Part shown: piece by piece, positions 1 through 64,000 of the stretch
How positions within the stretch are numbered: the first letter of the stretch is position 1
Layout: the number at the start of each line of letters is the position of its first letter
Assembly: GCA_903898675.1 (NCBI GenBank)
Contig: CAIUGM010000022.1
Span: 248,001-312,000 of the forward strand
From: an uncultured Verrucomicrobiota bacterium
Lineage (GTDB): Bacteria > Verrucomicrobiota > Verrucomicrobiia > Opitutales > Opitutaceae
Direction: 5' to 3'
DNA length: 64,000 nt
Program-made: the position numbers and the translations under genes
Notes under the pieces: generated by a model
The model's input: only the letters and a program-made list of their open reading frames with translations
What the model was told of the DNA's origin: nothing
Database searches by the model: none

Positions 1-830
1 ACGTCGTGGCAGGCGGTCGTCCCGCAGCTTTGCTGCAGGATCCGGCCGATGCCGTTCGGCGCGAAGTAGGCCTGGTCGTCGAGCCCGCCGACCACGCGCA
101 TTTTCGCCGAGAACAGGTCGCCCTCGGCGATGATATCAATGACGAGGACCTCATCGAGGTAGCGGTCGGCGACCCAGGCGGTCTTGCCGTCGGGGGAAAA
201 CGTCATGCCCTGCGCGTAGAAATCCAGCGGGATCTCACCCACGACCTCGTCGCGCCGGGTGTCGATGATGCTGATGAAATTGGAAAACCGGTTCCCGACG
301 AACAGGTGCCGGCCGTCCGGATGCAGGTGCAGCCGCATCGGCGCGGAGCCCGCCGGGCCGGGTTCGCCCGCCGGCTTGAGGGGAATCCGCTTGGTCATCT
401 TCCCCGAAGCCACGTCGTAGACGGCGATCTCGGAGCCCGGCCGCAGCTCGGAACCGAGCAAGCTGAGGTAGGCCTTGGTGCCGTCGCCACAGACCGCGAC
501 GTCGATGGGGTGATCGCGACGGGGCTGCGGTTCGGGCGCCGGATGTGGATTGGGCACCGGCTTTAAATTTTCGCGGGACCAGGTCGCGCCGTAGGCCCAT
601 TGCCGGCTGGTCTGCCGGCCGAAGCGCGACGGCGGATTGCCGGTGTCGGCCTGTTCCACGACCTGTGCGAGCTCCGGCGACAGGACGCCATACGGGGCAT
701 GCATTCCGCCGGCATCATACACGGTGGCGGGGCTGGCGGCCGCCGGGGCGGCGGGCGCAACCGACGGCGGAGTGAGTGTGAGGAGCACCAACGCGGCCAG
801 CCCGGGCGGAATTTGAATTCGCAGTTTCAT
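1..830 (-). CDS. beta-propeller (YVTN-like) protein with c-type haem motif, 3' end outside window
   Basis: Open minus frame from ATG at 830 (MKLRIQIPPGLAALVLL...) to the window edge. Propeller-like repeats (HLHPDGRHLFVGNRFSNFISIIDTRRDEVVGEI), ends ...QQSCGTTACHD. ATGA overlap with upstream CDS stop at 830-832. Confidence 0.75.
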   Translation of the reverse strand, partial: MKLRIQIPPGLAALVLLTLTPPSVAPAAPAAASPATVYDAGGMHAPYGVLSPELAQVVEQADTGNPPSRFGRQTSRQWAYGATWSRENLKPVPNPHPAPEPQPRRDHPIDVAVCGDGTKAYLSLLGSELRPGSEIAVYDVASGKMTKRIPLKPAGEPGPAGSAPMRLHLHPDGRHLFVGNRFSNFISIIDTRRDEVVGEIPLDFYAQGMTFSPDGKTAWVADRYLDEVLVIDIIAEGDLFSAKMRVVGGLDDQAYFAPNGIGRILQQSCGTTACHD

Positions 831-3361
831 CAGAGGCTACGCACGTAGGCGATGAGGTCGTCGAGCTCCTGCGGGGTCAGCCCCTTGGTGCGGCCGTGCA
901 GGTCGTTCGGGTTATGCTCGGTGAAGAGCGAGAGCAGCGTGGGCGCGCGGCCGTCGTGAAGGTAGGGCGCGGTGCGGTAACAGCTGCGGAGGGACGGGGT
1001 GTCGAAACGATTCCGGAAATCGTTGGGCGTGCCGAAGCCGAGGTCGTGAAACTTCAGGTCGGAATAGGTCGGGCCCGGATGGCAGGCCACACATCCGGCA
1101 ACTGTGTAGAGTTTCTGGCCGCGCCCGATGGCCGCCGGATTGAGGTTGCGGTAGGGGTTTGGCGCGCGGTCGGGATGCGAGAGGTATTCCGTGATCGGGC
1201 CCTGGACATGCGCGGTCGGCACAAAACCCTGGAAACGTTCGCCCGCGCCCACCCCGTCGCGCAGGTCCGCGCGGACGCCACTCCACATCGCCGGCGGGGT
1301 ATCGTGCGTGTCCTGGAGCGACTTGTTGTTCTTCGCGTTGCCGAGCCCGTCGTTGGCGAGGTCCCAGTTGAGCCCGTCGCTCGAGGTGTCCTCCTGGTGG
1401 CAGCTCGTGCAGCTGAGCCAGTTCTGGTAGGTGATCCGGCCGTCGTTGGCCATCAGCTCGCCCTTGCGCCACTCCGTCATCTCCTGCCCCGGGCCGAGCG
1501 GGATCGTCGCGCGCAGGGCGCCGGTCTCGGCGTCGAGCACGGTCACGGTGTCGCTGAAGTAATTCGCGACAAGCAGCTCGCCCGTCGCCTCGCTCAAGGC
1601 CAGCGAGCGCGGCCCGAGTCCGCCCGCCGGCACGCGGCGGGCGATCTGCTGTCGCTGCAGGATTTCCACGTCCTCCTCCAGCCGCTGGATCTGCCGCGGC
1701 GCCTTCGCCTGCGCGGCAAGCTCGAGCGCCGCGGGGAGGTCGACGATCGCGACCTCGTGAATGCCGGCGAGACTGACGTAGAGGCGTTTCGCATCGGACG
1801 ACACCGCAATCCCGCAAGGATTCGTCGCCCCGGAAAGCAGTTGGTCGAGCAACAGCGTGACCCGGCGGTTGGGCTGCGTAAGATCGAGCACCGAGAAGCC
1901 GTTGGAGTTGATCCAGCCCCGCTCCATCTGGACGGTCGGCACTTCATTGTGGGAGACGAGATTGGTGAGGAAGGCCCAGCGGCCGTCCGGGCTGCAGGTG
2001 ATCTCGCGCAGCATCGAGGCGCGGCCCAGGTCGTAGCGCCCGGTCTCGCGGCCGTCCTGCGGGTCGAGGACGGAGACCCAGGGCGACAGCCCGTTGGAGA
2101 CGAGGAGCCGCGTGCCGTCCGGGGTGAGCGTCGCGAACCGCGGCTGGCTGCCGACCGGCGTTTCGGCGAGCGTGCGGCCCGACGCGAGGTCGAGGATCGA
2201 CACGCTGCCGGAAACCACATTCGTGACGTACAAACGGGTGCCGTCGGCGGAGACGCCGAGTCCGCACGGTTCAAGGCCGGCGGTCAGCGAGCGGACCACT
2301 TTGCCTTGGGCAACATCGACGACGTCGATTTTTTCCGCCCACGTGCAGCTGATATAGAGGAACTGTCCGTCCGGCGAAAATTTCGCCTGCGTCGGCCGGT
2401 TGCTGACGGGGATCTCGCGCACGACCTTCCGTTCGCGAATATCGAGAACGGAAACCAGGTTGGCCGAGTAGTTCACCACGTAAGCTTGCTGCTGGTCCGG
2501 TGAAAGACAGATGAACTGCGGCGAGCGGTAGACCGGCGCGGCCGGACGCCCGGTCTCGGCCGGAAAGGTCGGCACAGCCGGGTCGTGTGACTCGGCGGGA
2601 TTCCGCGGCGCCCGGCGCCACTGGATGTAGCCCATGATCTTCGCGAGCTGGTCGTCCGCGATGACGCTCCGGTACGGCGGCATCTGCACGGCCTGCCCCT
2701 GGAGGAAATGGCGCGCCGCCGGATTCGTCCACAGGCGCCGGGGATGGCCGTCGAGGATCCACTCGCGCAGTTCGCCGTCATCGTGCACGATCTCGGCGTA
2801 TTCCTTCCCGTCCCATGCGGGGATGTGGCCCTTGAAGCTGCCGGGATTCGGCGCGCCGCCGACGCCACCGGATCCGTGACAGGCAAAGCAGCCCAACTTG
2901 GCGGCCTCGTGCATGCCCTCGTAGGCGAGCGCCGTGATGTTGGTGTCGAAGGCCGACACCGCCCGGAAATACACCAGCAAGTCGGCCAGTTCCGGCGGCG
3001 AGAGCTTGTTCCGATAGGCGGGCATGGGCAGGAGCGGCTTTCGGCCGGCATTGAGATCGACGTCTTTCAGTCGTCCCGGTTTGCCATCGAGGATCCACTC
3101 CAGCACTTCGGCCTCGTTCAGCGCATACGTCGCGACGGTCGGCCCATCCCAGCCCGGGACCTGACCGCTGCGGGCCCCCGGGTCCGCCATGCCACCGCGG
3201 CCATCGGGGCCGTGGCAGGCGAAGCAACCGAGGGTCCGGGCCGTGGCTTCGCCGCGCAAAGCCGGGGTCGATTCAGCCCGGTGCAGCCAGTAAGCCGAGA
3301 AGCCCAGCCCGCCGGCCAAACCCAAGATCCCCGCAATGAGGCACCACGAACGACCGCTCAC
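830..3361 (-). CDS. multihaem cytochrome c / YVTN beta-propeller fusion protein
   Basis: 843 aa. CXXCH motifs CFACHG (x2), CTSCH, CVACH; propeller repeats such as SVLDIRERKVVREIPVSNRPTQAKFSPDGQFLYIS. Confidence 0.85.
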   Translation of the reverse strand: MSGRSWCLIAGILGLAGGLGFSAYWLHRAESTPALRGEATARTLGCFACHGPDGRGGMADPGARSGQVPGWDGPTVATYALNEAEVLEWILDGKPGRLKDVDLNAGRKPLLPMPAYRNKLSPPELADLLVYFRAVSAFDTNITALAYEGMHEAAKLGCFACHGSGGVGGAPNPGSFKGHIPAWDGKEYAEIVHDDGELREWILDGHPRRLWTNPAARHFLQGQAVQMPPYRSVIADDQLAKIMGYIQWRRAPRNPAESHDPAVPTFPAETGRPAAPVYRSPQFICLSPDQQQAYVVNYSANLVSVLDIRERKVVREIPVSNRPTQAKFSPDGQFLYISCTWAEKIDVVDVAQGKVVRSLTAGLEPCGLGVSADGTRLYVTNVVSGSVSILDLASGRTLAETPVGSQPRFATLTPDGTRLLVSNGLSPWVSVLDPQDGRETGRYDLGRASMLREITCSPDGRWAFLTNLVSHNEVPTVQMERGWINSNGFSVLDLTQPNRRVTLLLDQLLSGATNPCGIAVSSDAKRLYVSLAGIHEVAIVDLPAALELAAQAKAPRQIQRLEEDVEILQRQQIARRVPAGGLGPRSLALSEATGELLVANYFSDTVTVLDAETGALRATIPLGPGQEMTEWRKGELMANDGRITYQNWLSCTSCHQEDTSSDGLNWDLANDGLGNAKNNKSLQDTHDTPPAMWSGVRADLRDGVGAGERFQGFVPTAHVQGPITEYLSHPDRAPNPYRNLNPAAIGRGQKLYTVAGCVACHPGPTYSDLKFHDLGFGTPNDFRNRFDTPSLRSCYRTAPYLHDGRAPTLLSLFTEHNPNDLHGRTKGLTPQELDDLIAYVRSL

Positions 3362-3611
3362 GTGGCGGAAGGGGTTGAAGGTGCGGCGGTACTGATCATG
3401 AGTAATATAACTTATGCGATGCTGTTACAGTATTAGTTAGATAATTTATGAAACCTGCAGAATCCTATAGGGACGAACTGCCATGCGGACGTGGCGAATC
3501 GGCGCCGCTGCAGCGGCCATGTGCCTGCGCATGACCCCGGCAGAAAAATTCAGCCGCGATTGAAACCGCTTCGCCCGCCCATGCAGCCTGCCGGGTCGGG
3601 CCGAAGTATAA

Positions 3612-3872
3612 CTAAGCTGCCGGCCTGGTCGCCGCCTCTAACCGCGCCAGGATGGCCAATGCATCAGTCCGATCCGCCCCGCACATGCTTTCCGTCGGTC
3701 GCAAACTCACGCACACCGCCGGACGCTCCGGCCGGCCGAAAATGGCGCAGCTGAAATCGGCCAGCAACTGGATGCAGGCGACGCCCGCCGGCTTTCCGCC
3801 CGGCATGCCAGGAATCGGCGACGAGATCGACGGCGCGATGCAGCAGGCCCCGCAGTGGGAACGACAGTTCAT
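3612..3872 (-). CDS. YkgJ-family cysteine cluster protein
   Basis: 86 aa MNCRSHCGACCIAPSISSPIPGMPGGKPAGVACIQL...PERPAVCVSLRPTESMCG; Cys pattern typical of YkgJ/UPF0153. Confidence 0.8.
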   Translation of the reverse strand: MNCRSHCGACCIAPSISSPIPGMPGGKPAGVACIQLLADFSCAIFGRPERPAVCVSLRPTESMCGADRTDALAILARLEAATRPAA

Positions 3873-3875
3873 CGG

Positions 3876-3964
3876 AAAAGTTGAAGGTTGAGAGGTGAAA
3901 GTTGAAAGAGTGACAGCAAGCCTTCGAGCTGGCTGCTGATTCTTTCAACCCACAACATTCAAAT
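3876..3964. repeat. heptamer-type inverted repeat (H1)
   Basis: Left arm TTGAAGGTTGAGAGGTGAAAGTTGAAAG; right arm CTTTCAACCCACAACATTCAA, approximately reverse-complementary 7-bp units around a short spacer. Confidence 0.6.
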
Positions 3965-3983
3965 GGCGGCGCGCCTCGCCGCC

Positions 3984-6900
3984 TCATTGCAGATTCAGGA
4001 ACACCCGCGGGCCCTTGCCGGCCTTGGCCGGATCGGTCTGGTCCTTCGCGAGGAAGAGGCGCTCCGGATCGATTTTACCCACCGTGATGAAGTAATCGCG
4101 CACCGCCTGGGCGCGCGCCTGCGCGAGCGCGCGCAAATCATCGTCGGTCACCACCATCGTCTCGGCGAGCCGGCCGGTCATCTCTTCAAGCGACGGGCCG
4201 GCGGCAACCCCGGCCGGGGCATTCGCCTCGGGCGATTTGGCGGAGGGCACGGCCGCGGCCTTCTCGCTCCGGAAAGACTTGAGGGTAACCACGTCCACCA
4301 CCCGGCCGAAAAACCCCTTCTTCGCCGCCGGGGGCGGAGCAGCCGCCACCGGCGCCTTGGCCAGCGGAGCGCCGAACTGCGTGCCGGGCGGGAATTTCTC
4401 GTCGAAAAGTTTCTTCACCATCGCCGCGTTCTCCGCGGGCGTGACGGCCAGCTGGGCCGGCGGCGCGATGGTCGGGTCGACCGCGTGCTTCGCCTCCCAG
4501 ATGGTGCGACGCACGGCATCAGCCAGCCTGGCTTGCCTCAGGGCAAAGGTGTCAGCCGGGCCGTCGTAACTGCCGGCCAGGTCCACGCTCAGGCCGGGCC
4601 GGTTGGTCAGGGCCTTGACCATGGTCTCGAGTTTCTTGATTTCCGCGGGCTGCAACGCGGCAACCCCGGGCATGAAATCCTGATAACCCAGTTCGTCGCC
4701 CCCGCCGCCGAACATCGAGCCGAGCAGGGCGAAGGGCGATACCGCGGCCTTGGTCAGCAGGTTGAAGATCACGCGCCAGACGACCTTCCCGATATGGAAA
4801 TCGGGATCATCGATGCTGCCCTGCACCGGCACATCGATCAGGATCTTGCCGTCGGTGTCTTTCAACAGCGCCACGCCCAGCCGCACCGGCAGGCCGGTGG
4901 CCTCGGGGCTTTGGACGGGCGCGCCGAAGGTGAACTGATTGAGCGTGACCAGGTCGGACGCGTCGATCTTCTGGCCGTCGAGGAGGAACTTCACGTCGAG
5001 CGCGAGCTTGCCGCGGGCCAGCTCGTAGCCCGCGTACTTTCCGGTGTAAGGACTGAGCGGCAGGAGATCCACATTCTTGAAGTCGATCTTCAGGTCCACA
5101 TGCCGCGTTGCGCCGAACGGATCGAGCTGGCCCGTGATCGCAATCGGCCCGGCGCCGTCCACCGTCGCCTTCAGTTCCACCACGGCCTTCGTCAGGTTCT
5201 CCGACGACAGCCCCGCGATCGTCCCACCGAACTGGGTGATGGCCATCCGGACATTCGGTTCCAGCGAACGGTCCGCGAAACTGAACTCGCCCTCGCTGAT
5301 CACCACCTTGCCGATCGCGATATGCGGCGCCGGTGCCGGGGTGGCCGCCGGGACTGCGGCGGGGCTGGCCGGCTTTGCTCCAGCCACGGCGACGGTCGTG
5401 AGATTAAGTGTCTTGTCGCTGTTCATGATCACGCGGGCGTAGGGCCCGGTGACTGTTACCTCGTCCAGCACAACCTGCAGCTGCGGGACCGTGGTGGCCC
5501 GCAGGCCGTGCAACGCAATCGAGCCGAAACCTGCGAGCTCCTCGTTGCGGGCGCCGTCCACCAGGCCGAATTTCGCGAGTGCGATGTCACCCGAAGCCGT
5601 CACCGCGGGGGCCGACCCGGCCGGCAGTGCCACCTGTGCATCCAGGGTGGCCGACACGGCTCCCTGCGTGAGGCGGGCATTGACGAACTGCTCCAGGTAC
5701 GGACTCAGCGGCCCGACCGCAAAGTCGTTCACGGCCAGCTTCAGGTCAGCCTTGAGGACAGGCTTGAGCATCACAGTTCCTTCCAACTTGACCGTGCCCT
5801 GTGGCGCCCAGCCAAACGCCAGCTGCAGGGGCATCACCGCGCCGTCGGCCAGCGTGAAGTTCTTCAGTGAAAACTGGAGTCCGCCCACGCCAAGCAGGGC
5901 CGGGCGCGGCGCGGCGAGATCCGTGACGTCGACCTGAAATTCCTTCAACGCGACCTCGGCCACGGTCACGTCGGGCAACTTCGCTGGCGCCGCGGGCCCG
6001 GCCGCGACCGGTGCGGCCGGCGCGGGATCCGTCGCCGCCGGCTGCAGCATCGCCAGCAGATTGATCGCGCCATCCTTTTCCCTTCGCACGTGGAGATGTC
6101 CGCCCGCCAGACTGACGGACCCGATGCTGGCCTTCAGGGTGAGCGCATCGGCCCTGACCCCCGCAATATCCAGCGCCGGCAGCTCGACCGCCACCGCCTG
6201 GCTCGCCCGCTCCAACAGCTTGATGCCGCGGAGGTGGAGTTGACCGTCCGTCAATTGCATCGCCCGCTGGCCCTCGGTCAGGTTGATCTCGTAGCGCCCC
6301 TGCATCGACAGCTTGCCGTCCACCAGGTCCGCCTGCACCCGGTCGGCGTAATACGGCGCATACTTGGGCAGGATGATATTTTCCAGGCTGAGTTCGCCCA
6401 CGGAGCGGAACGGCTCGGCGCTGATCGTGCCCGTCCACGCCAGTTTCTCGCCGGCCTCGGTAACGGCCGCGAAATGATACGGCGCACCCCGCGCACCCGC
6501 GGTGCGGAATTCCGTCAGGGCAAAGGTCACCGGCCCGATCACCGTCGCGAACGGCTGGCGGCGCGACTGGTCGGTGAACTCCAGGCGGGCCTGCGTGACT
6601 TTCAAGCTGACGATGCGGATCGGCCGCGCCGGTGGCGCGGGCGCTGCCGCCACCCCGGCGGCCGGGACGGCGAGCTTCGCGAGGATGTCGGAAAAATTCA
6701 GCGAACCGTCGGGCTTGAGCACGACCGCGCCGTGAAAGCCCTCGAGCTCGATGTCGCTCAGCACCCAGTCGCCCGTGAGCGAGGAGAGCGCATCGAAATT
6801 AGCATACAGCCGGTTCCAGCCGAGGAACGACCCGTTGCCCTCCTTCAGGCGGATGTCGAAATCCTCGAGGGTGACGGACAGCGCATAGGGATTCAGTCGG

Positions 6901-7070
6901 ACCCGGCCCACGGTCACCGTGCGACCCAGCGCGGCGCTCAGCCGCTTCTCCAGCTGCGTCTTCAGGATCGGCGGCAGGATGAAAAAGCCGGTGATCGTGA
7001 AAATCACGAGCAGGGCCAGGGCGATCCAGAGATTGCGGCGGACGGGACGGGACAGGCGCGCCAGGTTCAT
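3984..7070 (-). CDS. DUF748 / AsmA-like membrane-anchored protein
   Basis: About 1028 aa from MNLARLSRPVRRNLW (ATG at 7070). N-terminal TM helix; VGRVRLNPYALSVTLEDFDIRLKEGNGSFLGWNRLYANF is characteristic of DUF748. Confidence 0.8.
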   Translation of the reverse strand: MNLARLSRPVRRNLWIALALLVIFTITGFFILPPILKTQLEKRLSAALGRTVTVGRVRLNPYALSVTLEDFDIRLKEGNGSFLGWNRLYANFDALSSLTGDWVLSDIELEGFHGAVVLKPDGSLNFSDILAKLAVPAAGVAAAPAPPARPIRIVSLKVTQARLEFTDQSRRQPFATVIGPVTFALTEFRTAGARGAPYHFAAVTEAGEKLAWTGTISAEPFRSVGELSLENIILPKYAPYYADRVQADLVDGKLSMQGRYEINLTEGQRAMQLTDGQLHLRGIKLLERASQAVAVELPALDIAGVRADALTLKASIGSVSLAGGHLHVRREKDGAINLLAMLQPAATDPAPAAPVAAGPAAPAKLPDVTVAEVALKEFQVDVTDLAAPRPALLGVGGLQFSLKNFTLADGAVMPLQLAFGWAPQGTVKLEGTVMLKPVLKADLKLAVNDFAVGPLSPYLEQFVNARLTQGAVSATLDAQVALPAGSAPAVTASGDIALAKFGLVDGARNEELAGFGSIALHGLRATTVPQLQVVLDEVTVTGPYARVIMNSDKTLNLTTVAVAGAKPASPAAVPAATPAPAPHIAIGKVVISEGEFSFADRSLEPNVRMAITQFGGTIAGLSSENLTKAVVELKATVDGAGPIAITGQLDPFGATRHVDLKIDFKNVDLLPLSPYTGKYAGYELARGKLALDVKFLLDGQKIDASDLVTLNQFTFGAPVQSPEATGLPVRLGVALLKDTDGKILIDVPVQGSIDDPDFHIGKVVWRVIFNLLTKAAVSPFALLGSMFGGGGDELGYQDFMPGVAALQPAEIKKLETMVKALTNRPGLSVDLAGSYDGPADTFALRQARLADAVRRTIWEAKHAVDPTIAPPAQLAVTPAENAAMVKKLFDEKFPPGTQFGAPLAKAPVAAAPPPAAKKGFFGRVVDVVTLKSFRSEKAAAVPSAKSPEANAPAGVAAGPSLEEMTGRLAETMVVTDDDLRALAQARAQAVRDYFITVGKIDPERLFLAKDQTDPAKAGKGPRVFLNLQ

Positions 7071-7147
7071 CGCCGCAGCCTGCGCCTTTTCCCGGCGGAT
7101 GCAAATGCAGCTTGCGCCGGTTTCCCGCCGCGCTACCAAACGCACCC

Positions 7148-7612
7148 ATGAGTTCCCTCACCCCGCCGAGCATGTCGGTCCGCGACCTGGAGGCCTTTCT
7201 CCACGAAAAAATCCCGCTGACCCGCGCGATGGGCGTGCGCGTCGTCGAGAGCGGCTCGCGGCTGGTGCTGGAGGCGCCGCTCGCGCCGAACGTCAACCAC
7301 CTCGGCTCGGCCTTCGGCGGCGCCTTGCATGCGCTGCCCACGCTCGCCTGCTACGCCGCACTCTGGACGATGCTGCGCGAAGCGGGCATCGACAGCCACG
7401 TCGTCGTGAAACGCAGCTACGCCAGCTACAAGCAGCCGGTGCAGGGCGTGCTCCGCGCCGTGAGCATCAAGCCGCCGCCGGGCATCGCGGCGGAATTCAT
7501 CGAGGACCTCAAGCGCCACAAGAAGGCGCGCATGGACCTCGAGGCCATCGTCGAGGGCGCCAACGGCAAACCCGCCGTTGAATTCCACGGGAGCTTCGTG
7601 GCGCTCGTCTGA
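7148..7612 (+). CDS. thioesterase (YiiD C-terminal-like, hotdog fold)
   Basis: MSSLTPPSMSVRDLEAFLHEKIPLTRAMGVRVVES...NHLGSAFGGALHALPTLACYAALW; hotdog-type motif. Confidence 0.75.
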   Translation: MSSLTPPSMSVRDLEAFLHEKIPLTRAMGVRVVESGSRLVLEAPLAPNVNHLGSAFGGALHALPTLACYAALWTMLREAGIDSHVVVKRSYASYKQPVQGVLRAVSIKPPPGIAAEFIEDLKRHKKARMDLEAIVEGANGKPAVEFHGSFVALV

Positions 7613-7622
7613 CGACGAGCGT

Positions 7623-7745
7623 AAATTTCAAATCGCAAGCAGCCAAAGGCCAAAGAAACCCGGGCAATTCCAAAACTTAGCACCGCCCGAAAGCAGGCCG
7701 GCGCATTTTTTTAAATTTGGCCGTTTGGCCCTTGAGATTTGCCGG
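7623..7745. repeat. heptamer-type inverted repeat (H2)
   Basis: AAATTTCAAATCGC..AGCCAAAGGCCAAAGAAA ... TTTAAATTTGGCCGTTTGGCCCTTGAGATTTGCC, between convergent genes. Confidence 0.6.
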
Positions 7746-7761
7746 CGCGTCCCAGCGCCGG

Positions 7762-8133
7762 TCAGATGTGCTTCGAGTCGTCCTCGTCCTTCTTGACGTA
7801 ACCCGTTTCCTGCCGCTGGTGATTCACGGCGTTCTTTTTCACGTAGGCCTGGTAGACATCATCCGGCGTCATGCCGAGCGTCTGCGCCAGTGACACCAGG
7901 AAGTGGAAAAGATCGACCACCTCGACCTTGGCGTTCTGCTCGTCGAACTTTTGGTACTTGGCCCACCATTTCCAGGGAACACTGTCGATCAGCTCGGCAG
8001 TTTCCTGCTGCATGGCCCGGGTATAGTTAAGAATCCACTTCGCCTTTTCCTCGTCGGTCGGCGGGGGCAGACTCACTCCAATGCGCTTATTCAGCGCATC
8101 TTGCATACGAAAGATCTCCTCAAGTTTGTCCAT
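7762..8133 (-). CDS. dUTPase-like all-alpha NTP pyrophosphohydrolase
   Basis: 123 aa MDKLEEIFRMQDALNKRIG...QQETAELIDSVPWKWWAKYQKFDEQNAKVEVVDLFHFLVSLAQTLGM; ExxE/ExxD pattern of dimeric dUTPases. Confidence 0.8.
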   Translation of the reverse strand: MDKLEEIFRMQDALNKRIGVSLPPPTDEEKAKWILNYTRAMQQETAELIDSVPWKWWAKYQKFDEQNAKVEVVDLFHFLVSLAQTLGMTPDDVYQAYVKKNAVNHQRQETGYVKKDEDDSKHI

Positions 8134-8347
8134 GGCCGGCGAGCGTGAGAGCCCCCCCGCCCTCTGGCAAGCCCGTGACCCGGGAAAATTTAGGTTGCCC
8201 TAACCCGGGGCGTAACCGACTTTCACCGTCTATTGCCGCTGTTTACCCTGCGCTTTGTCAAAGGGTTGAGCGAGATTACCGAGCTCCGGCTGGCATGAAC
8301 AACCTGCGCCGCCGTTTAGGCAGGCGCTCACAAACAACAACATAGAC

Positions 8348-9322
8348 ATGTCCTCCACAGAATCGTCCGGTGCTCCTGCCGAAGCCACCGCGACCACCCC
8401 GGCGTCAACCGCCGATGCATCATTCGGCTCCACCCGCGGCTCAGGTTTGGCCCGCGGCAAAGCAAAACGTCAGAATGCCCCCGCTGCCGCCACCGCGGCT
8501 TCCTCAGACTACACACCGACCGCAATCGCCGTCGTCACCGCCCCGCGGGAATACCAAAACCCGTTCGCCCCGGTGGAAACACCGGCGGCGGCCTCCGTCG
8601 AACCCGTCGCCGCTGTCGCCCCCGCGCCCGTGGCCCCGGCTCCCGAGAAGTCCTACACCGCTCCGGCCCGGCCTGAGTCGGTCGAACCCGTCGCCGAAGT
8701 TGCGTCCGCTCACGCGGAAGTTGATTCGGCCCCTGCCTCCGGCGAACCGGCGGAACTGAACATCCTCCCGCCTGAGCAGCCGCGCAATGCGCCCGCCCAG
8801 ACCTGGGAGAGCGAAGGTTTCCGTCCGGCCCGCGAACCCCGCGGCGACCGTCCGCGCCGGGATGATTCCCGCCGCAACGAACCCCGTCGCGAGGAAAGCG
8901 CCGAGCGCGCCCCGTTCGATCCCTCCACCATCCCGGAGAAATTCCTCTACGTGCGCCCCGGCTACAACTACGTGCCGACCCCGTCCAACTACGGTGGTGC
9001 ACCCCGTGAGAACCGCGAGAGCCGCCCGGCGGCCTCCGAGTCCCATTCCGCTCCGGTCACGGCCACCCCGGCCAAGTCCGGTGGTTTCTTCGGCTGGCTC
9101 AAGTCCCTCTTCGGCGGTTCCTCCGCTGCACCCGTCGCGGCGCAGTCGGGCGAACATCGTTCGGATGACCGCAGCCACGGTGACCGCCATCGCGGCGGCC
9201 GGGGTCGCGGCCAGGGTGGCGGCGACGGCCAGCGTCGGCGCAGCCGCGGCGGCCGGGGTCGCAGCCAGTCCCGCGGTGAATACCGCGGCGGCAGCGATCA
9301 GGGCGGCTCCTCGGCCACTTAA
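8348..9322 (+). CDS. low-complexity Ala/Pro-rich protein with RGG/RG-rich C-terminus
   Basis: 324 aa; A/P/E-rich N-half, island PFDPSTIPEKFLYVRPGYNYVPTPSNYG, SGGFFGWLKSLFGG, tail HRGGRGRGQGGGDGQRRRSRGGRGRSQSRGEYRGG. Terminator follows. Confidence 0.75.
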   Translation: MSSTESSGAPAEATATTPASTADASFGSTRGSGLARGKAKRQNAPAAATAASSDYTPTAIAVVTAPREYQNPFAPVETPAAASVEPVAAVAPAPVAPAPEKSYTAPARPESVEPVAEVASAHAEVDSAPASGEPAELNILPPEQPRNAPAQTWESEGFRPAREPRGDRPRRDDSRRNEPRREESAERAPFDPSTIPEKFLYVRPGYNYVPTPSNYGGAPRENRESRPAASESHSAPVTATPAKSGGFFGWLKSLFGGSSAAPVAAQSGEHRSDDRSHGDRHRGGRGRGQGGGDGQRRRSRGGRGRSQSRGEYRGGSDQGGSSAT

Positions 9323-9357
9323 ACCTTGCCAACGCGCCCCGCGCGAATCGCATTCAA

Positions 9358-9387
9358 AGCGTCTGCCCTCCGGCAGGCGCTTTTTTA
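9358..9387 (+). terminator. Rho-independent terminator
   Basis: AGCGTCTGCC-CTCC-GGCAGGCGCT followed by T6. Confidence 0.85.
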
Positions 9388-9440
9388 TTTGCCCGGTGCA
9401 CTTCGCCTCACGCCCCTAGCCTAACGCCTCACGCCTCATC

Positions 9441-10730
9441 ATGGCCGATCTCATCATTCACGGTGGCAAACCCCTGAGCGGCACCATCACGCCCTCCGGC
9501 AACAAGAACTCCGTCCTGCCCATCCTGTGCGCGACGCTGCTCACCGACGCCAAGGTGACGCTGCGCAACGTCCCGCAGATCACCGACGTCGACAAACTCG
9601 TCAATTTCTTCACCGAGCAGGGCTCGCGCATCACCTGGGACCGCGCCGCCGGCCGCATGGACCTCGACCACTCGGCCTTCGACGCCCGCCGGCTCAACGG
9701 CGAACTGCCCGCCGGCATGCGCTCGTCCGTGTTGCTCTTCGCCCCGCTGCTGCAGCGCATGAAGAAAATCACGCTGCCAACCAACGCCAAGGGCTGCTCG
9801 CTCGGCATCCGCGAACTCGATCCGCACCTCGAGATCCTCGGGAAACTCGGCGCCAGGATCTCCCACAAGGCAAACCTGACCATGGCGCTCCCGGGCCGCT
9901 TCCAGGGCGGCCGGCACTGGCCCGACTACATGTCGGTCACCGCGACGGAGAACTTTGTCATGGCCGCCGTCCTCGCCGAGGGCGAATCCGTCCTCCTGAA
10001 CGCCGCCAGCGAACCCCACGTGCAGGACGTCTGCGCCGTGCTCGTCGCCATGGGCGCGAAGATCGCCGGCCTCGGCACGAGCCAGCTGACCGTCACCGGC
10101 GTGAAGCAGCTCAAGGGCGGGACGTTCACGATCAACACCGACCACCACGAGGTCGTCACCTTCCTCGCCCTCGGCGCCATCACCGGCGGCGAAGTGCGGG
10201 TCAAACACTCCCTGCCGCAGCACTTCGACCTCATCAACCGCTCCTTCGCCAAGCTGGGCGTGAAGATCGAGTACGACGGCGACACCGCCATCGTGCGCAA
10301 AAAGCAAAAGCTGGTCGTGGCCGAACCTTTCACCTCGAATTTGCTGCCGAAGATCGAGGCCGCGCCGTGGCCCTACTTTCCCGTCGACCTGCTGCCCTGC
10401 ATGATCGCGCTCGCGGTGCGCGCGGAGGGCACGGTGATGTTCTGGAACAAGGTTTACGAGGGCGGGTTCACCTGGATGTCCGAGCTCTCCAAGTTCGGTG
10501 CGCACGTCGTCGTCAGCGACCCGCACCGCATCACCGTCTTCGGCGCCAAGCCGCTCCGCCCCGCCGTTGTCGAGGCCCCCTACATCATCCGCGCCGCCGT
10601 CGCGCTCTACATGGTCGCCGCGAGCATCCCCGGCAAATCCGTGGTGAAAAACGCCGACACGATCAAGCGCGCCCATCCCCACTTCGTGGAAAACCTCCAG
10701 AGCCTCGGAGCGGAAGTGGAGTGGAAGTAA
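9441..10730 (+). CDS. murA: UDP-N-acetylglucosamine 1-carboxyvinyltransferase (MurA family)
   Basis: 429 aa, EPSP-synthase-type fold; MADLIIHGGKPLSGTITPSGNKNSVLPILCATLL; candidate catalytic Cys in TNAKGCSLG. Confidence 0.82.
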   Translation: MADLIIHGGKPLSGTITPSGNKNSVLPILCATLLTDAKVTLRNVPQITDVDKLVNFFTEQGSRITWDRAAGRMDLDHSAFDARRLNGELPAGMRSSVLLFAPLLQRMKKITLPTNAKGCSLGIRELDPHLEILGKLGARISHKANLTMALPGRFQGGRHWPDYMSVTATENFVMAAVLAEGESVLLNAASEPHVQDVCAVLVAMGAKIAGLGTSQLTVTGVKQLKGGTFTINTDHHEVVTFLALGAITGGEVRVKHSLPQHFDLINRSFAKLGVKIEYDGDTAIVRKKQKLVVAEPFTSNLLPKIEAAPWPYFPVDLLPCMIALAVRAEGTVMFWNKVYEGGFTWMSELSKFGAHVVVSDPHRITVFGAKPLRPAVVEAPYIIRAAVALYMVAASIPGKSVVKNADTIKRAHPHFVENLQSLGAEVEWK

Positions 10731-10737
10731 GAACACT

Positions 10738-10883
10738 TAACCACGGATTTCACGGATGAACACGGATCAGCAGCACCAAGTAGCCGCGCTTGAGACTGCG
10801 CGAAAGGGTGGCCGGCTAACCGCCGCGCCTCAACGCAGTTGCCTGCATTCAATCCGTGCTTATCTGCGAAATCCGTGGTTAAA
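10738..10883. repeat. approximately 9-bp-unit inverted repeat (N1) containing a C-family palindrome
   Basis: Left TAACCACGGATTTCACGGATGAACACGGAT; right AATCCGTGCTTATCTGCGAAATCCGTGGTTA; internal GTAGCCGCGCTTGAG...CTCAACGCAG. Confidence 0.7.
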
Positions 10884-10897
10884 AACCTTTCCCTCCC

Positions 10898-11971
10898 TTG
10901 CCTGAATCGAAAATCGAGAATCCAAAATCGAAAATCCCCTCGCCCGCGGCGACGGGCACGAGCTTCATCACCTCCGCGCTCGCTTCACCGGTCTCGCCGG
11001 TCGAGGCCGCGTTGCGCCCGCTCTCGTTCAGCGACTTTGCCGGCCAGCCGAAAACCGTCGAGCGGCTCAAGGTCATGGTCGGCGCCTCGAAACGCCGCGG
11101 TGAGGCGCTGAACCACATTCTGCTCTCCGGCCCTCCCGGCCTCGGCAAGACCACCCTCGCGTTTATCCTCGGTCACGAACTCGGCCGCACGGTGCGCGTC
11201 ACCTCGGGGCCCGTGATTGAAAAGGCCGGCGACCTCGCCGGGCTCCTGACCAACATGGAGGAGGGCGATATCCTCTTCATCGACGAGATCCACCGCATCC
11301 CGAAGACCGTCGAGGAATACCTCTACAGCGCGATGGAGGACTTCCGCCTCGACATCATGATCGACCAGGGCCCGAACGCCCGCAGCGTCCGGCTCTCGAT
11401 CCCGAAGTTCACGCTCATCGGCGCCACGACACGCTCCGGCCTGCTGACCGCCCCGCTCCGCTCGCGCTTCACGCTCAACACCCGGCTCGATTACTACGAC
11501 CGCGCCACCCTCGAGGGGATTGTCCTCCGCAGCTGCGGCCTGCTGAAGGTCGAGATCGACGACGGTGGCGCCAAGGAGATCGCCTCGCGCGCCCGCGGCA
11601 CGCCGCGCATCGCCAACAATCTGGTCAACTTCGTCCGCGACTATGCCTCGGAGAAGGCGGACGGCAAGATCACCAAGCCCGTCGCGGCCGCCGCGCTCGA
11701 GCTGCTGGAGATCGACGCCGCCGGCCTCGACGAGATGGACAAGCGCGTGCTGCGCCTGATGGCCGAGCACTACCAGGGCGGCCCTGTCGGCCTCGGCACC
11801 ATCGCCATCGCCGTCGGCGAGGAAGCCGAGACCCTCGAGGAAGTCCACGAACCGTTTCTGATCCAGGAAGGCTACCTCGCCCGCACCGCCCAGGGCCGCA
11901 TCCTCACCGCCAAGGGCTACCACGCCATCGGCCTGAAGGCCGCGACGGGCGACCAGCAGTCACTGCTATAA
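10898..11971 (+). CDS. ruvB: Holliday junction branch migration helicase RuvB
   Basis: LRPLSFSDFAGQPKTVERLKVMVGASKRRGEALNHILLSGPPGLGKTTLAFILGHELG...DILFIDEIHRI. Start codon uncertain (TTG at 10898 or internal). Confidence 0.93.
   Translation: MPESKIENPKSKIPSPAATGTSFITSALASPVSPVEAALRPLSFSDFAGQPKTVERLKVMVGASKRRGEALNHILLSGPPGLGKTTLAFILGHELGRTVRVTSGPVIEKAGDLAGLLTNMEEGDILFIDEIHRIPKTVEEYLYSAMEDFRLDIMIDQGPNARSVRLSIPKFTLIGATTRSGLLTAPLRSRFTLNTRLDYYDRATLEGIVLRSCGLLKVEIDDGGAKEIASRARGTPRIANNLVNFVRDYASEKADGKITKPVAAAALELLEIDAAGLDEMDKRVLRLMAEHYQGGPVGLGTIAIAVGEEAETLEEVHEPFLIQEGYLARTAQGRILTAKGYHAIGLKAATGDQQSLL
10905..10941. repeat. heptamer array (H3) at the ruvB 5' end
   Basis: ATCGAAA ATCGAGA ATCCAAA ATCGAAA ATCCCC. 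Confidence 0.65.
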
Positions 11972-12059
11972 TTGCCCGGGAGTTCTCACCTGTTCCGTGA
12001 AATTTTCCGCCCGCAGGTAATGCATTGAAACCGCCGGGGGAATTTCGGAAGCTGACCGG

Positions 12060-13784
12060 ATGTCCGTCGATTTTGTCGCCCGGCTGCTCCAGCGCCTGCC
12101 CGCCAAGGCGCGGCCTGTCGTCGTCACGCTGATCCTTGGGTTGGCCGCCGGTCTGGCAGCGGTTCTGTTTCACCTGGCGATCCACTTCGTTTACCAGCAC
12201 GGCCTCGAGGAGCTCACGCACCGGTCGCGCGGCACCTTCCTGCTCGGAAGTTTTTTCCTGATCGCGGTCACGTCCGGCTTCACCGGCTGGCTGCTCAGCA
12301 GTTTCTGCCCCGCGGCGGCGGGCAGCGGGATTCCCCAGGTGAAACTGGCCTTCTGGAAGGACTTCGGCTTCATCCCCTGGCGCGTCGTCTGGGTGAAATT
12401 CATCGGCGGCGTCCTGACCGTGGGCGGCGGCAGCAGCCTCGGCCGGGAAGGTCCCTCGGTGCAGCTGGCGGGCGGACTCGCCTCCAACTTGTCGGGCTTT
12501 CTCGGGACCGCGAAGAACGAACGCCGCACCGCCGCCGCCGCGGGCGCCGCCGCCGGCCTGGCCGCGGCCTTCAATACGCCGATCGCCGCCGTCACGTTCG
12601 TCCTCGAGGAAATCATCGGCGACCTCAACAGCCGCCTGCTCGGCAGCGTCCTGCTCGCCGCGGTGCTCGGCGCCCTCGTGGCCCATGGCATCCTCGGCGC
12701 CCAGCCGGCCTTCACGTTGCACGGCCAGGGCACGCCGCAATGGCTGGCGTACGCCCTCACGCCCCTCGTGGCCGTGATCGCCGCCGTGGCGGGTTGCTGG
12801 TTTCAGAAACTGGCGCTCGGTCTGCGGCTGGTCAACCGGCGGCCGAGTCCGCTCCCGCCCTGGGTGCGCACCATGCTGGGCGGCATCGCCGTGTGGGCGA
12901 TCGGCGCGGCGGTTTTCCTCGGCACCGGCCATGCCGGGGTCTTCAGCCTGGGTTACGACGACCTGTCCCTCGCCCTCGACGGCCGGCTGCTCTGGCACAT
13001 CGCCGCGCTGCTGCTCGTCGCCAAGCTGCTCGCCACGGCCGTGTGCTACGGTCTCGGCGGCTGCGGCGGCATCTTTGCCCCGACCCTGTTCTTCGGTGGC
13101 ATGACCGGCGCGGCCCTCTCGGGCCTGGCGGGCCTGGCGCTGCCGCTCACCGGGGCCGACCATGTCACCCTTGCGGTGGTCGGGATGTGCGCCTGCCTCG
13201 GCGCCGTCGTGCGCGCGCCCGTGACCGGCATCCTCATCGTCTTCGAGATGACCCACGAATTCGCCCTCGTGCCGGCGCTGGTGATCGGCGCGCTCATCAG
13301 CGAAATGATCAGCCGCAAACTTTCCCCCGAGAGCTTCTACGAGACCGTGCTGGCGCAGGACGGCCAGCACGTGGAAAAGCTGGTGCCACCGCGCAGCCTG
13401 CGCACCTGGATGGAGCTGCCGGCCGCGCGCATCGCCAATTTTTCCCCCGTCATCATCGGCGATCCCGCTCCGGCCGCCTTGCGCGAATTGCTCGACCGCC
13501 ACGGCCACGAGCGCTTTCCGGTGGTTGAAGGTGGCCGGGTCACGGGCGTGCTCACCCGGCGGGAGGCCGAGGCCGCCCTGGCCGCACACCGCGCGCCGGT
13601 GTACGAGCCTGTCACCAGCTGCACGCCGGCCACTTCCGTCCGCGAGGTCGCCGACCGGATCGTCAGCTCACCCAGCGGGCTGATCGTGGTCCTCGACCAG
13701 CCCGGTGGCGGCGTGATCGGCGTCATCACGATGCACGACCTGCTGCGCGCGCAAATGGCCTTTGCCCGCGAACAGCAGGACTGA
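12060..13784 (+). CDS. ClC-type chloride channel/antiporter with C-terminal CBS domains
   Basis: 574 aa; GSGIPQVK, GGSSLGREGPSVQLAGG, GIFAPTLFFGGMTGA; CBS-like C-terminus. Confidence 0.92.
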   Translation: MSVDFVARLLQRLPAKARPVVVTLILGLAAGLAAVLFHLAIHFVYQHGLEELTHRSRGTFLLGSFFLIAVTSGFTGWLLSSFCPAAAGSGIPQVKLAFWKDFGFIPWRVVWVKFIGGVLTVGGGSSLGREGPSVQLAGGLASNLSGFLGTAKNERRTAAAAGAAAGLAAAFNTPIAAVTFVLEEIIGDLNSRLLGSVLLAAVLGALVAHGILGAQPAFTLHGQGTPQWLAYALTPLVAVIAAVAGCWFQKLALGLRLVNRRPSPLPPWVRTMLGGIAVWAIGAAVFLGTGHAGVFSLGYDDLSLALDGRLLWHIAALLLVAKLLATAVCYGLGGCGGIFAPTLFFGGMTGAALSGLAGLALPLTGADHVTLAVVGMCACLGAVVRAPVTGILIVFEMTHEFALVPALVIGALISEMISRKLSPESFYETVLAQDGQHVEKLVPPRSLRTWMELPAARIANFSPVIIGDPAPAALRELLDRHGHERFPVVEGGRVTGVLTRREAEAALAAHRAPVYEPVTSCTPATSVREVADRIVSSPSGLIVVLDQPGGGVIGVITMHDLLRAQMAFAREQQD

Positions 13785-13799
13785 ACCGGACGCCGGGCC

Positions 13800-14147
13800 T
13801 TACGCCGCCAGGCGGCGGCCGGCTTTCTGCTCCAACCCGCGATAGATCTCCGGCAGCGGATGACGCTGCAGGGCGGGACGCAGCACCCGCACCGCCACCA
13901 CCGGCCGCGGCCGCAGCGCCGGGACCGGCATTCTCCAGGCCAGCATCCGGCTCACGGCCGCCGGCACGACCCGGGCGACGAGGCCGATGCCGATGAGACT
14001 GTTCACCGCGCCCATCACTTCCAGCCAAAGCGCGCTGGCGTTGGTGCCATCGAGGCCGGTGGCCGGGAAATAGGCCGGCAAAAACGCCGGCAAGAAAGTC
14101 ATCAACGATCCGATCGCGAGGAAGCCGGGTGCATCGCTTGATTTCAT
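13800..14147 (-). CDS. hypothetical membrane protein
   Basis: About 115 aa from MKSSDAPGFLAIGSLMTFLPAFLPAYFPATGL (ATG at 14147); hydrophobic segments. Confidence 0.5.
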   Translation of the reverse strand: MKSSDAPGFLAIGSLMTFLPAFLPAYFPATGLDGTNASALWLEVMGAVNSLIGIGLVARVVPAAVSRMLAWRMPVPALRPRPVVAVRVLRPALQRHPLPEIYRGLEQKAGRRLAA

Positions 14148-14316
14148 GAGCCCTCCATTGCCAGAACCATGCCAACCCGGGGCCATCCACCTAAACCCCG
14201 GCCGAACGGGGACATAACGTTTTTTAGCAGGCGGATGGGCCACCGAACGGTCCTGCATCTTGCAAGAATTCCGCCCGGGCGTTCCGCAAGTTGCAGCTAG
14301 GCGGGGTGCCTCAGAG

Positions 14317-14430
14317 GGTTAACCACAGAACACACGGAATACACAGAAACAGACCATTGCGGCATGTGGGTAACGATCCGCTCCTGCTCCGGGACTCACC
14401 CGCTTTTCTTCTGCGTGTTCCGTGGTGACC
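14317..14430. repeat. approximately 9-bp-unit inverted repeat (N2)
   Basis: GGTTAACCACAGAACACACGGAATACACAGAAAC ... TTCTTCTGCGTGTTCCGTGGTGACC. Confidence 0.6.
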
Positions 14431-14450
14431 ACGGCCCGGGGATTTCCCGC

Positions 14451-15161
14451 TCAGAGGTCGCCCAGCTGCGGCCGCAGGACGATTTCCTCGACGACCGTTC
14501 GGCGGCTGAGGCGGTAGACATCCAGGATCGCGCGGCCCACGTCCTCCGCCGGCATCATGCGCTTCGCCGGTACGCCGCTGCCGGACCAGGACGGGGAAAA
14601 GGTCGCGCCGGGATGGATGCAGCAGACCCGCACCCCCTGGTCCTTCAACTCGGCGCGCATCACGGCGCTCAGGCCGGTCAGGCCGTATTTCGCCGCGCAG
14701 TAGGCCGCGCCGTTGGGGTACGACTGCCGGCCGGCGATCGAGCTCATGTTGAACACGTCGCCCCGGCGGCGCTTCACCATGCCGGGGACGAAAGCCTTCG
14801 AGACGAGCAGCACGCTGCGCAGGTTCGCGGCGATCTGCGCGTCGAAATCGGCCACCTTGAGCTTGAGGAACGGCGCGCCAAAAAACTTGCCCGCGTTGTT
14901 GATGAGCACGTCGACCGGCCCGAAGTGCTTGGTGACCGCGCGGGCCAGCGCCGCGACCGAGGCCTCGTCGCTGACGTCGCAGGGGAAGATCTCCACGTCC
15001 GCGCGCCGCTTGATGCAGGCCCGGGCCGTGGCCCGGAGGTTCCTTTCGCTGCGCGCCACCAGGGCGAGCCGTGCGCCCGGGAGCTCCGCCGCGAACACCC
15101 TGGCAATCGCCGCGCCAATCCCCTGCGAGGCGCCGGTGATGAGAATGACTGGTTTATACAT
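14451..15161 (-). CDS. short-chain dehydrogenase/reductase, sepiapterin reductase-like
   Basis: MYKPVILITGASQGIGAAIARVFA...; YxxxK (YCAAK); C-terminus SRRTVVEEIVLRPQLGDL resembles my recollection of the Chlorobium-type sepiapterin reductase C-terminus. Confidence 0.8.
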   Translation of the reverse strand: MYKPVILITGASQGIGAAIARVFAAELPGARLALVARSERNLRATARACIKRRADVEIFPCDVSDEASVAALARAVTKHFGPVDVLINNAGKFFGAPFLKLKVADFDAQIAANLRSVLLVSKAFVPGMVKRRRGDVFNMSSIAGRQSYPNGAAYCAAKYGLTGLSAVMRAELKDQGVRVCCIHPGATFSPSWSGSGVPAKRMMPAEDVGRAILDVYRLSRRTVVEEIVLRPQLGDL

Positions 15162-15173
15162 CAAGCAGAGGTG

Positions 15174-15246
15174 CCCACGGAACACACGGAATACACGGAG
15201 AAAATTCAGCTGGTTTCATTTTCGTGTATTCTGTGTGTTCCGTGGG
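15174..15246. repeat. approximately 9-bp-unit inverted repeat (N3)
   Basis: CCCACGGAACACACGGAATACACG ... CGTGTATTCTGTGTGTTCCGTGGG, 24-bp arms with one mismatch. Confidence 0.8.
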
Positions 15247-15253
15247 CCAAAAT

Positions 15254-16225
15254 TCAGCACAGCAGCGCGCCGAAGTCCATGAAGTCCGCGGTGAAGCCGC
15301 CTTTGAGGCCCTTGCAGATCACACTCACGGCGTCGTGCGAGTGCAGCGACTCGAGGTGGGAGCACGCGATACGGAAATCCTTGATGCGCTTGTCGGCGTC
15401 GAACTCCTTGTAGAGCAGCCGCGCCGCGTCCTCGACGAACTTGAGGTAGGCGCCGTTGAGCTCGGCGAATGCCTGCTCGTCCTCGCGCTTCACCATCACC
15501 TGCGTCTCCGTCTGGAGCGCGCGGAGGCACAGCGCATGGATGTCCTCGATCCAGATTTTTTTGCCCTCGGCCTCCTCGATCGTCACCCGGGCCTTGCTGC
15601 GCTGCGAATGCGGCACGGTGTACGCGCCGCGCTGGTCGCGCGCGTGCTCCGACAGCTCGGCCGAGCACGGGCAGGCCGACGAGTACACAAAGTCAAAGTG
15701 CACGAAGCGCCGGTAGCGGCCGTCGCGCGTCATCACGCCCTCGAACGCCACCTGGTAGAACTGGTAGCCCTCGAGCCCGCTGCGCAGGCTCTCGCGCACC
15801 ATCGGGTAGGAGAAGTTGATCTTCAGGCGCGCGTCCTTGCTGTCGACGTTGCGCAGGTAGCTCTTGAGGATCCGGCCCATCCACTCGCCGGTCGTAACCT
15901 CGTCCTTGTGCTCGTAGAACGAGCGCATGATCCGGCTCATGTTGATGCCCTTCAGCTCGGCCTCGAGGGAGACGGTACCCGTGACACTCGTCTCAAGCGT
16001 GAGCGTCTGGCCGGCCTTGGTGCGGTACTTCAGCGGCAGCTTGAAATTGTGGATGCCCACCTGCTGGATCGGGACGTGCGCGCCCTGGATGGCCTCGTGC
16101 GCCACTTCCATCATGTCGGGCATGGAGGCACGGTAGGCGGGCGTCGCGCGGAATTTCTTGTCGTAGGCGCGCTTGATCCGCGGCGGCTGCCCGTCTTCGG
16201 AGCGGTGAAGATACATCTGTTTCAT
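15254..16225 (-). CDS. folE2: GTP cyclohydrolase FolE2 (type IB)
   Basis: 323 aa; [47 protein letters not shown] typical of FolE2/COG1469. Confidence 0.9.
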
Positions 16226-16260
16226 GGGAGTGGGTGGTCGGGTGGTGGGCGGCGGTGGGG
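16226..16260 (+). other. putative G-quadruplex-forming run
   Basis: GGGAGTGGGTGGTCGGGTGGTGGGCGGCGGTGGGG: five G-tracts of at least 3 with short loops. Confidence 0.5.
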
Positions 16261-16274
16261 CGGCGCGGGCCGGA

Positions 16275-16763
16275 TCAGGCGACGCCGGGCCCGAAGTATT
16301 CGGCGTAGTTGCGCGGGGTCTCGTACAGGCGCACGCAGTGGAGCCGGCCGGCGGGAAGCCGGGGCGCGATCTGCCGCCAGAACGCCACCACGAGGTTCTC
16401 CGTCGAGGGAATGATCCCGCGCAGGAAACCCACGCCGTCGTTCAGGCTGCGGTGGTCGCAGCGGTCGGCCACGGCTTCGTTCATGATGCGCTTCAGGTCG
16501 CCGAGATCGATGACATAGCCGGTCACGGGATCGGTTGCGCCGGCCACCGTGACCTCGAGCACGTAGTTGTGCCCGTGGGTCTCGTGACAGGGCCCGTACT
16601 GCTTGCGGTTCCAGGCCAGGCTCTTCGCGGGATTGTACAGCCGGTGCGCCGAGTTGAAATGCACCTGGCGGGTGACGAAGACTGTGCCGGCCAGCGACCG
16701 CACCGCCCTGGGCCGGGCCGCGGAGCGGGACGGTGATGGGCGGGAGGCGGCGGGCTTCGACAT
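16275..16763 (-). CDS. 6-pyruvoyltetrahydropterin synthase / QueD family
   Basis: 162 aa; [26 protein letters not shown] (CxxxHGH), [19 protein letters not shown]. Confidence 0.88.
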
Positions 16764-16921
16764 GGGGGGGTCAAGCGAAGCCAGAAACCCGGTGGCGTCA
16801 ACCCTCCGCGCCCGGCCGCGGCACCGGAAGATTTCCGTCGGGCGGAAAGCGCAGGACCGTCCCGTAATCTTGACAAATTAACCGTTGCCCGCGCCACCCC
16901 GCCCGCCGTTCAATCCAACCA

Positions 16922-17716
16922 ATGGCCATGCGCTTCAGCATTCTCGGCAGCGGCAGTGCGGGCAACTCCGCGCTGCTCCAGACCGACAACACCCGCGTGC
17001 TCGTGGACGCCGGGTTTTCCGCCAAGCGCCTGGCCGGCCTGCTCGAGGAGCTGGGTGAAAAACTGGAGAGCATCGACGCGATTTTCCTGACCCACGAGCA
17101 CGGCGACCATGCCGCGGGCCTCGGCGGGCTGGCGCGTTACCCGCACATCAGCGTCTTCGCCAACCGCGCCACCGCGGACAAGGTCCAGGCCGGGCTCAAG
17201 CACCGCATCGCGTGGCAGGTCTTCGAGACCGGCGCCACCTTCCGGTTCCGCGACCTGGAGGTCAGCAGCTTTGCCGTGCCGCACGACGCGCAGGAGCCCG
17301 TCGGTTTCCTGATCGCCCACGGCGAGGACGACCTCCTTTCCCCGCGCCGCAGCCTCGCCTGGCTGACCGATCTCGGCCATGCCCCGCAGCACGTGCGCGA
17401 GCGCATCCGCGACGCCGACGTGCTCGTCGTCGAGGCCAACCATTGCCCGCGGATGCTCGAGGCCGACACCAAGCGCCCCTGGTCCACCAAGCAGCGGATC
17501 AGCGGCCGCCACGGCCATTTGTCCAATGAGGCGGCCCGGGAACTGCTTTCCTCCATCGCCAGCCCGCGCTGGCGCCACGTGTTCTTCGCCCACCTCAGCC
17601 GCGATTGCAATTCCACCGCCGCCGTCGAGACCTCGTGCGGCGCCGTCCTGACCGCCCGGCAGTGCGGTTTCTCCGTCGTCGCCGCCGGCGCCGGCACTCC
17701 CTTCTTCACCTTCTGA
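16922..17716 (+). CDS. MBL-fold metallohydrolase (YycJ/WalJ-like)
   Basis: MAMRFSILGSGSAGNSALLQTDNTRVLVDAGFSAK...FLTHEHGDHAAGL. Confidence 0.88.
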   Translation: MAMRFSILGSGSAGNSALLQTDNTRVLVDAGFSAKRLAGLLEELGEKLESIDAIFLTHEHGDHAAGLGGLARYPHISVFANRATADKVQAGLKHRIAWQVFETGATFRFRDLEVSSFAVPHDAQEPVGFLIAHGEDDLLSPRRSLAWLTDLGHAPQHVRERIRDADVLVVEANHCPRMLEADTKRPWSTKQRISGRHGHLSNEAARELLSSIASPRWRHVFFAHLSRDCNSTAAVETSCGAVLTARQCGFSVVAAGAGTPFFTF

Positions 17717-17719
17717 GCC

Positions 17720-19162
17720 ATGCCCAATACCAACCGCCGCCGCACCAAGATCATCGCCACCCTCGGGCCCGCCACCGAAAGCGAGGAGATGCTCGTCAAG
17801 CTAATCACCGCCGGCGTGGACATCGTCCGCCTCAACATGGCCCACGCCAAGCATGACTGGACCCGGATGATCATCCGCCGCATCCGCGCGGCGTCCAAGG
17901 TCGCCGGGCGCGAGGTCGCGATCATGATGGACATCAAGGGCCCGGAGATCCGCACGGGCGACCTGGAGATCCCCATCGAGCTCAAGGCCGGCGAAATCTT
18001 CGACTTCACCGTCAAGCCCGGCGCCGAGCGCGACCACGCGGAGGAGGTGCGGTCCGTGGACGTCAACTACCGCGACCTCGTCAACGACATCAAGGTCGGC
18101 GACACCGTGCTGGTCGACAGCGGCCTGATCCGGCTCGAGGTGCTCTCCAAGGACCAGGCGCACATCCGCTGCCGGGTGCTGACCCCGGGCTCACTGACCT
18201 CGCGGCGCCACATCAACCTGCCGGGCGTACATGTGAACCTCCCCTCCTTCACCCAGAAGGACAAGGGCGACACGCTGGTCGGCATCGAGGAAGGCATCGA
18301 CTTTGTCGCCCTTTCGTTCGTGCGCGAGGCCTCGGACATCGAGATGCTGCGGTATTTTCTCAAGGAGAACGGCTCCCGCGCGCGGATCGTCGCCAAGATC
18401 GAGGACCAGTCGGCGATCGACAACCTCGACGACATTATTCGCGCGACCGACGCCCTGATGGTGGCGCGCGGCGACCTCGGGATCGAGGTGCCGCTGCAGG
18501 AGCTGCCTGTCATCCAGCGCCGCGCCGTGCGCACCTGCCTTGCCATCGGCCGGCCCGTGATCATCGCGACCCACATGCTCGAGTCGATGATCGGCCAGCC
18601 GATGCCGACCCGCGCCGAGATCACCGACGTCGCCAACGCCGTCTACGAGCAGGCGGACTGCGTGATGCTCTCCGGCGAGACCACCGTCGGCAAATACCCG
18701 CTCGAGTGCGTGCACGTGCTCGACACCATCGCCCGGCGCATCGAGCAGGAACAGGCCGGCGACATTCCGGAGCCGGCCGTGTTCACCAACGAGCGCATGA
18801 AGGTTTTCCGCTCGGCCGTGGTCCTCGCCAACCAGCTGCCCCGCTGCCTGATTCTGGTCTTCACGCGCCACGGCACCAACGCCGCCGGCATCGCCGCGCA
18901 CCGCCCGCCCGTCGCCCCGATCCTGGCGGTCACGGATTCCCTCGAGACCATGCGCCACCTGCGGATGGTCCGCTCGGTCGAGCCGTTCCTGCTCACGCCG
19001 TTCGGCGACCCCGAGGCCACCATCGTCCGCGCCACCACCTCGCTCCTGAAACTCGGCCGCATCCAGCCGGGCGACAAGCTGATCATCGTTTCCGACGTGC
19101 AGGCCCACGAGCGCCGGATCGACAGCATCCAGCTCCGCAACGTCGAGGAACCCACCGCATGA
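17720..19162 (+). CDS. pyk: pyruvate kinase
   Basis: RRRTKIIATLGPATESEEML..AGVDIVRLNMAHA..MMDIKGPEIRTGDL...DALMVARGDLGIEVPL. Confidence 0.95.
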   Translation: MPNTNRRRTKIIATLGPATESEEMLVKLITAGVDIVRLNMAHAKHDWTRMIIRRIRAASKVAGREVAIMMDIKGPEIRTGDLEIPIELKAGEIFDFTVKPGAERDHAEEVRSVDVNYRDLVNDIKVGDTVLVDSGLIRLEVLSKDQAHIRCRVLTPGSLTSRRHINLPGVHVNLPSFTQKDKGDTLVGIEEGIDFVALSFVREASDIEMLRYFLKENGSRARIVAKIEDQSAIDNLDDIIRATDALMVARGDLGIEVPLQELPVIQRRAVRTCLAIGRPVIIATHMLESMIGQPMPTRAEITDVANAVYEQADCVMLSGETTVGKYPLECVHVLDTIARRIEQEQAGDIPEPAVFTNERMKVFRSAVVLANQLPRCLILVFTRHGTNAAGIAAHRPPVAPILAVTDSLETMRHLRMVRSVEPFLLTPFGDPEATIVRATTSLLKLGRIQPGDKLIIVSDVQAHERRIDSIQLRNVEEPTA

Positions 19163-19842
19163 AACGCCTCGCCCTGTTTTTCCTGGCCGCCGCCCTGCCG
19201 GCCCTCGCCGCGAATTTCCTCGCCCCGGACGCGATCGACGTGAAGGCCCTGCTCCCCGCGCCGCCCGCCGCCGACTCCCTCGTTCAGCGCGCCGAGCTGG
19301 AAGTCGTGCTGCACCTCCAGGCCGAGCGGACGCCGGCCCAGGTGGCGCGCGCCAGGCACGTCGAGGACGAGGACGCCTTTGTGTTCGGCGCCGACGTGCT
19401 GGGCGACTGGTTCACGCCGGCCCGACTGCCGAAGGCCGCGGCCTTCTTCGAGGCGGTCGGCGCCGACCTGAAGCCCGTCAGCAGCGTCACCAAGGAACTC
19501 TTCAACCGCCGCCGCCCGCCGTTTCTCGACGCGCGCGTGCAGCCGTGCGTGAAGTTCGCCAACACCGGCTCCTACCCGAGCGGTCACGCCCTGCGCTCCG
19601 CCATCTGGGCGGGATTGCTGACCGCGATTTTCCCCGCCAAGGCGGCCGCATTCCAGGATCGCGCCTTCGAGACCCGGTGGTGCCGGCTGCTCGCCGGCGT
19701 GCACAATCCCACCGATGTCGAGGCCGGCCGGATCCTCGGCGAAGCCGTCGCCCGCGAGCTCCTGAAGAATCCCGCCGTGCAGAAGCAGATTGAAGAGATC
19801 AAGGCGGAAGCAGCGGCGCTGGCCTTGCAGAAGGCCGCCTGA
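19159..19842 (+). CDS. PAP2-family (class A-like) acid phosphatase, secreted
   Basis: ATGA overlap with pyk. MKRLALFFLAAALPALAANF signal peptide; KELFNRRRPP, GSYPSGHALRS, RxxxGVHNPTDVEAG. Confidence 0.85.
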   Translation: MKRLALFFLAAALPALAANFLAPDAIDVKALLPAPPAADSLVQRAELEVVLHLQAERTPAQVARARHVEDEDAFVFGADVLGDWFTPARLPKAAAFFEAVGADLKPVSSVTKELFNRRRPPFLDARVQPCVKFANTGSYPSGHALRSAIWAGLLTAIFPAKAAAFQDRAFETRWCRLLAGVHNPTDVEAGRILGEAVARELLKNPAVQKQIEEIKAEAAALALQKAA

Positions 19843-19869
19843 GATTGCGGGGGAGGCCCCCGCTCCACC

Positions 19870-20106
19870 TCAATCCCCGACCCGCGCGAACCGCGGCATA
19901 CGCTTCCCCGCCACCTCGACCGACTCGACAAACATCGCGGCCGGGCGCACCCACAGCCCGCGCTCGCCGTAGAGCGCCTGATAGACGACCAGCGGTTCCA
20001 GCGTCTCGCTGTGCCGGGCCAGGCCGGTCACGCGGTACTCGTTCCCCTTGTAATGGCGGTACAACCCGGGCGTGGGCCCGGCCGGCAACGGCGGCAAATC
20101 ACTCAT
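19870..20106 (-). CDS. DUF1653 domain protein
   Basis: 78 aa; GLYRHYKGNEYRVTGLARHSETLEPLVVYQALYGERGLWVRPAAMF. Confidence 0.85.
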   Translation of the reverse strand: MSDLPPLPAGPTPGLYRHYKGNEYRVTGLARHSETLEPLVVYQALYGERGLWVRPAAMFVESVEVAGKRMPRFARVGD

Positions 20107-20206
20107 GGGACCAGCACACCACCTCCCCGGCGGGTTGCAAAGCCCCGTTTGACGGCTTAGTTATCCCCCTCACCATTCTCCGCTCCCAGCCATCGCGCCA
20201 CTTTCC

Positions 20207-21607
20207 ATGCCCACCGCCCAACCGCCCATTCCCGTCACTGTTCTCACCGGCTTCCTCGGCGCCGGCAAAACCACGCTGCTCAACCGCATCCTGACCGAGC
20301 AGCACGGCAAGAAGATCGCCGTCATCGAGAACGAGTTCGGCGAGGTCGGCGTCGACAACCAGCTCGTCATCCAGAGCGACGAGGAGATCTTCGAGATGAA
20401 CAACGGCTGCATCTGCTGCACCGTGCGCGGCGACCTGCTCCGCATCCTCGGCCGGCTGATGAAGCGCAAGGACCGGCTCGACGCCATCCTGATCGAGACC
20501 ACCGGCCTGGCCAATCCCGCACCCGTGGCCCAGACCTTCTTCACCGACCCGGAGATGAAGGAGCAATTCCGGCTCGATGCCATCGTCACCCTCGTCGACG
20601 CCAAGCACATCCTCCTGCACCTCGGGGACTCGCCCGAGGCCATCAAGCAGATCGGCTTTGCGGATGTCATTTTGCTCAACAAGACCGACCTCGTCACGCC
20701 GGCCGAACTCGACGCCCTCGAGAAACGCATCAAGTCCATCAATGCCGTCGCCAAGGTTCACCGCACCACGAACGCGAGCCTCCCGCTCGACCAGGTCATC
20801 AACATCGGCGGCTTCACGCTGGAGCGCGCCGTCGAGGTCGACCCGCAGTTTCTCGAGACGGAATATCCCTTCGAATGGGCGGGCGCCTATGACCTGCAAC
20901 CCGGCACCTACGAACTGGCCATCGGCCACGCGCACGGCGAAGACCATGATCACGACCATGACCATGAGTGCGGCGAGGACTGCGGCCACAATCACAACGA
21001 GCTCGATGTCGTGCTCCTGCCGCTGAAGAGCCTCGCGACCGCCGACCTCGACGCGGCCCGCGACGCCACCGTGCTCACCTTTTCCGAGTGGGAGAAAATC
21101 ACCCCGCCGGGCGAGACCATCGAGCCGGGCGGCACGCTCCACAAATTGAAGCTGAAGGACGAACACGGTCGTTTCCCCGTGAAGATCTCGACGCCGGGTC
21201 ACTACCTGCTCGTCACCGGCCACGATGTCCCGACGCACCTGCACGCCCCGGGCGGCGAGGTCGTGCGCTATGTCTGGGACCAGGGTTTCCGCCACGAGCA
21301 CACCCACGACGGCGATGTGTCCTCCGTCGGCATCAGCGTCGCCGGCGAACTCGACGGCAAGAAGCTGAACGCCTGGATCAGCGAGCTGCTGCAGGTCAAG
21401 GGCGGCGACATCTTCCGGATGAAGGGCGTGCTGGTGGTGAAGGGCACGAACAAGCGCCTCGTGTTCCAGGGCGTGCACATGCTCTTCGACGCCAAGTTCG
21501 ACCGCGAGTGGGGCAACGACCCGCGCACGAACACCCTCGTCTTCATCGGCAAGAACCTCGACCGCGCCGTGCTGACCGAAGGGTTCAAGCAGTGCCTCGT
21601 GGCTTAA
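20207..21607 (+). CDS. CobW/COG0523-family GTPase (putative zinc metallochaperone)
   Basis: [33 protein letters not shown] (CxCC), His-rich [22 protein letters not shown]. Confidence 0.92.
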
Positions 21608-21637
21608 GCCAGGCGATAGTCGGACGCCTTATTTTGC

Positions 21638-21750
21638 GTAGGGGCGCAGGCTCTTGTCGGGCTATAGGCTTGGCGACGGCCGATGCTGCACCCGATGTGC
21701 GCGGCATCCCGTACCAGGGCGCAGCCCTTCGACAAGCTCTGGGCCCCTAC
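21638..21750. repeat. P-family REP-like element (P1)
   Basis: GTAGGGGCGCAGGCTCTTGTCGGGCTATAGGCTTGGCGACGGCCGATGCTGC...CCCTTCGACAAGCTCTGGGCCCCTAC. Confidence 0.75.
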
Positions 21751-21830
21751 TTGCCAAGCTGGACGGCCAACCCTTGCCCGACTCACCGCTTGACCCGGTC
21801 TTGGCACGGCGAGAGCTTGAAACCGCCCGC

Positions 21831-23156
21831 ATGACGCTCCCGCGCCCCACCGTTTTCATCAGTTATGCCTCCGAGGACCGCACGGCGGCCCGGTTGCTGC
21901 GCGATGCGCTCGGGGCGGCCGGGCTCGATGTCTGGTATGATGAAAACGAACTCGGGGGCGGCGATTCCTGGGACCAAAAAATCCGGCGCCAGATCCGCGA
22001 CTGCGACTATTTCATGCCGGTGATTTCCGCGACCACGGAGCGCCGCAAGGAGGGTTACTTCCGCCGCGAATGGCGGCTGGCCGCCGAGCGTACCCTCGAC
22101 ATGGCCGACGACGTCATGTTTCTCCTGCCCGTCACCATCGACGGCACCGGCGAGGCCGGGGCGCGGGTCCCGGAAAAATTCATCACCGTACAGTGGCTCC
22201 GCGTGCCCGGTGGGATCCCGAACCCGGCGCTTGAGACGCTGGCCCGCCGGATTGCCACCGGCGACCATTCCGTGCCGCCGCCGCTGCAAAAACCCGCGCC
22301 GATCGAGCGGCTCCGCCAGACTCCCCCGGTCCTGCCGCCGCCGGTCATCCCGGCCCCGGCCGCACCGGCCCACGACGGTCCGCCCGTCATGCCGCCCTTT
22401 CCCAACAAGGCGGCCAAGGAGAACATGGGACATGGCCTGAAGTACCTGGCCGAGGTCATCTGGTGGATCATCACCGCGGGCTGGCTGCTGCTGAAACGCG
22501 CCCCGAAAAAAGTCCGCGTTCTGGTTTACGTCCTGTTTTGCATCTGGGTTTTTTCCCAGTGCAGCCGGAACAAGGTGGAGATCAACCCGCCCGAACCGAA
22601 CAAACCCGTGTCCAAATCCGACAAGGCCGAGGCGCGCCGCGCCATTCAGGACGCCGCTGACAAGCTGGCCCAAACCGCCAAGGACAACGGCAAGGACTCC
22701 ACCAGCGGCGCCTTCGCCGAACTGGGCTCCAAACTCGCCAAGAACATCGCGGACCAGATCAAGGACACCGACAACATCGACAAGCAGATCGTGGTCGTAC
22801 CCTTTGCCCTCGGCGTGACCAATGACGGGGACGCCAAATTCCTCGGCGCCGTCTTTACCCCGCTCTACGGCCGGCTCGCGGTCGAGCGCGCCGGCGAAAC
22901 CGGCGTCCCCTCCAAGCCGCTGCCTGCCCCCAGCGACAAGGAGCTCGTCGAAGTCGGCCACCGGCTCGACGCCGGCTTCGTGCTCGGCGCCTGGCTCGCG
23001 CGCGACGCCGGCCCCGCCATCCTCACCGTTCGCCTGATCAAGGTGGAGGACGCCTCGGTCGCCTGGTCCGGCCAGTATCCCGTGGCGGGCAGCGACCCGG
23101 CCGGCGTGGCCGAGCAGATCGCCACCGGCGTGCTGACCGCGGTGCCCAAGGGCTGA
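21831..23156 (+). CDS. TIR-domain transmembrane protein with C-terminal FlgO/TolB-N-like domain
   Basis: TVFISYASEDRTAARLLRDALGAAGLDVWYDENELGGGDSWDQKIRRQIRDCDYFMPVIS...GYFRREWRLA; TM segment VRVLVYVLFCIWVFSQCS; C-terminal soluble domain. Confidence 0.85.
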   Translation: MTLPRPTVFISYASEDRTAARLLRDALGAAGLDVWYDENELGGGDSWDQKIRRQIRDCDYFMPVISATTERRKEGYFRREWRLAAERTLDMADDVMFLLPVTIDGTGEAGARVPEKFITVQWLRVPGGIPNPALETLARRIATGDHSVPPPLQKPAPIERLRQTPPVLPPPVIPAPAAPAHDGPPVMPPFPNKAAKENMGHGLKYLAEVIWWIITAGWLLLKRAPKKVRVLVYVLFCIWVFSQCSRNKVEINPPEPNKPVSKSDKAEARRAIQDAADKLAQTAKDNGKDSTSGAFAELGSKLAKNIADQIKDTDNIDKQIVVVPFALGVTNDGDAKFLGAVFTPLYGRLAVERAGETGVPSKPLPAPSDKELVEVGHRLDAGFVLGAWLARDAGPAILTVRLIKVEDASVAWSGQYPVAGSDPAGVAEQIATGVLTAVPKG

Positions 23157-23200
23157 GCGGCAAGGTTGTCTCCGCCGAGCTTTGTGGTGTAGGATCACTC

Positions 23201-24301
23201 ATGAATTTTGCCAAACACTGGGCCGCCAGCCTTGACGACTATGTGATCGACCTCGCCTGGTCGCCGGACGACACGCTGTTGGCCGCGGCCTCCGCCGCCG
23301 GTAGCGTCACGATTTACGACGCCGCGACCGGGACTGTGCAACACACCCTCAAGGGCCACGACGACGGCGCCAATTGCCTCGCGTGGCTGCCGGGTGGCAA
23401 TCAGCGGTCAGCGATCAGCGGTCAGCTTTTGGCCACCGGCGGACAGGATGGATTCGTCCGTCTCTGGGATGCGGCGACCGGGCAGCAAACCGCCGAAATC
23501 AAGCTCGGCTCCGCCTGGGTCGAACACTTGGCATGGATACCAAGTCAGAATAAAGGGCCGGTCACCGACGATCCGGCCTCCCGCCTCCCGCCTCCCGCCT
23601 CCGGCCTGCTCTTCGCCTCCGCCGGCAAGAAACTCGTCGCCCTGAATCCCGACGGCTCGCTCGCCCATACTTTCCCCGACGCCCCCAAGACCATCTCCGC
23701 CCTGGCGCTTTCTCCTTTCTCCCTTCTCCCTTCTCCCTCCTCCCTTCTAGCCGCCGCTTGCTTCGGCGAAGTCGTGATCTGGGACACGGTGAATTTCACC
23801 GCCCGCAAGACGCTCCCCTACGGCAATGCCGTCCTCGCGCTCACGTGGTCGCCCGATGGCCGCTGGCTCGTCGCGGGCTGCCACGACAACGCCGTCCATC
23901 TCTGGGTGCCGGGCGAGGATCTCGAGCTGCACATGAGCGGTTACGAAACGAAGCTGCAGGAGCTGTCGTTCAGCCGTGACTCCAAGTGGCTGGCCACCGG
24001 CGGCGGCCGCGATGCCTGTGTGTGGGACTGCACCGGCGCCGGGCCCGAGGGCCGTGAACCCCTGTTGCTGCCGCACGAGGCCCGCGTCTGCGCCGTGGCC
24101 TTCCAGCGCGAGCACGGGCTGCTCGTCACCGCGGCGACCAACGGCGAGTTCTGCCTCTGGTCCCCGACGCGGAAAAACCCGCTCGTCGCGGAGGTCAAGA
24201 TGCCAGCGGCCGCGACGAAGTTCGCCTGGCGCGCAGATGATTCCCTGCTGGCCGTCGGCACGGAGAAGGGCGCGGTGTTTGTGTTCAAGACCGCGGAGTG
24301 A
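23201..24301 (+). CDS. WD40-repeat protein
   Basis: 366 aa; repeated units such as DDYVIDLAWSPDDTLLAAASAAGSVTIYDAATG and LLATGGQDGFVRLWDAATG. Confidence 0.9.
   Translation: MNFAKHWAASLDDYVIDLAWSPDDTLLAAASAAGSVTIYDAATGTVQHTLKGHDDGANCLAWLPGGNQRSAISGQLLATGGQDGFVRLWDAATGQQTAEIKLGSAWVEHLAWIPSQNKGPVTDDPASRLPPPASGLLFASAGKKLVALNPDGSLAHTFPDAPKTISALALSPFSLLPSPSSLLAAACFGEVVIWDTVNFTARKTLPYGNAVLALTWSPDGRWLVAGCHDNAVHLWVPGEDLELHMSGYETKLQELSFSRDSKWLATGGGRDACVWDCTGAGPEGREPLLLPHEARVCAVAFQREHGLLVTAATNGEFCLWSPTRKNPLVAEVKMPAAATKFAWRADDSLLAVGTEKGAVFVFKTAE
23401..23428. repeat. heptamer array (H4) inside WD40 CDS
   Basis: TCAGCGG TCAGCGA TCAGCGG TCAGCTT. Confidence 0.75.
23573..23607. repeat. heptamer array (H5) inside WD40 CDS
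   Basis: CCGGCCT CCCGCCT CCCGCCT CCCGCCT CCGGCCT. Confidence 0.85.
23708..23749. repeat. heptamer array (H6) inside WD40 CDS
   Basis: CTTTCTC CTTTCTC CCTTCTC CCTTCTC CCTCCTC CCTTCTA. Confidence 0.85.
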
Positions 24302-24348
24302 GGGGTTCGTGTGGCGATGGAAGCGCGGCTCGCGGCCAAACATCAAGA

Positions 24349-24419
24349 CTGTAGCCGGGGTCGCTGACCCCGGAGGTTGTAACCGGCTCGCGGACCGGGG
24401 TCAACGACCCCGGCTACAG
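24349..24419. repeat. B-family palindromic repeat (B1)
   Basis: CTGTAGCCGGGGTCGCTGACCCCGG ... CCGGGGTCAACGACCCCGGCTACAG; each arm is itself a palindrome. Confidence 0.8.
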
Positions 24420-24440
24420 TTTGGGTGCAATCGAACTAAT

Positions 24441-24893
24441 ATGACCGGCAGCGCAAAATTTGCCGTTGCAACAAAAGCGGGAAGACAAAATCTGCGCAGC
24501 GTGCGTCGCAGAATCTCCCTCGGCTGTCTCCTGTTCGCCTGGCTTTGTGCCAACGGCGCGCTCTGGAACGTCGTGCAGGTGGTGGCGTGGGCGAAGATGT
24601 ACCACGACTACGCGCAGATCATGCCGGCGGCCCGGGCCCTGCAGATCACCTTCGATGGCAGCGCGCCGTGCGATCTCTGCCGCCTGTCCCAGTCGGCGGA
24701 GGAGACCGCCAGGCAGCAGCTGCCGCGCGATGCCGCGCTCGGTGGCGGCATGGAAAAGATTTTGTTGGTGGCCGAAAGCCTGCCGGTCGTCGTGGTGACG
24801 GCGCCGGAGTTTGCCTGGCCGGGGGTCGGACCCGACGCCGGCTCGACGCGGAGTGACAAGGTGCCGGTGCCGCCACCGCGCGGCCTGGGCTGA
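24441..24893 (+). CDS. hypothetical membrane-anchored protein with CxxC
   Basis: 150 aa; one TM segment (ISLGCLLFAWLCANGALWNVVQVV), GSAPCDLCRLSQS. Confidence 0.6.
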   Translation: MTGSAKFAVATKAGRQNLRSVRRRISLGCLLFAWLCANGALWNVVQVVAWAKMYHDYAQIMPAARALQITFDGSAPCDLCRLSQSAEETARQQLPRDAALGGGMEKILLVAESLPVVVVTAPEFAWPGVGPDAGSTRSDKVPVPPPRGLG

Positions 24894-24967
24894 GACCGGG
24901 CGTATTCCGCCCGGCCATTTCCGTCCGCGCCCCGCGCGGATCATGCCTCCCGGTTGCGACCGGAGAG

Positions 24968-26020
24968 TTGCGTCTGCTCTTCCGCGCCATGCGCGGCTCA
25001 CTCCTGTTGTTCAGCTTCATTCCCATGCAATCCATTCTCCCCGCTCCCTGCTTCCTTCATTCTTCCCGCCGCGCCCTTCGCGCGGCCGGCTTCGCGCTCC
25101 TCGCGCTTTCCGGCGGCGCCGCCGCCCTCGCCTGCTCTGTCTGCGGCTGCTCGCTCAGCTCCGACTGGGCGGCCCAAGGCTACGCCTCGACGCCCGGCCT
25201 CGACGCCGGCGTCCGCTTTGAATACTTCGAGCAATCCGACCTGCGCAGCGGTACGGGCAGCGTCGACCGCGCAACGCTGACGTTCCCCAACGACAACGAA
25301 ATCCAGCAGCGCACGCTCAACCGCAACACCTGGCTCGACCTGAACCACGTGTTCAACTCCTCGTGGGCGGTCTCGGCCGCGCTGCCGTATCACGACCGCT
25401 TCCACACCACCATCGCCGGGGGCGATACGGAGATCTCCACCTCGCGCGCCCGCGGCCTGGGTGACGTCCGGCTGCTCGCCCGGTATCAGAAATTCACGCC
25501 GGCGCAGAGCTTCGGCTTCCAGTTCGGCCTCAAGCTGCCTACCGGCCGGATCAGCCAGACCTTCGCCGAGGGTCCGCAGGCGGGCGGACTCCTCGACCGC
25601 GGGCTCCAGCTCGGCACGGGCACGACGGACCTGCTCGCGGGCGCCTCGTGGTTCACCCGGCCGACCGTCAACCTGGGCTTGTTTGCGTCGGCGATGCTCG
25701 ACCAGCCGCTCGCGGCGCGTGACAGCTTCCTGCCGTCGACCAGCCTCACCGTCAGCGGCGGCGTGCGCTGGTTGAACGGCAGCCGCTTCACCCCCCAGCT
25801 CCAGCTGAACCTCAAGGCCGAGGGGCGCGAGCACGGCAGCGAGGCCGACACGCCCAACAGCGGCGGCACCATCGCCTACCTCAGCCCCGGCGTCACCGCG
25901 GAACTCGCGCCGCACACCACCAGCTTCGTGTTTGTCCAGCTGCCCGTTTACCAGCACGTCAACGGCCTGCAGCTGGAACCGAAGTGGGTGTTGTCGCTGG
26001 GAGTGCGGGTGAAGCTCTGA
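24968..26020 (+). CDS. outer-membrane beta-barrel-like protein with N-terminal CSVCGCS motif
   Basis: 350 aa; signal region then LACSVCGCSLSSDW; alternating amphipathic strands (FGFQFGLKLPTGR...) to C-terminal LSLGVRVKL. Start uncertain. Confidence 0.7.
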   Translation: MRLLFRAMRGSLLLFSFIPMQSILPAPCFLHSSRRALRAAGFALLALSGGAAALACSVCGCSLSSDWAAQGYASTPGLDAGVRFEYFEQSDLRSGTGSVDRATLTFPNDNEIQQRTLNRNTWLDLNHVFNSSWAVSAALPYHDRFHTTIAGGDTEISTSRARGLGDVRLLARYQKFTPAQSFGFQFGLKLPTGRISQTFAEGPQAGGLLDRGLQLGTGTTDLLAGASWFTRPTVNLGLFASAMLDQPLAARDSFLPSTSLTVSGGVRWLNGSRFTPQLQLNLKAEGREHGSEADTPNSGGTIAYLSPGVTAELAPHTTSFVFVQLPVYQHVNGLQLEPKWVLSLGVRVKL

Positions 26021-26031
26021 CGCGCTGTTCG

Positions 26032-26161
26032 GTAGCTGGGGCGCAGACTTGCCCGTTCGACGGGCTCAGGGCCCAGAGCTTGTCGAGGGTGATGCCGCGC
26101 ACGAAGGGCGCAGCATCGGCCGTCGCCAAGCCTATGGCCCGACAAGAGTCTGCGCCCCTAC
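26032..26161. repeat. P-family REP-like element (P2), opposite orientation to P1
   Basis: Shares GCAGCATCGGCCGTCGCCAAGCCTAT.GCCCGACAAGAG.CTGCGCCCCTA with reverse complement of P1. Confidence 0.75.
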
Positions 26162-26231
26162 CCAATGTGGCTCCGGCCTCTTGGCCAACCACGTTGTCGC
26201 CAGGCTCCAACGCGGCTACGTTTTTAACCGC

Positions 26232-27287
26232 TCAAAAATCCAGGCCAAACAGCAGCTTCAGGCGCGAGTAGTTCTGCGTCGTGCCGTCGGGATTGTACTG
26301 GCGCGTCTCCTGGCGGATCGACGTGCTGAAGGTCTCGGTGAACTTCTTGCTGAGCTCGATGCGGTTTTCCCAGCCGTCCTTGGTGGAGGCGAACGAGTAG
26401 TAGTAGACCCCGCGCTGCGAGAGGCTCATGCGCCACGGCAGCTTCAGCTCCGTTTCCACGAACGCCGACTCCACCGTCCGCGACGTGTGCATGCCGCCCG
26501 GCGTGGTGTTCCAGACGTCGAACAAATTCTCGGAGAACCCCACGCGCACCTTGCGGTGCAGGTTCGGGAGGATGCTCACGCCGGCACCGATTTCCTGCTG
26601 CAGCTGCACGTAGTCGTTCGGCACGCCATTGTTGAAGCTCGCCCGGTTCCACTCCAGATTCGGGTGATAAAGGGCGAAGTAGTTGTGCGGAAAATCGTGG
26701 CGCCACAGGCCGTCGGCCTTCACCAGGTCCGTCGTGGTGAGGGCATTGGTCTCGCTGAAGTCATAACGCCCGTTGAGCTGGACCTCGTCGGACTTCCATT
26801 TGCGTTGCAGCTTCATCTCCACCCCCGTGTTGACCTGTTTCGACGCGTTGGAGACCGTCTCCGCGGAAAAGGCGAACCGCCCGTGCCACGGCCCGAAATA
26901 GTCGCGGAGCATGGCGGTCAGCACGGCCGGGGAGAAATGATCCAGCAGGGAGAGCCGCTCGGTCTCGGCCTGCTCGGGCGTCTTACGTTTTACCGTGGCC
27001 GCAGTCTCCCTGTTGTGGGCCGCCGCCTGCGCCGCGGCCTCGTCGGCGCGGATCACCACGGCGTTCTCCACCAGCACCCGCAGCTGCCCGAAACGGTCGG
27101 AAGCAAAGACGATGATCTTGTCGGTCTTCTCGATCAGCTGGCCCTGCACCCGGTCGCCGTCCTTGTAGACCAGCACATCCCGCGCGTTGCCCTCGGTCTC
27201 GGCCGCCCGGCCCGCGCCCGCAAAAATCCAGCAGGCAAGCACGGCGGTGGCGAGGATTCGGGCGGTGAACTTCATACGTACGGGCAT
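26232..27287 (-). CDS. DUF481-family protein
   Basis: Signal peptide, KDGDRVQGQLIEKTDKIIVFASDRFGQLRV, then beta-barrel-like DUF481 region ending LKLLFGLDF. Confidence 0.78.
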   Translation of the reverse strand: MPVRMKFTARILATAVLACWIFAGAGRAAETEGNARDVLVYKDGDRVQGQLIEKTDKIIVFASDRFGQLRVLVENAVVIRADEAAAQAAAHNRETAATVKRKTPEQAETERLSLLDHFSPAVLTAMLRDYFGPWHGRFAFSAETVSNASKQVNTGVEMKLQRKWKSDEVQLNGRYDFSETNALTTTDLVKADGLWRHDFPHNYFALYHPNLEWNRASFNNGVPNDYVQLQQEIGAGVSILPNLHRKVRVGFSENLFDVWNTTPGGMHTSRTVESAFVETELKLPWRMSLSQRGVYYYSFASTKDGWENRIELSKKFTETFSTSIRQETRQYNPDGTTQNYSRLKLLFGLDF

Positions 27288-27416
27288 TATTACTCCTTCG
27301 ACGCACCCGTCACGCCGATGTTTCAATAAACTTTAAGAATCTTCGGCGGCCCGCCGCGCCGATTCTTCACAAAGAAAGGCGTGCGCGGCGGGAGGTGGAC
27401 TGCTTGATTCAACCCG

Positions 27417-28676
27417 ATGCCGCCGCGTCCGTCCGTGCCAGAAATCTTCCTCGTCGCGCTGCGACTGGGTTGCACCTCGTTCGGCGGCCCGGTTGCCCAC
27501 CTCGCCTATTTTCGCCGCGAATACGTCGAGAAGCGCCGCTGGCTCGACGAGGCGCACTTCGGCGACCTCGTGGCGCTCTGCCAGTTCCTGCCCGGGCCCG
27601 CGAGCAGCCAGACCGGCTTCGGCATCGGCTACCTGCAACGCGGGCTCGCGGGCGGGCTCGCCGCGTGGCTCGGCTTCACACTGCCGTCGGCGGTCCTGAT
27701 GATCGCCTTCGCCTACGGCGTGATCGCGCTCGGCCGCATCGAAGGCGCGGGCTGGCTGCGCGGATTAAAGGCCGCGGCGGTGGCCGTCGTGGCCCAGGCC
27801 GTCTGGGCGATGAGCCGGAGCCTGTGCCCGGACTGGCCGCGCCGCGCCCTGGCGATCGCGGCGGCGGCGCTGGTGCTTTGGCTGCCTTTCGTTTGGAGCC
27901 AGATGGCCGTGTTGGGCGTGGGCGCGCTGCTCGGCTGGTGGTGGTTGAAGGCAGGGCCGGCGCTTAGCCCTTCCTCCAAAGCTCTCAGCGGCGGAGGATC
28001 GCCGGGGCTTGTTTCCGGCGCGGCGATCCTAGACCCTGAGCCTGTCGAACGCGCTAGCGCCGGCCCTGCATTTCGCTCCGGAGCCATCTGCCTCGGGCTT
28101 TTCTTCCTGCTCCTCGGTCTTCTGCCTCTCCTCGCGCAGGCCACCACAAATCCGTGGGTGGAGGTAATGGACCGGTTTTACCGCACGGGGGCCCTGGTGT
28201 TCGGCGGCGGGCATGTCGTGCTCCCACTGCTGGAAAGGGAGATCGTCGCGCCGGGCTGGCTGACGCACGACCAGTTCCTCGCGGGCTACGGCGTCGTCCA
28301 GGCCGTGCCGGGGCCCCTCTTCACCCTGAGTGCCTATGTCGGCGCCGTGATGAGCCACGGCGCCGGCGGGTGGCTGGGTGGAATCTGGGCCTTGCTTGCC
28401 ATTTTTCTGCCCGCGCTGCTGCTCGTCGCCGGCGTCCTGCCCTTCTGGCAGCGCCTCCGGCATCAGGCAGCCGCCCAGGCCGCGCTACACGGCGCCAATG
28501 CCGCGGTCGTCGGCGTGCTGCTCGCCGCATTATACTACCCGGTCGGCACCGCCGGCATCACCGACGGCCGCACGCTCGGCCTGGCGGTGGCGGCATTCGT
28601 CGCGCTGCAGCCGGGTAAAGTTCCCGCGTGGGCCGTGGTGCCGGCGGCGGCGGTGTTCGGGTGGTGGTTGCTGTGA
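27417..28676 (+). CDS. chrA: chromate transporter ChrA family (long, two-domain)
   Basis: VALRLGCTSFGGPVAHLAYFRREYVEKRRWLDEAHFGDLVALCQFLPGPASSQ and second domain TGALVFGGGHVVLPLLEREIV...QAVPGPLFTLSAYVG. Confidence 0.9.
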   Translation: MPPRPSVPEIFLVALRLGCTSFGGPVAHLAYFRREYVEKRRWLDEAHFGDLVALCQFLPGPASSQTGFGIGYLQRGLAGGLAAWLGFTLPSAVLMIAFAYGVIALGRIEGAGWLRGLKAAAVAVVAQAVWAMSRSLCPDWPRRALAIAAAALVLWLPFVWSQMAVLGVGALLGWWWLKAGPALSPSSKALSGGGSPGLVSGAAILDPEPVERASAGPAFRSGAICLGLFFLLLGLLPLLAQATTNPWVEVMDRFYRTGALVFGGGHVVLPLLEREIVAPGWLTHDQFLAGYGVVQAVPGPLFTLSAYVGAVMSHGAGGWLGGIWALLAIFLPALLLVAGVLPFWQRLRHQAAAQAALHGANAAVVGVLLAALYYPVGTAGITDGRTLGLAVAAFVALQPGKVPAWAVVPAAAVFGWWLL

Positions 28677-28741
28677 ATACGCTTGGGCAACGGGGTGGGA
28701 GCGCAGCAAGTCTGCGCCCCTACCTGGAAATAGTGATGCCA

Positions 28742-28771
28742 CAAAAAAGCGGAGCCGCTGACGGCCCCGCT
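28742..28771 (-). terminator. Rho-independent terminator of the minus-strand DUF481 gene
   Basis: On minus strand AGCGGGGCCG-TCAG-CGGCTCCGCT followed by a T-run. Confidence 0.8.
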
Positions 28772-28799
28772 TGGAAAATTGCTCCGCCTGTGGCGCGCC

Positions 28800-29867
28800 T
28801 TACTCCCAGTTCAGGATCAGGCTTGTGAAGTACAGCGTGTCGAGGCGGCGCACCCCGGGCTGCGGGACGCTGGTGTAGTCGTTCGAGACGCCGGTCTTCA
28901 GCTTCCACAGGGAGGCGGTCAGCGGGATCTCGTACGTCGTCTCGTGATGCAAGCGGTAGTTGGAGAACTCCTTGAAGGCGGGGGTGTAGGCGACCATGTT
29001 GTACAGCTTGCCGTTCTTGAACTGGTAGGAATGGATCAGCGCGAGATCCAGGCCGGGCGAGTCAAACTTGGTGCCGTTGGCGTAGTTCTCGTAGATGTAG
29101 CTCACACCGAAACGGAACTCCAGGTCCTGGTATTCCTTCTTGATCAGCTTGTGGCCGATACCGAAGGCGGTGGAGGAGCGCAGGTCGAGCTGCTTGATGG
29201 TGTCCTTCTCGATCGAGGTGCGGGCATACCAGACGTCGTTGGCGGAGAAGAAGGACGAATAATCCACGCCGGCCAGCTGGCGGTTGGCGGTCTCGACGCC
29301 GTTGTCCTGGGATTTTTCGGCGGCGAGGTTGAAGATGAGCTTGTCCGCGGAGCTTTCCAGCGTGGCCTTGAAGCCGAGGGCGCCGGCAAACTTCTCCGAG
29401 CCGCCCGTGCGGCCGTTGACGGCGAGCGCGGCCTCGTACTTCCATTTGCGCCGGGCCTTCTCCGCGGCCTCCTTGGCGGCGCGGGTCGCGGGACTGTCGG
29501 CGCCGGCGCGCCAGACGGCGACCACCTTGGGGGTGGTGGCGTTCATCTGGCCGTCCGCGGCGACGACCACGAGGCCGGAGTCGGTCGCGACGACCTTGCC
29601 CAACACGGTGCTGCCGGCTGCGAGCCCGACATTCACGGCCTCGTCGGTGGTGAAGCTCTTGATCTTGTCCTGCGCGATCTCGATCGTGCCGGCAAAGCCG
29701 GTCTCGACCTTGAACTTACCGCCGTCGGCCGACAGCAGCTTGCCCAGAATGACGGAACCGTCCGTGAGCTCGATGCGGTCGGCGGCGAACGCAAAACCGG
29801 CCAGCGAGGCGAATACACCCGCGAGCAGCACGCGGGCCAGGGTGGCAAACTGAGTGGAGGATTTCAT
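28800..29867 (-). CDS. DUF481-family protein
   Basis: MKSSTQFATLARVLLAGVFASLAGFAFAADRIELTDGSVILGKLLSADGGKFKVETGFAGTIEIAQDKI...; C-terminal barrel-like part ends FTSLILNWE. Confidence 0.78.
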   Translation of the reverse strand: MKSSTQFATLARVLLAGVFASLAGFAFAADRIELTDGSVILGKLLSADGGKFKVETGFAGTIEIAQDKIKSFTTDEAVNVGLAAGSTVLGKVVATDSGLVVVAADGQMNATTPKVVAVWRAGADSPATRAAKEAAEKARRKWKYEAALAVNGRTGGSEKFAGALGFKATLESSADKLIFNLAAEKSQDNGVETANRQLAGVDYSSFFSANDVWYARTSIEKDTIKQLDLRSSTAFGIGHKLIKKEYQDLEFRFGVSYIYENYANGTKFDSPGLDLALIHSYQFKNGKLYNMVAYTPAFKEFSNYRLHHETTYEIPLTASLWKLKTGVSNDYTSVPQPGVRRLDTLYFTSLILNWE

Positions 29868-30002
29868 ATTAGGATTTGGCAACAAAGCGGACGGTGAGCA
29901 GAATTCAATCTGATAATGTGACCGCTCCCAGCCCGTCCGGTTCGCACGCCGGTCGGCTGCTTCCGGGTTGCGCTTCCCGCGGCAAACCAGTTGGTTAGGT
30001 CC

Positions 30003-30620
30003 ATGCCGACCCGCGCCTGGTTTTCCACTTTCATCTACCATGAGCCGCTGCTAAAAACCGGACTCGAGCGTTTCAACACTGAGTTGGCCGACGAGTGCCG
30101 CAACCTGCGGGACTATGACGATGCCGGCCGCCGCTGGTCGGAAAAAAACTACCCGGGTGGCTACACCTCGTATGCGTCCCTCAACCAGCTGCATAAGTTC
30201 TCCTCCACGTTTGCCGGGCTGGAAAAGCGGCTCACCGCCCATGTGCGCCGCTACGCCGCCCAGCTGGACATGGACCTGCGCGGCCGGACGATCCTGCTGA
30301 CGGATCTCTGGGTGAACATCATGCCCGAGCACGCCGCGCACAGCCTGCACCTGCACCCGCTCTCGTTCATCAGCGGCACGTATTATGTCGCGACGCCCCG
30401 CGGTTGTCCGGGGTTGAAATTCGAGGACCCGCGGCTGAGCCGGTTCATGGCCGCGCCGCCCAAGACCACCGCTGTCCGGCCGGCCAATCAGCCGCATATC
30501 ACTTATCCCGCGAAGGCCGGCCACGTCATCCTGTTCGAAAGCTGGCTGCGCCACGAGGTCGCGACCAACCGCACCACCGCGGAACGCATCAGCATCAGTT
30601 TCAATTACAACTGGAGCTGA
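30003..30620 (+). CDS. putative 2OG-Fe(II) oxygenase, TIGR02466-like
   Basis: MPTRAWFSTFIYHEPL; HSLHLHPLSFISGTYYV...GHVILFESWLRHEVATNRTTAERISISFNYNW. Confidence 0.8.
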   Translation: MPTRAWFSTFIYHEPLLKTGLERFNTELADECRNLRDYDDAGRRWSEKNYPGGYTSYASLNQLHKFSSTFAGLEKRLTAHVRRYAAQLDMDLRGRTILLTDLWVNIMPEHAAHSLHLHPLSFISGTYYVATPRGCPGLKFEDPRLSRFMAAPPKTTAVRPANQPHITYPAKAGHVILFESWLRHEVATNRTTAERISISFNYNWS

Positions 30621-30670
30621 GGGGATTGCCGTCCGTAGCGGCCCAGGCCTGCGGCTACACCTTCCCAGCC

Positions 30671-31342
30671 ATGCAACCTTTCCCCCGCCTCAGCGTCTCA
30701 ACCCCGATGCCCACTCCCGTCCGACCCCACGTTTGTCTCATTCTTTCCTCGGCCGCGCTCCTGCTGGCGCTTTCCGCCGGCTGCAGCAGCGAAGCCGAGC
30801 GCCCGGCGCCGCCGCTCGCCGCCAACGTCGAGCTGACGCCGATCATGGTAGGCACGGAGACTTTCGCCGACGGCCGGATCACGGCCAAGGTGACGCTCGC
30901 CATGCCCAGCAACTATCACGGCGGCAAGGAGGGCAGCGGACCGGGCGGACCTGGCACCGGCCACCAAAGGATCCACCATCGCGGCGATCAGGCGGGCGCC
31001 GACGCACCGCCCGCCCCGTCGGAAGACAACGCCCCGCCCCGCCTGGTTGGGAGCACCCTGCCGCCGGCCCAGCTCAAGCTTTACCTGCTGAACAATTCCA
31101 CCAGCGACGCGGTCAAATGCGAGGTCACGGATTTCAATTCCTACCTCGGCAACTTCGCGGTTTATCCCAGCCGCTACCAGGTCGAGGCCGGCCAGACCGC
31201 GGCCTCGGAAATCATGACCTCGCGCCTCGGCGTGGAAGGCGGGGAAATCTCGGTCACCGTCGGCCTGCGCGTCGGCGATCACACCGAGCACAAGGTCGTC
31301 ACCCTGCGCCTGCTGAACCCGCCGGCGGACGCCGCGAAGTAA
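30671..31342 (+). CDS. putative lipoprotein
   Basis: Lipobox-like LLLALSAGCSS; about 223 aa. Confidence 0.65.
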   Translation: MQPFPRLSVSTPMPTPVRPHVCLILSSAALLLALSAGCSSEAERPAPPLAANVELTPIMVGTETFADGRITAKVTLAMPSNYHGGKEGSGPGGPGTGHQRIHHRGDQAGADAPPAPSEDNAPPRLVGSTLPPAQLKLYLLNNSTSDAVKCEVTDFNSYLGNFAVYPSRYQVEAGQTAASEIMTSRLGVEGGEISVTVGLRVGDHTEHKVVTLRLLNPPADAAK

Positions 31343-31400
31343 CTTGGAGCGCCCGTCCCCCCGACGGGCCGCCAACGGGTGGGAATGCCGGCCTTTTATC

Positions 31401-31475
31401 GTAGGGGCGCAGACTCGCCTGCGCCCTCGAACGGGATGCCGCGCACGATGGGCGCAGCTAGTCTGCGCCCCTACG
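31401..31475. repeat. P-family REP-like element (P3, short)
   Basis: GTAGGGGCGCAGACTCGCCTGCGCCC...GGCGCAGCTAGTCTGCGCCCCTACG. Confidence 0.7.
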
Positions 31476-31504
31476 CCAGAAAAAGCGCGGTCAAACCTCA
31501 CCCC

Positions 31505-32173
31505 TCAACTCCCGAACGCCCCGAGGTCCTGGATCTCATCCGACGGGAAAATCAAGACGCCCTGCCCGGGCCGGCCGAAGGAACAGCGGGCCATGGCGCG
31601 CGCCACGACCTCGGCCTGGATCGCGCGGTACTGGCGCAGCGAACCGAGCAGCAGAGGTTCCGCCACCCACATGAGCGCGGCCCCAACTCGTTCCCCCAGC
31701 CTTTTCTCGGCGCGCGGCCCGAGCAGCAGGCTCGGCCGGAAGATGCCGAGGGTCTGGAAATCGAGCACCTCCAGCGCCTCCTCGGTCTCGCCCTTCACCC
31801 GGTTATAGAAGACCCTCGATTGCGCGTTGGCCCCCAGCGACGAGACCACAAAGAAGCGCGCCGCCCCGTTGCGCCGGGCCGCCCACGCCACGGCCAGCAC
31901 GGCGGCATGATCGACCGCCCGGAAGTTTTCCTGCGATCCGGCCCGCTTGATCGTGGTGCCCAGGCAGCAAAAGGCGTCGTCGCAGCGGAGGTCGGCCGTG
32001 ACTTTTTCCAGCGCGGCAAAATCAACCGTCACCTGCACCAGCTTCGGATGCGTGAGCGCGAGCGGCCGGCGGCCGAGCGAGACCACGCGGCCGTACTCGG
32101 GCAGCTCGAGCAGCTGGCGGAGCAAAAATCCCCCCACCAAACCGCTGGCGCCGGCAATCAGGGCTGTTCGCAT
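31505..32173 (-). CDS. NAD(P)-binding Rossmann protein (oxidoreductase HTATIP2-like)
   Basis: MRTALIAGASGLVGGFLLRQLLELPEYGRVVSLGRR; DDAFCCLGTTIKRAGS; RPSLLLGPR. Confidence 0.82.
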   Translation of the reverse strand: MRTALIAGASGLVGGFLLRQLLELPEYGRVVSLGRRPLALTHPKLVQVTVDFAALEKVTADLRCDDAFCCLGTTIKRAGSQENFRAVDHAAVLAVAWAARRNGAARFFVVSSLGANAQSRVFYNRVKGETEEALEVLDFQTLGIFRPSLLLGPRAEKRLGERVGAALMWVAEPLLLGSLRQYRAIQAEVVARAMARCSFGRPGQGVLIFPSDEIQDLGAFGS

Positions 32174-32235
32174 TGGCGGCGGAGTGTGCCGGCCGGAAGG
32201 TCGAGCGCAAGCGCACGCAACGGTTAGTGCGGTTA

Positions 32236-32316
32236 CTGTAGCCGCGCTTGAGCCAGCAGGCGAAAGGGTGGTTCCGTCCCGACCACCTTGTCGCTGCGCT
32301 CCAACGCGGCTACAGG
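32236..32316. repeat. C-family palindromic repeat
   Basis: CTGTAGCCGCGCTTGAGCC ... TGCGCTCCAACGCGGCTACAGG. Confidence 0.7.
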
Positions 32317-32353
32317 CATTTGCCTTTGCAGGCCGTCTGCTTTTGCTGACGCC

Positions 32354-32560
32354 ATGCTGGTAATCAGACGCATGGACGACGGCAAACGCTCCTACACGGC
32401 GATCTTCCTGCCCGGGGAACCGGCGCAGATCTTCCCCACGTCCGACCAGGAACACGCCCGCGTCCTGCAGATCTTCAAGCAGGACCGGCCGCACCAGGAC
32501 ATTGTGAACGATTTCTCCGAATACCGCATCGGGCAGGATGGGCCGGCGTTTTCCCGCTGA
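32354..32560 (+). CDS. small hypothetical protein
   Basis: 68 aa MLVIRRMDDGKRSYTAIFLPGEPAQIFPTSDQEHARVLQIF. Confidence 0.4.
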   Translation: MLVIRRMDDGKRSYTAIFLPGEPAQIFPTSDQEHARVLQIFKQDRPHQDIVNDFSEYRIGQDGPAFSR

Positions 32561-32690
32561 GTGTTTTCGCTGGAGGGACGGTCTCCCGTCCGTCCGTTCC
32601 GTCGCTCGGCCAGGGCCATTCAGCCATTTCGCCCGGCATTTCGTCGCTCCAGAGTTGCCCACGACCTGCGGTGGGGGTATATTCCCGGCA

Positions 32691-33190
32691 TGAAAAAGCT
32701 GGAGCTAAGCGATGAGGCTTACGCGGCGCTGGAGCGGCTGGCATCCGCGAAGCACCTTTCCCCGGCGGAGACGGTCGCCGCCCTGCTCGGGGCCGGCCGG
32801 CCGGCCCTCACCGGCGACCACCTATTGTTTTATCTGGCCGGGGCTGAGTTCACCGCCCAAGCCACCCCGAACGGACGCTACCTCGCGCTGCTGGCGTGGT
32901 GTGCGCGAAACTACGCCGGGGATTTCGCCGATTTCATTTCGCACCAGGCCAGCGGACTGCGCTACCTGTCGCTCAACCGCGATGAATTCAACGAGACCCG
33001 CGCCCACAACCAGGCCTGCCAGATCGACGGCACCCAGTACTGGGCCGTGATGTCGATCGATGACTCCGCGAAACAGCGCTTTGTCTGCCGGTTGCTGGAG
33101 TTCATCGGTTGCCATGACGAAACCGTGACCCAAGCCAGCCGGGCCCTTGGATTTGCCGAGTCCCCCGGATTCCGGCTGCAGAGCGCCTGA
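32691..33190 (+). CDS. SeqA-like protein (replication-initiation negative regulator fold)
   Basis: N-terminal MKKLELSDEAYAALERLASAKHLSPAETVAALL and C-terminal HNQACQIDGTQYWAVMSIDDSAKQRFVCRLLEFIGCHDETV align by eye to remembered E. coli SeqA MKTIEVDDELYSYIA..ESASDILRRML and NGNQTKPKHVPGTPYWVITNTNTGRKCSMIEHIMQSMQFPAELI. Confidence 0.65.
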
Positions 33191-33256
33191 GTCCCTGCAA
33201 ATTGGTTTGTCCGCCCGTCCAGCTTGCGCTGGACTCCCGCCCGAGCCCACGCCGCC

Positions 33257-33691
33257 ATGCCCGAGAACGATCCCAGCCCGACCAAGCGCCGCGATTTCAG
33301 GAATTTCCTGCAGTCGGTGAAATATGCCCTGGAAGGTTTTTGGGCCGCGGTCCGGCATGAGCCGTCATTCCGCGAGGACCTGCTCTTCGTGATCATCCTG
33401 ACCCCGTTCGCCATTTTACTGCCGGTGAAGGCGGTCTCGACCGCGGTGATGCTCGGCTCGCTGTTCGTGATCATCATCGCCGAGCTGCTCAACTCCGCCG
33501 TCGAGTGGACGATTGACGACATCTCCATGGAGAAGCGCCCGTTCGCGAAACGCGCCAAGGACATGGGCAGCGCGGCCGTCTTCCTCGCCTACATCAACTG
33601 CGCGGTCGTGTGGGGCGTCATCCTCTTCGCCAACTGGCAGCGGATCAAGACGCTCGAGTTCCTGCAATGGCCGCCGCAATTCCTGCAGTAG
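33257..33691 (+). CDS. dgkA: diacylglycerol kinase (DgkA family)
   Basis: SVKYALEGFWAAVRHEPSFREDL; AELLNSAVEWTIDDIS; AKDMGSAAVFLAYI. Confidence 0.92.
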   Translation: MPENDPSPTKRRDFRNFLQSVKYALEGFWAAVRHEPSFREDLLFVIILTPFAILLPVKAVSTAVMLGSLFVIIIAELLNSAVEWTIDDISMEKRPFAKRAKDMGSAAVFLAYINCAVVWGVILFANWQRIKTLEFLQWPPQFLQ

Positions 33692-34428
33692 CGCTCGTCA
33701 CCGGCGCGTCGCGCGGCATCGGCCGCGCCACGGCGCAGCAACTGGCGGCCCGGGGCGTGCGCATCGCGCTGAATTACCACCGCAACGATGCGGCGGCGCA
33801 GGACACGCTGACCTCCCTGCCCGGCTCCGGCCACGCCCTGTTCAAGGCCGACATCTCCGATCCCGCCGCCTGCGCCACCCTGGTCGCGGCTGTGCACAAA
33901 TATTACGGCCAGCTCGATGTGCTCGTGAACAACGCCGGCCTGTACGAGGAGCACGACCCGCGGAAAGTCGGCTTCGCCGAGTGGGCGGAGACCTGGCGCC
34001 GGACGGTCGCGGCCAATCTGACCGGTCCGGCCCACCTCGCGTTTCTCGCCACGCAGCTGATGCGGACTGCCGGCCATGGCCGGATCATCAACATCTCCTC
34101 GCGCGGCGCGTTCCGCGGCGAACCCACCGCGCCCGCCTACGGTGCCGCCAAGGCGGGGCTCAATGCCTTCGGCCAGTCGCTCGCCCGGGCGCTCGCGCCG
34201 GACAACATCCATGTCTTCACCATCGCTCCCGGCTGGGTCGCCACCGACATGGCCAACGCCCACCTCGCCGGCCCTAACGCCGCGGAGATCCTCGCCCAGC
34301 ACCCGCTCGGCCGCGTGGCGACCCCGGAGGAAGTCGCTGCCACGGTCACCTGGCTCGCCCTCGAAGCCCCGGCGACCATGACCGGCTGCATCATCGACTT
34401 GAACGGGGCGTCGTATCTGCGGACTTAG
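33667..34428 (+). CDS. SDR-family oxidoreductase
   Basis: VALVTGASRGIGRATAQQLA, NNAG, ISSRGAFRGEPTAPAYGAAKAG; overlaps dgkA 3' end by 25 bp. Confidence 0.9.
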   Translation: MAAAIPAVALVTGASRGIGRATAQQLAARGVRIALNYHRNDAAAQDTLTSLPGSGHALFKADISDPAACATLVAAVHKYYGQLDVLVNNAGLYEEHDPRKVGFAEWAETWRRTVAANLTGPAHLAFLATQLMRTAGHGRIINISSRGAFRGEPTAPAYGAAKAGLNAFGQSLARALAPDNIHVFTIAPGWVATDMANAHLAGPNAAEILAQHPLGRVATPEEVAATVTWLALEAPATMTGCIIDLNGASYLRT

Positions 34429-34468
34429 ACCAGACGCGCCCCATCAGAATCGTGTAATGCATTAGATC

Positions 34469-35581
34469 TCACCTCATCCTGCCGAAGAAATACGTCGCCA
34501 GCCCGATCATCGCGAGATTGGGCATGAGCGCGGCCCACACCGGGTCGAGGTAGCCGCCGCCGCCCATCGGGGTGGCGATGCCGTTCAGGATGAAATAGAG
34601 GAAGAAGAGGCCGATCGACTTCGACACGCCCACCGCCGGGCTGATGCGGACCCCCGACATCGAGAACGGGATCGCGATAGCGATGATGATCAGCGGCCCG
34701 ATGGTGTCGAAAAGGAGGCCGTAATACCGCACCTCGTAGCGCAGGAACTTCGGGTTGTCCTCGGACGAGAAGTAGTCGGTGATCCGCCGGAGCTCGTTGA
34801 AGGACAGGTCGACGGGCTTGCGGTCGATCAGCAGCATCAGCGTCGGGTCCTCCGAGAAATGCGGGATGGTCTTGTTGGTGAACGTCACGGTGCGGATCAG
34901 CTCGCCCTGCTCGGGGTCGAACCACATCTCCCGGCCGTTGGTGAACGTCCAGCCGCGGCGCACCGCGTCGTAGTGGCCCTCGGCCGCCATGATCCGGGTT
35001 TTTTCACGCCGGTCGCGGTCGAGCTCGGAGACCGTGACGCCGTACGCCGTCTCCGTGAAGCGGCTGTAGCGGTTGATGAACCACATGCGGTTCTGCCGCC
35101 GGTTGTCGAACGCCACGCTCGACACCAGCCCGAGCGTCCCGCCCGGCGTGGCCTTGGCCGCGGCGCGGTACTGAAAGCTCTCGAGCAGGCTGCGGGAAGT
35201 CTCGACCGACCAGGGCACCACGCGGGCGTTGAGCAGGAGCGACACCCCGCAGAGCACGAGCCCCGCCACCCAAAGCGACCGGGTGGTGGCAAAGACGTTC
35301 AGGCCCGCCGCGCGCACCGCCGTGAGCTCGTTGTTGCGGTGCAGCTTGCTCAGCACGAACAGCAGCGACAGCAGCATCGAGAGTTGCAGCACGACCGCGA
35401 AGTAGCTCGGCATGAGCGTTGCGTAGTAGAGCAGGATGTCGCCCGCGCTGGCGCCGGTCTGGATCAACTCTTTAAAATTGTCGTAGAATGCCGCCAGCAG
35501 CAGCACGCCCATCGTGGCGGCGAGCAGCAGCCCGAGCATTTTCAGCCACTCGCGGAGGAGGTAACGGTCGAGAAGATTCAA
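34469..35581 (-). CDS. LptF/LptG (YjgP/YjgQ) family permease
   Basis: MNLLDRYLLREWLKMLGLLLAATMGVLLLAAFYDNFKELI; typical LptG/LptF architecture. Confidence 0.85.
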   Translation of the reverse strand: MNLLDRYLLREWLKMLGLLLAATMGVLLLAAFYDNFKELIQTGASAGDILLYYATLMPSYFAVVLQLSMLLSLLFVLSKLHRNNELTAVRAAGLNVFATTRSLWVAGLVLCGVSLLLNARVVPWSVETSRSLLESFQYRAAAKATPGGTLGLVSSVAFDNRRQNRMWFINRYSRFTETAYGVTVSELDRDRREKTRIMAAEGHYDAVRRGWTFTNGREMWFDPEQGELIRTVTFTNKTIPHFSEDPTLMLLIDRKPVDLSFNELRRITDYFSSEDNPKFLRYEVRYYGLLFDTIGPLIIIAIAIPFSMSGVRISPAVGVSKSIGLFFLYFILNGIATPMGGGGYLDPVWAALMPNLAMIGLATYFFGRMR

Positions 35582-35682
35582 GCCGGGGACAGTTGAAGCA
35601 GGCCGGCCCCGCGGCGCAAAGCCGAATCGCGGGAGAATTCAACCCAGGCATTTGTTTTCTGCGGAACAAAACCGATGAGTTT

Positions 35683-35860
35683 TTAACCACGGATTTCACC
35701 GATCACACGGATGAAAATAATGCGATTTAACTTACAGACTGTAATAGGAGAGGTCATAGGAAAGGCTCGATCTCGTTTACCTCGGTAAATCCCGGAAAAG
35801 CCCGGGCAACGCCCATTAGCCCTGCCTTGATCCGTGGTATCCGTGTAATCCGTGGTCAAA
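35683..35860. repeat. approximately 9-bp-unit inverted repeat (N4)
   Basis: TAACCACGGATTTCACCGATCACACGGATG ... GATCCGTGGTATCCGTGTAATCCGTGGTC. Confidence 0.65.
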
Positions 35861-35957
35861 GTGCCTTCGCCCGTCCATCCGGCACGGATATTGCGGCAGT
35901 TGCGGGTTGAAAGCGCCGGCGAGCTGTATTTACGTCCCCCACCTGCCAACCCACCTC

Positions 35958-37106
35958 ATGTTTCCCCGCTCCCTGTCCCGCCAGCTGCGACCCGCCTTCA
36001 TCATCACCGCGCTGGCCCTCACCCTGCCTTCCAACCAGGCGATCGCCCAGGAACCCATCCGGATCGGCGAGTTCGCCTCGCTCACCGGCAAGGAGGCGAC
36101 GTACGGCCAGACCGCGCACAAGGGCACGATCCTCGCGATCGAGGAAGCCAACGCCGCCGGCGGCGTCCTCGGCCGCCCGCTCGAGCTCCTCACCGAGGAC
36201 GACCAGTCCAAGGCCGGCGAGTCCGCCACGGTCGTCAAGAAGCTGATCTCCCGCGACAAGGTCGTCGCCATGCTCGGCGAAATCACGTCGGGCCGCACCC
36301 TCGAGGCCGCCCCGATCTGCCAGAACGCCAAGATCCCGCTGATCTCGCCCGGCGCCACCGCGCCCGAGGTGACGACCAAGGGGAACTACGTGTTCCGCGT
36401 GTGCTTCATCGACCCCTTCCAGGGCACGGTCATGGCGAAGTTTGCCGCCGATACCCTGAAGCTCAAGCGCGTGGCGGTGCTGTCCTCGGTGTCGTCCGCC
36501 CAGAGCGTCGGGCTGGCCAAATTCTTCCGCGAGCGCTTCACCGCCGACGGCGGCACGCTGGTGCTCGAACAGAAGTACGGCGACGGCGACAAGGACTTCC
36601 GCGCCCAGCTCACCGCGATCCGCGCCGCCGGCGTCGACGGCATCTTCGTCCCGGGCTACTACGCCGAGGCCGCGCTCATCGCCAAGCAGGCCCGCGACCT
36701 GGGCCTGACCGTGCCGCTGCTGGGCGTCGACGGCTGGGAATCCTCCGAGCTGGTCTCCATCGGTGGCGCCGCCGTCGAGGGCGCCTACCTCTCGACCCAC
36801 TATTCGCCGGAGAACAAGTCGCCGGCGGTGGTCGCCTTCAACGAACGCTACCGCCGGCGCTGGGGCACCGACTCCAATGCCCTCTCCGCCCTCGGCTATG
36901 ATTCCGCCCTGGTACTGCTCGACGCCATCCGCCGCGCCGGCACAACGGACGGCCCGGCCCTGCGAGTCGCGCTCGCCGCCACGAAGGATTTCCCGGGCGC
37001 CACCGGCAGCATCACCTTCGACGCCCAGCGGAACCCGACCAAGTCCGCGGTGGTCCTGACGGTGAAGGACGGCCGCTTTGTGTTCGTCCAAGACGTGCAT
37101 CCCTAG
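35958..37106 (+). CDS. branched-chain amino-acid-type ABC substrate-binding protein (copy 1)
   Basis: EPIRIGEFASLTGKEATYGQTAHKGTILAIEEANAAGGVLGRPLELLTEDDQSKAGESATVVKKLISRDKVVAMLGE. Confidence 0.92.
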   Translation: MFPRSLSRQLRPAFIITALALTLPSNQAIAQEPIRIGEFASLTGKEATYGQTAHKGTILAIEEANAAGGVLGRPLELLTEDDQSKAGESATVVKKLISRDKVVAMLGEITSGRTLEAAPICQNAKIPLISPGATAPEVTTKGNYVFRVCFIDPFQGTVMAKFAADTLKLKRVAVLSSVSSAQSVGLAKFFRERFTADGGTLVLEQKYGDGDKDFRAQLTAIRAAGVDGIFVPGYYAEAALIAKQARDLGLTVPLLGVDGWESSELVSIGGAAVEGAYLSTHYSPENKSPAVVAFNERYRRRWGTDSNALSALGYDSALVLLDAIRRAGTTDGPALRVALAATKDFPGATGSITFDAQRNPTKSAVVLTVKDGRFVFVQDVHP

Positions 37107-37127
37107 GCCAGCATTTCGGATCGGAGT

Positions 37128-37268
37128 TTAACCACGAAAAACACGAAAAGATGAATTCGGATTCGAACGCTTATACCATTGGTGGGATTCGGACCAATCG
37201 CACGACCTCTGAATTGGCCTTCCTTGATGCCAGATCCCTTTCGTGTATTTCGTGTGTTTCGTGGTGAC
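37128..37268. repeat. approximately 9-bp-unit inverted repeat (N5)
   Basis: TTAACCACGAAAAACACGAAAAG ... CTTTCGTGTATTTCGTGTGTTTCGTGGTGAC. Confidence 0.65.
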
Positions 37269-37318
37269 CCTCCGATGCCTTGGTCCGACTGATTTAAAAA
37301 AAATTCATTTCTCCTTCC

Positions 37319-38455
37319 ATGAAAACTCCCGCCCTCCTCCTCGCCCTCGTCGCCTGCACCCTGAGCCTGTCGAACGGGCTCGCGGCCCGCGCCGCTGAAC
37401 CCATCAAGCTCGGTGAATACGCCTCGCTCACCGGCAAGGAGGCCGGCTTCGGCCAGACCTCCCATCACGGCGTCGTCCTCGCCCTCGAGGAAATCAACGC
37501 CGCCGGCGGCGTCCTCGGCCGCCCGCTGGAACTCGCCTTCGAGGATAACCAGACGAAGCCCGGCGAAAGTGCGACGGTCGTCAAGAAGCTCATCTCGCGG
37601 GACAAGGTCGTCGCCCTGATCGGCGAGGTCTCCTCCGGCCGCTCGCTCGAGGCCGCGCCGATCGCCCAGGCCGCCCACATCCCGATGGTCGCCCCCGCCG
37701 CGACCAACCCGAAGGTCACCCAGACCGGCAGCTATATCTTCCGCGTGTGCTTTATCGACCCGTTCCAGGGCACGGTCATGGCGAAGTTCGCCAAGAATGA
37801 CCTGAAGGCCAAAAAGGTCGCGATCCTCTCCAGCGTCTCCAACGCCTACAGTCTCGGCCTCGCCAAGTTCTTCAAGGAGACCTTCACGGCCGGCGGCGGC
37901 GAGGTCACCGAGGAGAAAAACTTCTCCGAGGGCGACAAGGACTTCCGCGCCCAGCTCACCGCTGTGAAGTCCGCCGGCGTCGACGCCGTCTTCGTCCCGG
38001 GCTACTACACCGAGTCCGCGCTGATCGTCCGGCAGGCCCGCGACCTTGGCATCACGATCCCGTTCTTCGGCGGCGACGGCTGGGAGGACGAGCAGCTCCT
38101 CAAGATCGGCGGCGAGGCGCTGAACGGCTGCTACTACTCCACCCACTTTTCCGCGGAAAACACCGACCCGATCGTCGCCCAGTTTGCCGCCAAGTACAAG
38201 GCCCGCTGGAACGGCGAGGTCCCCGGCGCCTTCTCCGCCCTCGGCTACGATGCGGTCTATGTCATCGCCGACGCCATCAAGCGCGCCGGCGGCACCGACG
38301 GCCCGAAGCTCCGCGACGCCCTCGCCGCGACCAAGGACTTCCCCGGCGTCAGCGGCGTGACCACCATCGACAAGGACCGCAACGCCTCGAAGGCCGCGAC
38401 CATCATCGCACTCAAGGACGGCAAGGCGCTCTTCTTCAAGACCGTCGCGCCGTAA
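37319..38455 (+). CDS. branched-chain amino-acid-type ABC substrate-binding protein (copy 2)
   Basis: EPIKLGEYASLTGKEAGFGQTSHHGVVLALEEINAAGGVLGRPLELAFEDNQTKPGESATVVKKLISRDKVVALIGE. Confidence 0.93.
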   Translation: MKTPALLLALVACTLSLSNGLAARAAEPIKLGEYASLTGKEAGFGQTSHHGVVLALEEINAAGGVLGRPLELAFEDNQTKPGESATVVKKLISRDKVVALIGEVSSGRSLEAAPIAQAAHIPMVAPAATNPKVTQTGSYIFRVCFIDPFQGTVMAKFAKNDLKAKKVAILSSVSNAYSLGLAKFFKETFTAGGGEVTEEKNFSEGDKDFRAQLTAVKSAGVDAVFVPGYYTESALIVRQARDLGITIPFFGGDGWEDEQLLKIGGEALNGCYYSTHFSAENTDPIVAQFAAKYKARWNGEVPGAFSALGYDAVYVIADAIKRAGGTDGPKLRDALAATKDFPGVSGVTTIDKDRNASKAATIIALKDGKALFFKTVAP

Positions 38456-38465
38456 CGGCGCGAAA

Positions 38466-38640
38466 TTTCCAAATGACAAATTCCATGGGCCCAACAAACC
38501 GGACCAACCGCAAAAATCAGGCAACCTCTTCCGCATTTTCGCTCTTCCGTCCTTTCGCGATCTCTAGGCCTTCAGTTTCTGCCCTTCCCCGGTTCTTTGG
38601 CCTTTGGTCCCTTGGCGTTTTGAGTTTTGCCTTTGCCCAG
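38466..38640. repeat. heptamer-type array (H7) spanning the 5' part of SBP copy 3
   Basis: AAATTTCCAAATGACAAATTCC ... CTTTGGC CTTTGGT CCCTTGG CGTTTTG AGTTTTG CCTTTGC. Confidence 0.6.
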
Positions 38641-39717
38641 TCTGGCCATGCCGCCGACGCAGACCCCATCAAGATCGGCCACTTCGGCTCGCTCACCGGC
38701 AAGGAGGCCGCCTTCGGCACCGCCACCCGCAAGGGCATCATCCTCGCCATCGAGGAACTCAACGCCGGCGGTGGCGTGCTCGGCCGGCCCGTTGAATACG
38801 TCGGCGAGGACATCCAGTCCAAGGCCGGCGAGTCCGCCACCTCCGTCAAGAAGCTGCTCTCCCGCGACAAGGTCGTCGCCATCCTCGGCGGCAACCCCTC
38901 GAGCAATTCCCTCGAGGCCGCGCCGCTCTGCCAGAACGCGAAGATCCCCATGATGGCGATCTCGTCCACCAACCCGCGCGTCACGGAGATCGGCAGCTAC
39001 ATCTTCCGCATCTGTTTCATCGACCCGTTCCAGGGCGCGGTGCTGGCGAAGTTCGCCCACGACCACCTGTCGGCGAAGCGGATCGCCCTGCTCACGCCGG
39101 TCACGCCGTACGGCATCGGCCTGTCCAACGCCCTGCGGAAGCGCTTCACCGAGCTCGGGGGCGAGATCGTCGCCGAGCAGAAATACGCCGAGGGCGACAA
39201 GGACTTCAAGGCGCAGCTCACCTCGATCCGCACGCAGCAGCCCGACGTGATCGCCGCCACCGGCTACTACACCGAGGCCGCGCTCATCTGCCTGCAGGCG
39301 CGCGAACTCGGCCTCAATGTCCCGGTCATCGGTGGCGACGGCTGGGAAGCCCCGCAACTGGTCGAGCTGGGCGGCAAGGCCGTCGAGGGCACGTATTATT
39401 CCACCGGCTTCTCCGCCAGCAATGTCGCCCCCGAGGTGCAGGGTTTCGTCAAGCGCTACCGGGCCCGCTGGAACGGCGAGGTGCCCGAGGCGGTGGCCGC
39501 GCTCGGCTACGACGCGATGATGCTCTACGCCGACGCCATGCGCCGCATCGGGACCACCGACGGCTCCAAACTGCGCGCCGCCATCGCCGCGACCAAGGAT
39601 TTTCCCGGGGTGACCGGCCGGATCACCATCGACGAACAGCGCAACAGCTCGAAGCGCGCGGTGATCCTGACGGTGAAGAACGGCAAGACGGAGTTCGTGG
39701 CGGCGGTCGCGCCGTGA
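38473..39717 (+). CDS. branched-chain amino-acid-type ABC substrate-binding protein (copy 3)
   Basis: DPIKIGHFGSLTGKEAAFGTATRKGIILAIEELNAGGGVLGRPVEYVGEDIQSKAGESATSVKKLLSRDKVVAILGG; start uncertain. Confidence 0.92.
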   Translation: MTNSMGPTNRTNRKNQATSSAFSLFRPFAISRPSVSALPRFFGLWSLGVLSFAFAQSGHAADADPIKIGHFGSLTGKEAAFGTATRKGIILAIEELNAGGGVLGRPVEYVGEDIQSKAGESATSVKKLLSRDKVVAILGGNPSSNSLEAAPLCQNAKIPMMAISSTNPRVTEIGSYIFRICFIDPFQGAVLAKFAHDHLSAKRIALLTPVTPYGIGLSNALRKRFTELGGEIVAEQKYAEGDKDFKAQLTSIRTQQPDVIAATGYYTEAALICLQARELGLNVPVIGGDGWEAPQLVELGGKAVEGTYYSTGFSASNVAPEVQGFVKRYRARWNGEVPEAVAALGYDAMMLYADAMRRIGTTDGSKLRAAIAATKDFPGVTGRITIDEQRNSSKRAVILTVKNGKTEFVAAVAP

Positions 39718-39735
39718 GGCGCTTTGCGCCCCCGT

Positions 39736-40168
39736 AGTTGAGAGTTGAGTGTTGAGAGTTGAGAGAATCGACTCGGCCCATGTTCAACTTCGAGAAGTTG
39801 GCTGTCTGGCAAAAGGCCATCTTGTTCGCCGGAATGGTTTACCGGATGACCCAGCCGTTCCCGCCTGACGAACGCTTTGGCCTGACCAACCAGATCCGGC
39901 GAGCCGCCAATTCGATCGCCTCGAATATCGCGGAAGACTCGGCCAGGCCGCCGGCCGATTTTGCGCGGTTTCTCGGGTATGCTTCCGGTTCGCTCAACGA
40001 GGTGGTAACCCAAGCCGCCATCGGCAGAAATGAGGGCTTCCTCACGAGCCAAGATTTTGAGCAACTTTATCGTGACGCAGAGGAAATTTCCCGCATGTTG
40101 AGCGGACTGCGAAATTCGCTCGAATAGAACGCTTCCTGCTCTCAACTCTCAGCTCTCAACTTTCAACT
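39736..40168 (+). mobile_element. candidate small mobile element: S23-type four-helix-bundle ORF bracketed by inverted heptamer arrays (H8)
   Basis: Left AGTTGAG AGTTGAG TGTTGAG AGTTGAG (39736-39763); right CTCAACT CTCAGCT CTCAACT TTCAACT (40141-40168). Confidence 0.65.
39780..40127 (+). CDS. four-helix-bundle protein (23S rRNA intervening-sequence/S23, Avd-like fold)
   Basis: MFNFEKLAVWQKAILFAGMVYRMTQPFPPDERFGLTNQIRRAANSIASNIAEDSARPPADFARFLGYASGSLNEVVTQ is the S23 family signature. Confidence 0.92.
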   Translation: MFNFEKLAVWQKAILFAGMVYRMTQPFPPDERFGLTNQIRRAANSIASNIAEDSARPPADFARFLGYASGSLNEVVTQAAIGRNEGFLTSQDFEQLYRDAEEISRMLSGLRNSLE

Positions 40169-40175
40169 ATCCCGA

Positions 40176-41066
40176 GTGACCGAATTCCTCCAGCAACTCC
40201 TGAACGGCCTGTCCCTCGGGGCCATCTATGCGCTGATCGCGCTCGGCTACACGATGGTCTACGGGGTGCTGCGCTTCATCAACTTCGCCCACTCCGATGT
40301 CTTCATGGTGGGGTCGTTCATCGGCTACTATGTCGGCCATCACGTCCCGGAAAACACGGTGTGGGGCGGGCTGGTCGTCCTGTTCGTGGCCATGGCGGGC
40401 TGCGCACTGCTGGGCATGATCATCGAGCGCCTTGCCTACCGGCCGCTCCGCGGGGCGGCCACGCTGAACGTCCTGATCACCGCCATCGGCGTCTCGCTGC
40501 TCCTCGAGTATTCCGGCCAGGTCTTCTTCGGGGCCACGCCCCGCACCTTCCCCTCGGTGTTTCCCTCGACCAATTTCACCCTCGGCACCCTGGTCATCTC
40601 GTCCAACCAGGTGGTCGTGATCGCCGTCGCCACCCTGCTCATGGTGGTGCTGGAGCTGATCGTCTTCCGGACCAAGATCGGCACGGCGATGCGCGCCGTC
40701 TCGCTCAACCCCAAGGCCGCGCAGCTGGTGGGCGTCAACATCGACGTCGTCATCTCCTTCACCTTCGGCCTCGGCTCCGCCCTCGCCGCCGCGGGCGGCG
40801 TCCTCTACGCGCTCAACTACCCGTCGATCGACCCGCTGATGGGCGTGATGCCCGGCCTCAAGGCCTTCGTCGCCGCCGTCCTCGGCGGCATCGGCAACAT
40901 CCCCGGCGCCGCACTCGGCGGCCTGCTGCTCGGGACGGTCGAGACCTTCGTGAACGGCAGCCAGTGGTCGACCTACAAGGACGCCATCGCCTTCGCGATC
41001 CTCATCATCATCCTCCTCTTCCGCCCGGCCGGCCTGCTCGGCAAAGCAAGCGTGGAAAAGGTGTAG
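40176..41066 (+). CDS. livH: branched-chain amino-acid ABC permease LivH
   Basis: GTG start; FLQQLLNGLSLGAIYALIALGYTMVYGVLRFINFAHSDVFMVG. Confidence 0.95.
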   Translation: MTEFLQQLLNGLSLGAIYALIALGYTMVYGVLRFINFAHSDVFMVGSFIGYYVGHHVPENTVWGGLVVLFVAMAGCALLGMIIERLAYRPLRGAATLNVLITAIGVSLLLEYSGQVFFGATPRTFPSVFPSTNFTLGTLVISSNQVVVIAVATLLMVVLELIVFRTKIGTAMRAVSLNPKAAQLVGVNIDVVISFTFGLGSALAAAGGVLYALNYPSIDPLMGVMPGLKAFVAAVLGGIGNIPGAALGGLLLGTVETFVNGSQWSTYKDAIAFAILIIILLFRPAGLLGKASVEKV

Positions 41067-41131
41067 GCTGTAAGTTGTAAGCTCCCCGCTATCGCCCAGA
41101 TCCTTAAAGCTTAAAACTTATCCCTTAAACC
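41063..41131. repeat. heptamer-type inverted repeat (H9)
   Basis: TGTAGGC TGTAAGT TGTAAGC ... CTTAAAG CTTAAAA CTTATCC CTTAAAC; left arm overlaps the livH stop codon. Confidence 0.65.
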
Positions 41132-41139
41132 CAGCGCCC

Positions 41140-42080
41140 ATGCCCAAGCCGCATCTTTATCTCCTCGCTGCGCTGCTGGCCGCCTTCGGGCTCTCGTATT
41201 ACTCGGACCGGCTTGATCCCTACTACCTCGACGTCCTCACCGGCATCGGCATCAACATCATCCTCGCCGTCTCCCTCAATCTGGTGAACGGCTACACCGG
41301 CCAGTTCTCCCTCGGGCACGCCGGGTTCATGTCGGTGGGCGCCTACCTTTCCGCGGGTGTCACCCTGTTTCTCGGGCCGAGACTGCTGGGTGAGGACGGC
41401 GGCACGGCCGTCACCCAGGGCGTCCTGTTTTTCTTCGCCCTCGTGGCGGGCGGCCTCGGCGCCGCGCTGGCCGGCCTGCTGGTCGGCGTGCCTTCCCTGC
41501 GCCTCAAGGGCGACTACCTCGCCCTCGTGACCCTCGGGTTCGGCGAGATCATCCGGGTGATTTTCCAGAACGTGGAGTTCCTCGGCGGCGCCCTCGGGCT
41601 CAACGGCATCCCCGCCTACACGACGATTTTCTGGGTGCTCGCGTTCGGCGCCCTCGCCGTCTTCACGGTCACGTGCCTCGTCAACTCGACCTACGGGCGC
41701 GGGTTCCTCGCCACCAAGGACGATGAGATCGCCGCCGAGGCCGTCGGCCTCAACACGACGCGCTACAAGATCGTCGCCTTCGTCGTCGGCGCGTTCTTCG
41801 CCGGCGCCGCTGGCGGGCTCTACGGCCACTTCAAGATGACCATCACGCCCACCGGCTTCGACTTCACCAAGAGCATCGAGATCGTCGTCATGGTCATCCT
41901 CGGCGGCATGGGCAATACGCTCGGCGTCATTCTCGCCGCGATCCTCCTCACCCTGCTGCCCGAGGTCCTCCGGCCGATCGCCGAGTACCGGATGATCCTC
42001 TACTCCTTCCTGCTGATCGTGCTCATGATCTCCCGGCCGCAGGGCCTGTTCAACTTCAAGTTCGGCCGCGCCAAGTCCTG

Positions 42081-42081
<1 letters not shown>
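41140..42081 (+). CDS. livM: branched-chain amino-acid ABC permease LivM
   Basis: IGINIILAVSLNLVNGYTGQFSLGHAGFMSVGAYLSA...TKDDEIAAEAVGLNTTRYK. Confidence 0.95.
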
Positions 42082-42902
<821 letters not shown>

Positions 42903-42906
42903 TGTC

Positions 42907-43012
42907 ATTTTCGATTTTGGATTCTCGATTTTCGATTTCCAGTCGACCCACCTGGGTTGCCGTGCGCGCTTTCCGCTCAATCCAAAATCGAGAATCATAA
43001 GTCGAAAATCCC
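42907..43012. repeat. heptamer-type inverted repeat (H10)
   Basis: GATTTTG GATTCTC GATTTTC GATTTCC ... ATCCAAA ATCGAGA ATCATAA GTCGAAA ATCCCC. Confidence 0.75.
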
Positions 43013-43014
43013 CG

Positions 43015-43722
43015 ATGCTCACCGTCACCAATCTCGAGGTCTGCTACGGCGCCATCAGCGCGCTGCGCGACGTGTCCTTCACCATCGAGGCCGGCCGGAT
43101 CGTGACGCTCATCGGCGGCAACGGCGCGGGCAAGACCACCACGCTGCGGACCATTTCCGGCCTGCTCCGCGCCAAGCGCGGCAGCATCACCTTCAAGGGC
43201 GAGGAGATCACCAAGCTGCCGCCCCACCAGATCGTGGCCCGCGGGCTCTGCCATGTCCCCGAGGGCCGGATGGTGTTTTCCAACCTCACGGTGGACGAGA
43301 ATCTCGCGATGGGCGCGTACCTCCAGTCCGACAAGGCGCGCATCGCCCAAAACCGCGAGTATGTCTTCAGCATCTTCCCGCGCCTGAAGGAGCGGCTCAC
43401 CCAGGCGGCCGGCACCCTCTCCGGCGGCGAGCAGCAGATGCTGGCGATCGGCCGCGCCCTGATGGGCGACCCCAAGCTGCTGATGCTGGACGAGCCCTCG
43501 CTGGGCATCGCCCCCAAGCTCATCAGCACCATCTTCGAGAAGATCGTCGAGATCAACCGGGTCCAGGGCATCACCATCCTGCTGGTCGAACAGAACGCCA
43601 ACCTCGCGCTCGAGGTTTCCCATGACGCCTACGTGCTCGAGACCGGCAGCATCGTGATGCGCGGGGCTTCCGCGGATTTGCGCAACAATCCCGAGCTCAA
43701 GGCCGCCTACCTCGGCGGTTGA
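43015..43722 (+). CDS. livF: ABC transporter ATP-binding protein LivF
   Basis: MLTVTNLEVCYGAISALRDVSFTIEAGRIVTLIGGNGAGKTTTLRTISGLL; LSGGEQQMLAIGRALM. Confidence 0.95.
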   Translation: MLTVTNLEVCYGAISALRDVSFTIEAGRIVTLIGGNGAGKTTTLRTISGLLRAKRGSITFKGEEITKLPPHQIVARGLCHVPEGRMVFSNLTVDENLAMGAYLQSDKARIAQNREYVFSIFPRLKERLTQAAGTLSGGEQQMLAIGRALMGDPKLLMLDEPSLGIAPKLISTIFEKIVEINRVQGITILLVEQNANLALEVSHDAYVLETGSIVMRGASADLRNNPELKAAYLGG

Positions 43723-43769
43723 GGCACTCGTAGCGCAGGCCTCCGGGCCTGCGCTGAATCGAGATCCTG

Positions 43770-43880
43770 GTAGGGCACAGGCTCGCTGCGCCCTCGGGGG
43801 CCTTGTCACGTTCGCAGGGCGCAGCCCCTCGACAAGCTCGGGGCCCTGAGCCAGTCGAACGGGCAAGTCTGCGCCCCTAC
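43770..43880. repeat. P-family REP-like element (P4)
   Basis: GTAGGGCACAGGCTCGCTGCGCCC ... CCCTCGACAAGCTCGGGGCCCTGAGCCAGTCGAACGGGCAAGTCTGCGCCCCTAC. Confidence 0.7.
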
Positions 43881-43938
43881 CGGCCGATCCACCCGCCCGG
43901 TGCTTGCGAAACCCGGGCTCCCGCTCTAGCTTGCGGCC

Positions 43939-44655
43939 ATGACCCCGCGCTTTCTGCTTCCCCTCGGTTTGGCGCTCGCCGTCAACGCCGCGGCCGTCGT
44001 CGTCGACGTGAGCCTCCCCTACCGTGACTTGCACCTCAAGGATGGCACCGTGCTGGCGGAGGTGGCCATCAAGAGCTTCAACAGCACCGCCGAAACCGCC
44101 CTGCTGCTGGCCAACCGGCAGTTGATCAGCGTGCCGACCTCGCTGCTGCCCGAGGAAGTCCAGGCCCGCTTGAAGGAACTGGTCCCAAACCTGTCCAAGG
44201 AGGAGCAGGCCGCGGCCAAGGCCCGCGAAGCGGCGATTTACGACCAGGCCGCCAAGCGCGCCGAACACCGGCAGGAGGTGGCCGAGGAGGAGGCCCGGAA
44301 GGACCGTGAAGCCAGTCGAAACCTGAACGTGAAGCTGGCCGAAACCGACGCCACCCGGAAGGACAAGGTGCTCGAGGACGTCGCCAAGGTGGCCGCCAAA
44401 CAGGCGAAGGTCTATTTCAACTACCAGGACGACCCGCTTTCGAACATCGGGGCGGTGACCGGTTCCGACCTGCAGCTGGACGATCCCGAGCCGGTGCCAG
44501 GCTGGTCGGGCCGCTACCGGGTCAACGGCACCGCGTACCGCCGTTACATCACCAACCAGGGCAGCGGCTTTGGCCGGGGCGCCAAGGAGTTTGAGATGCT
44601 GATCCAGACCTCGGAAACGAAGCAGCCGGAGATCGTCGACATCCGGGTGAAATAA
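43939..44655 (+). CDS. hypothetical secreted protein
   Basis: Signal peptide MTPRFLLPLGLALAVNAAA; central charged helical region; 238 aa. Confidence 0.65.
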   Translation: MTPRFLLPLGLALAVNAAAVVVDVSLPYRDLHLKDGTVLAEVAIKSFNSTAETALLLANRQLISVPTSLLPEEVQARLKELVPNLSKEEQAAAKAREAAIYDQAAKRAEHRQEVAEEEARKDREASRNLNVKLAETDATRKDKVLEDVAKVAAKQAKVYFNYQDDPLSNIGAVTGSDLQLDDPEPVPGWSGRYRVNGTAYRRYITNQGSGFGRGAKEFEMLIQTSETKQPEIVDIRVK

Positions 44656-44693
44656 CCGGACAAGACCCCAGTCTTGCCCCCTTGATTTTTGGC

Positions 44694-44724
44694 GGGCGGC
44701 CAGTAAGTTGGCCGCCCTTTTCCT
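44694..44724 (+). terminator. Rho-independent terminator
   Basis: GGGCGGCCA-GTAAGT-TGGCCGCCC followed by TTTTCCTTTTCC. Confidence 0.85.
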
Positions 44725-44769
44725 TTTCCGACCCTCTCAACTCTCAACCACCCACTCGCAACTTTTCCC

Positions 44770-46611
44770 ATGTCCACCTCCACACCGCAGAAATTCGAGT
44801 TCCAAGCCGAGATCAAGCAGCTGCTCGATATCGTCATCCATTCGCTCTACACCGAGAAGGAGATCTTCGTCCGCGAGCTGGTTTCCAACGCCTCCGACGC
44901 CCTGGAGAAGCTGCGTCACACCCAGCTGACCGAGAAGGACATCCTCGACGACAAGGTCGCCCTGGAGATCAACCTCACCACCGACGACCAGGCCAAGACC
45001 CTCACGATTCAGGACACCGGCGTCGGCATGACCCGCGCCGAGCTCGTCGAAAACCTGGGCACCATCGCCCACTCCGGCTCGAAAGCCTTCCTCAAGGCCC
45101 TCGGCGAGGGCGACCAGAAGAACACCAGCCTGATCGGCCAGTTCGGCGTGGGCTTCTACTCCGCCTTCATGGTCGCCAAGAGCGTCAAGGTCTACGCCCG
45201 TTCCTGGCGCACCGGCGAGCCCGGCCATGTCTGGTCGAGCGACGGCTCGGGCAGCTATGAGATCGAGGAGGTCGAGGGCCTGGCCCGCGGCTCCAAGATC
45301 GTGATCGAGCTCAAGGACGAGTGCGCCGAGTACGCGAGCGACGGCCGCATCAAGGAAATCCTCGAGCGCTACAGCGCGTTCGTCTCGTTCCCGATCAACC
45401 TGAACGGGAAACACGTCAACACCGTCACGGCCCTCTGGCTGCGCGGCAAAAATGAGATCAAGGACGAGGAGTACAACGAATTCTACAAGTTCCAGGCCCA
45501 CGCCTACGAGGACCCGATGCTGCGCCTGCACTTCAGCGCCGACGCCCCGCTGGCGATCAACGCCCTGCTGTTCGTGCCGCAGGAGAACACCGAGCGGATG
45601 GGCTTTGCCCGCCTCGAGCCGTCCGTCGCACTCTACTGCCGCAAGGTCCTCATCGACGCCGCGCCGAAGGACCTGCTGCCGGAGTGGCTGCGCTTCCTCA
45701 AGGGCGTCGTCGACAGCGAGGACCTCACGCTCAACATCTCCCGCGAGACGATGCAGGACAAGGCCCTCATCGACAAGCTGGGAAAGGTGATCACCAAGCG
45801 TTTCCTCAAGTTCCTCGACGAGGAGGCCACGCAGCGGCCGGATTCCTTCCTCAAGTTCTACGCCCAGTTCGGCATCTTCCTCAAGGAGGGCGCCGCGATG
45901 GACTTCACCCACAAGGACCAGCTCGTGAAGCTGCTGCGCTTCGAGTCGTCCCTGACCGACAAGACCAAGTCCACCTCACTCGCCGACTACGTCACGCGGA
46001 TGGGCTCCGAGCAGAAGGAAATCTATTACCTCGTCGGGGCCAATCGCACGGCCATCGAGAGCGGTCCCTACCTCGAGGCCTTCAAGGCCCGCAACCTCGA
46101 GGTGCTGTTCTGCTACGAGCCGGTCGACGAGTACGTGATGAACAACGTTCGCGAATTCGACGGCAAGAAGCTCATCGCCGCCGACCACGCCGATGTGAAG
46201 CTCGCCGAGATCCCGAAGCCCGAGGGTGCGCTCAGCGAGGCCGACACGAAGACGCTGACCGCCTGGATCAAGGAATCCCTGGGCGACCGCGTCACCGAGG
46301 TGAAGGCCAGCGACCGCCTGGTCGACTCGCCCGCCCTGGCGATCAACTCCGACAAGTTCATGTCCGCCCACATGCGCCGCATGATGAAGGCCATGAACAA
46401 GGACGGCGTCGACCTGCCGCAGCGCGTGAACCTGGAGATCAACCCGCGTTCCGCCGTGATGAAGCGCCTTTTCGAGACCCACACCGCCGCGCCGGAAAAG
46501 GCGAAGCTCGTCGCCGAGCAGATCCTCGACAACGCCCTCATCTCCGCCGGAATGCTGGAAGACGCCACGCCCATGGTGGCGCGGATGTACAAGCTGCTGG
46601 AATCAGTCTGA
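44770..46611 (+). CDS. htpG: molecular chaperone HtpG (Hsp90)
   Basis: FQAEIKQLLDIVIHSLYTEKEIFVRELVSNASDALEKLR; GQFGVGFYSAFMVA. Confidence 0.96.
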   Translation: MSTSTPQKFEFQAEIKQLLDIVIHSLYTEKEIFVRELVSNASDALEKLRHTQLTEKDILDDKVALEINLTTDDQAKTLTIQDTGVGMTRAELVENLGTIAHSGSKAFLKALGEGDQKNTSLIGQFGVGFYSAFMVAKSVKVYARSWRTGEPGHVWSSDGSGSYEIEEVEGLARGSKIVIELKDECAEYASDGRIKEILERYSAFVSFPINLNGKHVNTVTALWLRGKNEIKDEEYNEFYKFQAHAYEDPMLRLHFSADAPLAINALLFVPQENTERMGFARLEPSVALYCRKVLIDAAPKDLLPEWLRFLKGVVDSEDLTLNISRETMQDKALIDKLGKVITKRFLKFLDEEATQRPDSFLKFYAQFGIFLKEGAAMDFTHKDQLVKLLRFESSLTDKTKSTSLADYVTRMGSEQKEIYYLVGANRTAIESGPYLEAFKARNLEVLFCYEPVDEYVMNNVREFDGKKLIAADHADVKLAEIPKPEGALSEADTKTLTAWIKESLGDRVTEVKASDRLVDSPALAINSDKFMSAHMRRMMKAMNKDGVDLPQRVNLEINPRSAVMKRLFETHTAAPEKAKLVAEQILDNALISAGMLEDATPMVARMYKLLESV

Positions 46612-46728
46612 GGCCGGGGGTTGCCCTGACCGACCGTCGGCAGGCCAAGGCCGTTGAGGGCAACGGCGGCTGTTACACGCCAAGGTGTTCCGATGTAATT
46701 TCAGCAATCCTGAAACCAAGTCGGCGCC

Positions 46729-46797
46729 GTGTAGCCGGGGTCGTTGACCCCGGTGCTCTTATGTCCGTGAACCAAACCGGGGTCAGCGACCCCGGTT
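46729..46797. repeat. B-family palindromic repeat (B2)
   Basis: GTGTAGCCGGGGTCGTTGACCCCGG ... CCGGGGTCAGCGACCCCGGTT. Confidence 0.75.
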
Positions 46798-46876
46798 AAA
46801 GATTTATTGAGATGCTCGCCCCCCATTCCCCGGAATTTTCGGTCGCCAAACCCGCCGTGTCATAACTGAATTTGGC

Positions 46877-49800
46877 ATGCATCGACTGCTCCGTCTGCTT
46901 CTCATCGCGACCGTCGGCCTCGCCAGCGGTTTTTCCGCCGAAAAAAGCCCCGATTCCCCCGCCCGGCTGCTCCGCTTCCCGGCGACCAATGGCAAGGCGA
47001 TCGTCTTCTCCTATGCGGGACAGCTCTACACTGTCGCCGCCGAGGGTGGCACCGCCCGCCGCCTGACCAGCGGCCCGGGCTACGCGGTTTTCCCACGCTT
47101 TTCCAACGACGGGACCGAACTTGCCTTCACCGCCCAGTACGACGGCAACACCGAGGTCTACGTCATGCCGGCCGACGGCGGCACGCCGCAGCGCCTGACC
47201 ACCTCGGCGACGCTGGGTCGCGACGACCTCGCCGACCGCATGGGCCCGAACAACCTCGTCATGGGCTGGCGCAACACCGCCCAGGAAGTCGTCTACCGCT
47301 CGCGCTGGCGCTCGTTCAACCCGTTCATCGGCCAGCTCAACACCGTCGGGCTCGACGGCGACGTGCCGACGCAGCTCCCGGTGCCGCGCGGCGGCTTCGT
47401 GTCCTTTTCCCCCGACGACACCAAGATCGCCTACAACCGCGTCTTCCGGGAATTCCGGACGTGGAAGCAGTACCGCGGCGGCATGGCCGACGACATCTGG
47501 ATCTTCGACCTCAAGACCGGGGCGCTCGAGAACATCACCAACAACGCGGCCCAGGACATTTTCCCGATGTGGGCCCCGAACGGCCGGATCTATTTCGTTT
47601 CCGAGCGGACCTCCCGCGCCAACCTCTTCAGCTACGACCTCGCGACCAAGCAGACGAAGCAGCTGACGAGCTTCACCGATTACGACGTGAAGTTCCCCTC
47701 GCTCGGCGCCGGCGCGATCGTTTTCGAACAGGCCGGCCAGATCTGGAAATTCAACCTCGCGACGGAAAAGGCCGCCCCCGTCCCCATCGCCCTGCATGAG
47801 GACCTGCCCAACACCCGGCCCGCGCTCGTGAACGTCGGCAAGTATGTCACGACGGTGAACCTCGCGCCCGACGGCCAGCGTGTGACGGTCGTGGCTCGCG
47901 GCGACGTTTTCTCCGTGCCGGCCAAGGACGGGCCGACCCGCAACCTCACGCAGACGTCCGGCGTGCACGAGCGCGACGCCAGCTGGTCCCCGGACGGCAA
48001 ATGGATCGCCTACCTGTCCGATGCCAGCGGGGAAAACGAACTCTACGTCCAGGCGCAGGACGGCCGCAGTCCGGCGGTGAAGGTCACCACGGACGCCGAC
48101 ACCTATTACTTCACCCCGGTCTGGTCGCCTGACTCCAAGAAACTGCTGTGGTCCGACCGGAAGCAACGCCTGCGCTTTGTGGCGGTCGAATCGAAGGCGG
48201 TCACCACCGTGGACGAAAATCCGGACGCCCCGATCCGCCAGTACAACTGGGCCCCCGATTCCTCGTGGATCACCTGGGTGCGCAACGAGCACGGCACGCT
48301 CGCGAAGGTCATGCTCTATGGCGTCGCGGACAAGCAGACCCTGGCGGTCACGGACGGCTGGTATGAATCCAGCGCCCCGGCCTTCAGTGACGACGGCAAG
48401 TGGCTGCTCTTCTCCTCGGCCCGCGACTACGACCCGATCTATTCGGACACCGAGTGGAACCACGCCTACCAGGACATGGAGCGGGTTTACCTCGTCGCCC
48501 TGGCGAAGGACACGCCCTCGCCCTTCGCGCCGAAAAGCGACGAGGTCGGGGTGACCAAGGAGGAGGAGAAGAAAGCCGCCGACGAGAAACCCGACGCCGC
48601 GAAGCCCGGGGAGAAAAAGGATGCGGCCAGGAAACCCGCCATCGTCGTGAAGGTGGATCCCGCCGGGCTGGCCGAGCGGACCATCAGCCTGCCGGTGAAG
48701 TCGTCGAACTACGGCGACCTGCGGATGATCGGCGACAAGGTCTACTACAGCCGCACTCCCGGCGGCCCGCAGATCGGCGGCGGCGGGGGCGAAGGCTTCG
48801 GCGGCTCCACCGTGACCAAGACGATGCTCGCGGTCTATGACCTGAAGGCCCGCAAGGAGACGGAGCTCGGCAATTTCGACGGCTTCGACATCTCCGCGAA
48901 CGGCAAGAAAATGCTGGTTCGCTCCGGCCACGATTTCTCCCTCATCGACGTACCCTCGGCCAGGATCGAGCTGAAGCCGGAGTCGAAGCTCGACCTGTCC
49001 GGCCTCGAGGTCCGGCTCGACCGCCGGGCCGAGTGGGCGCAGATCTTCAACGAGAGCTGGCGCCAGATGCGCGATTTCTTCTACGCGCCGAACATGCACG
49101 GCGTCGACTGGCCGGCCGTGCGCCAGAAATACGGCGCGCTCCTGCCCGCGGTGGCCACCCGCAACGACCTCACCTACCTCATCGGCGAAATGATCGGCGA
49201 GCTGCACATCGGCCACGCCTACGTGGGCGGCGGCGACCGCAGCGAGGCGCCCCGGATCAAGACCGGCCTGCTCGGCGCCGAGGTGTCACGCGACCCGGCC
49301 AGCCGCGCCTATCGCATCGACAAGATCCTGCCCGGGGAAAACTGGCAGACCAAGACGCGCTCCCCGCTCACGGAGCTGGGCGTCAACGTGGCCGCCGGCG
49401 ACTACATCCTCGCGGTCAACGGCCAGCCGGTGCGGGAAATGGCGAACCTCTACTCCGCGCTCGTCGGCACGGTCGGCAAACAGGTGGTGCTGCGCGTCAA
49501 CAGCCAGCCCGTGGACGAGGGCGCCCGCGACATCACCATCGTGCCCATCGCCGATGAATCCGCGCTGTACTACGACGCGTGGGTTCAGGGCAACATCGAC
49601 TACGTCACCCGGAAAACGGACGGCAAGGTCGGCTACCTGCACATTCCGGACATGGGCCCCGAGGGGTTGAACGAGTTTGTCCGCCGCTATTACCCGCAGC
49701 TCAACAAGCAGGCGCTGATCGTCGACGTGCGCGGCAACGGCGGCGGCAATGTCTCGCCCATGATCATCGAGCGCCTCCGGCGCGAGCTGACCATGATCAA

Positions 49801-50236
49801 CATCCGGCGCAACGGCACGCCGACCACCAATCCCGGCGGCATGGTCCTCGGGCCGAAGGTGACGCTGATGAACGAATACTCCGCCTCGGACGGTGACCTC
49901 TTCCCCTATCGCTTCCGCGAAAACGGCCTCGGCAAACTGATCGGCAAGCGCTCGTGGGGCGGCGTGGTAGGCATCACCGGCACCCTGCCCTTCACCGACG
50001 GCGGCTCCCTGACCAAGCCGGAATTCGCCCCCTACGCCAAGGACGGCAAGAGCTGGATCATCGAGGGCCACGGCGTCGACCCCGACATCGTGGTGGACAA
50101 CGACCCCGCCCGGGAATTCCGCGGGGAGGACCAGCAGCTCGACAAGGGCATCGAGGTCATCCTCGACGAACTAAAGACCCAGGGCCGCACGCTGCCGCCC
50201 CCGCCCGCGTGGCCGGACAAGTCGTTGAAGAACTGA
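46877..50236 (+). CDS. Tricorn-like protease, S41 family, with PDZ domain
   Basis: 1119 aa; N-terminal propeller (TNGKAIVFSYAGQLYTVAAEGGTARRLTSGPGYAVFPRFSNDGTELAFTAQYDGN), PDZ, C-terminal S41 (VDVRGNGGGNVSPMIIERL). Confidence 0.92.
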   Translation: MHRLLRLLLIATVGLASGFSAEKSPDSPARLLRFPATNGKAIVFSYAGQLYTVAAEGGTARRLTSGPGYAVFPRFSNDGTELAFTAQYDGNTEVYVMPADGGTPQRLTTSATLGRDDLADRMGPNNLVMGWRNTAQEVVYRSRWRSFNPFIGQLNTVGLDGDVPTQLPVPRGGFVSFSPDDTKIAYNRVFREFRTWKQYRGGMADDIWIFDLKTGALENITNNAAQDIFPMWAPNGRIYFVSERTSRANLFSYDLATKQTKQLTSFTDYDVKFPSLGAGAIVFEQAGQIWKFNLATEKAAPVPIALHEDLPNTRPALVNVGKYVTTVNLAPDGQRVTVVARGDVFSVPAKDGPTRNLTQTSGVHERDASWSPDGKWIAYLSDASGENELYVQAQDGRSPAVKVTTDADTYYFTPVWSPDSKKLLWSDRKQRLRFVAVESKAVTTVDENPDAPIRQYNWAPDSSWITWVRNEHGTLAKVMLYGVADKQTLAVTDGWYESSAPAFSDDGKWLLFSSARDYDPIYSDTEWNHAYQDMERVYLVALAKDTPSPFAPKSDEVGVTKEEEKKAADEKPDAAKPGEKKDAARKPAIVVKVDPAGLAERTISLPVKSSNYGDLRMIGDKVYYSRTPGGPQIGGGGGEGFGGSTVTKTMLAVYDLKARKETELGNFDGFDISANGKKMLVRSGHDFSLIDVPSARIELKPESKLDLSGLEVRLDRRAEWAQIFNESWRQMRDFFYAPNMHGVDWPAVRQKYGALLPAVATRNDLTYLIGEMIGELHIGHAYVGGGDRSEAPRIKTGLLGAEVSRDPASRAYRIDKILPGENWQTKTRSPLTELGVNVAAGDYILAVNGQPVREMANLYSALVGTVGKQVVLRVNSQPVDEGARDITIVPIADESALYYDAWVQGNIDYVTRKTDGKVGYLHIPDMGPEGLNEFVRRYYPQLNKQALIVDVRGNGGGNVSPMIIERLRRELTMINIRRNGTPTTNPGGMVLGPKVTLMNEYSASDGDLFPYRFRENGLGKLIGKRSWGGVVGITGTLPFTDGGSLTKPEFAPYAKDGKSWIIEGHGVDPDIVVDNDPAREFRGEDQQLDKGIEVILDELKTQGRTLPPPPAWPDKSLKN

Positions 50237-50262
50237 ACCTCGACTTGGAGTCCCAGCGTCAA

Positions 50263-50289
50263 GGCGAGGCCAACCGGCCTCGCCTTTTT
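50263..50289 (+). terminator. Rho-independent terminator
   Basis: GGCGAGGCC-AACC-GGCCTCGCC-TTTTT. Confidence 0.92.
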
Positions 50290-50340
50290 CATGCCAAGAT
50301 CCCCCGGACAAGCGAATTATCCCGGAGGCGGCTTAAGATT

Positions 50341-50440
50341 CCTGTAGCCGCGCTTGAGTCTGCGTTCCGAGCGCCGCAGGGCGCGACAAGACCGGGGCCG
50401 CAGGCAACCGGAACAAGCGTGGTTCCGGCAGCGCGGCTAC
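50341..50440. repeat. C-family palindromic repeat
   Basis: CCTGTAGCCGCGCTTGAGTCTGCG ... GGTTCCGGCAGCGCGGCTAC. Confidence 0.65.
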
Positions 50441-50498
50441 TCATAAAAGCGCCGCCGGTTTTCACCGAGGGCGCGAAAGGGCGAAAGACTGCACCGGC

Positions 50499-51659
50499 TC
50501 AGCTCAGCAAATGCTGCCACTGGTCCTCGCGGGCCGAGCGCGCGGCCTTGAGCGCCCCCACCGCGACGAACCGCTTGTAGTCCGGGCCCGCGAGCCGGAC
50601 CTTTGGCGCCTCGAAGCCGTCGGCCGCGAGTTTCTGCTGCAGCACGGTGTCGAAGCCGCGGATGCAACTGCCGCCACCCGTGACCACGATGTTCTGCAGC
50701 AACTGCGCGACCGACTCGGATGACGCGCGGGCGATCAGCATGGTGAGCGCCGGGTAGATTTTATCGAGCAGCCGGTTGCAGGCGCGGCCGATGACCTCGC
50801 CCAGCTCCAGCGTGTGGCTCTTGCCGCCGATCAGTACCTTCACATCGAGGGGCTTGCGGATGGGACCGACGTACGAGAACTCCTCCTTGATCTGGCGGAT
50901 GGTGGCGCGCGACAGGCCGTTGTTCGGATAGGTGCGCTGAAGCTCGTCCTCGATGACCTTGTCAATGGCATCGCCCGCAAAGGGCAGGCTGATCTGGTCC
51001 TCGGCCGTCGGGAAAAAGCCCTGGATCAGGCAGAGATCGCTCGTGCCGCCCCCGATGTCGATGAAGAGCGAGTTGGTCACCGGGTCGACGTAGTTGGGCT
51101 GGCCCAGCCGGGTGTCGTCCCGAAAGCCCAACGCGGCGAGAAACGGTTCCGGGATGAGGAGCACGCGGTCGAACACGCCGGCGGCGCAGCTCCGGATGTC
51201 CTCGCGGGCCTCCTCCCCGGCGTTGGCCGGCATGCCGATCACGGCGCGAATCTCGGCGGCCCCGCTCGGGTCGATCACCGCGCGGACGCGGTGGATGAAA
51301 TCCCGGGCGCTCGAGAGATCGGCAATGATGCCATCCTCCAGCGGGGCGATCATCTTCAACTGCAGGCGGTGATTGAGGGCCTCCTCGCCGATCAGGGTCG
51401 TGGCATTGTTGGCGATGATGCCGTCGACCAGCCCTTCGCGGGCGTAGCCGACGATCGTCGGGATGATCTTGCTGACCGTGATGTCCTTCGTGTCCGGCGC
51501 GCCGGCCAGCACGCACGAGGCATTGGTGCCAAGGTCAAAGCCGACGAGGATGCGCTTCCGGTCGCCCACCCGCCGCATCTCGGCCGGGCGGTCAAGCACG
51601 GCGGGAGCGGGACGGGAGGCAACGGTGGCTGGTTTCTGTTCAGTGGTGATGGTGGTCAT
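50499..51659 (-). CDS. MamK/MreB-like bacterial actin
   Basis: GFDLGTNASCVLAG, IRAVIGMPANAGEEAREDIR, LFIDIGGGTSDLCLIQGFFPTAEDQISLPFAGDAIDKVIEDELQRTYP, IKEEFSYVG, LLQNIVVTGGGSCIRGFD. Confidence 0.8.
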   Translation of the reverse strand: MTTITTEQKPATVASRPAPAVLDRPAEMRRVGDRKRILVGFDLGTNASCVLAGAPDTKDITVSKIIPTIVGYAREGLVDGIIANNATTLIGEEALNHRLQLKMIAPLEDGIIADLSSARDFIHRVRAVIDPSGAAEIRAVIGMPANAGEEAREDIRSCAAGVFDRVLLIPEPFLAALGFRDDTRLGQPNYVDPVTNSLFIDIGGGTSDLCLIQGFFPTAEDQISLPFAGDAIDKVIEDELQRTYPNNGLSRATIRQIKEEFSYVGPIRKPLDVKVLIGGKSHTLELGEVIGRACNRLLDKIYPALTMLIARASSESVAQLLQNIVVTGGGSCIRGFDTVLQQKLAADGFEAPKVRLAGPDYKRFVAVGALKAARSAREDQWQHLLS

Positions 51660-52138
51660 GTTCGGGTGGTGGTTCGGACCGCGCGCTGGGACGGGGCCGG
51701 CGGGCGGCGGTTGGTGCGCTCGGCCGCCAGCATGGCGTCGAGCAGGTCGGGAATGGCGGGCGAACCCGTTCCGGGCGGGCGCGCGATGAGAACAGAAGGT
51801 TCGCCGGCCAGCCGCGAGGCGGGCGGAGGGGCGGAGGAGGCTGCAGAAGAAAAATGTCCCAGCAGCGCGGGCAGCATGAGCTCGCATAGGACGGCGGCGT
51901 CCGCCACGCGCCGCGCCTCGAGCGTATACAGCGCCTGCAATTCCGGCTCCGGGAGGCGGTTCCCGCCGGGGCGTGCGCGCAGTTCCAAGATCGCCTCCGC
52001 CAGCTCCGTGTCCATCAGGCGCACGGCCGCCGCCGCCGCGCCCTGCTCGCGCAGGACGCAGACCCGCCGGATCAAACGCGCCACGCCGGCCACGCCATCG
52101 GGCTCGCCCGGCCGTTTACTGGAGGATGCTGGATTCAA
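51656..52138 (-). CDS. hypothetical helical protein coupled to the actin-like gene
   Basis: 160 aa MNPASSSKRPGEPDGVAGVARLIRRVCVLREQGAAAAAVRLMDTELAEAILELRARPGG...; ATGA overlap with the downstream CDS. Confidence 0.65.
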   Translation of the reverse strand: MNPASSSKRPGEPDGVAGVARLIRRVCVLREQGAAAAAVRLMDTELAEAILELRARPGGNRLPEPELQALYTLEARRVADAAVLCELMLPALLGHFSSAASSAPPPASRLAGEPSVLIARPPGTGSPAIPDLLDAMLAAERTNRRPPAPSQRAVRTTTRT

Positions 52139-52450
52139 GAAGGAGTGGTCTCCTTGAGTCGACCACTCCCACGGGTTCCGGTTCGCGCTTATTTTTTTCC
52201 GCCGGCCGGCCCGGCACCTAGGGCCAACCCCCGCCCGCCGTGGGGTCCGTTCGACTGCCCCGCTTACCAGAACTACCCGGGGCCGTAGTTGATTTGATTA
52301 AAGAGTGGCCGGGGCGGGGCGTCGGCGGTTGACAGCAAAAAAAACCGGCCGCTAAAGACGGGGGAAATTTGAGCGCCGGCTTTTTCCGTCATCCGGCGGG
52401 GCCGGAACTAAAAAATCCAGCATCAACTCCGCTACAACCATCCGCAAATT

Positions 52451-53032
52451 ATGAACACCAGATTGAAAGCATGCCTTGTTACCGCAGTCGCCCTCTGCGG
52501 CGCCACCGCCGCGTCGGCCGGGCTCGTGGGCGGCAGCGCCGATCCCATCAACACCAACACGAACGTCAGCTACATCGCCAACCTCACCATCGTCGGCGCC
52601 GCGGGCCAGACCGACACGACCGTCGTGACCGGGACCATTGACAATAATTTTGACCACGGCTGGAAGCTGACGGTCGCCTCCACCAACCTCGGCATCTTAA
52701 AGCGGACCAGCGGCACGGGCGACACCGGGGCCGCCGGGGTCGGGACCGAGATTCCCTACACCAGCATCAAGCTGACCACCACGGGCGGCACGCTGGGTGC
52801 GGGCCTGACCGCCCCCGTCGGGACGCATAACATCGCCGCGGGCACGGGCTATGGCGGGGTGGCCGGCACCACTTATTTCAACACCGGGTCGGATGCCTTG
52901 ACGCCCGCCGAAGCCACGACCGCCACCGTCGGCTACGGCTATGCGCTGAAGATCAGCTGGACGGCGGACACCAGGATTCTGTCGGGCACCTACAGTGACA
53001 CGATCACGCTGACGCTCGCCAACGACACCTGA
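52451..53032 (+). CDS. putative pilin subunit (spore coat U/Csu-like)
   Basis: Signal peptide; C-terminus WTADTRILSGTYSDTITLTLANDT resembles the SCPU/pilin terminal strand; followed by chaperone and usher. Confidence 0.65.
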   Translation: MNTRLKACLVTAVALCGATAASAGLVGGSADPINTNTNVSYIANLTIVGAAGQTDTTVVTGTIDNNFDHGWKLTVASTNLGILKRTSGTGDTGAAGVGTEIPYTSIKLTTTGGTLGAGLTAPVGTHNIAAGTGYGGVAGTTYFNTGSDALTPAEATTATVGYGYALKISWTADTRILSGTYSDTITLTLANDT

Positions 53033-53184
53033 GCCCGGGAATTTTCCCGCCCGCCACCCGGTGCGGTCAGCCCGCCTGACCGACCGGGCCTCTCTGCGCA
53101 CCAGTACCGCGCGCTGGCGCGGCTCCCTGCGGCGAACCGCCGGGAGGGAATGGGCGGGCATTCCCTTCGGCCCGAGCAAACCCA

Positions 53185-53961
53185 ATGAGCGTACGCACCT
53201 TGTCCTGCCAGTTACTGTTGGTCGCCGCGGGCCTGGCGCCTTTGGTGGCGCCCGCGTACACCCTCACCCCGAATAATCTGACGCTCCGCCCCAGCGGAGG
53301 CGAAGCGAGCGCCTTTCTTCAGCTGGCAAACAGGGAGCTCAAGGCCGCGGCCATCGAGATCACGATCCATGAACACCACAAGGATCTCGACGGCCGGACG
53401 ATCAACGGCCGGGACGCCGGGGATGACTTCCTGATTTATCCCGCGCAGCTGGTCCTGATCCCCGGCGATGAAGCCGGCATCCAGGTGCGCTGGATCGGCG
53501 AGCCCGCGCTGGAGGCGGAACGGGCTTTCACCCTCGTCACCCGGGAAGTTCCGCTGCCGCGCAAGCCCGCGGACGAACCCGATGGCCTCACTGGCGTCCG
53601 CGTCGATGTCACGGTGCTGCTGAACTACGAGGCGCGGATCTACGTGACCCCGGCCGGGGCCAGACCCAAGGTCGTGGTCGAGTCGGTCACCGAGCGTCCG
53701 GCGGGCGGCGGCGCGGCCGACCAGCTCGAGGTCATCCTCGCGAACCAGGGCACCGCCCACCAGTTGCTGGCGCGGCTGACCCTGGTGATCACACCCCTCA
53801 GCCCCACCGGCTCCCCGCTCGCCCAATCCGCCGTAACTCTCCCGGCCCGCGAGATCCCGGCCATGGCGCCGCACCTGCTGGCCGGGGAACGGCGCAGGTT
53901 GCTGATCCCGCGGCCGGCCGGTCTGCCGGCCGGACCGGTCCGCGTGGCCCTGGCCGAATAG
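53185..53961 (+). CDS. periplasmic fimbrial chaperone (PapD-like)
   Basis: LTPNNLTLRPSGGEASAFLQLANRELKAAAIEITIHEH...LIYPAQLVLIPGDEAGIQVRWIGEPALEAERAFTLVTREVPLP. Confidence 0.85.
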   Translation: MSVRTLSCQLLLVAAGLAPLVAPAYTLTPNNLTLRPSGGEASAFLQLANRELKAAAIEITIHEHHKDLDGRTINGRDAGDDFLIYPAQLVLIPGDEAGIQVRWIGEPALEAERAFTLVTREVPLPRKPADEPDGLTGVRVDVTVLLNYEARIYVTPAGARPKVVVESVTERPAGGGAADQLEVILANQGTAHQLLARLTLVITPLSPTGSPLAQSAVTLPAREIPAMAPHLLAGERRRLLIPRPAGLPAGPVRVALAE

Positions 53962-53980
53962 CGCCGCCGCCCGTGCCGCG

Positions 53981-56497
53981 ATGCCGATGTCCCGCCCGCC
54001 CTCCCCCGCCTTCGGGCTGATGCTCGGGCTTTGGCTTTCCCCGGCTGTCGCCTTGGCCGGCGGACTGTCCGCGTCGGACCAAACTCGCGACGCCCTCTTT
54101 CTGGCCGTCTTCCACCATCCCCCGCCGGATATCCCCGTCAGCAGTTATGTGCTGGTGGTCGTTGACGGAGCCGCGCCGCAAAAGGTGAAGGCGGTCCTGT
54201 CCGCCGGCGCGCCGGCGCTTCTGCTGGAGGGCAAACCGTTGCTGGCCGGCCTGGCGAAACTCCTGCGGCCGGAAATCGTGCAGCGGCTGGAGCGCAGGGT
54301 CGACGGCCAGGGCTGGCTCAGCCGCACCGCCCTCGAGGAAACGGGCGTGGCGACCGCGTTTAATCCGCGCACGTTTGAATTCTCGATCGCGACGGACCCC
54401 GCCATGCGCGACACGCGGATTCAATACCTGACCGCGCCGCTGGTCGACCCCTTCACCGTGGATGCGCTCCGCCCGGCCGCGGTCTCAGGTTTTCTCAATT
54501 TCAACTTCAAGGGCGTCGCGCGAACCGGTCGGCTGGCGGCCGCGCCGGGTCCGCAGACGGACGGGCAGTTTGCCACCGACGGGGCGCTGAACATCCGGGG
54601 CGTGGTGCTCGAGGGCTCGGTGTTCGGCCAGACGGGCGGCGGCGGATCGCTGCAGCGCGGGGACATCCGCCTGGTGTACGACCTGCCGCAGCGGGCGCTG
54701 CGGTTCACGGCCGGCGACCTGAACTACCCCGTCTTTGGCTACGCCAGCATGCTGAACCTGGGCGGCCTCGGCCTCACCAAGGACTACTCGCTCCAGCCGC
54801 ACGTGCCGACCTACCGGACGAGTGAGTTTGATTTCCACCTCGAACGCCCGGCCGAGGTGAAAATGTGGGTGAACAATTCGCTCGTGAACACGCTGCAGCT
54901 CCCCGCCGGCGCGCACGATATCCGCGGCTTGCTGCCGGCCGTCGGGCAGAACGACATCAGCCTGGTCATCGAGGACAGTGCGGGCCGGCGCGAGGTGCTG
55001 CATTTTTCGTTCATCTACAATCCCACGCTGCTGGACCGGGGCCGGCGCCTCTTCTCCTACAACGCCGGGTTTCAGCGCGAGGCGGACAATGGCGGCTACA
55101 CTTACAACCCGCGGCGGCCGGTCGGGTCGGCCTCGTATCTGGCCGGACTGACGGACGAAACCACCCTCGGCGCCTATGCGCAGGCCGATCGCGCCCGCGC
55201 CTTGTATGGATTCCGGGCGTTGCATCTCCTGGCCTTCGGCACCGTGCAGCTGGACACCGCCGCGAGCCGGTCCCGCGCGGCGCAGTGGGATGCGGGCACG
55301 AGATTCACCCTGACCACGGCCCCCGCCCGGGACGGACGCGGCGGACAATTGCAGGTATCCGCGGAGTATCTCGGAAAAAACTTCGGCCCGCTCGAGGCGG
55401 TTTCGCCGGCGCCGGGCCATGCCATGAATTACGTGGCCTCCGGCTCGATCCCGCTGGGCCGGAATCTCACCGGCCGGCTCAGTGGCAACTACACCGCGCG
55501 GCGCGGCGCGAACGCAGAGGACACCTACGGCGCGGCGGCCACCCTGATCCGGCGCTGGGGCCGCTACACTGCCGGCAGTGTGTCGTTGCGGCGCCACCGC
55601 GCAAACAACGGCGGGCTGCAGACCGACGTGCTCTTCGGCCTCAGCTTCGCCTTCTCCAAGGGCACGGGCAGTTTCTATGCCGCGAAGGAATTGGAAAGCA
55701 ACACGGTGAGCTCAAGCTGGGATTCCGGCCGGCCCGGAAATTTATCCGCACCCTACGGCTTTGCCTCAACCCGGGTGGGGTCGGACAACCGCGAGTATGT
55801 GGCGGGCGGCGGATACTGGGGGAACCAGGGCCTTGCGGAGGTCTCGTATACGCGCGACGAAATCGCGACGGGGGCGGGCTGGTCCGGCCGCGGCGAAACC
55901 GCGCTGCGCCTGCAGAGCACCCTCGTGTTCGCCGACGGCCGGTTCGCCCTGACCCGCCCCGTCGCGGAGAACTTTGCGATCGTCACCGGCCAGGCGGGCC
56001 TGGCCAGCGTCGCCATGAAGGTGGACCCGGACGGTCAGGGCGGCAGCCGCGCCCGGTCCGACTGGCTCAGTCCCGCGGTCCTCGGCGACCTCGCCAGTTA
56101 CCGGCTGCGGGACGTCCGGGTTGAACCGGTCGACCCGCCGGTCGGCGCCACGCCGGAGAAGACGACCTTCCTGCTGGCGCCCACCTACAAGAGCGGCTTT
56201 CTGCTGAAGCTGGGCAAGGAACCGGGCCTGGTTGCAATCGGCCGGCTGGTGGACGGACTGCGGCAACCGCTCGCCCACCTGCCGCTCGAGATCCGGCGAC
56301 TCGACCGGCCGGGCGGGCAACCCGCGACCACCTTCACGAGCCGGAATGGCGGGTTCCAGCTGCCGGATATCAAGCCCGGCCGGTATGAAATCCGTCCGGT
56401 CGCTCCCACCCGCGGCGGAAGCGTGACGGTGGAAATCCCGGAGTCACCCGACGGACTTTACCGGCTGGGTGACGTGGTCCTGTCCCCGGCAGCATAG
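53981..56497 (+). CDS. outer-membrane usher protein
   Basis: FLNFNFKGVA, RLVYDLPQRALRFTAGDLNYPV, AEVKMWVNNSLVNTLQLPAGAHDIRGLLPAVGQNDISLVIEDSAGRREVLHFSFIYNPTLLDRG; C-terminal carboxypeptidase-regulatory-like segment. Confidence 0.85.
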   Translation: MPMSRPPSPAFGLMLGLWLSPAVALAGGLSASDQTRDALFLAVFHHPPPDIPVSSYVLVVVDGAAPQKVKAVLSAGAPALLLEGKPLLAGLAKLLRPEIVQRLERRVDGQGWLSRTALEETGVATAFNPRTFEFSIATDPAMRDTRIQYLTAPLVDPFTVDALRPAAVSGFLNFNFKGVARTGRLAAAPGPQTDGQFATDGALNIRGVVLEGSVFGQTGGGGSLQRGDIRLVYDLPQRALRFTAGDLNYPVFGYASMLNLGGLGLTKDYSLQPHVPTYRTSEFDFHLERPAEVKMWVNNSLVNTLQLPAGAHDIRGLLPAVGQNDISLVIEDSAGRREVLHFSFIYNPTLLDRGRRLFSYNAGFQREADNGGYTYNPRRPVGSASYLAGLTDETTLGAYAQADRARALYGFRALHLLAFGTVQLDTAASRSRAAQWDAGTRFTLTTAPARDGRGGQLQVSAEYLGKNFGPLEAVSPAPGHAMNYVASGSIPLGRNLTGRLSGNYTARRGANAEDTYGAAATLIRRWGRYTAGSVSLRRHRANNGGLQTDVLFGLSFAFSKGTGSFYAAKELESNTVSSSWDSGRPGNLSAPYGFASTRVGSDNREYVAGGGYWGNQGLAEVSYTRDEIATGAGWSGRGETALRLQSTLVFADGRFALTRPVAENFAIVTGQAGLASVAMKVDPDGQGGSRARSDWLSPAVLGDLASYRLRDVRVEPVDPPVGATPEKTTFLLAPTYKSGFLLKLGKEPGLVAIGRLVDGLRQPLAHLPLEIRRLDRPGGQPATTFTSRNGGFQLPDIKPGRYEIRPVAPTRGGSVTVEIPESPDGLYRLGDVVLSPAA

Positions 56498-56525
56498 GCC
56501 ACCCGCCCGGCGGATGGCCCGGGCC

Positions 56526-58631
56526 TCACTTCTTGATCCCGACGTATTCGAGGAACGGCTCCTGCGAGCGCGGACGGCCGAGGAACTTCTCGACCGACTC
56601 GCCGACGTCGCGCGTGTTGCCTTTGCCGTAGACTTCGTCGCGCAACCGGCGGCCGACTTTTTCATCGAGAAAACCGCCGGGGGCCTTCTTGAACTCGCTG
56701 GCCATGTCGATGGCCATGACCTTCGCCCAAAGATAGCCGTAATAGCCGGCATCGTAGCCCGCGAGATGGCCGATGTAGGCGGCCCAGAAGGTGCCGGGCG
56801 GCGGCGCCACGGAAACCCGGGCGGTGGTGTCATTGACGAGCTTGACCACGTCGGCCTGCCAGGCGGCGTCCTCGGACAGCGTGTGCAGCCCCAGGTCGAG
56901 CAGACCGATCGCCAGCTGCCGGCGGGTGAAGAAACCCTCGGTCGCCTGGCGGGCGGCCACCATCGCGGCGATCGTCTCGGCCGGGATTTTCTTGGCCGGG
57001 TCGCGGTAGTCGGCGGCAAAGGTGTCGAGCACCGCCTTGTCCCAGACCCAGTTCTCCAGCATCTGCGACGGCGCCTCCACGAAGTCCCGCGGCACGGTGA
57101 AGCTGCCCTGGCCCGCGAAGCGCGAACGGCTGAGGATGCCGTGCATCACGTGGCCGAATTCATGAAACAGCGTCTCCACGTCGCCATGCTTGAGGAGCGA
57201 CGGCCGGTCGGCGGAGGGCGCGGGAAAATTGCACAGCAGCGCCTCGACCGGCAGGTCGTAGCGGCCGTCCGGCAGCAGGCCGCCGGTCTTCTGGCCGAAA
57301 CACGCGAAATGGTTGAATTTTCCCTCGCGCGGAAACATGTCGAGGTAAAACGCCCCCATCGGCGTGCCGGTGGCGGCGTCCTGCACCACATAGAGCTGCA
57401 CGCCCGGCGCCCAGACGTAGGGCGCCGCGATCGCCGTGTACTTCAGGCCGAAGATCTTCTGGTAAATGGCGAACATGCCCTCGAGCGACGCCTGGTACGG
57501 GAAGTACACGCGCAGCGCCTCGGCATCGACCGCGTACTTTTGTTTCTTCAGGCGGTTCGTGTAGTAGTTGATGTCCCACGAATCCAGCTTGGCGTCAGCC
57601 TGGCCGGTCTGCGCAACCTTGAGCTGGCGCAGGGTCTCAAGCTCGGCGTCGAACTTGGGCTGCAGGCCGGTCACCAGATCCTCCTCAAATTTTACCGCCG
57701 CGGCCCCGGTCTTGGCCATGCGATCCTCGACCCGGTAGTCCGCCCAGGTGGCGTAGCCGAGGCGGTGGGCGATATCGGCGCGCAACACCACGAGCTTGCT
57801 GAGCACGGCGGTGTTGGTCCCTTGGGCCAGCTGGTTGCGGGCGATGGAAAGCCGGCGCCGCGTCTCGGGATTGTCGGCGCTCTCCCCCACGGTCTGGACG
57901 TGCCAGGTGATGTTCGCCATCACGCGGTAGCGGCCGTCGGGCTGCCTGACCCCGGGGCTGTCGAGAAAGCTCTGCGGCACGCCGGCCAGCTCGGCCGCCG
58001 TGAAATCGACGGGGGCGCGCGCCTCGTTGATGTTGACCGCGAACTGGGTGCTCAGGCCGGCCAGGTCCTTGCGCAGGCTTTCCACCTCGGCCTTGGCCGC
58101 GGGGGCAAGGGCGAGGCCCGCCCGGCGGAAGCTGAGCATCTGGTCGTCGACCAGCCGCTGCTGCTCCCGGTCGAGCGCCGGCTTGGAATCGGCAAAGGTT
58201 TTCAGCGGCCGGTAAAGATCCTCGCGGTAATCGAGCGCAACGCCCCATTCCTGCAATTTGAGTTCCTCGTCGTTGGCCGCGTCTCGCACCGCCTTGTCGG
58301 GGTTCGACTGGGCGACCGTGCCGATGATCTGGTCGGCATTGGTGACACCGGCCGTGATGGTGTCGTAGGCGCCGAAGGTGCTCTCAAAAGTAAGTTTGGT
58401 CATGTCCTGCGCGGCCAGGACGGCGAGCCCGGCGTCGGCCTGCTTGATCGCCGCGGCCACCTGCTGGCGGACCTCGTCCGGCGTGGTCGGATAAACGGGC
58501 AGCACGAGCTGCAGGTGGGCCTGGGCCGCGACGGCCTGGAAGTCAGCCAGCGTGGCCGGGGCGGCATGCATCCCGGGGGCAGCCGCGATCGCAGGCAGCA
58601 GAGTGAGGGTAAGCAGACGAAGGAATTTCAT
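56526..58631 (-). CDS. M3-family metallopeptidase (thimet oligopeptidase-like), secreted
   Basis: Signal peptide MKFLRLLTLTLLPAIAAAPG; zinc motif LFHEFGHVMHG. Confidence 0.93.
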   Translation of the reverse strand: MKFLRLLTLTLLPAIAAAPGMHAAPATLADFQAVAAQAHLQLVLPVYPTTPDEVRQQVAAAIKQADAGLAVLAAQDMTKLTFESTFGAYDTITAGVTNADQIIGTVAQSNPDKAVRDAANDEELKLQEWGVALDYREDLYRPLKTFADSKPALDREQQRLVDDQMLSFRRAGLALAPAAKAEVESLRKDLAGLSTQFAVNINEARAPVDFTAAELAGVPQSFLDSPGVRQPDGRYRVMANITWHVQTVGESADNPETRRRLSIARNQLAQGTNTAVLSKLVVLRADIAHRLGYATWADYRVEDRMAKTGAAAVKFEEDLVTGLQPKFDAELETLRQLKVAQTGQADAKLDSWDINYYTNRLKKQKYAVDAEALRVYFPYQASLEGMFAIYQKIFGLKYTAIAAPYVWAPGVQLYVVQDAATGTPMGAFYLDMFPREGKFNHFACFGQKTGGLLPDGRYDLPVEALLCNFPAPSADRPSLLKHGDVETLFHEFGHVMHGILSRSRFAGQGSFTVPRDFVEAPSQMLENWVWDKAVLDTFAADYRDPAKKIPAETIAAMVAARQATEGFFTRRQLAIGLLDLGLHTLSEDAAWQADVVKLVNDTTARVSVAPPPGTFWAAYIGHLAGYDAGYYGYLWAKVMAIDMASEFKKAPGGFLDEKVGRRLRDEVYGKGNTRDVGESVEKFLGRPRSQEPFLEYVGIKK

Positions 58632-58771
58632 GGGCGGAGGGTTGGTTATGATTGGGGAAAGCAGAGGTTGGAAACCGGGGACAGGCAACCCTGTTTGGGC
58701 CCCGCCGCGCCGGCGGAAAGATTTCTCTCGAAGGCCGTGCTCGCGCCCTCCTAAATCGGGTCCCGGCCGCC

Positions 58772-60784
58772 ATGTTTGCTGTTGTTCACCTCATTTTAAT
58801 CGGCGTCCTGGCCCACCAGCTGCAATTTCGGGTCGGGCTGCTCGAGGACTTCAAGGGCCTGCCCCGGTATCTTTTCTCCCTCGGCCTGACGCTTTTCCTG
58901 GTCAACTGGACGGACTTCCTCCTCTACGCCCTCCTCGGCTGGGGGCTGGCCTACCAGATCCTTTCCTGGGCCGCGCTGGCGGGCGCCGTCCTGTATGGCG
59001 CGCTGCGCCCGGGTGAACCCTGGGACGAGGAGACCGACGCGCTGCGCCCCGCCCTCGTCCGCGGCCTGTTTTCGTACCGGCAGTGGAACTACTGGTTTCT
59101 CTTCCTGGCCGGCCTTGTCCTGGCGCGCTTCTATGCGGGGCTGTATACGGACCACCTCGGGCAGGTCTGGGCCAATTTCAATTTCATCGACACCGCGTTC
59201 CATCTCTCGGTCGTGAACGCGTTCATCGAGGCGCCGCATTTCCCGCCGATGGACCTGGATATGGCGCCGTACCCGATGAAATATCATTTCATCGCGGATT
59301 TCTCCGTCGCGCATCTGGCGCGGCTGGGTTTGTCCGCCCTCCGGGCCATGTGGGTGATGAACCTCGTCAGCGCCGCCGTGCTGGTGGGCTCGCTGTGGGC
59401 GGTGGGTGAGCGCTGGCTGAAGTTGCCGCCCCGCTGGACGATGCTGGCGGGCCTGATCTTTCTCTTCCTGAACCCGGCGGTCGTGAACCTGATTCATTAC
59501 TTCGCGCTGCATCCGGCCTCGTTCAACGCGGCGGCGCCGTTTGACGGGATCCTGACCTACCCCTATTTCAATTTTGAGTTCCCGCTCTACAACCTCATCG
59601 AGCCGCAGCGGGGCCTCCTCTTCACCCTGCCCATCGTGCTGCTGATCATGCACGCGGCCTTCGGCGGCGCGGAAACCGCGCCGGCCGGCCCGGCGGGGGA
59701 CGCGACGCGAACCCGTACCCTGCAGGCCTTTCTGCTGATCTGCCTGCTGCCCCTGGCCCATATCGTCGCCTTTGCCGTGCTGGCGCTCAGCCTCATCCCG
59801 AAACTCTGGGCGTGCCGCGGCTGGTTCCTGAGGCGCGCCGCCTGGTGGAGCCCGGTCTTCGTCCTCGGCGTGCTGCAACTGCTCTACCTCCAGGCCTACG
59901 GGCCGCCGACCAACACGCAGTTTTCGTCCTGGGATGTCGCGTCCGTCCTGCCCCTCGACGACTTCCGGGCGTTTCCAGCCCTCACCCGGCGGGCGCTCTT
60001 CTGGTTTTTCATCGACGGCGATTTTCTTTTCTGGGGCGGCCTGTTTGTCGCACTGGCCCTCTGGCACCGCCGACAGCACCGCACCGCCGATCCGGTCTGG
60101 CTGTTCGTCGTCCGCTGGAAGTGGTTCCTGGTCTCCGGCGGATTTTTCTTTCTGCTGATCAATGCCTACCGGTACGCCTTCGCATGGGGCGACAGCAACA
60201 AGTTCGTTCTCTTCCTGAACCTCGGCCTGGCCCTGCTGATCACCGCCGGGACCGCCCAGTGGCTCGGCCGGCGCCGGGCCTACCTTTCGCACCTGCTGTG
60301 GTGGTTCTTCTTCACCCTCTGCGTGGCGGCGCCCGCCTATGATTTCTACCGCTGGGTCTTCGTCTCACCGCACGGCAAGATCCTGCTCTTCGTGAAGAAT
60401 GAGCGCCTCGCGGGCGAGTGGCTCAAGCGGCTGCAGCCGCGCTCGGCGATCATGCTGACCGGCGCGTACCACACCTTTCACTTCATCACCCCGCTCGCGG
60501 GGTTGCCCACCCTCGCCGGGATCTACGGCGACTCCAATCCGTACCGGCAGAACGACCGGGACGAACAGATCCGGCGGATCTACGAGGGCGGCGACCTCAA
60601 GCTGCTGCATGAGCTGGGCGTGAACTACGTGTGCATTTCCCGGGGCGAGCGGCTCATCTACCGGCTCCACCCCAGGTGGCTCGACCTGATCGCCCGGCGG
60701 CAGGGCGTGGTGTTCGAGGCGGGCGTGCCGGAGGATTCGTACTCGGTGTTCATCTTCGACGTCGAAAAACTCCGGACGCCCTGA
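58772..60784 (+). CDS. multi-pass integral membrane protein
   Basis: About 670 aa, many hydrophobic segments; FIDTAFHLSVVNAFIEAPHFPPMDLDMAPYPMKYHFIADF. Confidence 0.75.
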   Translation: MFAVVHLILIGVLAHQLQFRVGLLEDFKGLPRYLFSLGLTLFLVNWTDFLLYALLGWGLAYQILSWAALAGAVLYGALRPGEPWDEETDALRPALVRGLFSYRQWNYWFLFLAGLVLARFYAGLYTDHLGQVWANFNFIDTAFHLSVVNAFIEAPHFPPMDLDMAPYPMKYHFIADFSVAHLARLGLSALRAMWVMNLVSAAVLVGSLWAVGERWLKLPPRWTMLAGLIFLFLNPAVVNLIHYFALHPASFNAAAPFDGILTYPYFNFEFPLYNLIEPQRGLLFTLPIVLLIMHAAFGGAETAPAGPAGDATRTRTLQAFLLICLLPLAHIVAFAVLALSLIPKLWACRGWFLRRAAWWSPVFVLGVLQLLYLQAYGPPTNTQFSSWDVASVLPLDDFRAFPALTRRALFWFFIDGDFLFWGGLFVALALWHRRQHRTADPVWLFVVRWKWFLVSGGFFFLLINAYRYAFAWGDSNKFVLFLNLGLALLITAGTAQWLGRRRAYLSHLLWWFFFTLCVAAPAYDFYRWVFVSPHGKILLFVKNERLAGEWLKRLQPRSAIMLTGAYHTFHFITPLAGLPTLAGIYGDSNPYRQNDRDEQIRRIYEGGDLKLLHELGVNYVCISRGERLIYRLHPRWLDLIARRQGVVFEAGVPEDSYSVFIFDVEKLRTP

Positions 60785-60795
60785 GTTTCTGTAAG

Positions 60796-60823
60796 GATGC
60801 CCCGAACCAGGCTCCGGGGCATC
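60796..60823. terminator. stem-loop between convergent genes, possible terminator
   Basis: GATGCCCCG ... CGGGGCATC; no clear T-run. Confidence 0.4.
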
Positions 60824-60837
60824 GGACCCATTTCAAG

Positions 60838-61347
60838 TCACCCGGCCGGGGCCGTGAGCTCACGTTCCATGGCCTGCCGCAGCTCCATCTGCCGGATCGC
60901 GAAGTTCTGCAGCGCGATGTCCGCGGCGGTTACCGGCTTCCACGGATGAACCGGCACCGGGCCGCCGGTCGAGCTCACGGCCACGAAGACGATCGTGCAG
61001 TTCGTGGTCTCGCTCAGCCCGCCGCCGCGCGGGTCGCCAGCCCGCACCTGGATGGCGATGTGCAGGCTGGTGCGGCCCGTGTGGATGACCCGGGCTGCGA
61101 CCTCGACCAGGTGGCCGATCAAGATGGGCCGCAGGAAACGAATGCCTCCCGCATAGACGGTCACGCAGTAGTGCCCGCTCCAACCAACCGCACACGCGTA
61201 GCCGGCCTGGTCGATCCACTTCATCACCGCCCCGCCGTGGACCTTCCCGCCAAAATTCACCTCGGACGGCTCGGCGAGGAACCGGAGTGTGATCTCACGA
61301 TTGGCCGCCGGCAGGTCCGCACGTTCCGGGTCAGGTGGGGTAGGCAT
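60838..61347 (-). CDS. acyl-CoA thioesterase (hotdog)
   Basis: EPSEVNFGGKVHGGAVMKWIDQAGYACAVGWSGHYCVTVYAGGIRFLRPILIGHLVEV. Confidence 0.9.
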   Translation of the reverse strand: MPTPPDPERADLPAANREITLRFLAEPSEVNFGGKVHGGAVMKWIDQAGYACAVGWSGHYCVTVYAGGIRFLRPILIGHLVEVAARVIHTGRTSLHIAIQVRAGDPRGGGLSETTNCTIVFVAVSSTGGPVPVHPWKPVTAADIALQNFAIRQMELRQAMERELTAPAG

Positions 61348-61360
61348 CGGTCAAGCGCGG

Positions 61361-64000
61361 TCAGGCCGCCGCGGGCGGCTTGGTCCGCAGGGAGAGGAGC
61401 ACCGGCAGGACAATCAGCACGAGCGGCATCTGCAAGATCAGCCCCGAGATGATGGCGATGGCGAGGGGCTGCTGCATGGCCGAGCCGGCCCCGATGCCCA
61501 GCGCCAGCGGGAGCAGTGCCAGAATCGCCGCGAAGGTCGTCATGGCGATGGGCCGCATCCGGTTCAACCCGGCCTGGATCAGGGCCGCGCGCGGTGCCAG
61601 CCCGTCCGGCAGGGAAACCAGCTCGGACACATAGAAAATGGCGACCTCTGTCGCGATGCCGACAATCATCGTCATGCCCATCATCGAGGAAATATTCAGC
61701 TCCGTGCGGGTGAGCCACAGGCCGATGGTCACCGCCGAGAGGGCGAGCAGCGTGCAACTCAGCATGGCCAGGGCGGTGCGGAACCGTTCGTAGAGGAAAA
61801 GCAGCAGCAGGAAAATCAAGGCGACCGCGGCGGCAAACACGGCGATGAGCCCGGCGAAAGCCTTCTGCTGCTCGGCGTAAGTGCCCCCGAGCGCATAATA
61901 AACCCCGGCCGGCACCAGGCCCGGCTGGGCGAGGACGCGCTGCACATCGGCGATACTCGAGCCAAGGTCGCGGCCGGTGATGCGGCCGGTGACCGGCAGC
62001 ATGCGCTTCAGGTCGTCGCGGCTGATTTGCGGCTGGCCGGTGACCGTTGTGACGGTGGCGACACGCTTGAGCGGAAAGAAATGGCCGTCCGGGGCGCGCA
62101 GGCGCAGCTCGCTGACGGCACTGGCCGTGCGCCGGGAGCCCGCGGGAATCCACGCGCGGATCCCGACCAGCTTAGGGCCGCTCTCGATCTTGGTCGCCGC
62201 CGGGGCGCCATCAAGGAGGGCGTTGATCGCCTGGGTCACGGCGTCGGGATCCATGCCCTCAAGCGCGGCCTGGGCGCGGTCGACCGTGATAGTGAGCGCA
62301 TCGCCGGCGAGCACGATGCCGTCCTTGACGTCCACCACCCCGGGAATCCGGCCGATGGCCTTGGCGATCCGCGGTGCGGTCGCCGTGAGCAGCGCCCCGT
62401 CGTCGGAGTAAAGCTTGATCTCGATCGGCTGCGGCACCGCGGTGAGGTCGCCGATGAGATCCTCCATCAGCTGTGCCATCTCGATCTCGAGGCCGGGGAC
62501 GTTTTTCTCCACCTGCTGGCGGACATCGTCGATGACCTCGTCGATGTCACGCCGCGGCTGCGGCTTGAGGCGCACGAAAAAATCGCCCTCATTGGCCTCG
62601 GTGAGGCCGCCGCCGAGTTGCAGGCCCGTGCGGCGGGAATACGTCTCCACCTCCGGCGTCGCCTGCAGGATCGCCTCGACCTGGCGCAGCAGCCGGTCGG
62701 TTTCGCTGAGCGACGTGCCGGACTCGGCGCGGTAGTCGAGAATGAAGCCGCCCTCGTCCATCGACGGCATGAAGCCCGAGCCGACGTTGCGGTAGGCCAG
62801 CCCGGCCGCGAGGAGCAGCGGCACCACGCCCAGCAGGACCAGCCCGGGCCGGCCGAGCACGCGCTGCATCAGCCGCGCATACCAGCCGTGCACCCGGGTG
62901 GTGAACTTGCCGCCCTCCTCCTGGCTGGCATCCCGCTCATCGAGGAAATGGTCCGCCAGGATCGGGACCGCGAGCCACGCGACGAGGAACGAAATCACCA
63001 GGCTCGCCGCCATGGTCAGCGACAGCGCCTTGAAGAAGGCCCCGGTCACGCCGGACAAAAACGCCAGCGGGGCAAAAATAATGATGGTCGAGCATGAGGA
63101 GGCGACGAGCGGCACGGTGAATTCCGCCGCCGCCGACCAGACGAGGCCGCGATGCGGCCCGCCGTGGCCGCGCAGCCGCCGGACCACATGCTCCACCATG
63201 ACGATCGCATCGTCGATGATCAGGCCGACCGCCGCCGCCATGCCGCCGAGGGTCATGATGTTGAAACTGCTGTGCAGCACCTTCAGGAGCAGCACCGTCG
63301 CGGCCAGCACGACCGGGACGCAACCCATGGCGATCAGGGTGATCTTGCCGTTGCGCAGGAAGAGCAGGAGCACGGCACCGGCGAGCAGAATGCCGACGAA
63401 GACGGCATCGCGCACACTCGTCGCCGAGGCGACGATGAGTTCGCTCTGGTCGTACCAGTTCGCGATCTTGACGTCCCGCGGCAGTTGCGTGCGAAAGGCG
63501 GCCAGCTTGGCCCGCACGTCGCGCGCAATCTGCACCGTGTTGCCATCCGGCTGCTGGTAGACCTGGAAAATCACGGCGTCGCGCCCATCGGCCGTGACCC
63601 GCGTCCACTGCGGCACCGTGCCGAGCGTCACCTCGGCCACGTCGGATACGCGCACGAGTCCGGCGGGCCCCTTCTGCAGGACCGTTTCACCCAGTTGCCC
63701 GGCATCGGCCACGCGGTTGTCCACCAGCGCGAGGTAGAGCTTGTAGTTGTCCTCGAGGCGGCCGACGGCACTGATGGTGTTGGCCGCGGACAGCGCCTTG
63801 CTCACATCGGCGAGCGCCAGCCCGTGCGCCTCAAGCCGCGCCGGGTCGATCGTCACGCGATATTCCGCCTCGGCCCCGCCGAACACCTGGACCTTGGCCA
63901 CGCCCGTCACGGCGGAGAGCAGGGGCCGCAGCTGGTAATAGGCGATGTCGCGCAGCTCGACCAGCGAGTGCTTGGCCGAGGTCAGGCTGTAGGCGATCGA
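61361..64000 (-). CDS. RND-family efflux pump inner-membrane subunit, N-terminus outside window
   Basis: Open to window edge; GGMAAAVGLIIDDAIVMVEHV, FMPSMDEGGFILDYRAESGTSLSETDR, MMGMTMIVGIATEVAIFYVSE. Confidence 0.93.
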   Translation of the reverse strand, partial: SIAYSLTSAKHSLVELRDIAYYQLRPLLSAVTGVAKVQVFGGAEAEYRVTIDPARLEAHGLALADVSKALSAANTISAVGRLEDNYKLYLALVDNRVADAGQLGETVLQKGPAGLVRVSDVAEVTLGTVPQWTRVTADGRDAVIFQVYQQPDGNTVQIARDVRAKLAAFRTQLPRDVKIANWYDQSELIVASATSVRDAVFVGILLAGAVLLLFLRNGKITLIAMGCVPVVLAATVLLLKVLHSSFNIMTLGGMAAAVGLIIDDAIVMVEHVVRRLRGHGGPHRGLVWSAAAEFTVPLVASSCSTIIIFAPLAFLSGVTGAFFKALSLTMAASLVISFLVAWLAVPILADHFLDERDASQEEGGKFTTRVHGWYARLMQRVLGRPGLVLLGVVPLLLAAGLAYRNVGSGFMPSMDEGGFILDYRAESGTSLSETDRLLRQVEAILQATPEVETYSRRTGLQLGGGLTEANEGDFFVRLKPQPRRDIDEVIDDVRQQVEKNVPGLEIEMAQLMEDLIGDLTAVPQPIEIKLYSDDGALLTATAPRIAKAIGRIPGVVDVKDGIVLAGDALTITVDRAQAALEGMDPDAVTQAINALLDGAPAATKIESGPKLVGIRAWIPAGSRRTASAVSELRLRAPDGHFFPLKRVATVTTVTGQPQISRDDLKRMLPVTGRITGRDLGSSIADVQRVLAQPGLVPAGVYYALGGTYAEQQKAFAGLIAVFAAAVALIFLLLLFLYERFRTALAMLSCTLLALSAVTIGLWLTRTELNISSMMGMTMIVGIATEVAIFYVSELVSLPDGLAPRAALIQAGLNRMRPIAMTTFAAILALLPLALGIGAGSAMQQPLAIAIISGLILQMPLVLIVLPVLLSLRTKPPAAA

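Follow-up and report, generated by a model that had tools for sequence, protein, structure and literature searches.

What is a short S23 gene, framed by facing arrays of heptamers, doing in the middle of an amino-acid transporter operon? Annotations usually call the products of such genes four helix bundle or ribosomal S23 proteins, and the genes are taken to be members of the operons in which they lie. The case considered here comes from the draft assembly of an uncultured Opitutaceae bacterium (G000; 3.52 Mb in 40 contigs), of which a stretch of 64,000 nucleotides (the window) was analysed. As the first-pass annotation had placed it, the gene occupies a short junction of the liv operon, with a binding-protein gene upstream (38473-39717) and livH downstream (40176-41066).

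The inverted arrays around the ORF are real: left and right arrays form a 31-nt inverted pair which is 90% complementary with 373 nt between the arms, and each was called as a 7-bp array by TRF (Table 1). The original description of four units facing four others stands, with the correction that the arrays are imperfect and that the element is best given the bounds listed in Table 1. The assignment of the ORF to the 23S-intervening-sequence/S23 family was borne out by its matches to PF05635 (23S_rRNA_IVP; E = 2.4e-33, 115 bits, curated cut-off 33.8) and TIGR02436 (E = 5e-32, 110.3 bits, curated cut-off 24). It is the only ORF inside the element to match a family (PF05635), so that by the profile match of its ORF the element contains no recognised transposase. 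There was no Rfam match within the 64-kb window, and the element sits outside any 23S rRNA helix. The core of the earlier reading, a compact element of about 430 bp with array-type termini and without a transposase, holds.

Table 1 Array and S23 features of the window, numbered from its first nucleotide
Feature	Position	Strand	Basis or remark
Whole S23 element (array, ORF, inverted array), 435 bp	39735..40169	+	Anatomy common to L001-L073 and filled/empty pairs
Left terminal array, unit GAGTTGA/AGTTGAG, ~4.3 copies	39735..39765	+	Inverted-pair search, TRF
S23 ORF, 115 aa, ATG at 39780, stop at 40127	39780..40127	+	PF05635/TIGR02436; four-helix bundle; PDB 2gsc, 2e-22
Right terminal array, reverse complement of left unit	40139..40169	+	Inverted-pair search, TRF
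ORF-less inverted pair, livH-livM	41060..41131		Right arm GCTTAAAACTTATCCCTTAAACC identical to the L001 arm of the same genome
ORF-less inverted pair, livG-livF	42907..43009		Left arm shares 33 identical nt with the left arm of L004; RNA fold z = -4.0
Single array, L004 unit AATCGAAAATCGAGAATCC	10903..10936		TRF, resident-arm search
Array related to GAGTTGA unit, AGTTGAAGGTTGAGAGGTGAAAGTTGAAAG	3879..3908		Degraded inverted partner just downstream
Short GAGTTGA-related array, inverse orientation, CTCTCAACTCTCAACC...	44734..44763		No partner seen
Inverted 9-bp array pair, unit ACACGGAAT	15173..15247		ORF-less form of analogous GxxExxY-type element

Whether other S23 ORFs also carry arrays had been singled out beforehand as a point on which this reading depended, and arrays were found in the same genome, in its relatives and in other phyla. 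The window genome has four PF05635 loci, and all four ORFs are bracketed by inverted arrays of approximately 7 bp whose unit is different each time (GGTTTAA, GAGTTGA, GTGAAAG and ATTTTCG). S23 was present in 40 of the 57 genomes searched (the window genome and relatives, the latter being species representatives and not strains), at up to 10 copies each. In the family set of 79 S23 loci from 73 stretches, the self-match signal of the arrays (cut-off 14/17) peaked at lags 7 and 14, where 24-32% of S23 flanks passed in comparison to 0-0.6% of 308 control pieces; at lag 7 none of the 308 did so. Inverted complementarity of the flanks exceeded the 99th percentile of shuffled flanks at 62 of the 79 family loci and at 60 of 88 loci from other phyla, the cross-phylum set having been gathered with two close S23 sequences as query. 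Approximately one fifth to one third of S23 loci are without clear inverted arrays, perhaps as a result of decay. It was also observed that at L004 and L073 the S23 reading frame continues into the right array, which encodes the C-terminus, and annotated proteins may therefore include array-derived peptides.

Array units are clade-specific among S23 elements. Among pairs of loci at different sites, those with at least 55% S23 identity had a mean arm likeness of 11.9 vs 7.1 for all different-site pairs (permutation P = 2e-4), and like arms at unrelated sites include L017/L019/L024/L043 (GAGTAGC), L044.1/L071 (GGAATGA) and L003/L061/L072 (GTGAAAG). One clade has an 8-bp unit, AAGGCACA, which was found in Verrucomicrobia, Nitrospirae, Planctomycetes, Deltaproteobacteria, Elusimicrobia and others; both arms contain GGCACA at 24 of 89 cross-phylum loci, from several phyla, vs 1 of 79 loci of the family set. 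Since closely related S23 genes have like units even where their loci are unrelated, the arrays must be considered part of the element. At orthologous loci the two arms of a copy matched each other better than they matched arms from other species (own 16.1 vs cross-species 13.3 overall; 13.3 vs 8.0 at rmlB, one of the three there being independently inserted). Arms at one site therefore diverge together across species, which indicates that their complementarity is maintained.

The first-pass annotation had proposed looking for an empty site between the binding-protein gene and livH, and such sites exist. Across 12 species this junction holds an intact S23 gene (G000, G007 and G014), one with a stop (G004), a remnant (G001), array remnants from which S23 has gone (G011 and G010) or nothing (five others), so that the ORF is not fixed there. 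At the rmlB junction the window genome and G005 share one element (S23 72% identical), G014 has an unrelated element with its own different unit (S23 17-25% identical), and most other species having this junction are empty. Homology confined to the element, with unrelated flanks, was found for L106/L107 within one Opitutales genome (414 bp at 95%) and for L110/L119 (435 bp at 94%); L128 from Planctomycetota and L139 from Nitrospinia are 87% identical and also have unrelated flanks.

Nostocales plasmids contain both filled and empty alleles. At the first junction the empty alleles are 97-98% identical to the filled one; the empty site is AAAAAGTAATTAACAAAT and the filled plasmid reads AAAAAGTAAT-(423 bp)-GTAATTAACAAAT, giving a 5-bp target-site duplication, GTAAT, and element ends AAATCAGAATTCAG and AAAGAAGAACTCAG. 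A further plasmid (L263) has a truncated element remnant at the same site. Overall, duplications were clean at this one site (5 bp), probable at a second Nostocales plasmid junction (3-5 bp) and absent at others, and 4-42 bp of target were replaced at other filled/empty junctions; a single clean duplication does little to establish any particular enzymology. What appears at new sites is the unit of array, ORF and array, it inserts at gene junctions, and inserted copies subsequently decay, leaving arrays behind. The mobility of the element is well supported. The likeness between array and downstream gene start was 6.5 vs 5.5 expected (P = 5e-4), a value confounded by arrays which run into genes; under the same confounding, cases such as livH AAGGTCTGA and unit AAGGTGTAA are suggestive of insertion guided by homology between unit and target.

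Copies without the ORF are also present. In 464 kb of the window genome the arms of the four resident elements occurred 14, 12, 4 and 7 times, vs 0.85, 0.7, 0.15 and 0.15 for permuted units. Most of these are ORF-less inverted pairs; at least 10 such pairs have loops of approximately 25-55 nt, with the arms always in the order unit-then-reverse as in S23 elements, and two sit in the window's own liv operon. ORF-less inverted pairs with the units of resident S23 proteins are thus dispersed in the genome, and these cognate copies indirectly support the suggestion that the element can be mobilised in trans. Looking across species at the livH-livM junction (L074-L085), we observed ORF-less inverted arrays of different families: GTGTAAG in G000, G014 and G009, GGCACAAA-like units in G004 and G010 and CACGGAT-like units in G011 and G012. 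The junction is empty in G018, G007, G001 and G002, and it is an insertion hot spot. The density of ORF-less pairs and heptamer arrays did not distinguish genomes with S23 from those without it in samples of 60-80 kb, which are too small for this comparison. A separate set of three short 7-bp arrays (TCAGCGG, TCCCGCC and TTCTCCC) at 23400-23750 of the window is translated in frame within a WD-repeat-like ORF (23201-24301).

We think it probable that the window element belongs to a family of small mobile elements which have inverted tandem arrays as their ends (mostly of 7 bp, of 8 bp in one clade) and S23 as their sole gene, and in which S23 marks the elements for copying. An S23 oligomer would recognise the cognate unit in both arms, and the arms would be brought together, probably as a DNA or RNA hairpin. 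Such binding would single out both the element and the derivatives which lack the ORF, so that they are copied into gene junctions; the cutting and copying would fall to host functions or to an activity that has gone unrecognised in S23, a protein in which no catalytic domain was recognised. Q38, S45, N49 and E74 are conserved at 99-100% in 156 divergent S23 sequences; the first three are spaced as on one helix face, and from this conservation all four are candidate functional-site residues. The RNA form of the window element folds with z = -5.46, no shuffle being equally good, and its transcript is predicted to form a long closed terminal stem. The inverted arms would fold the transcript in this way, as in rRNA intervening sequences, and RNase III would trim the insertion out; as RNase III can trim such a stem, we propose that insertions between operon genes would be tolerable.

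In the cross-phylum set S23 was co-directional with its upstream neighbour in 71 cases and opposed in 0, and with its downstream neighbour in 57 and 1, respectively. This near-total co-orientation reflects either copying which is tied to transcription or selection which removes the other orientation. S23 elements resemble MITEs and insertion sequences in their terminal inverted repeats, their ORF-less derivatives and the one clean 5-bp target-site duplication, but differ from them in having no transposase, tandem-array termini which vary between clades, variable junctions and a co-orientation with host genes which would be unusual in a DNA transposon and may be due to selection.

The closed stem and the strong co-orientation with operons would also be expected if this were purely an RNA-level intervening sequence, its arms selected as an mRNA stem cut by RNase III, its ORF a passenger and its spread due to homologous recombination of the host operon. 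Coxiella has an intervening sequence in its 23S rRNA which, at 428 nt, is of the same size. Its ends pair in a 28-bp stem, the heptamer GACAGAT is repeated in tandem ahead of the ATG of its S23 ORF, and the authors of that report raise its mobility as an idea (PMC4990558). The joint divergence of arms at orthologous loci (16.1 vs 13.3) and a Flavobacterium pair, L159/L166, which shares approximately 100 nt of flank, fit this explanation too. However, homology which is confined to the element and has unrelated flanks, both within one genome and across phyla, already weakens it, as do the 5-bp duplication around one insertion and the dispersal of ORF-less copies, and we regard it as unlikely. 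The likeness remains close: intervening sequences of 23S rRNA in Coxiella, Leptospira and others are also of approximately 430 nt with one S23 ORF and terminal inverted repeats which form a stem. They lie in rRNA, whereas protein-coding genes flank the window element and its relatives, which are multicopy, have units that differ from clade to clade and have ORF-less derivatives. We infer that the rRNA sequences are likely to be a member or special case of the array-S23 class and not the reverse.

Other mobilisers were considered. A reverse transcriptase (from a DGR, a group II intron or another source) could act in trans on the S23 transcript and mobilise it, S23 then playing the part of Avd, with which it has the four-helix-bundle fold in common (PMC10053308); co-orientation and the variable junctions, with either a target-site duplication or a small deletion, also resemble target-primed reverse transcription. 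The window genome has no RVT_1 match and no DGR context was seen in it, unlike systems in which Avd acts; RVT_1 was also missing from most S23-rich relatives, for example G014, G016, G019, G021, G023 and G029. The RT half of the earlier suggestion was consequently rejected, and this route now appears improbable. Even less probable is a REP/RAYT-type system in which movement of the inverted arrays depends on a Y1 (HUH) transposase and S23 genes hitchhike. Y1 transposases are found in most relatives and the ORF-less pairs look REPIN-like, REPINs being dispersed short inverted doublets cognate to a protein of the same genome (PMC3116915), as the S23 doublets are. But there was no Y1 match in G019, which has 8 S23 loci, nor in the S23 carriers G008, G013 and G002, and the unit tracks the S23 clade; in addition S23 itself lacks a Y1/HUH domain, the arrays are tandem 7/8-bp repeats and not REP palindromes, and the protein gene travels inside the element. 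We therefore rejected the Y1 transposase in trans, and the search for an RT or HUH enzyme suggested by the first-pass annotation gave no general candidate: neither is needed for S23 elements in general. The least credible explanation is that S23 is an ordinary host gene of the operon beside which slippage-prone heptameric microsatellites arise. Heptameric repeats are indeed over-represented in many bacteria (PMC4692102), but slippage does not account for arms which match in inverted orientation, for units which are clade-specific even where the loci are unrelated, or for filled and empty sites, and the clade-specific inverted arms effectively refute a local microsatellite.

The heptameric intergenic repeats which have been described, including TAACTGA in Beggiatoaceae, GGGAATC in Xanthomonas and the STRRs of cyanobacteria, are arrays of 7-bp units between genes, as S23 arrays are; unlike S23 elements they are described as direct arrays, and no link to S23 is made in the text searched (PMC4679880, PMC4692102). 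Groups with such repeats also carry S23, as in Nostocales plasmids and Xanthomonas (XCC0516, PDB 2gsc); 2gsc and 2rld are solved S23 relatives. A search of phage records with the Xanthomonas S23 query gave no match. In the open-access journal literature searched, we found no paper tying S23 ORFs outside rRNA to flanking arrays.

A parallel organisation was observed for GxxExxY ORFs (PF13366, PD-(D/E)XK fold), of which there are 6 in the window genome and which are present in 39 of 54 genomes. These ORFs (loci L281-L310) are bracketed by inverted 9-bp arrays, with a signal at lag 9 in 22% of flanks and in approximately 0-4% at other lags, and an inverted score of 18.7 vs 8.8 for crossed flanks. 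S23 was also observed in CRISPR operons: beside cas1 in L141, L147 and L132 (between cas1 and cas2 in the first two), in the order cas6-S23-cas4 in L252 and cas10-S23-cmr3 in L256. An association of the 23S rRNA IVP with CRISPR adaptation modules has been reported (PMC10910872), and it may reflect element insertion and not function. Finally, L175, on a contig filed under Candidatus Nitrotoga, has S23 DNA 93% identical to Flavobacterium copies and represents either a recent transfer or a misbinned contig.

A wider reading is possible, and we hold it tentatively, with rather less confidence than the mobile-element reading of the window element itself. A large class of bacterial elements would have S23 proteins as its only dedicated mobility proteins. 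These would recognise tandem arrays of 7 or 8 bp and move both ORF-carrying and ORF-less forms, and would be the origin of rRNA intervening sequences and of many heptameric intergenic repeats; GxxExxY nuclease proteins would act likewise with 9-bp arrays. On the mobile-element reading itself, array-S23 elements are a widespread and previously unrecognised kind of bacterial jumping DNA, and they point to transposition without a known recombinase. Nostocales can be cultured, and the filled and empty pairs found on their plasmids open the mechanism to testing. The S23 ORFs of rRNA intervening sequences and the over-represented intergenic heptamers, both puzzles of long standing, gain a genomic home and a likely origin; this class of elements may explain both the insertions in rRNA genes and many of the 7-base repeats.
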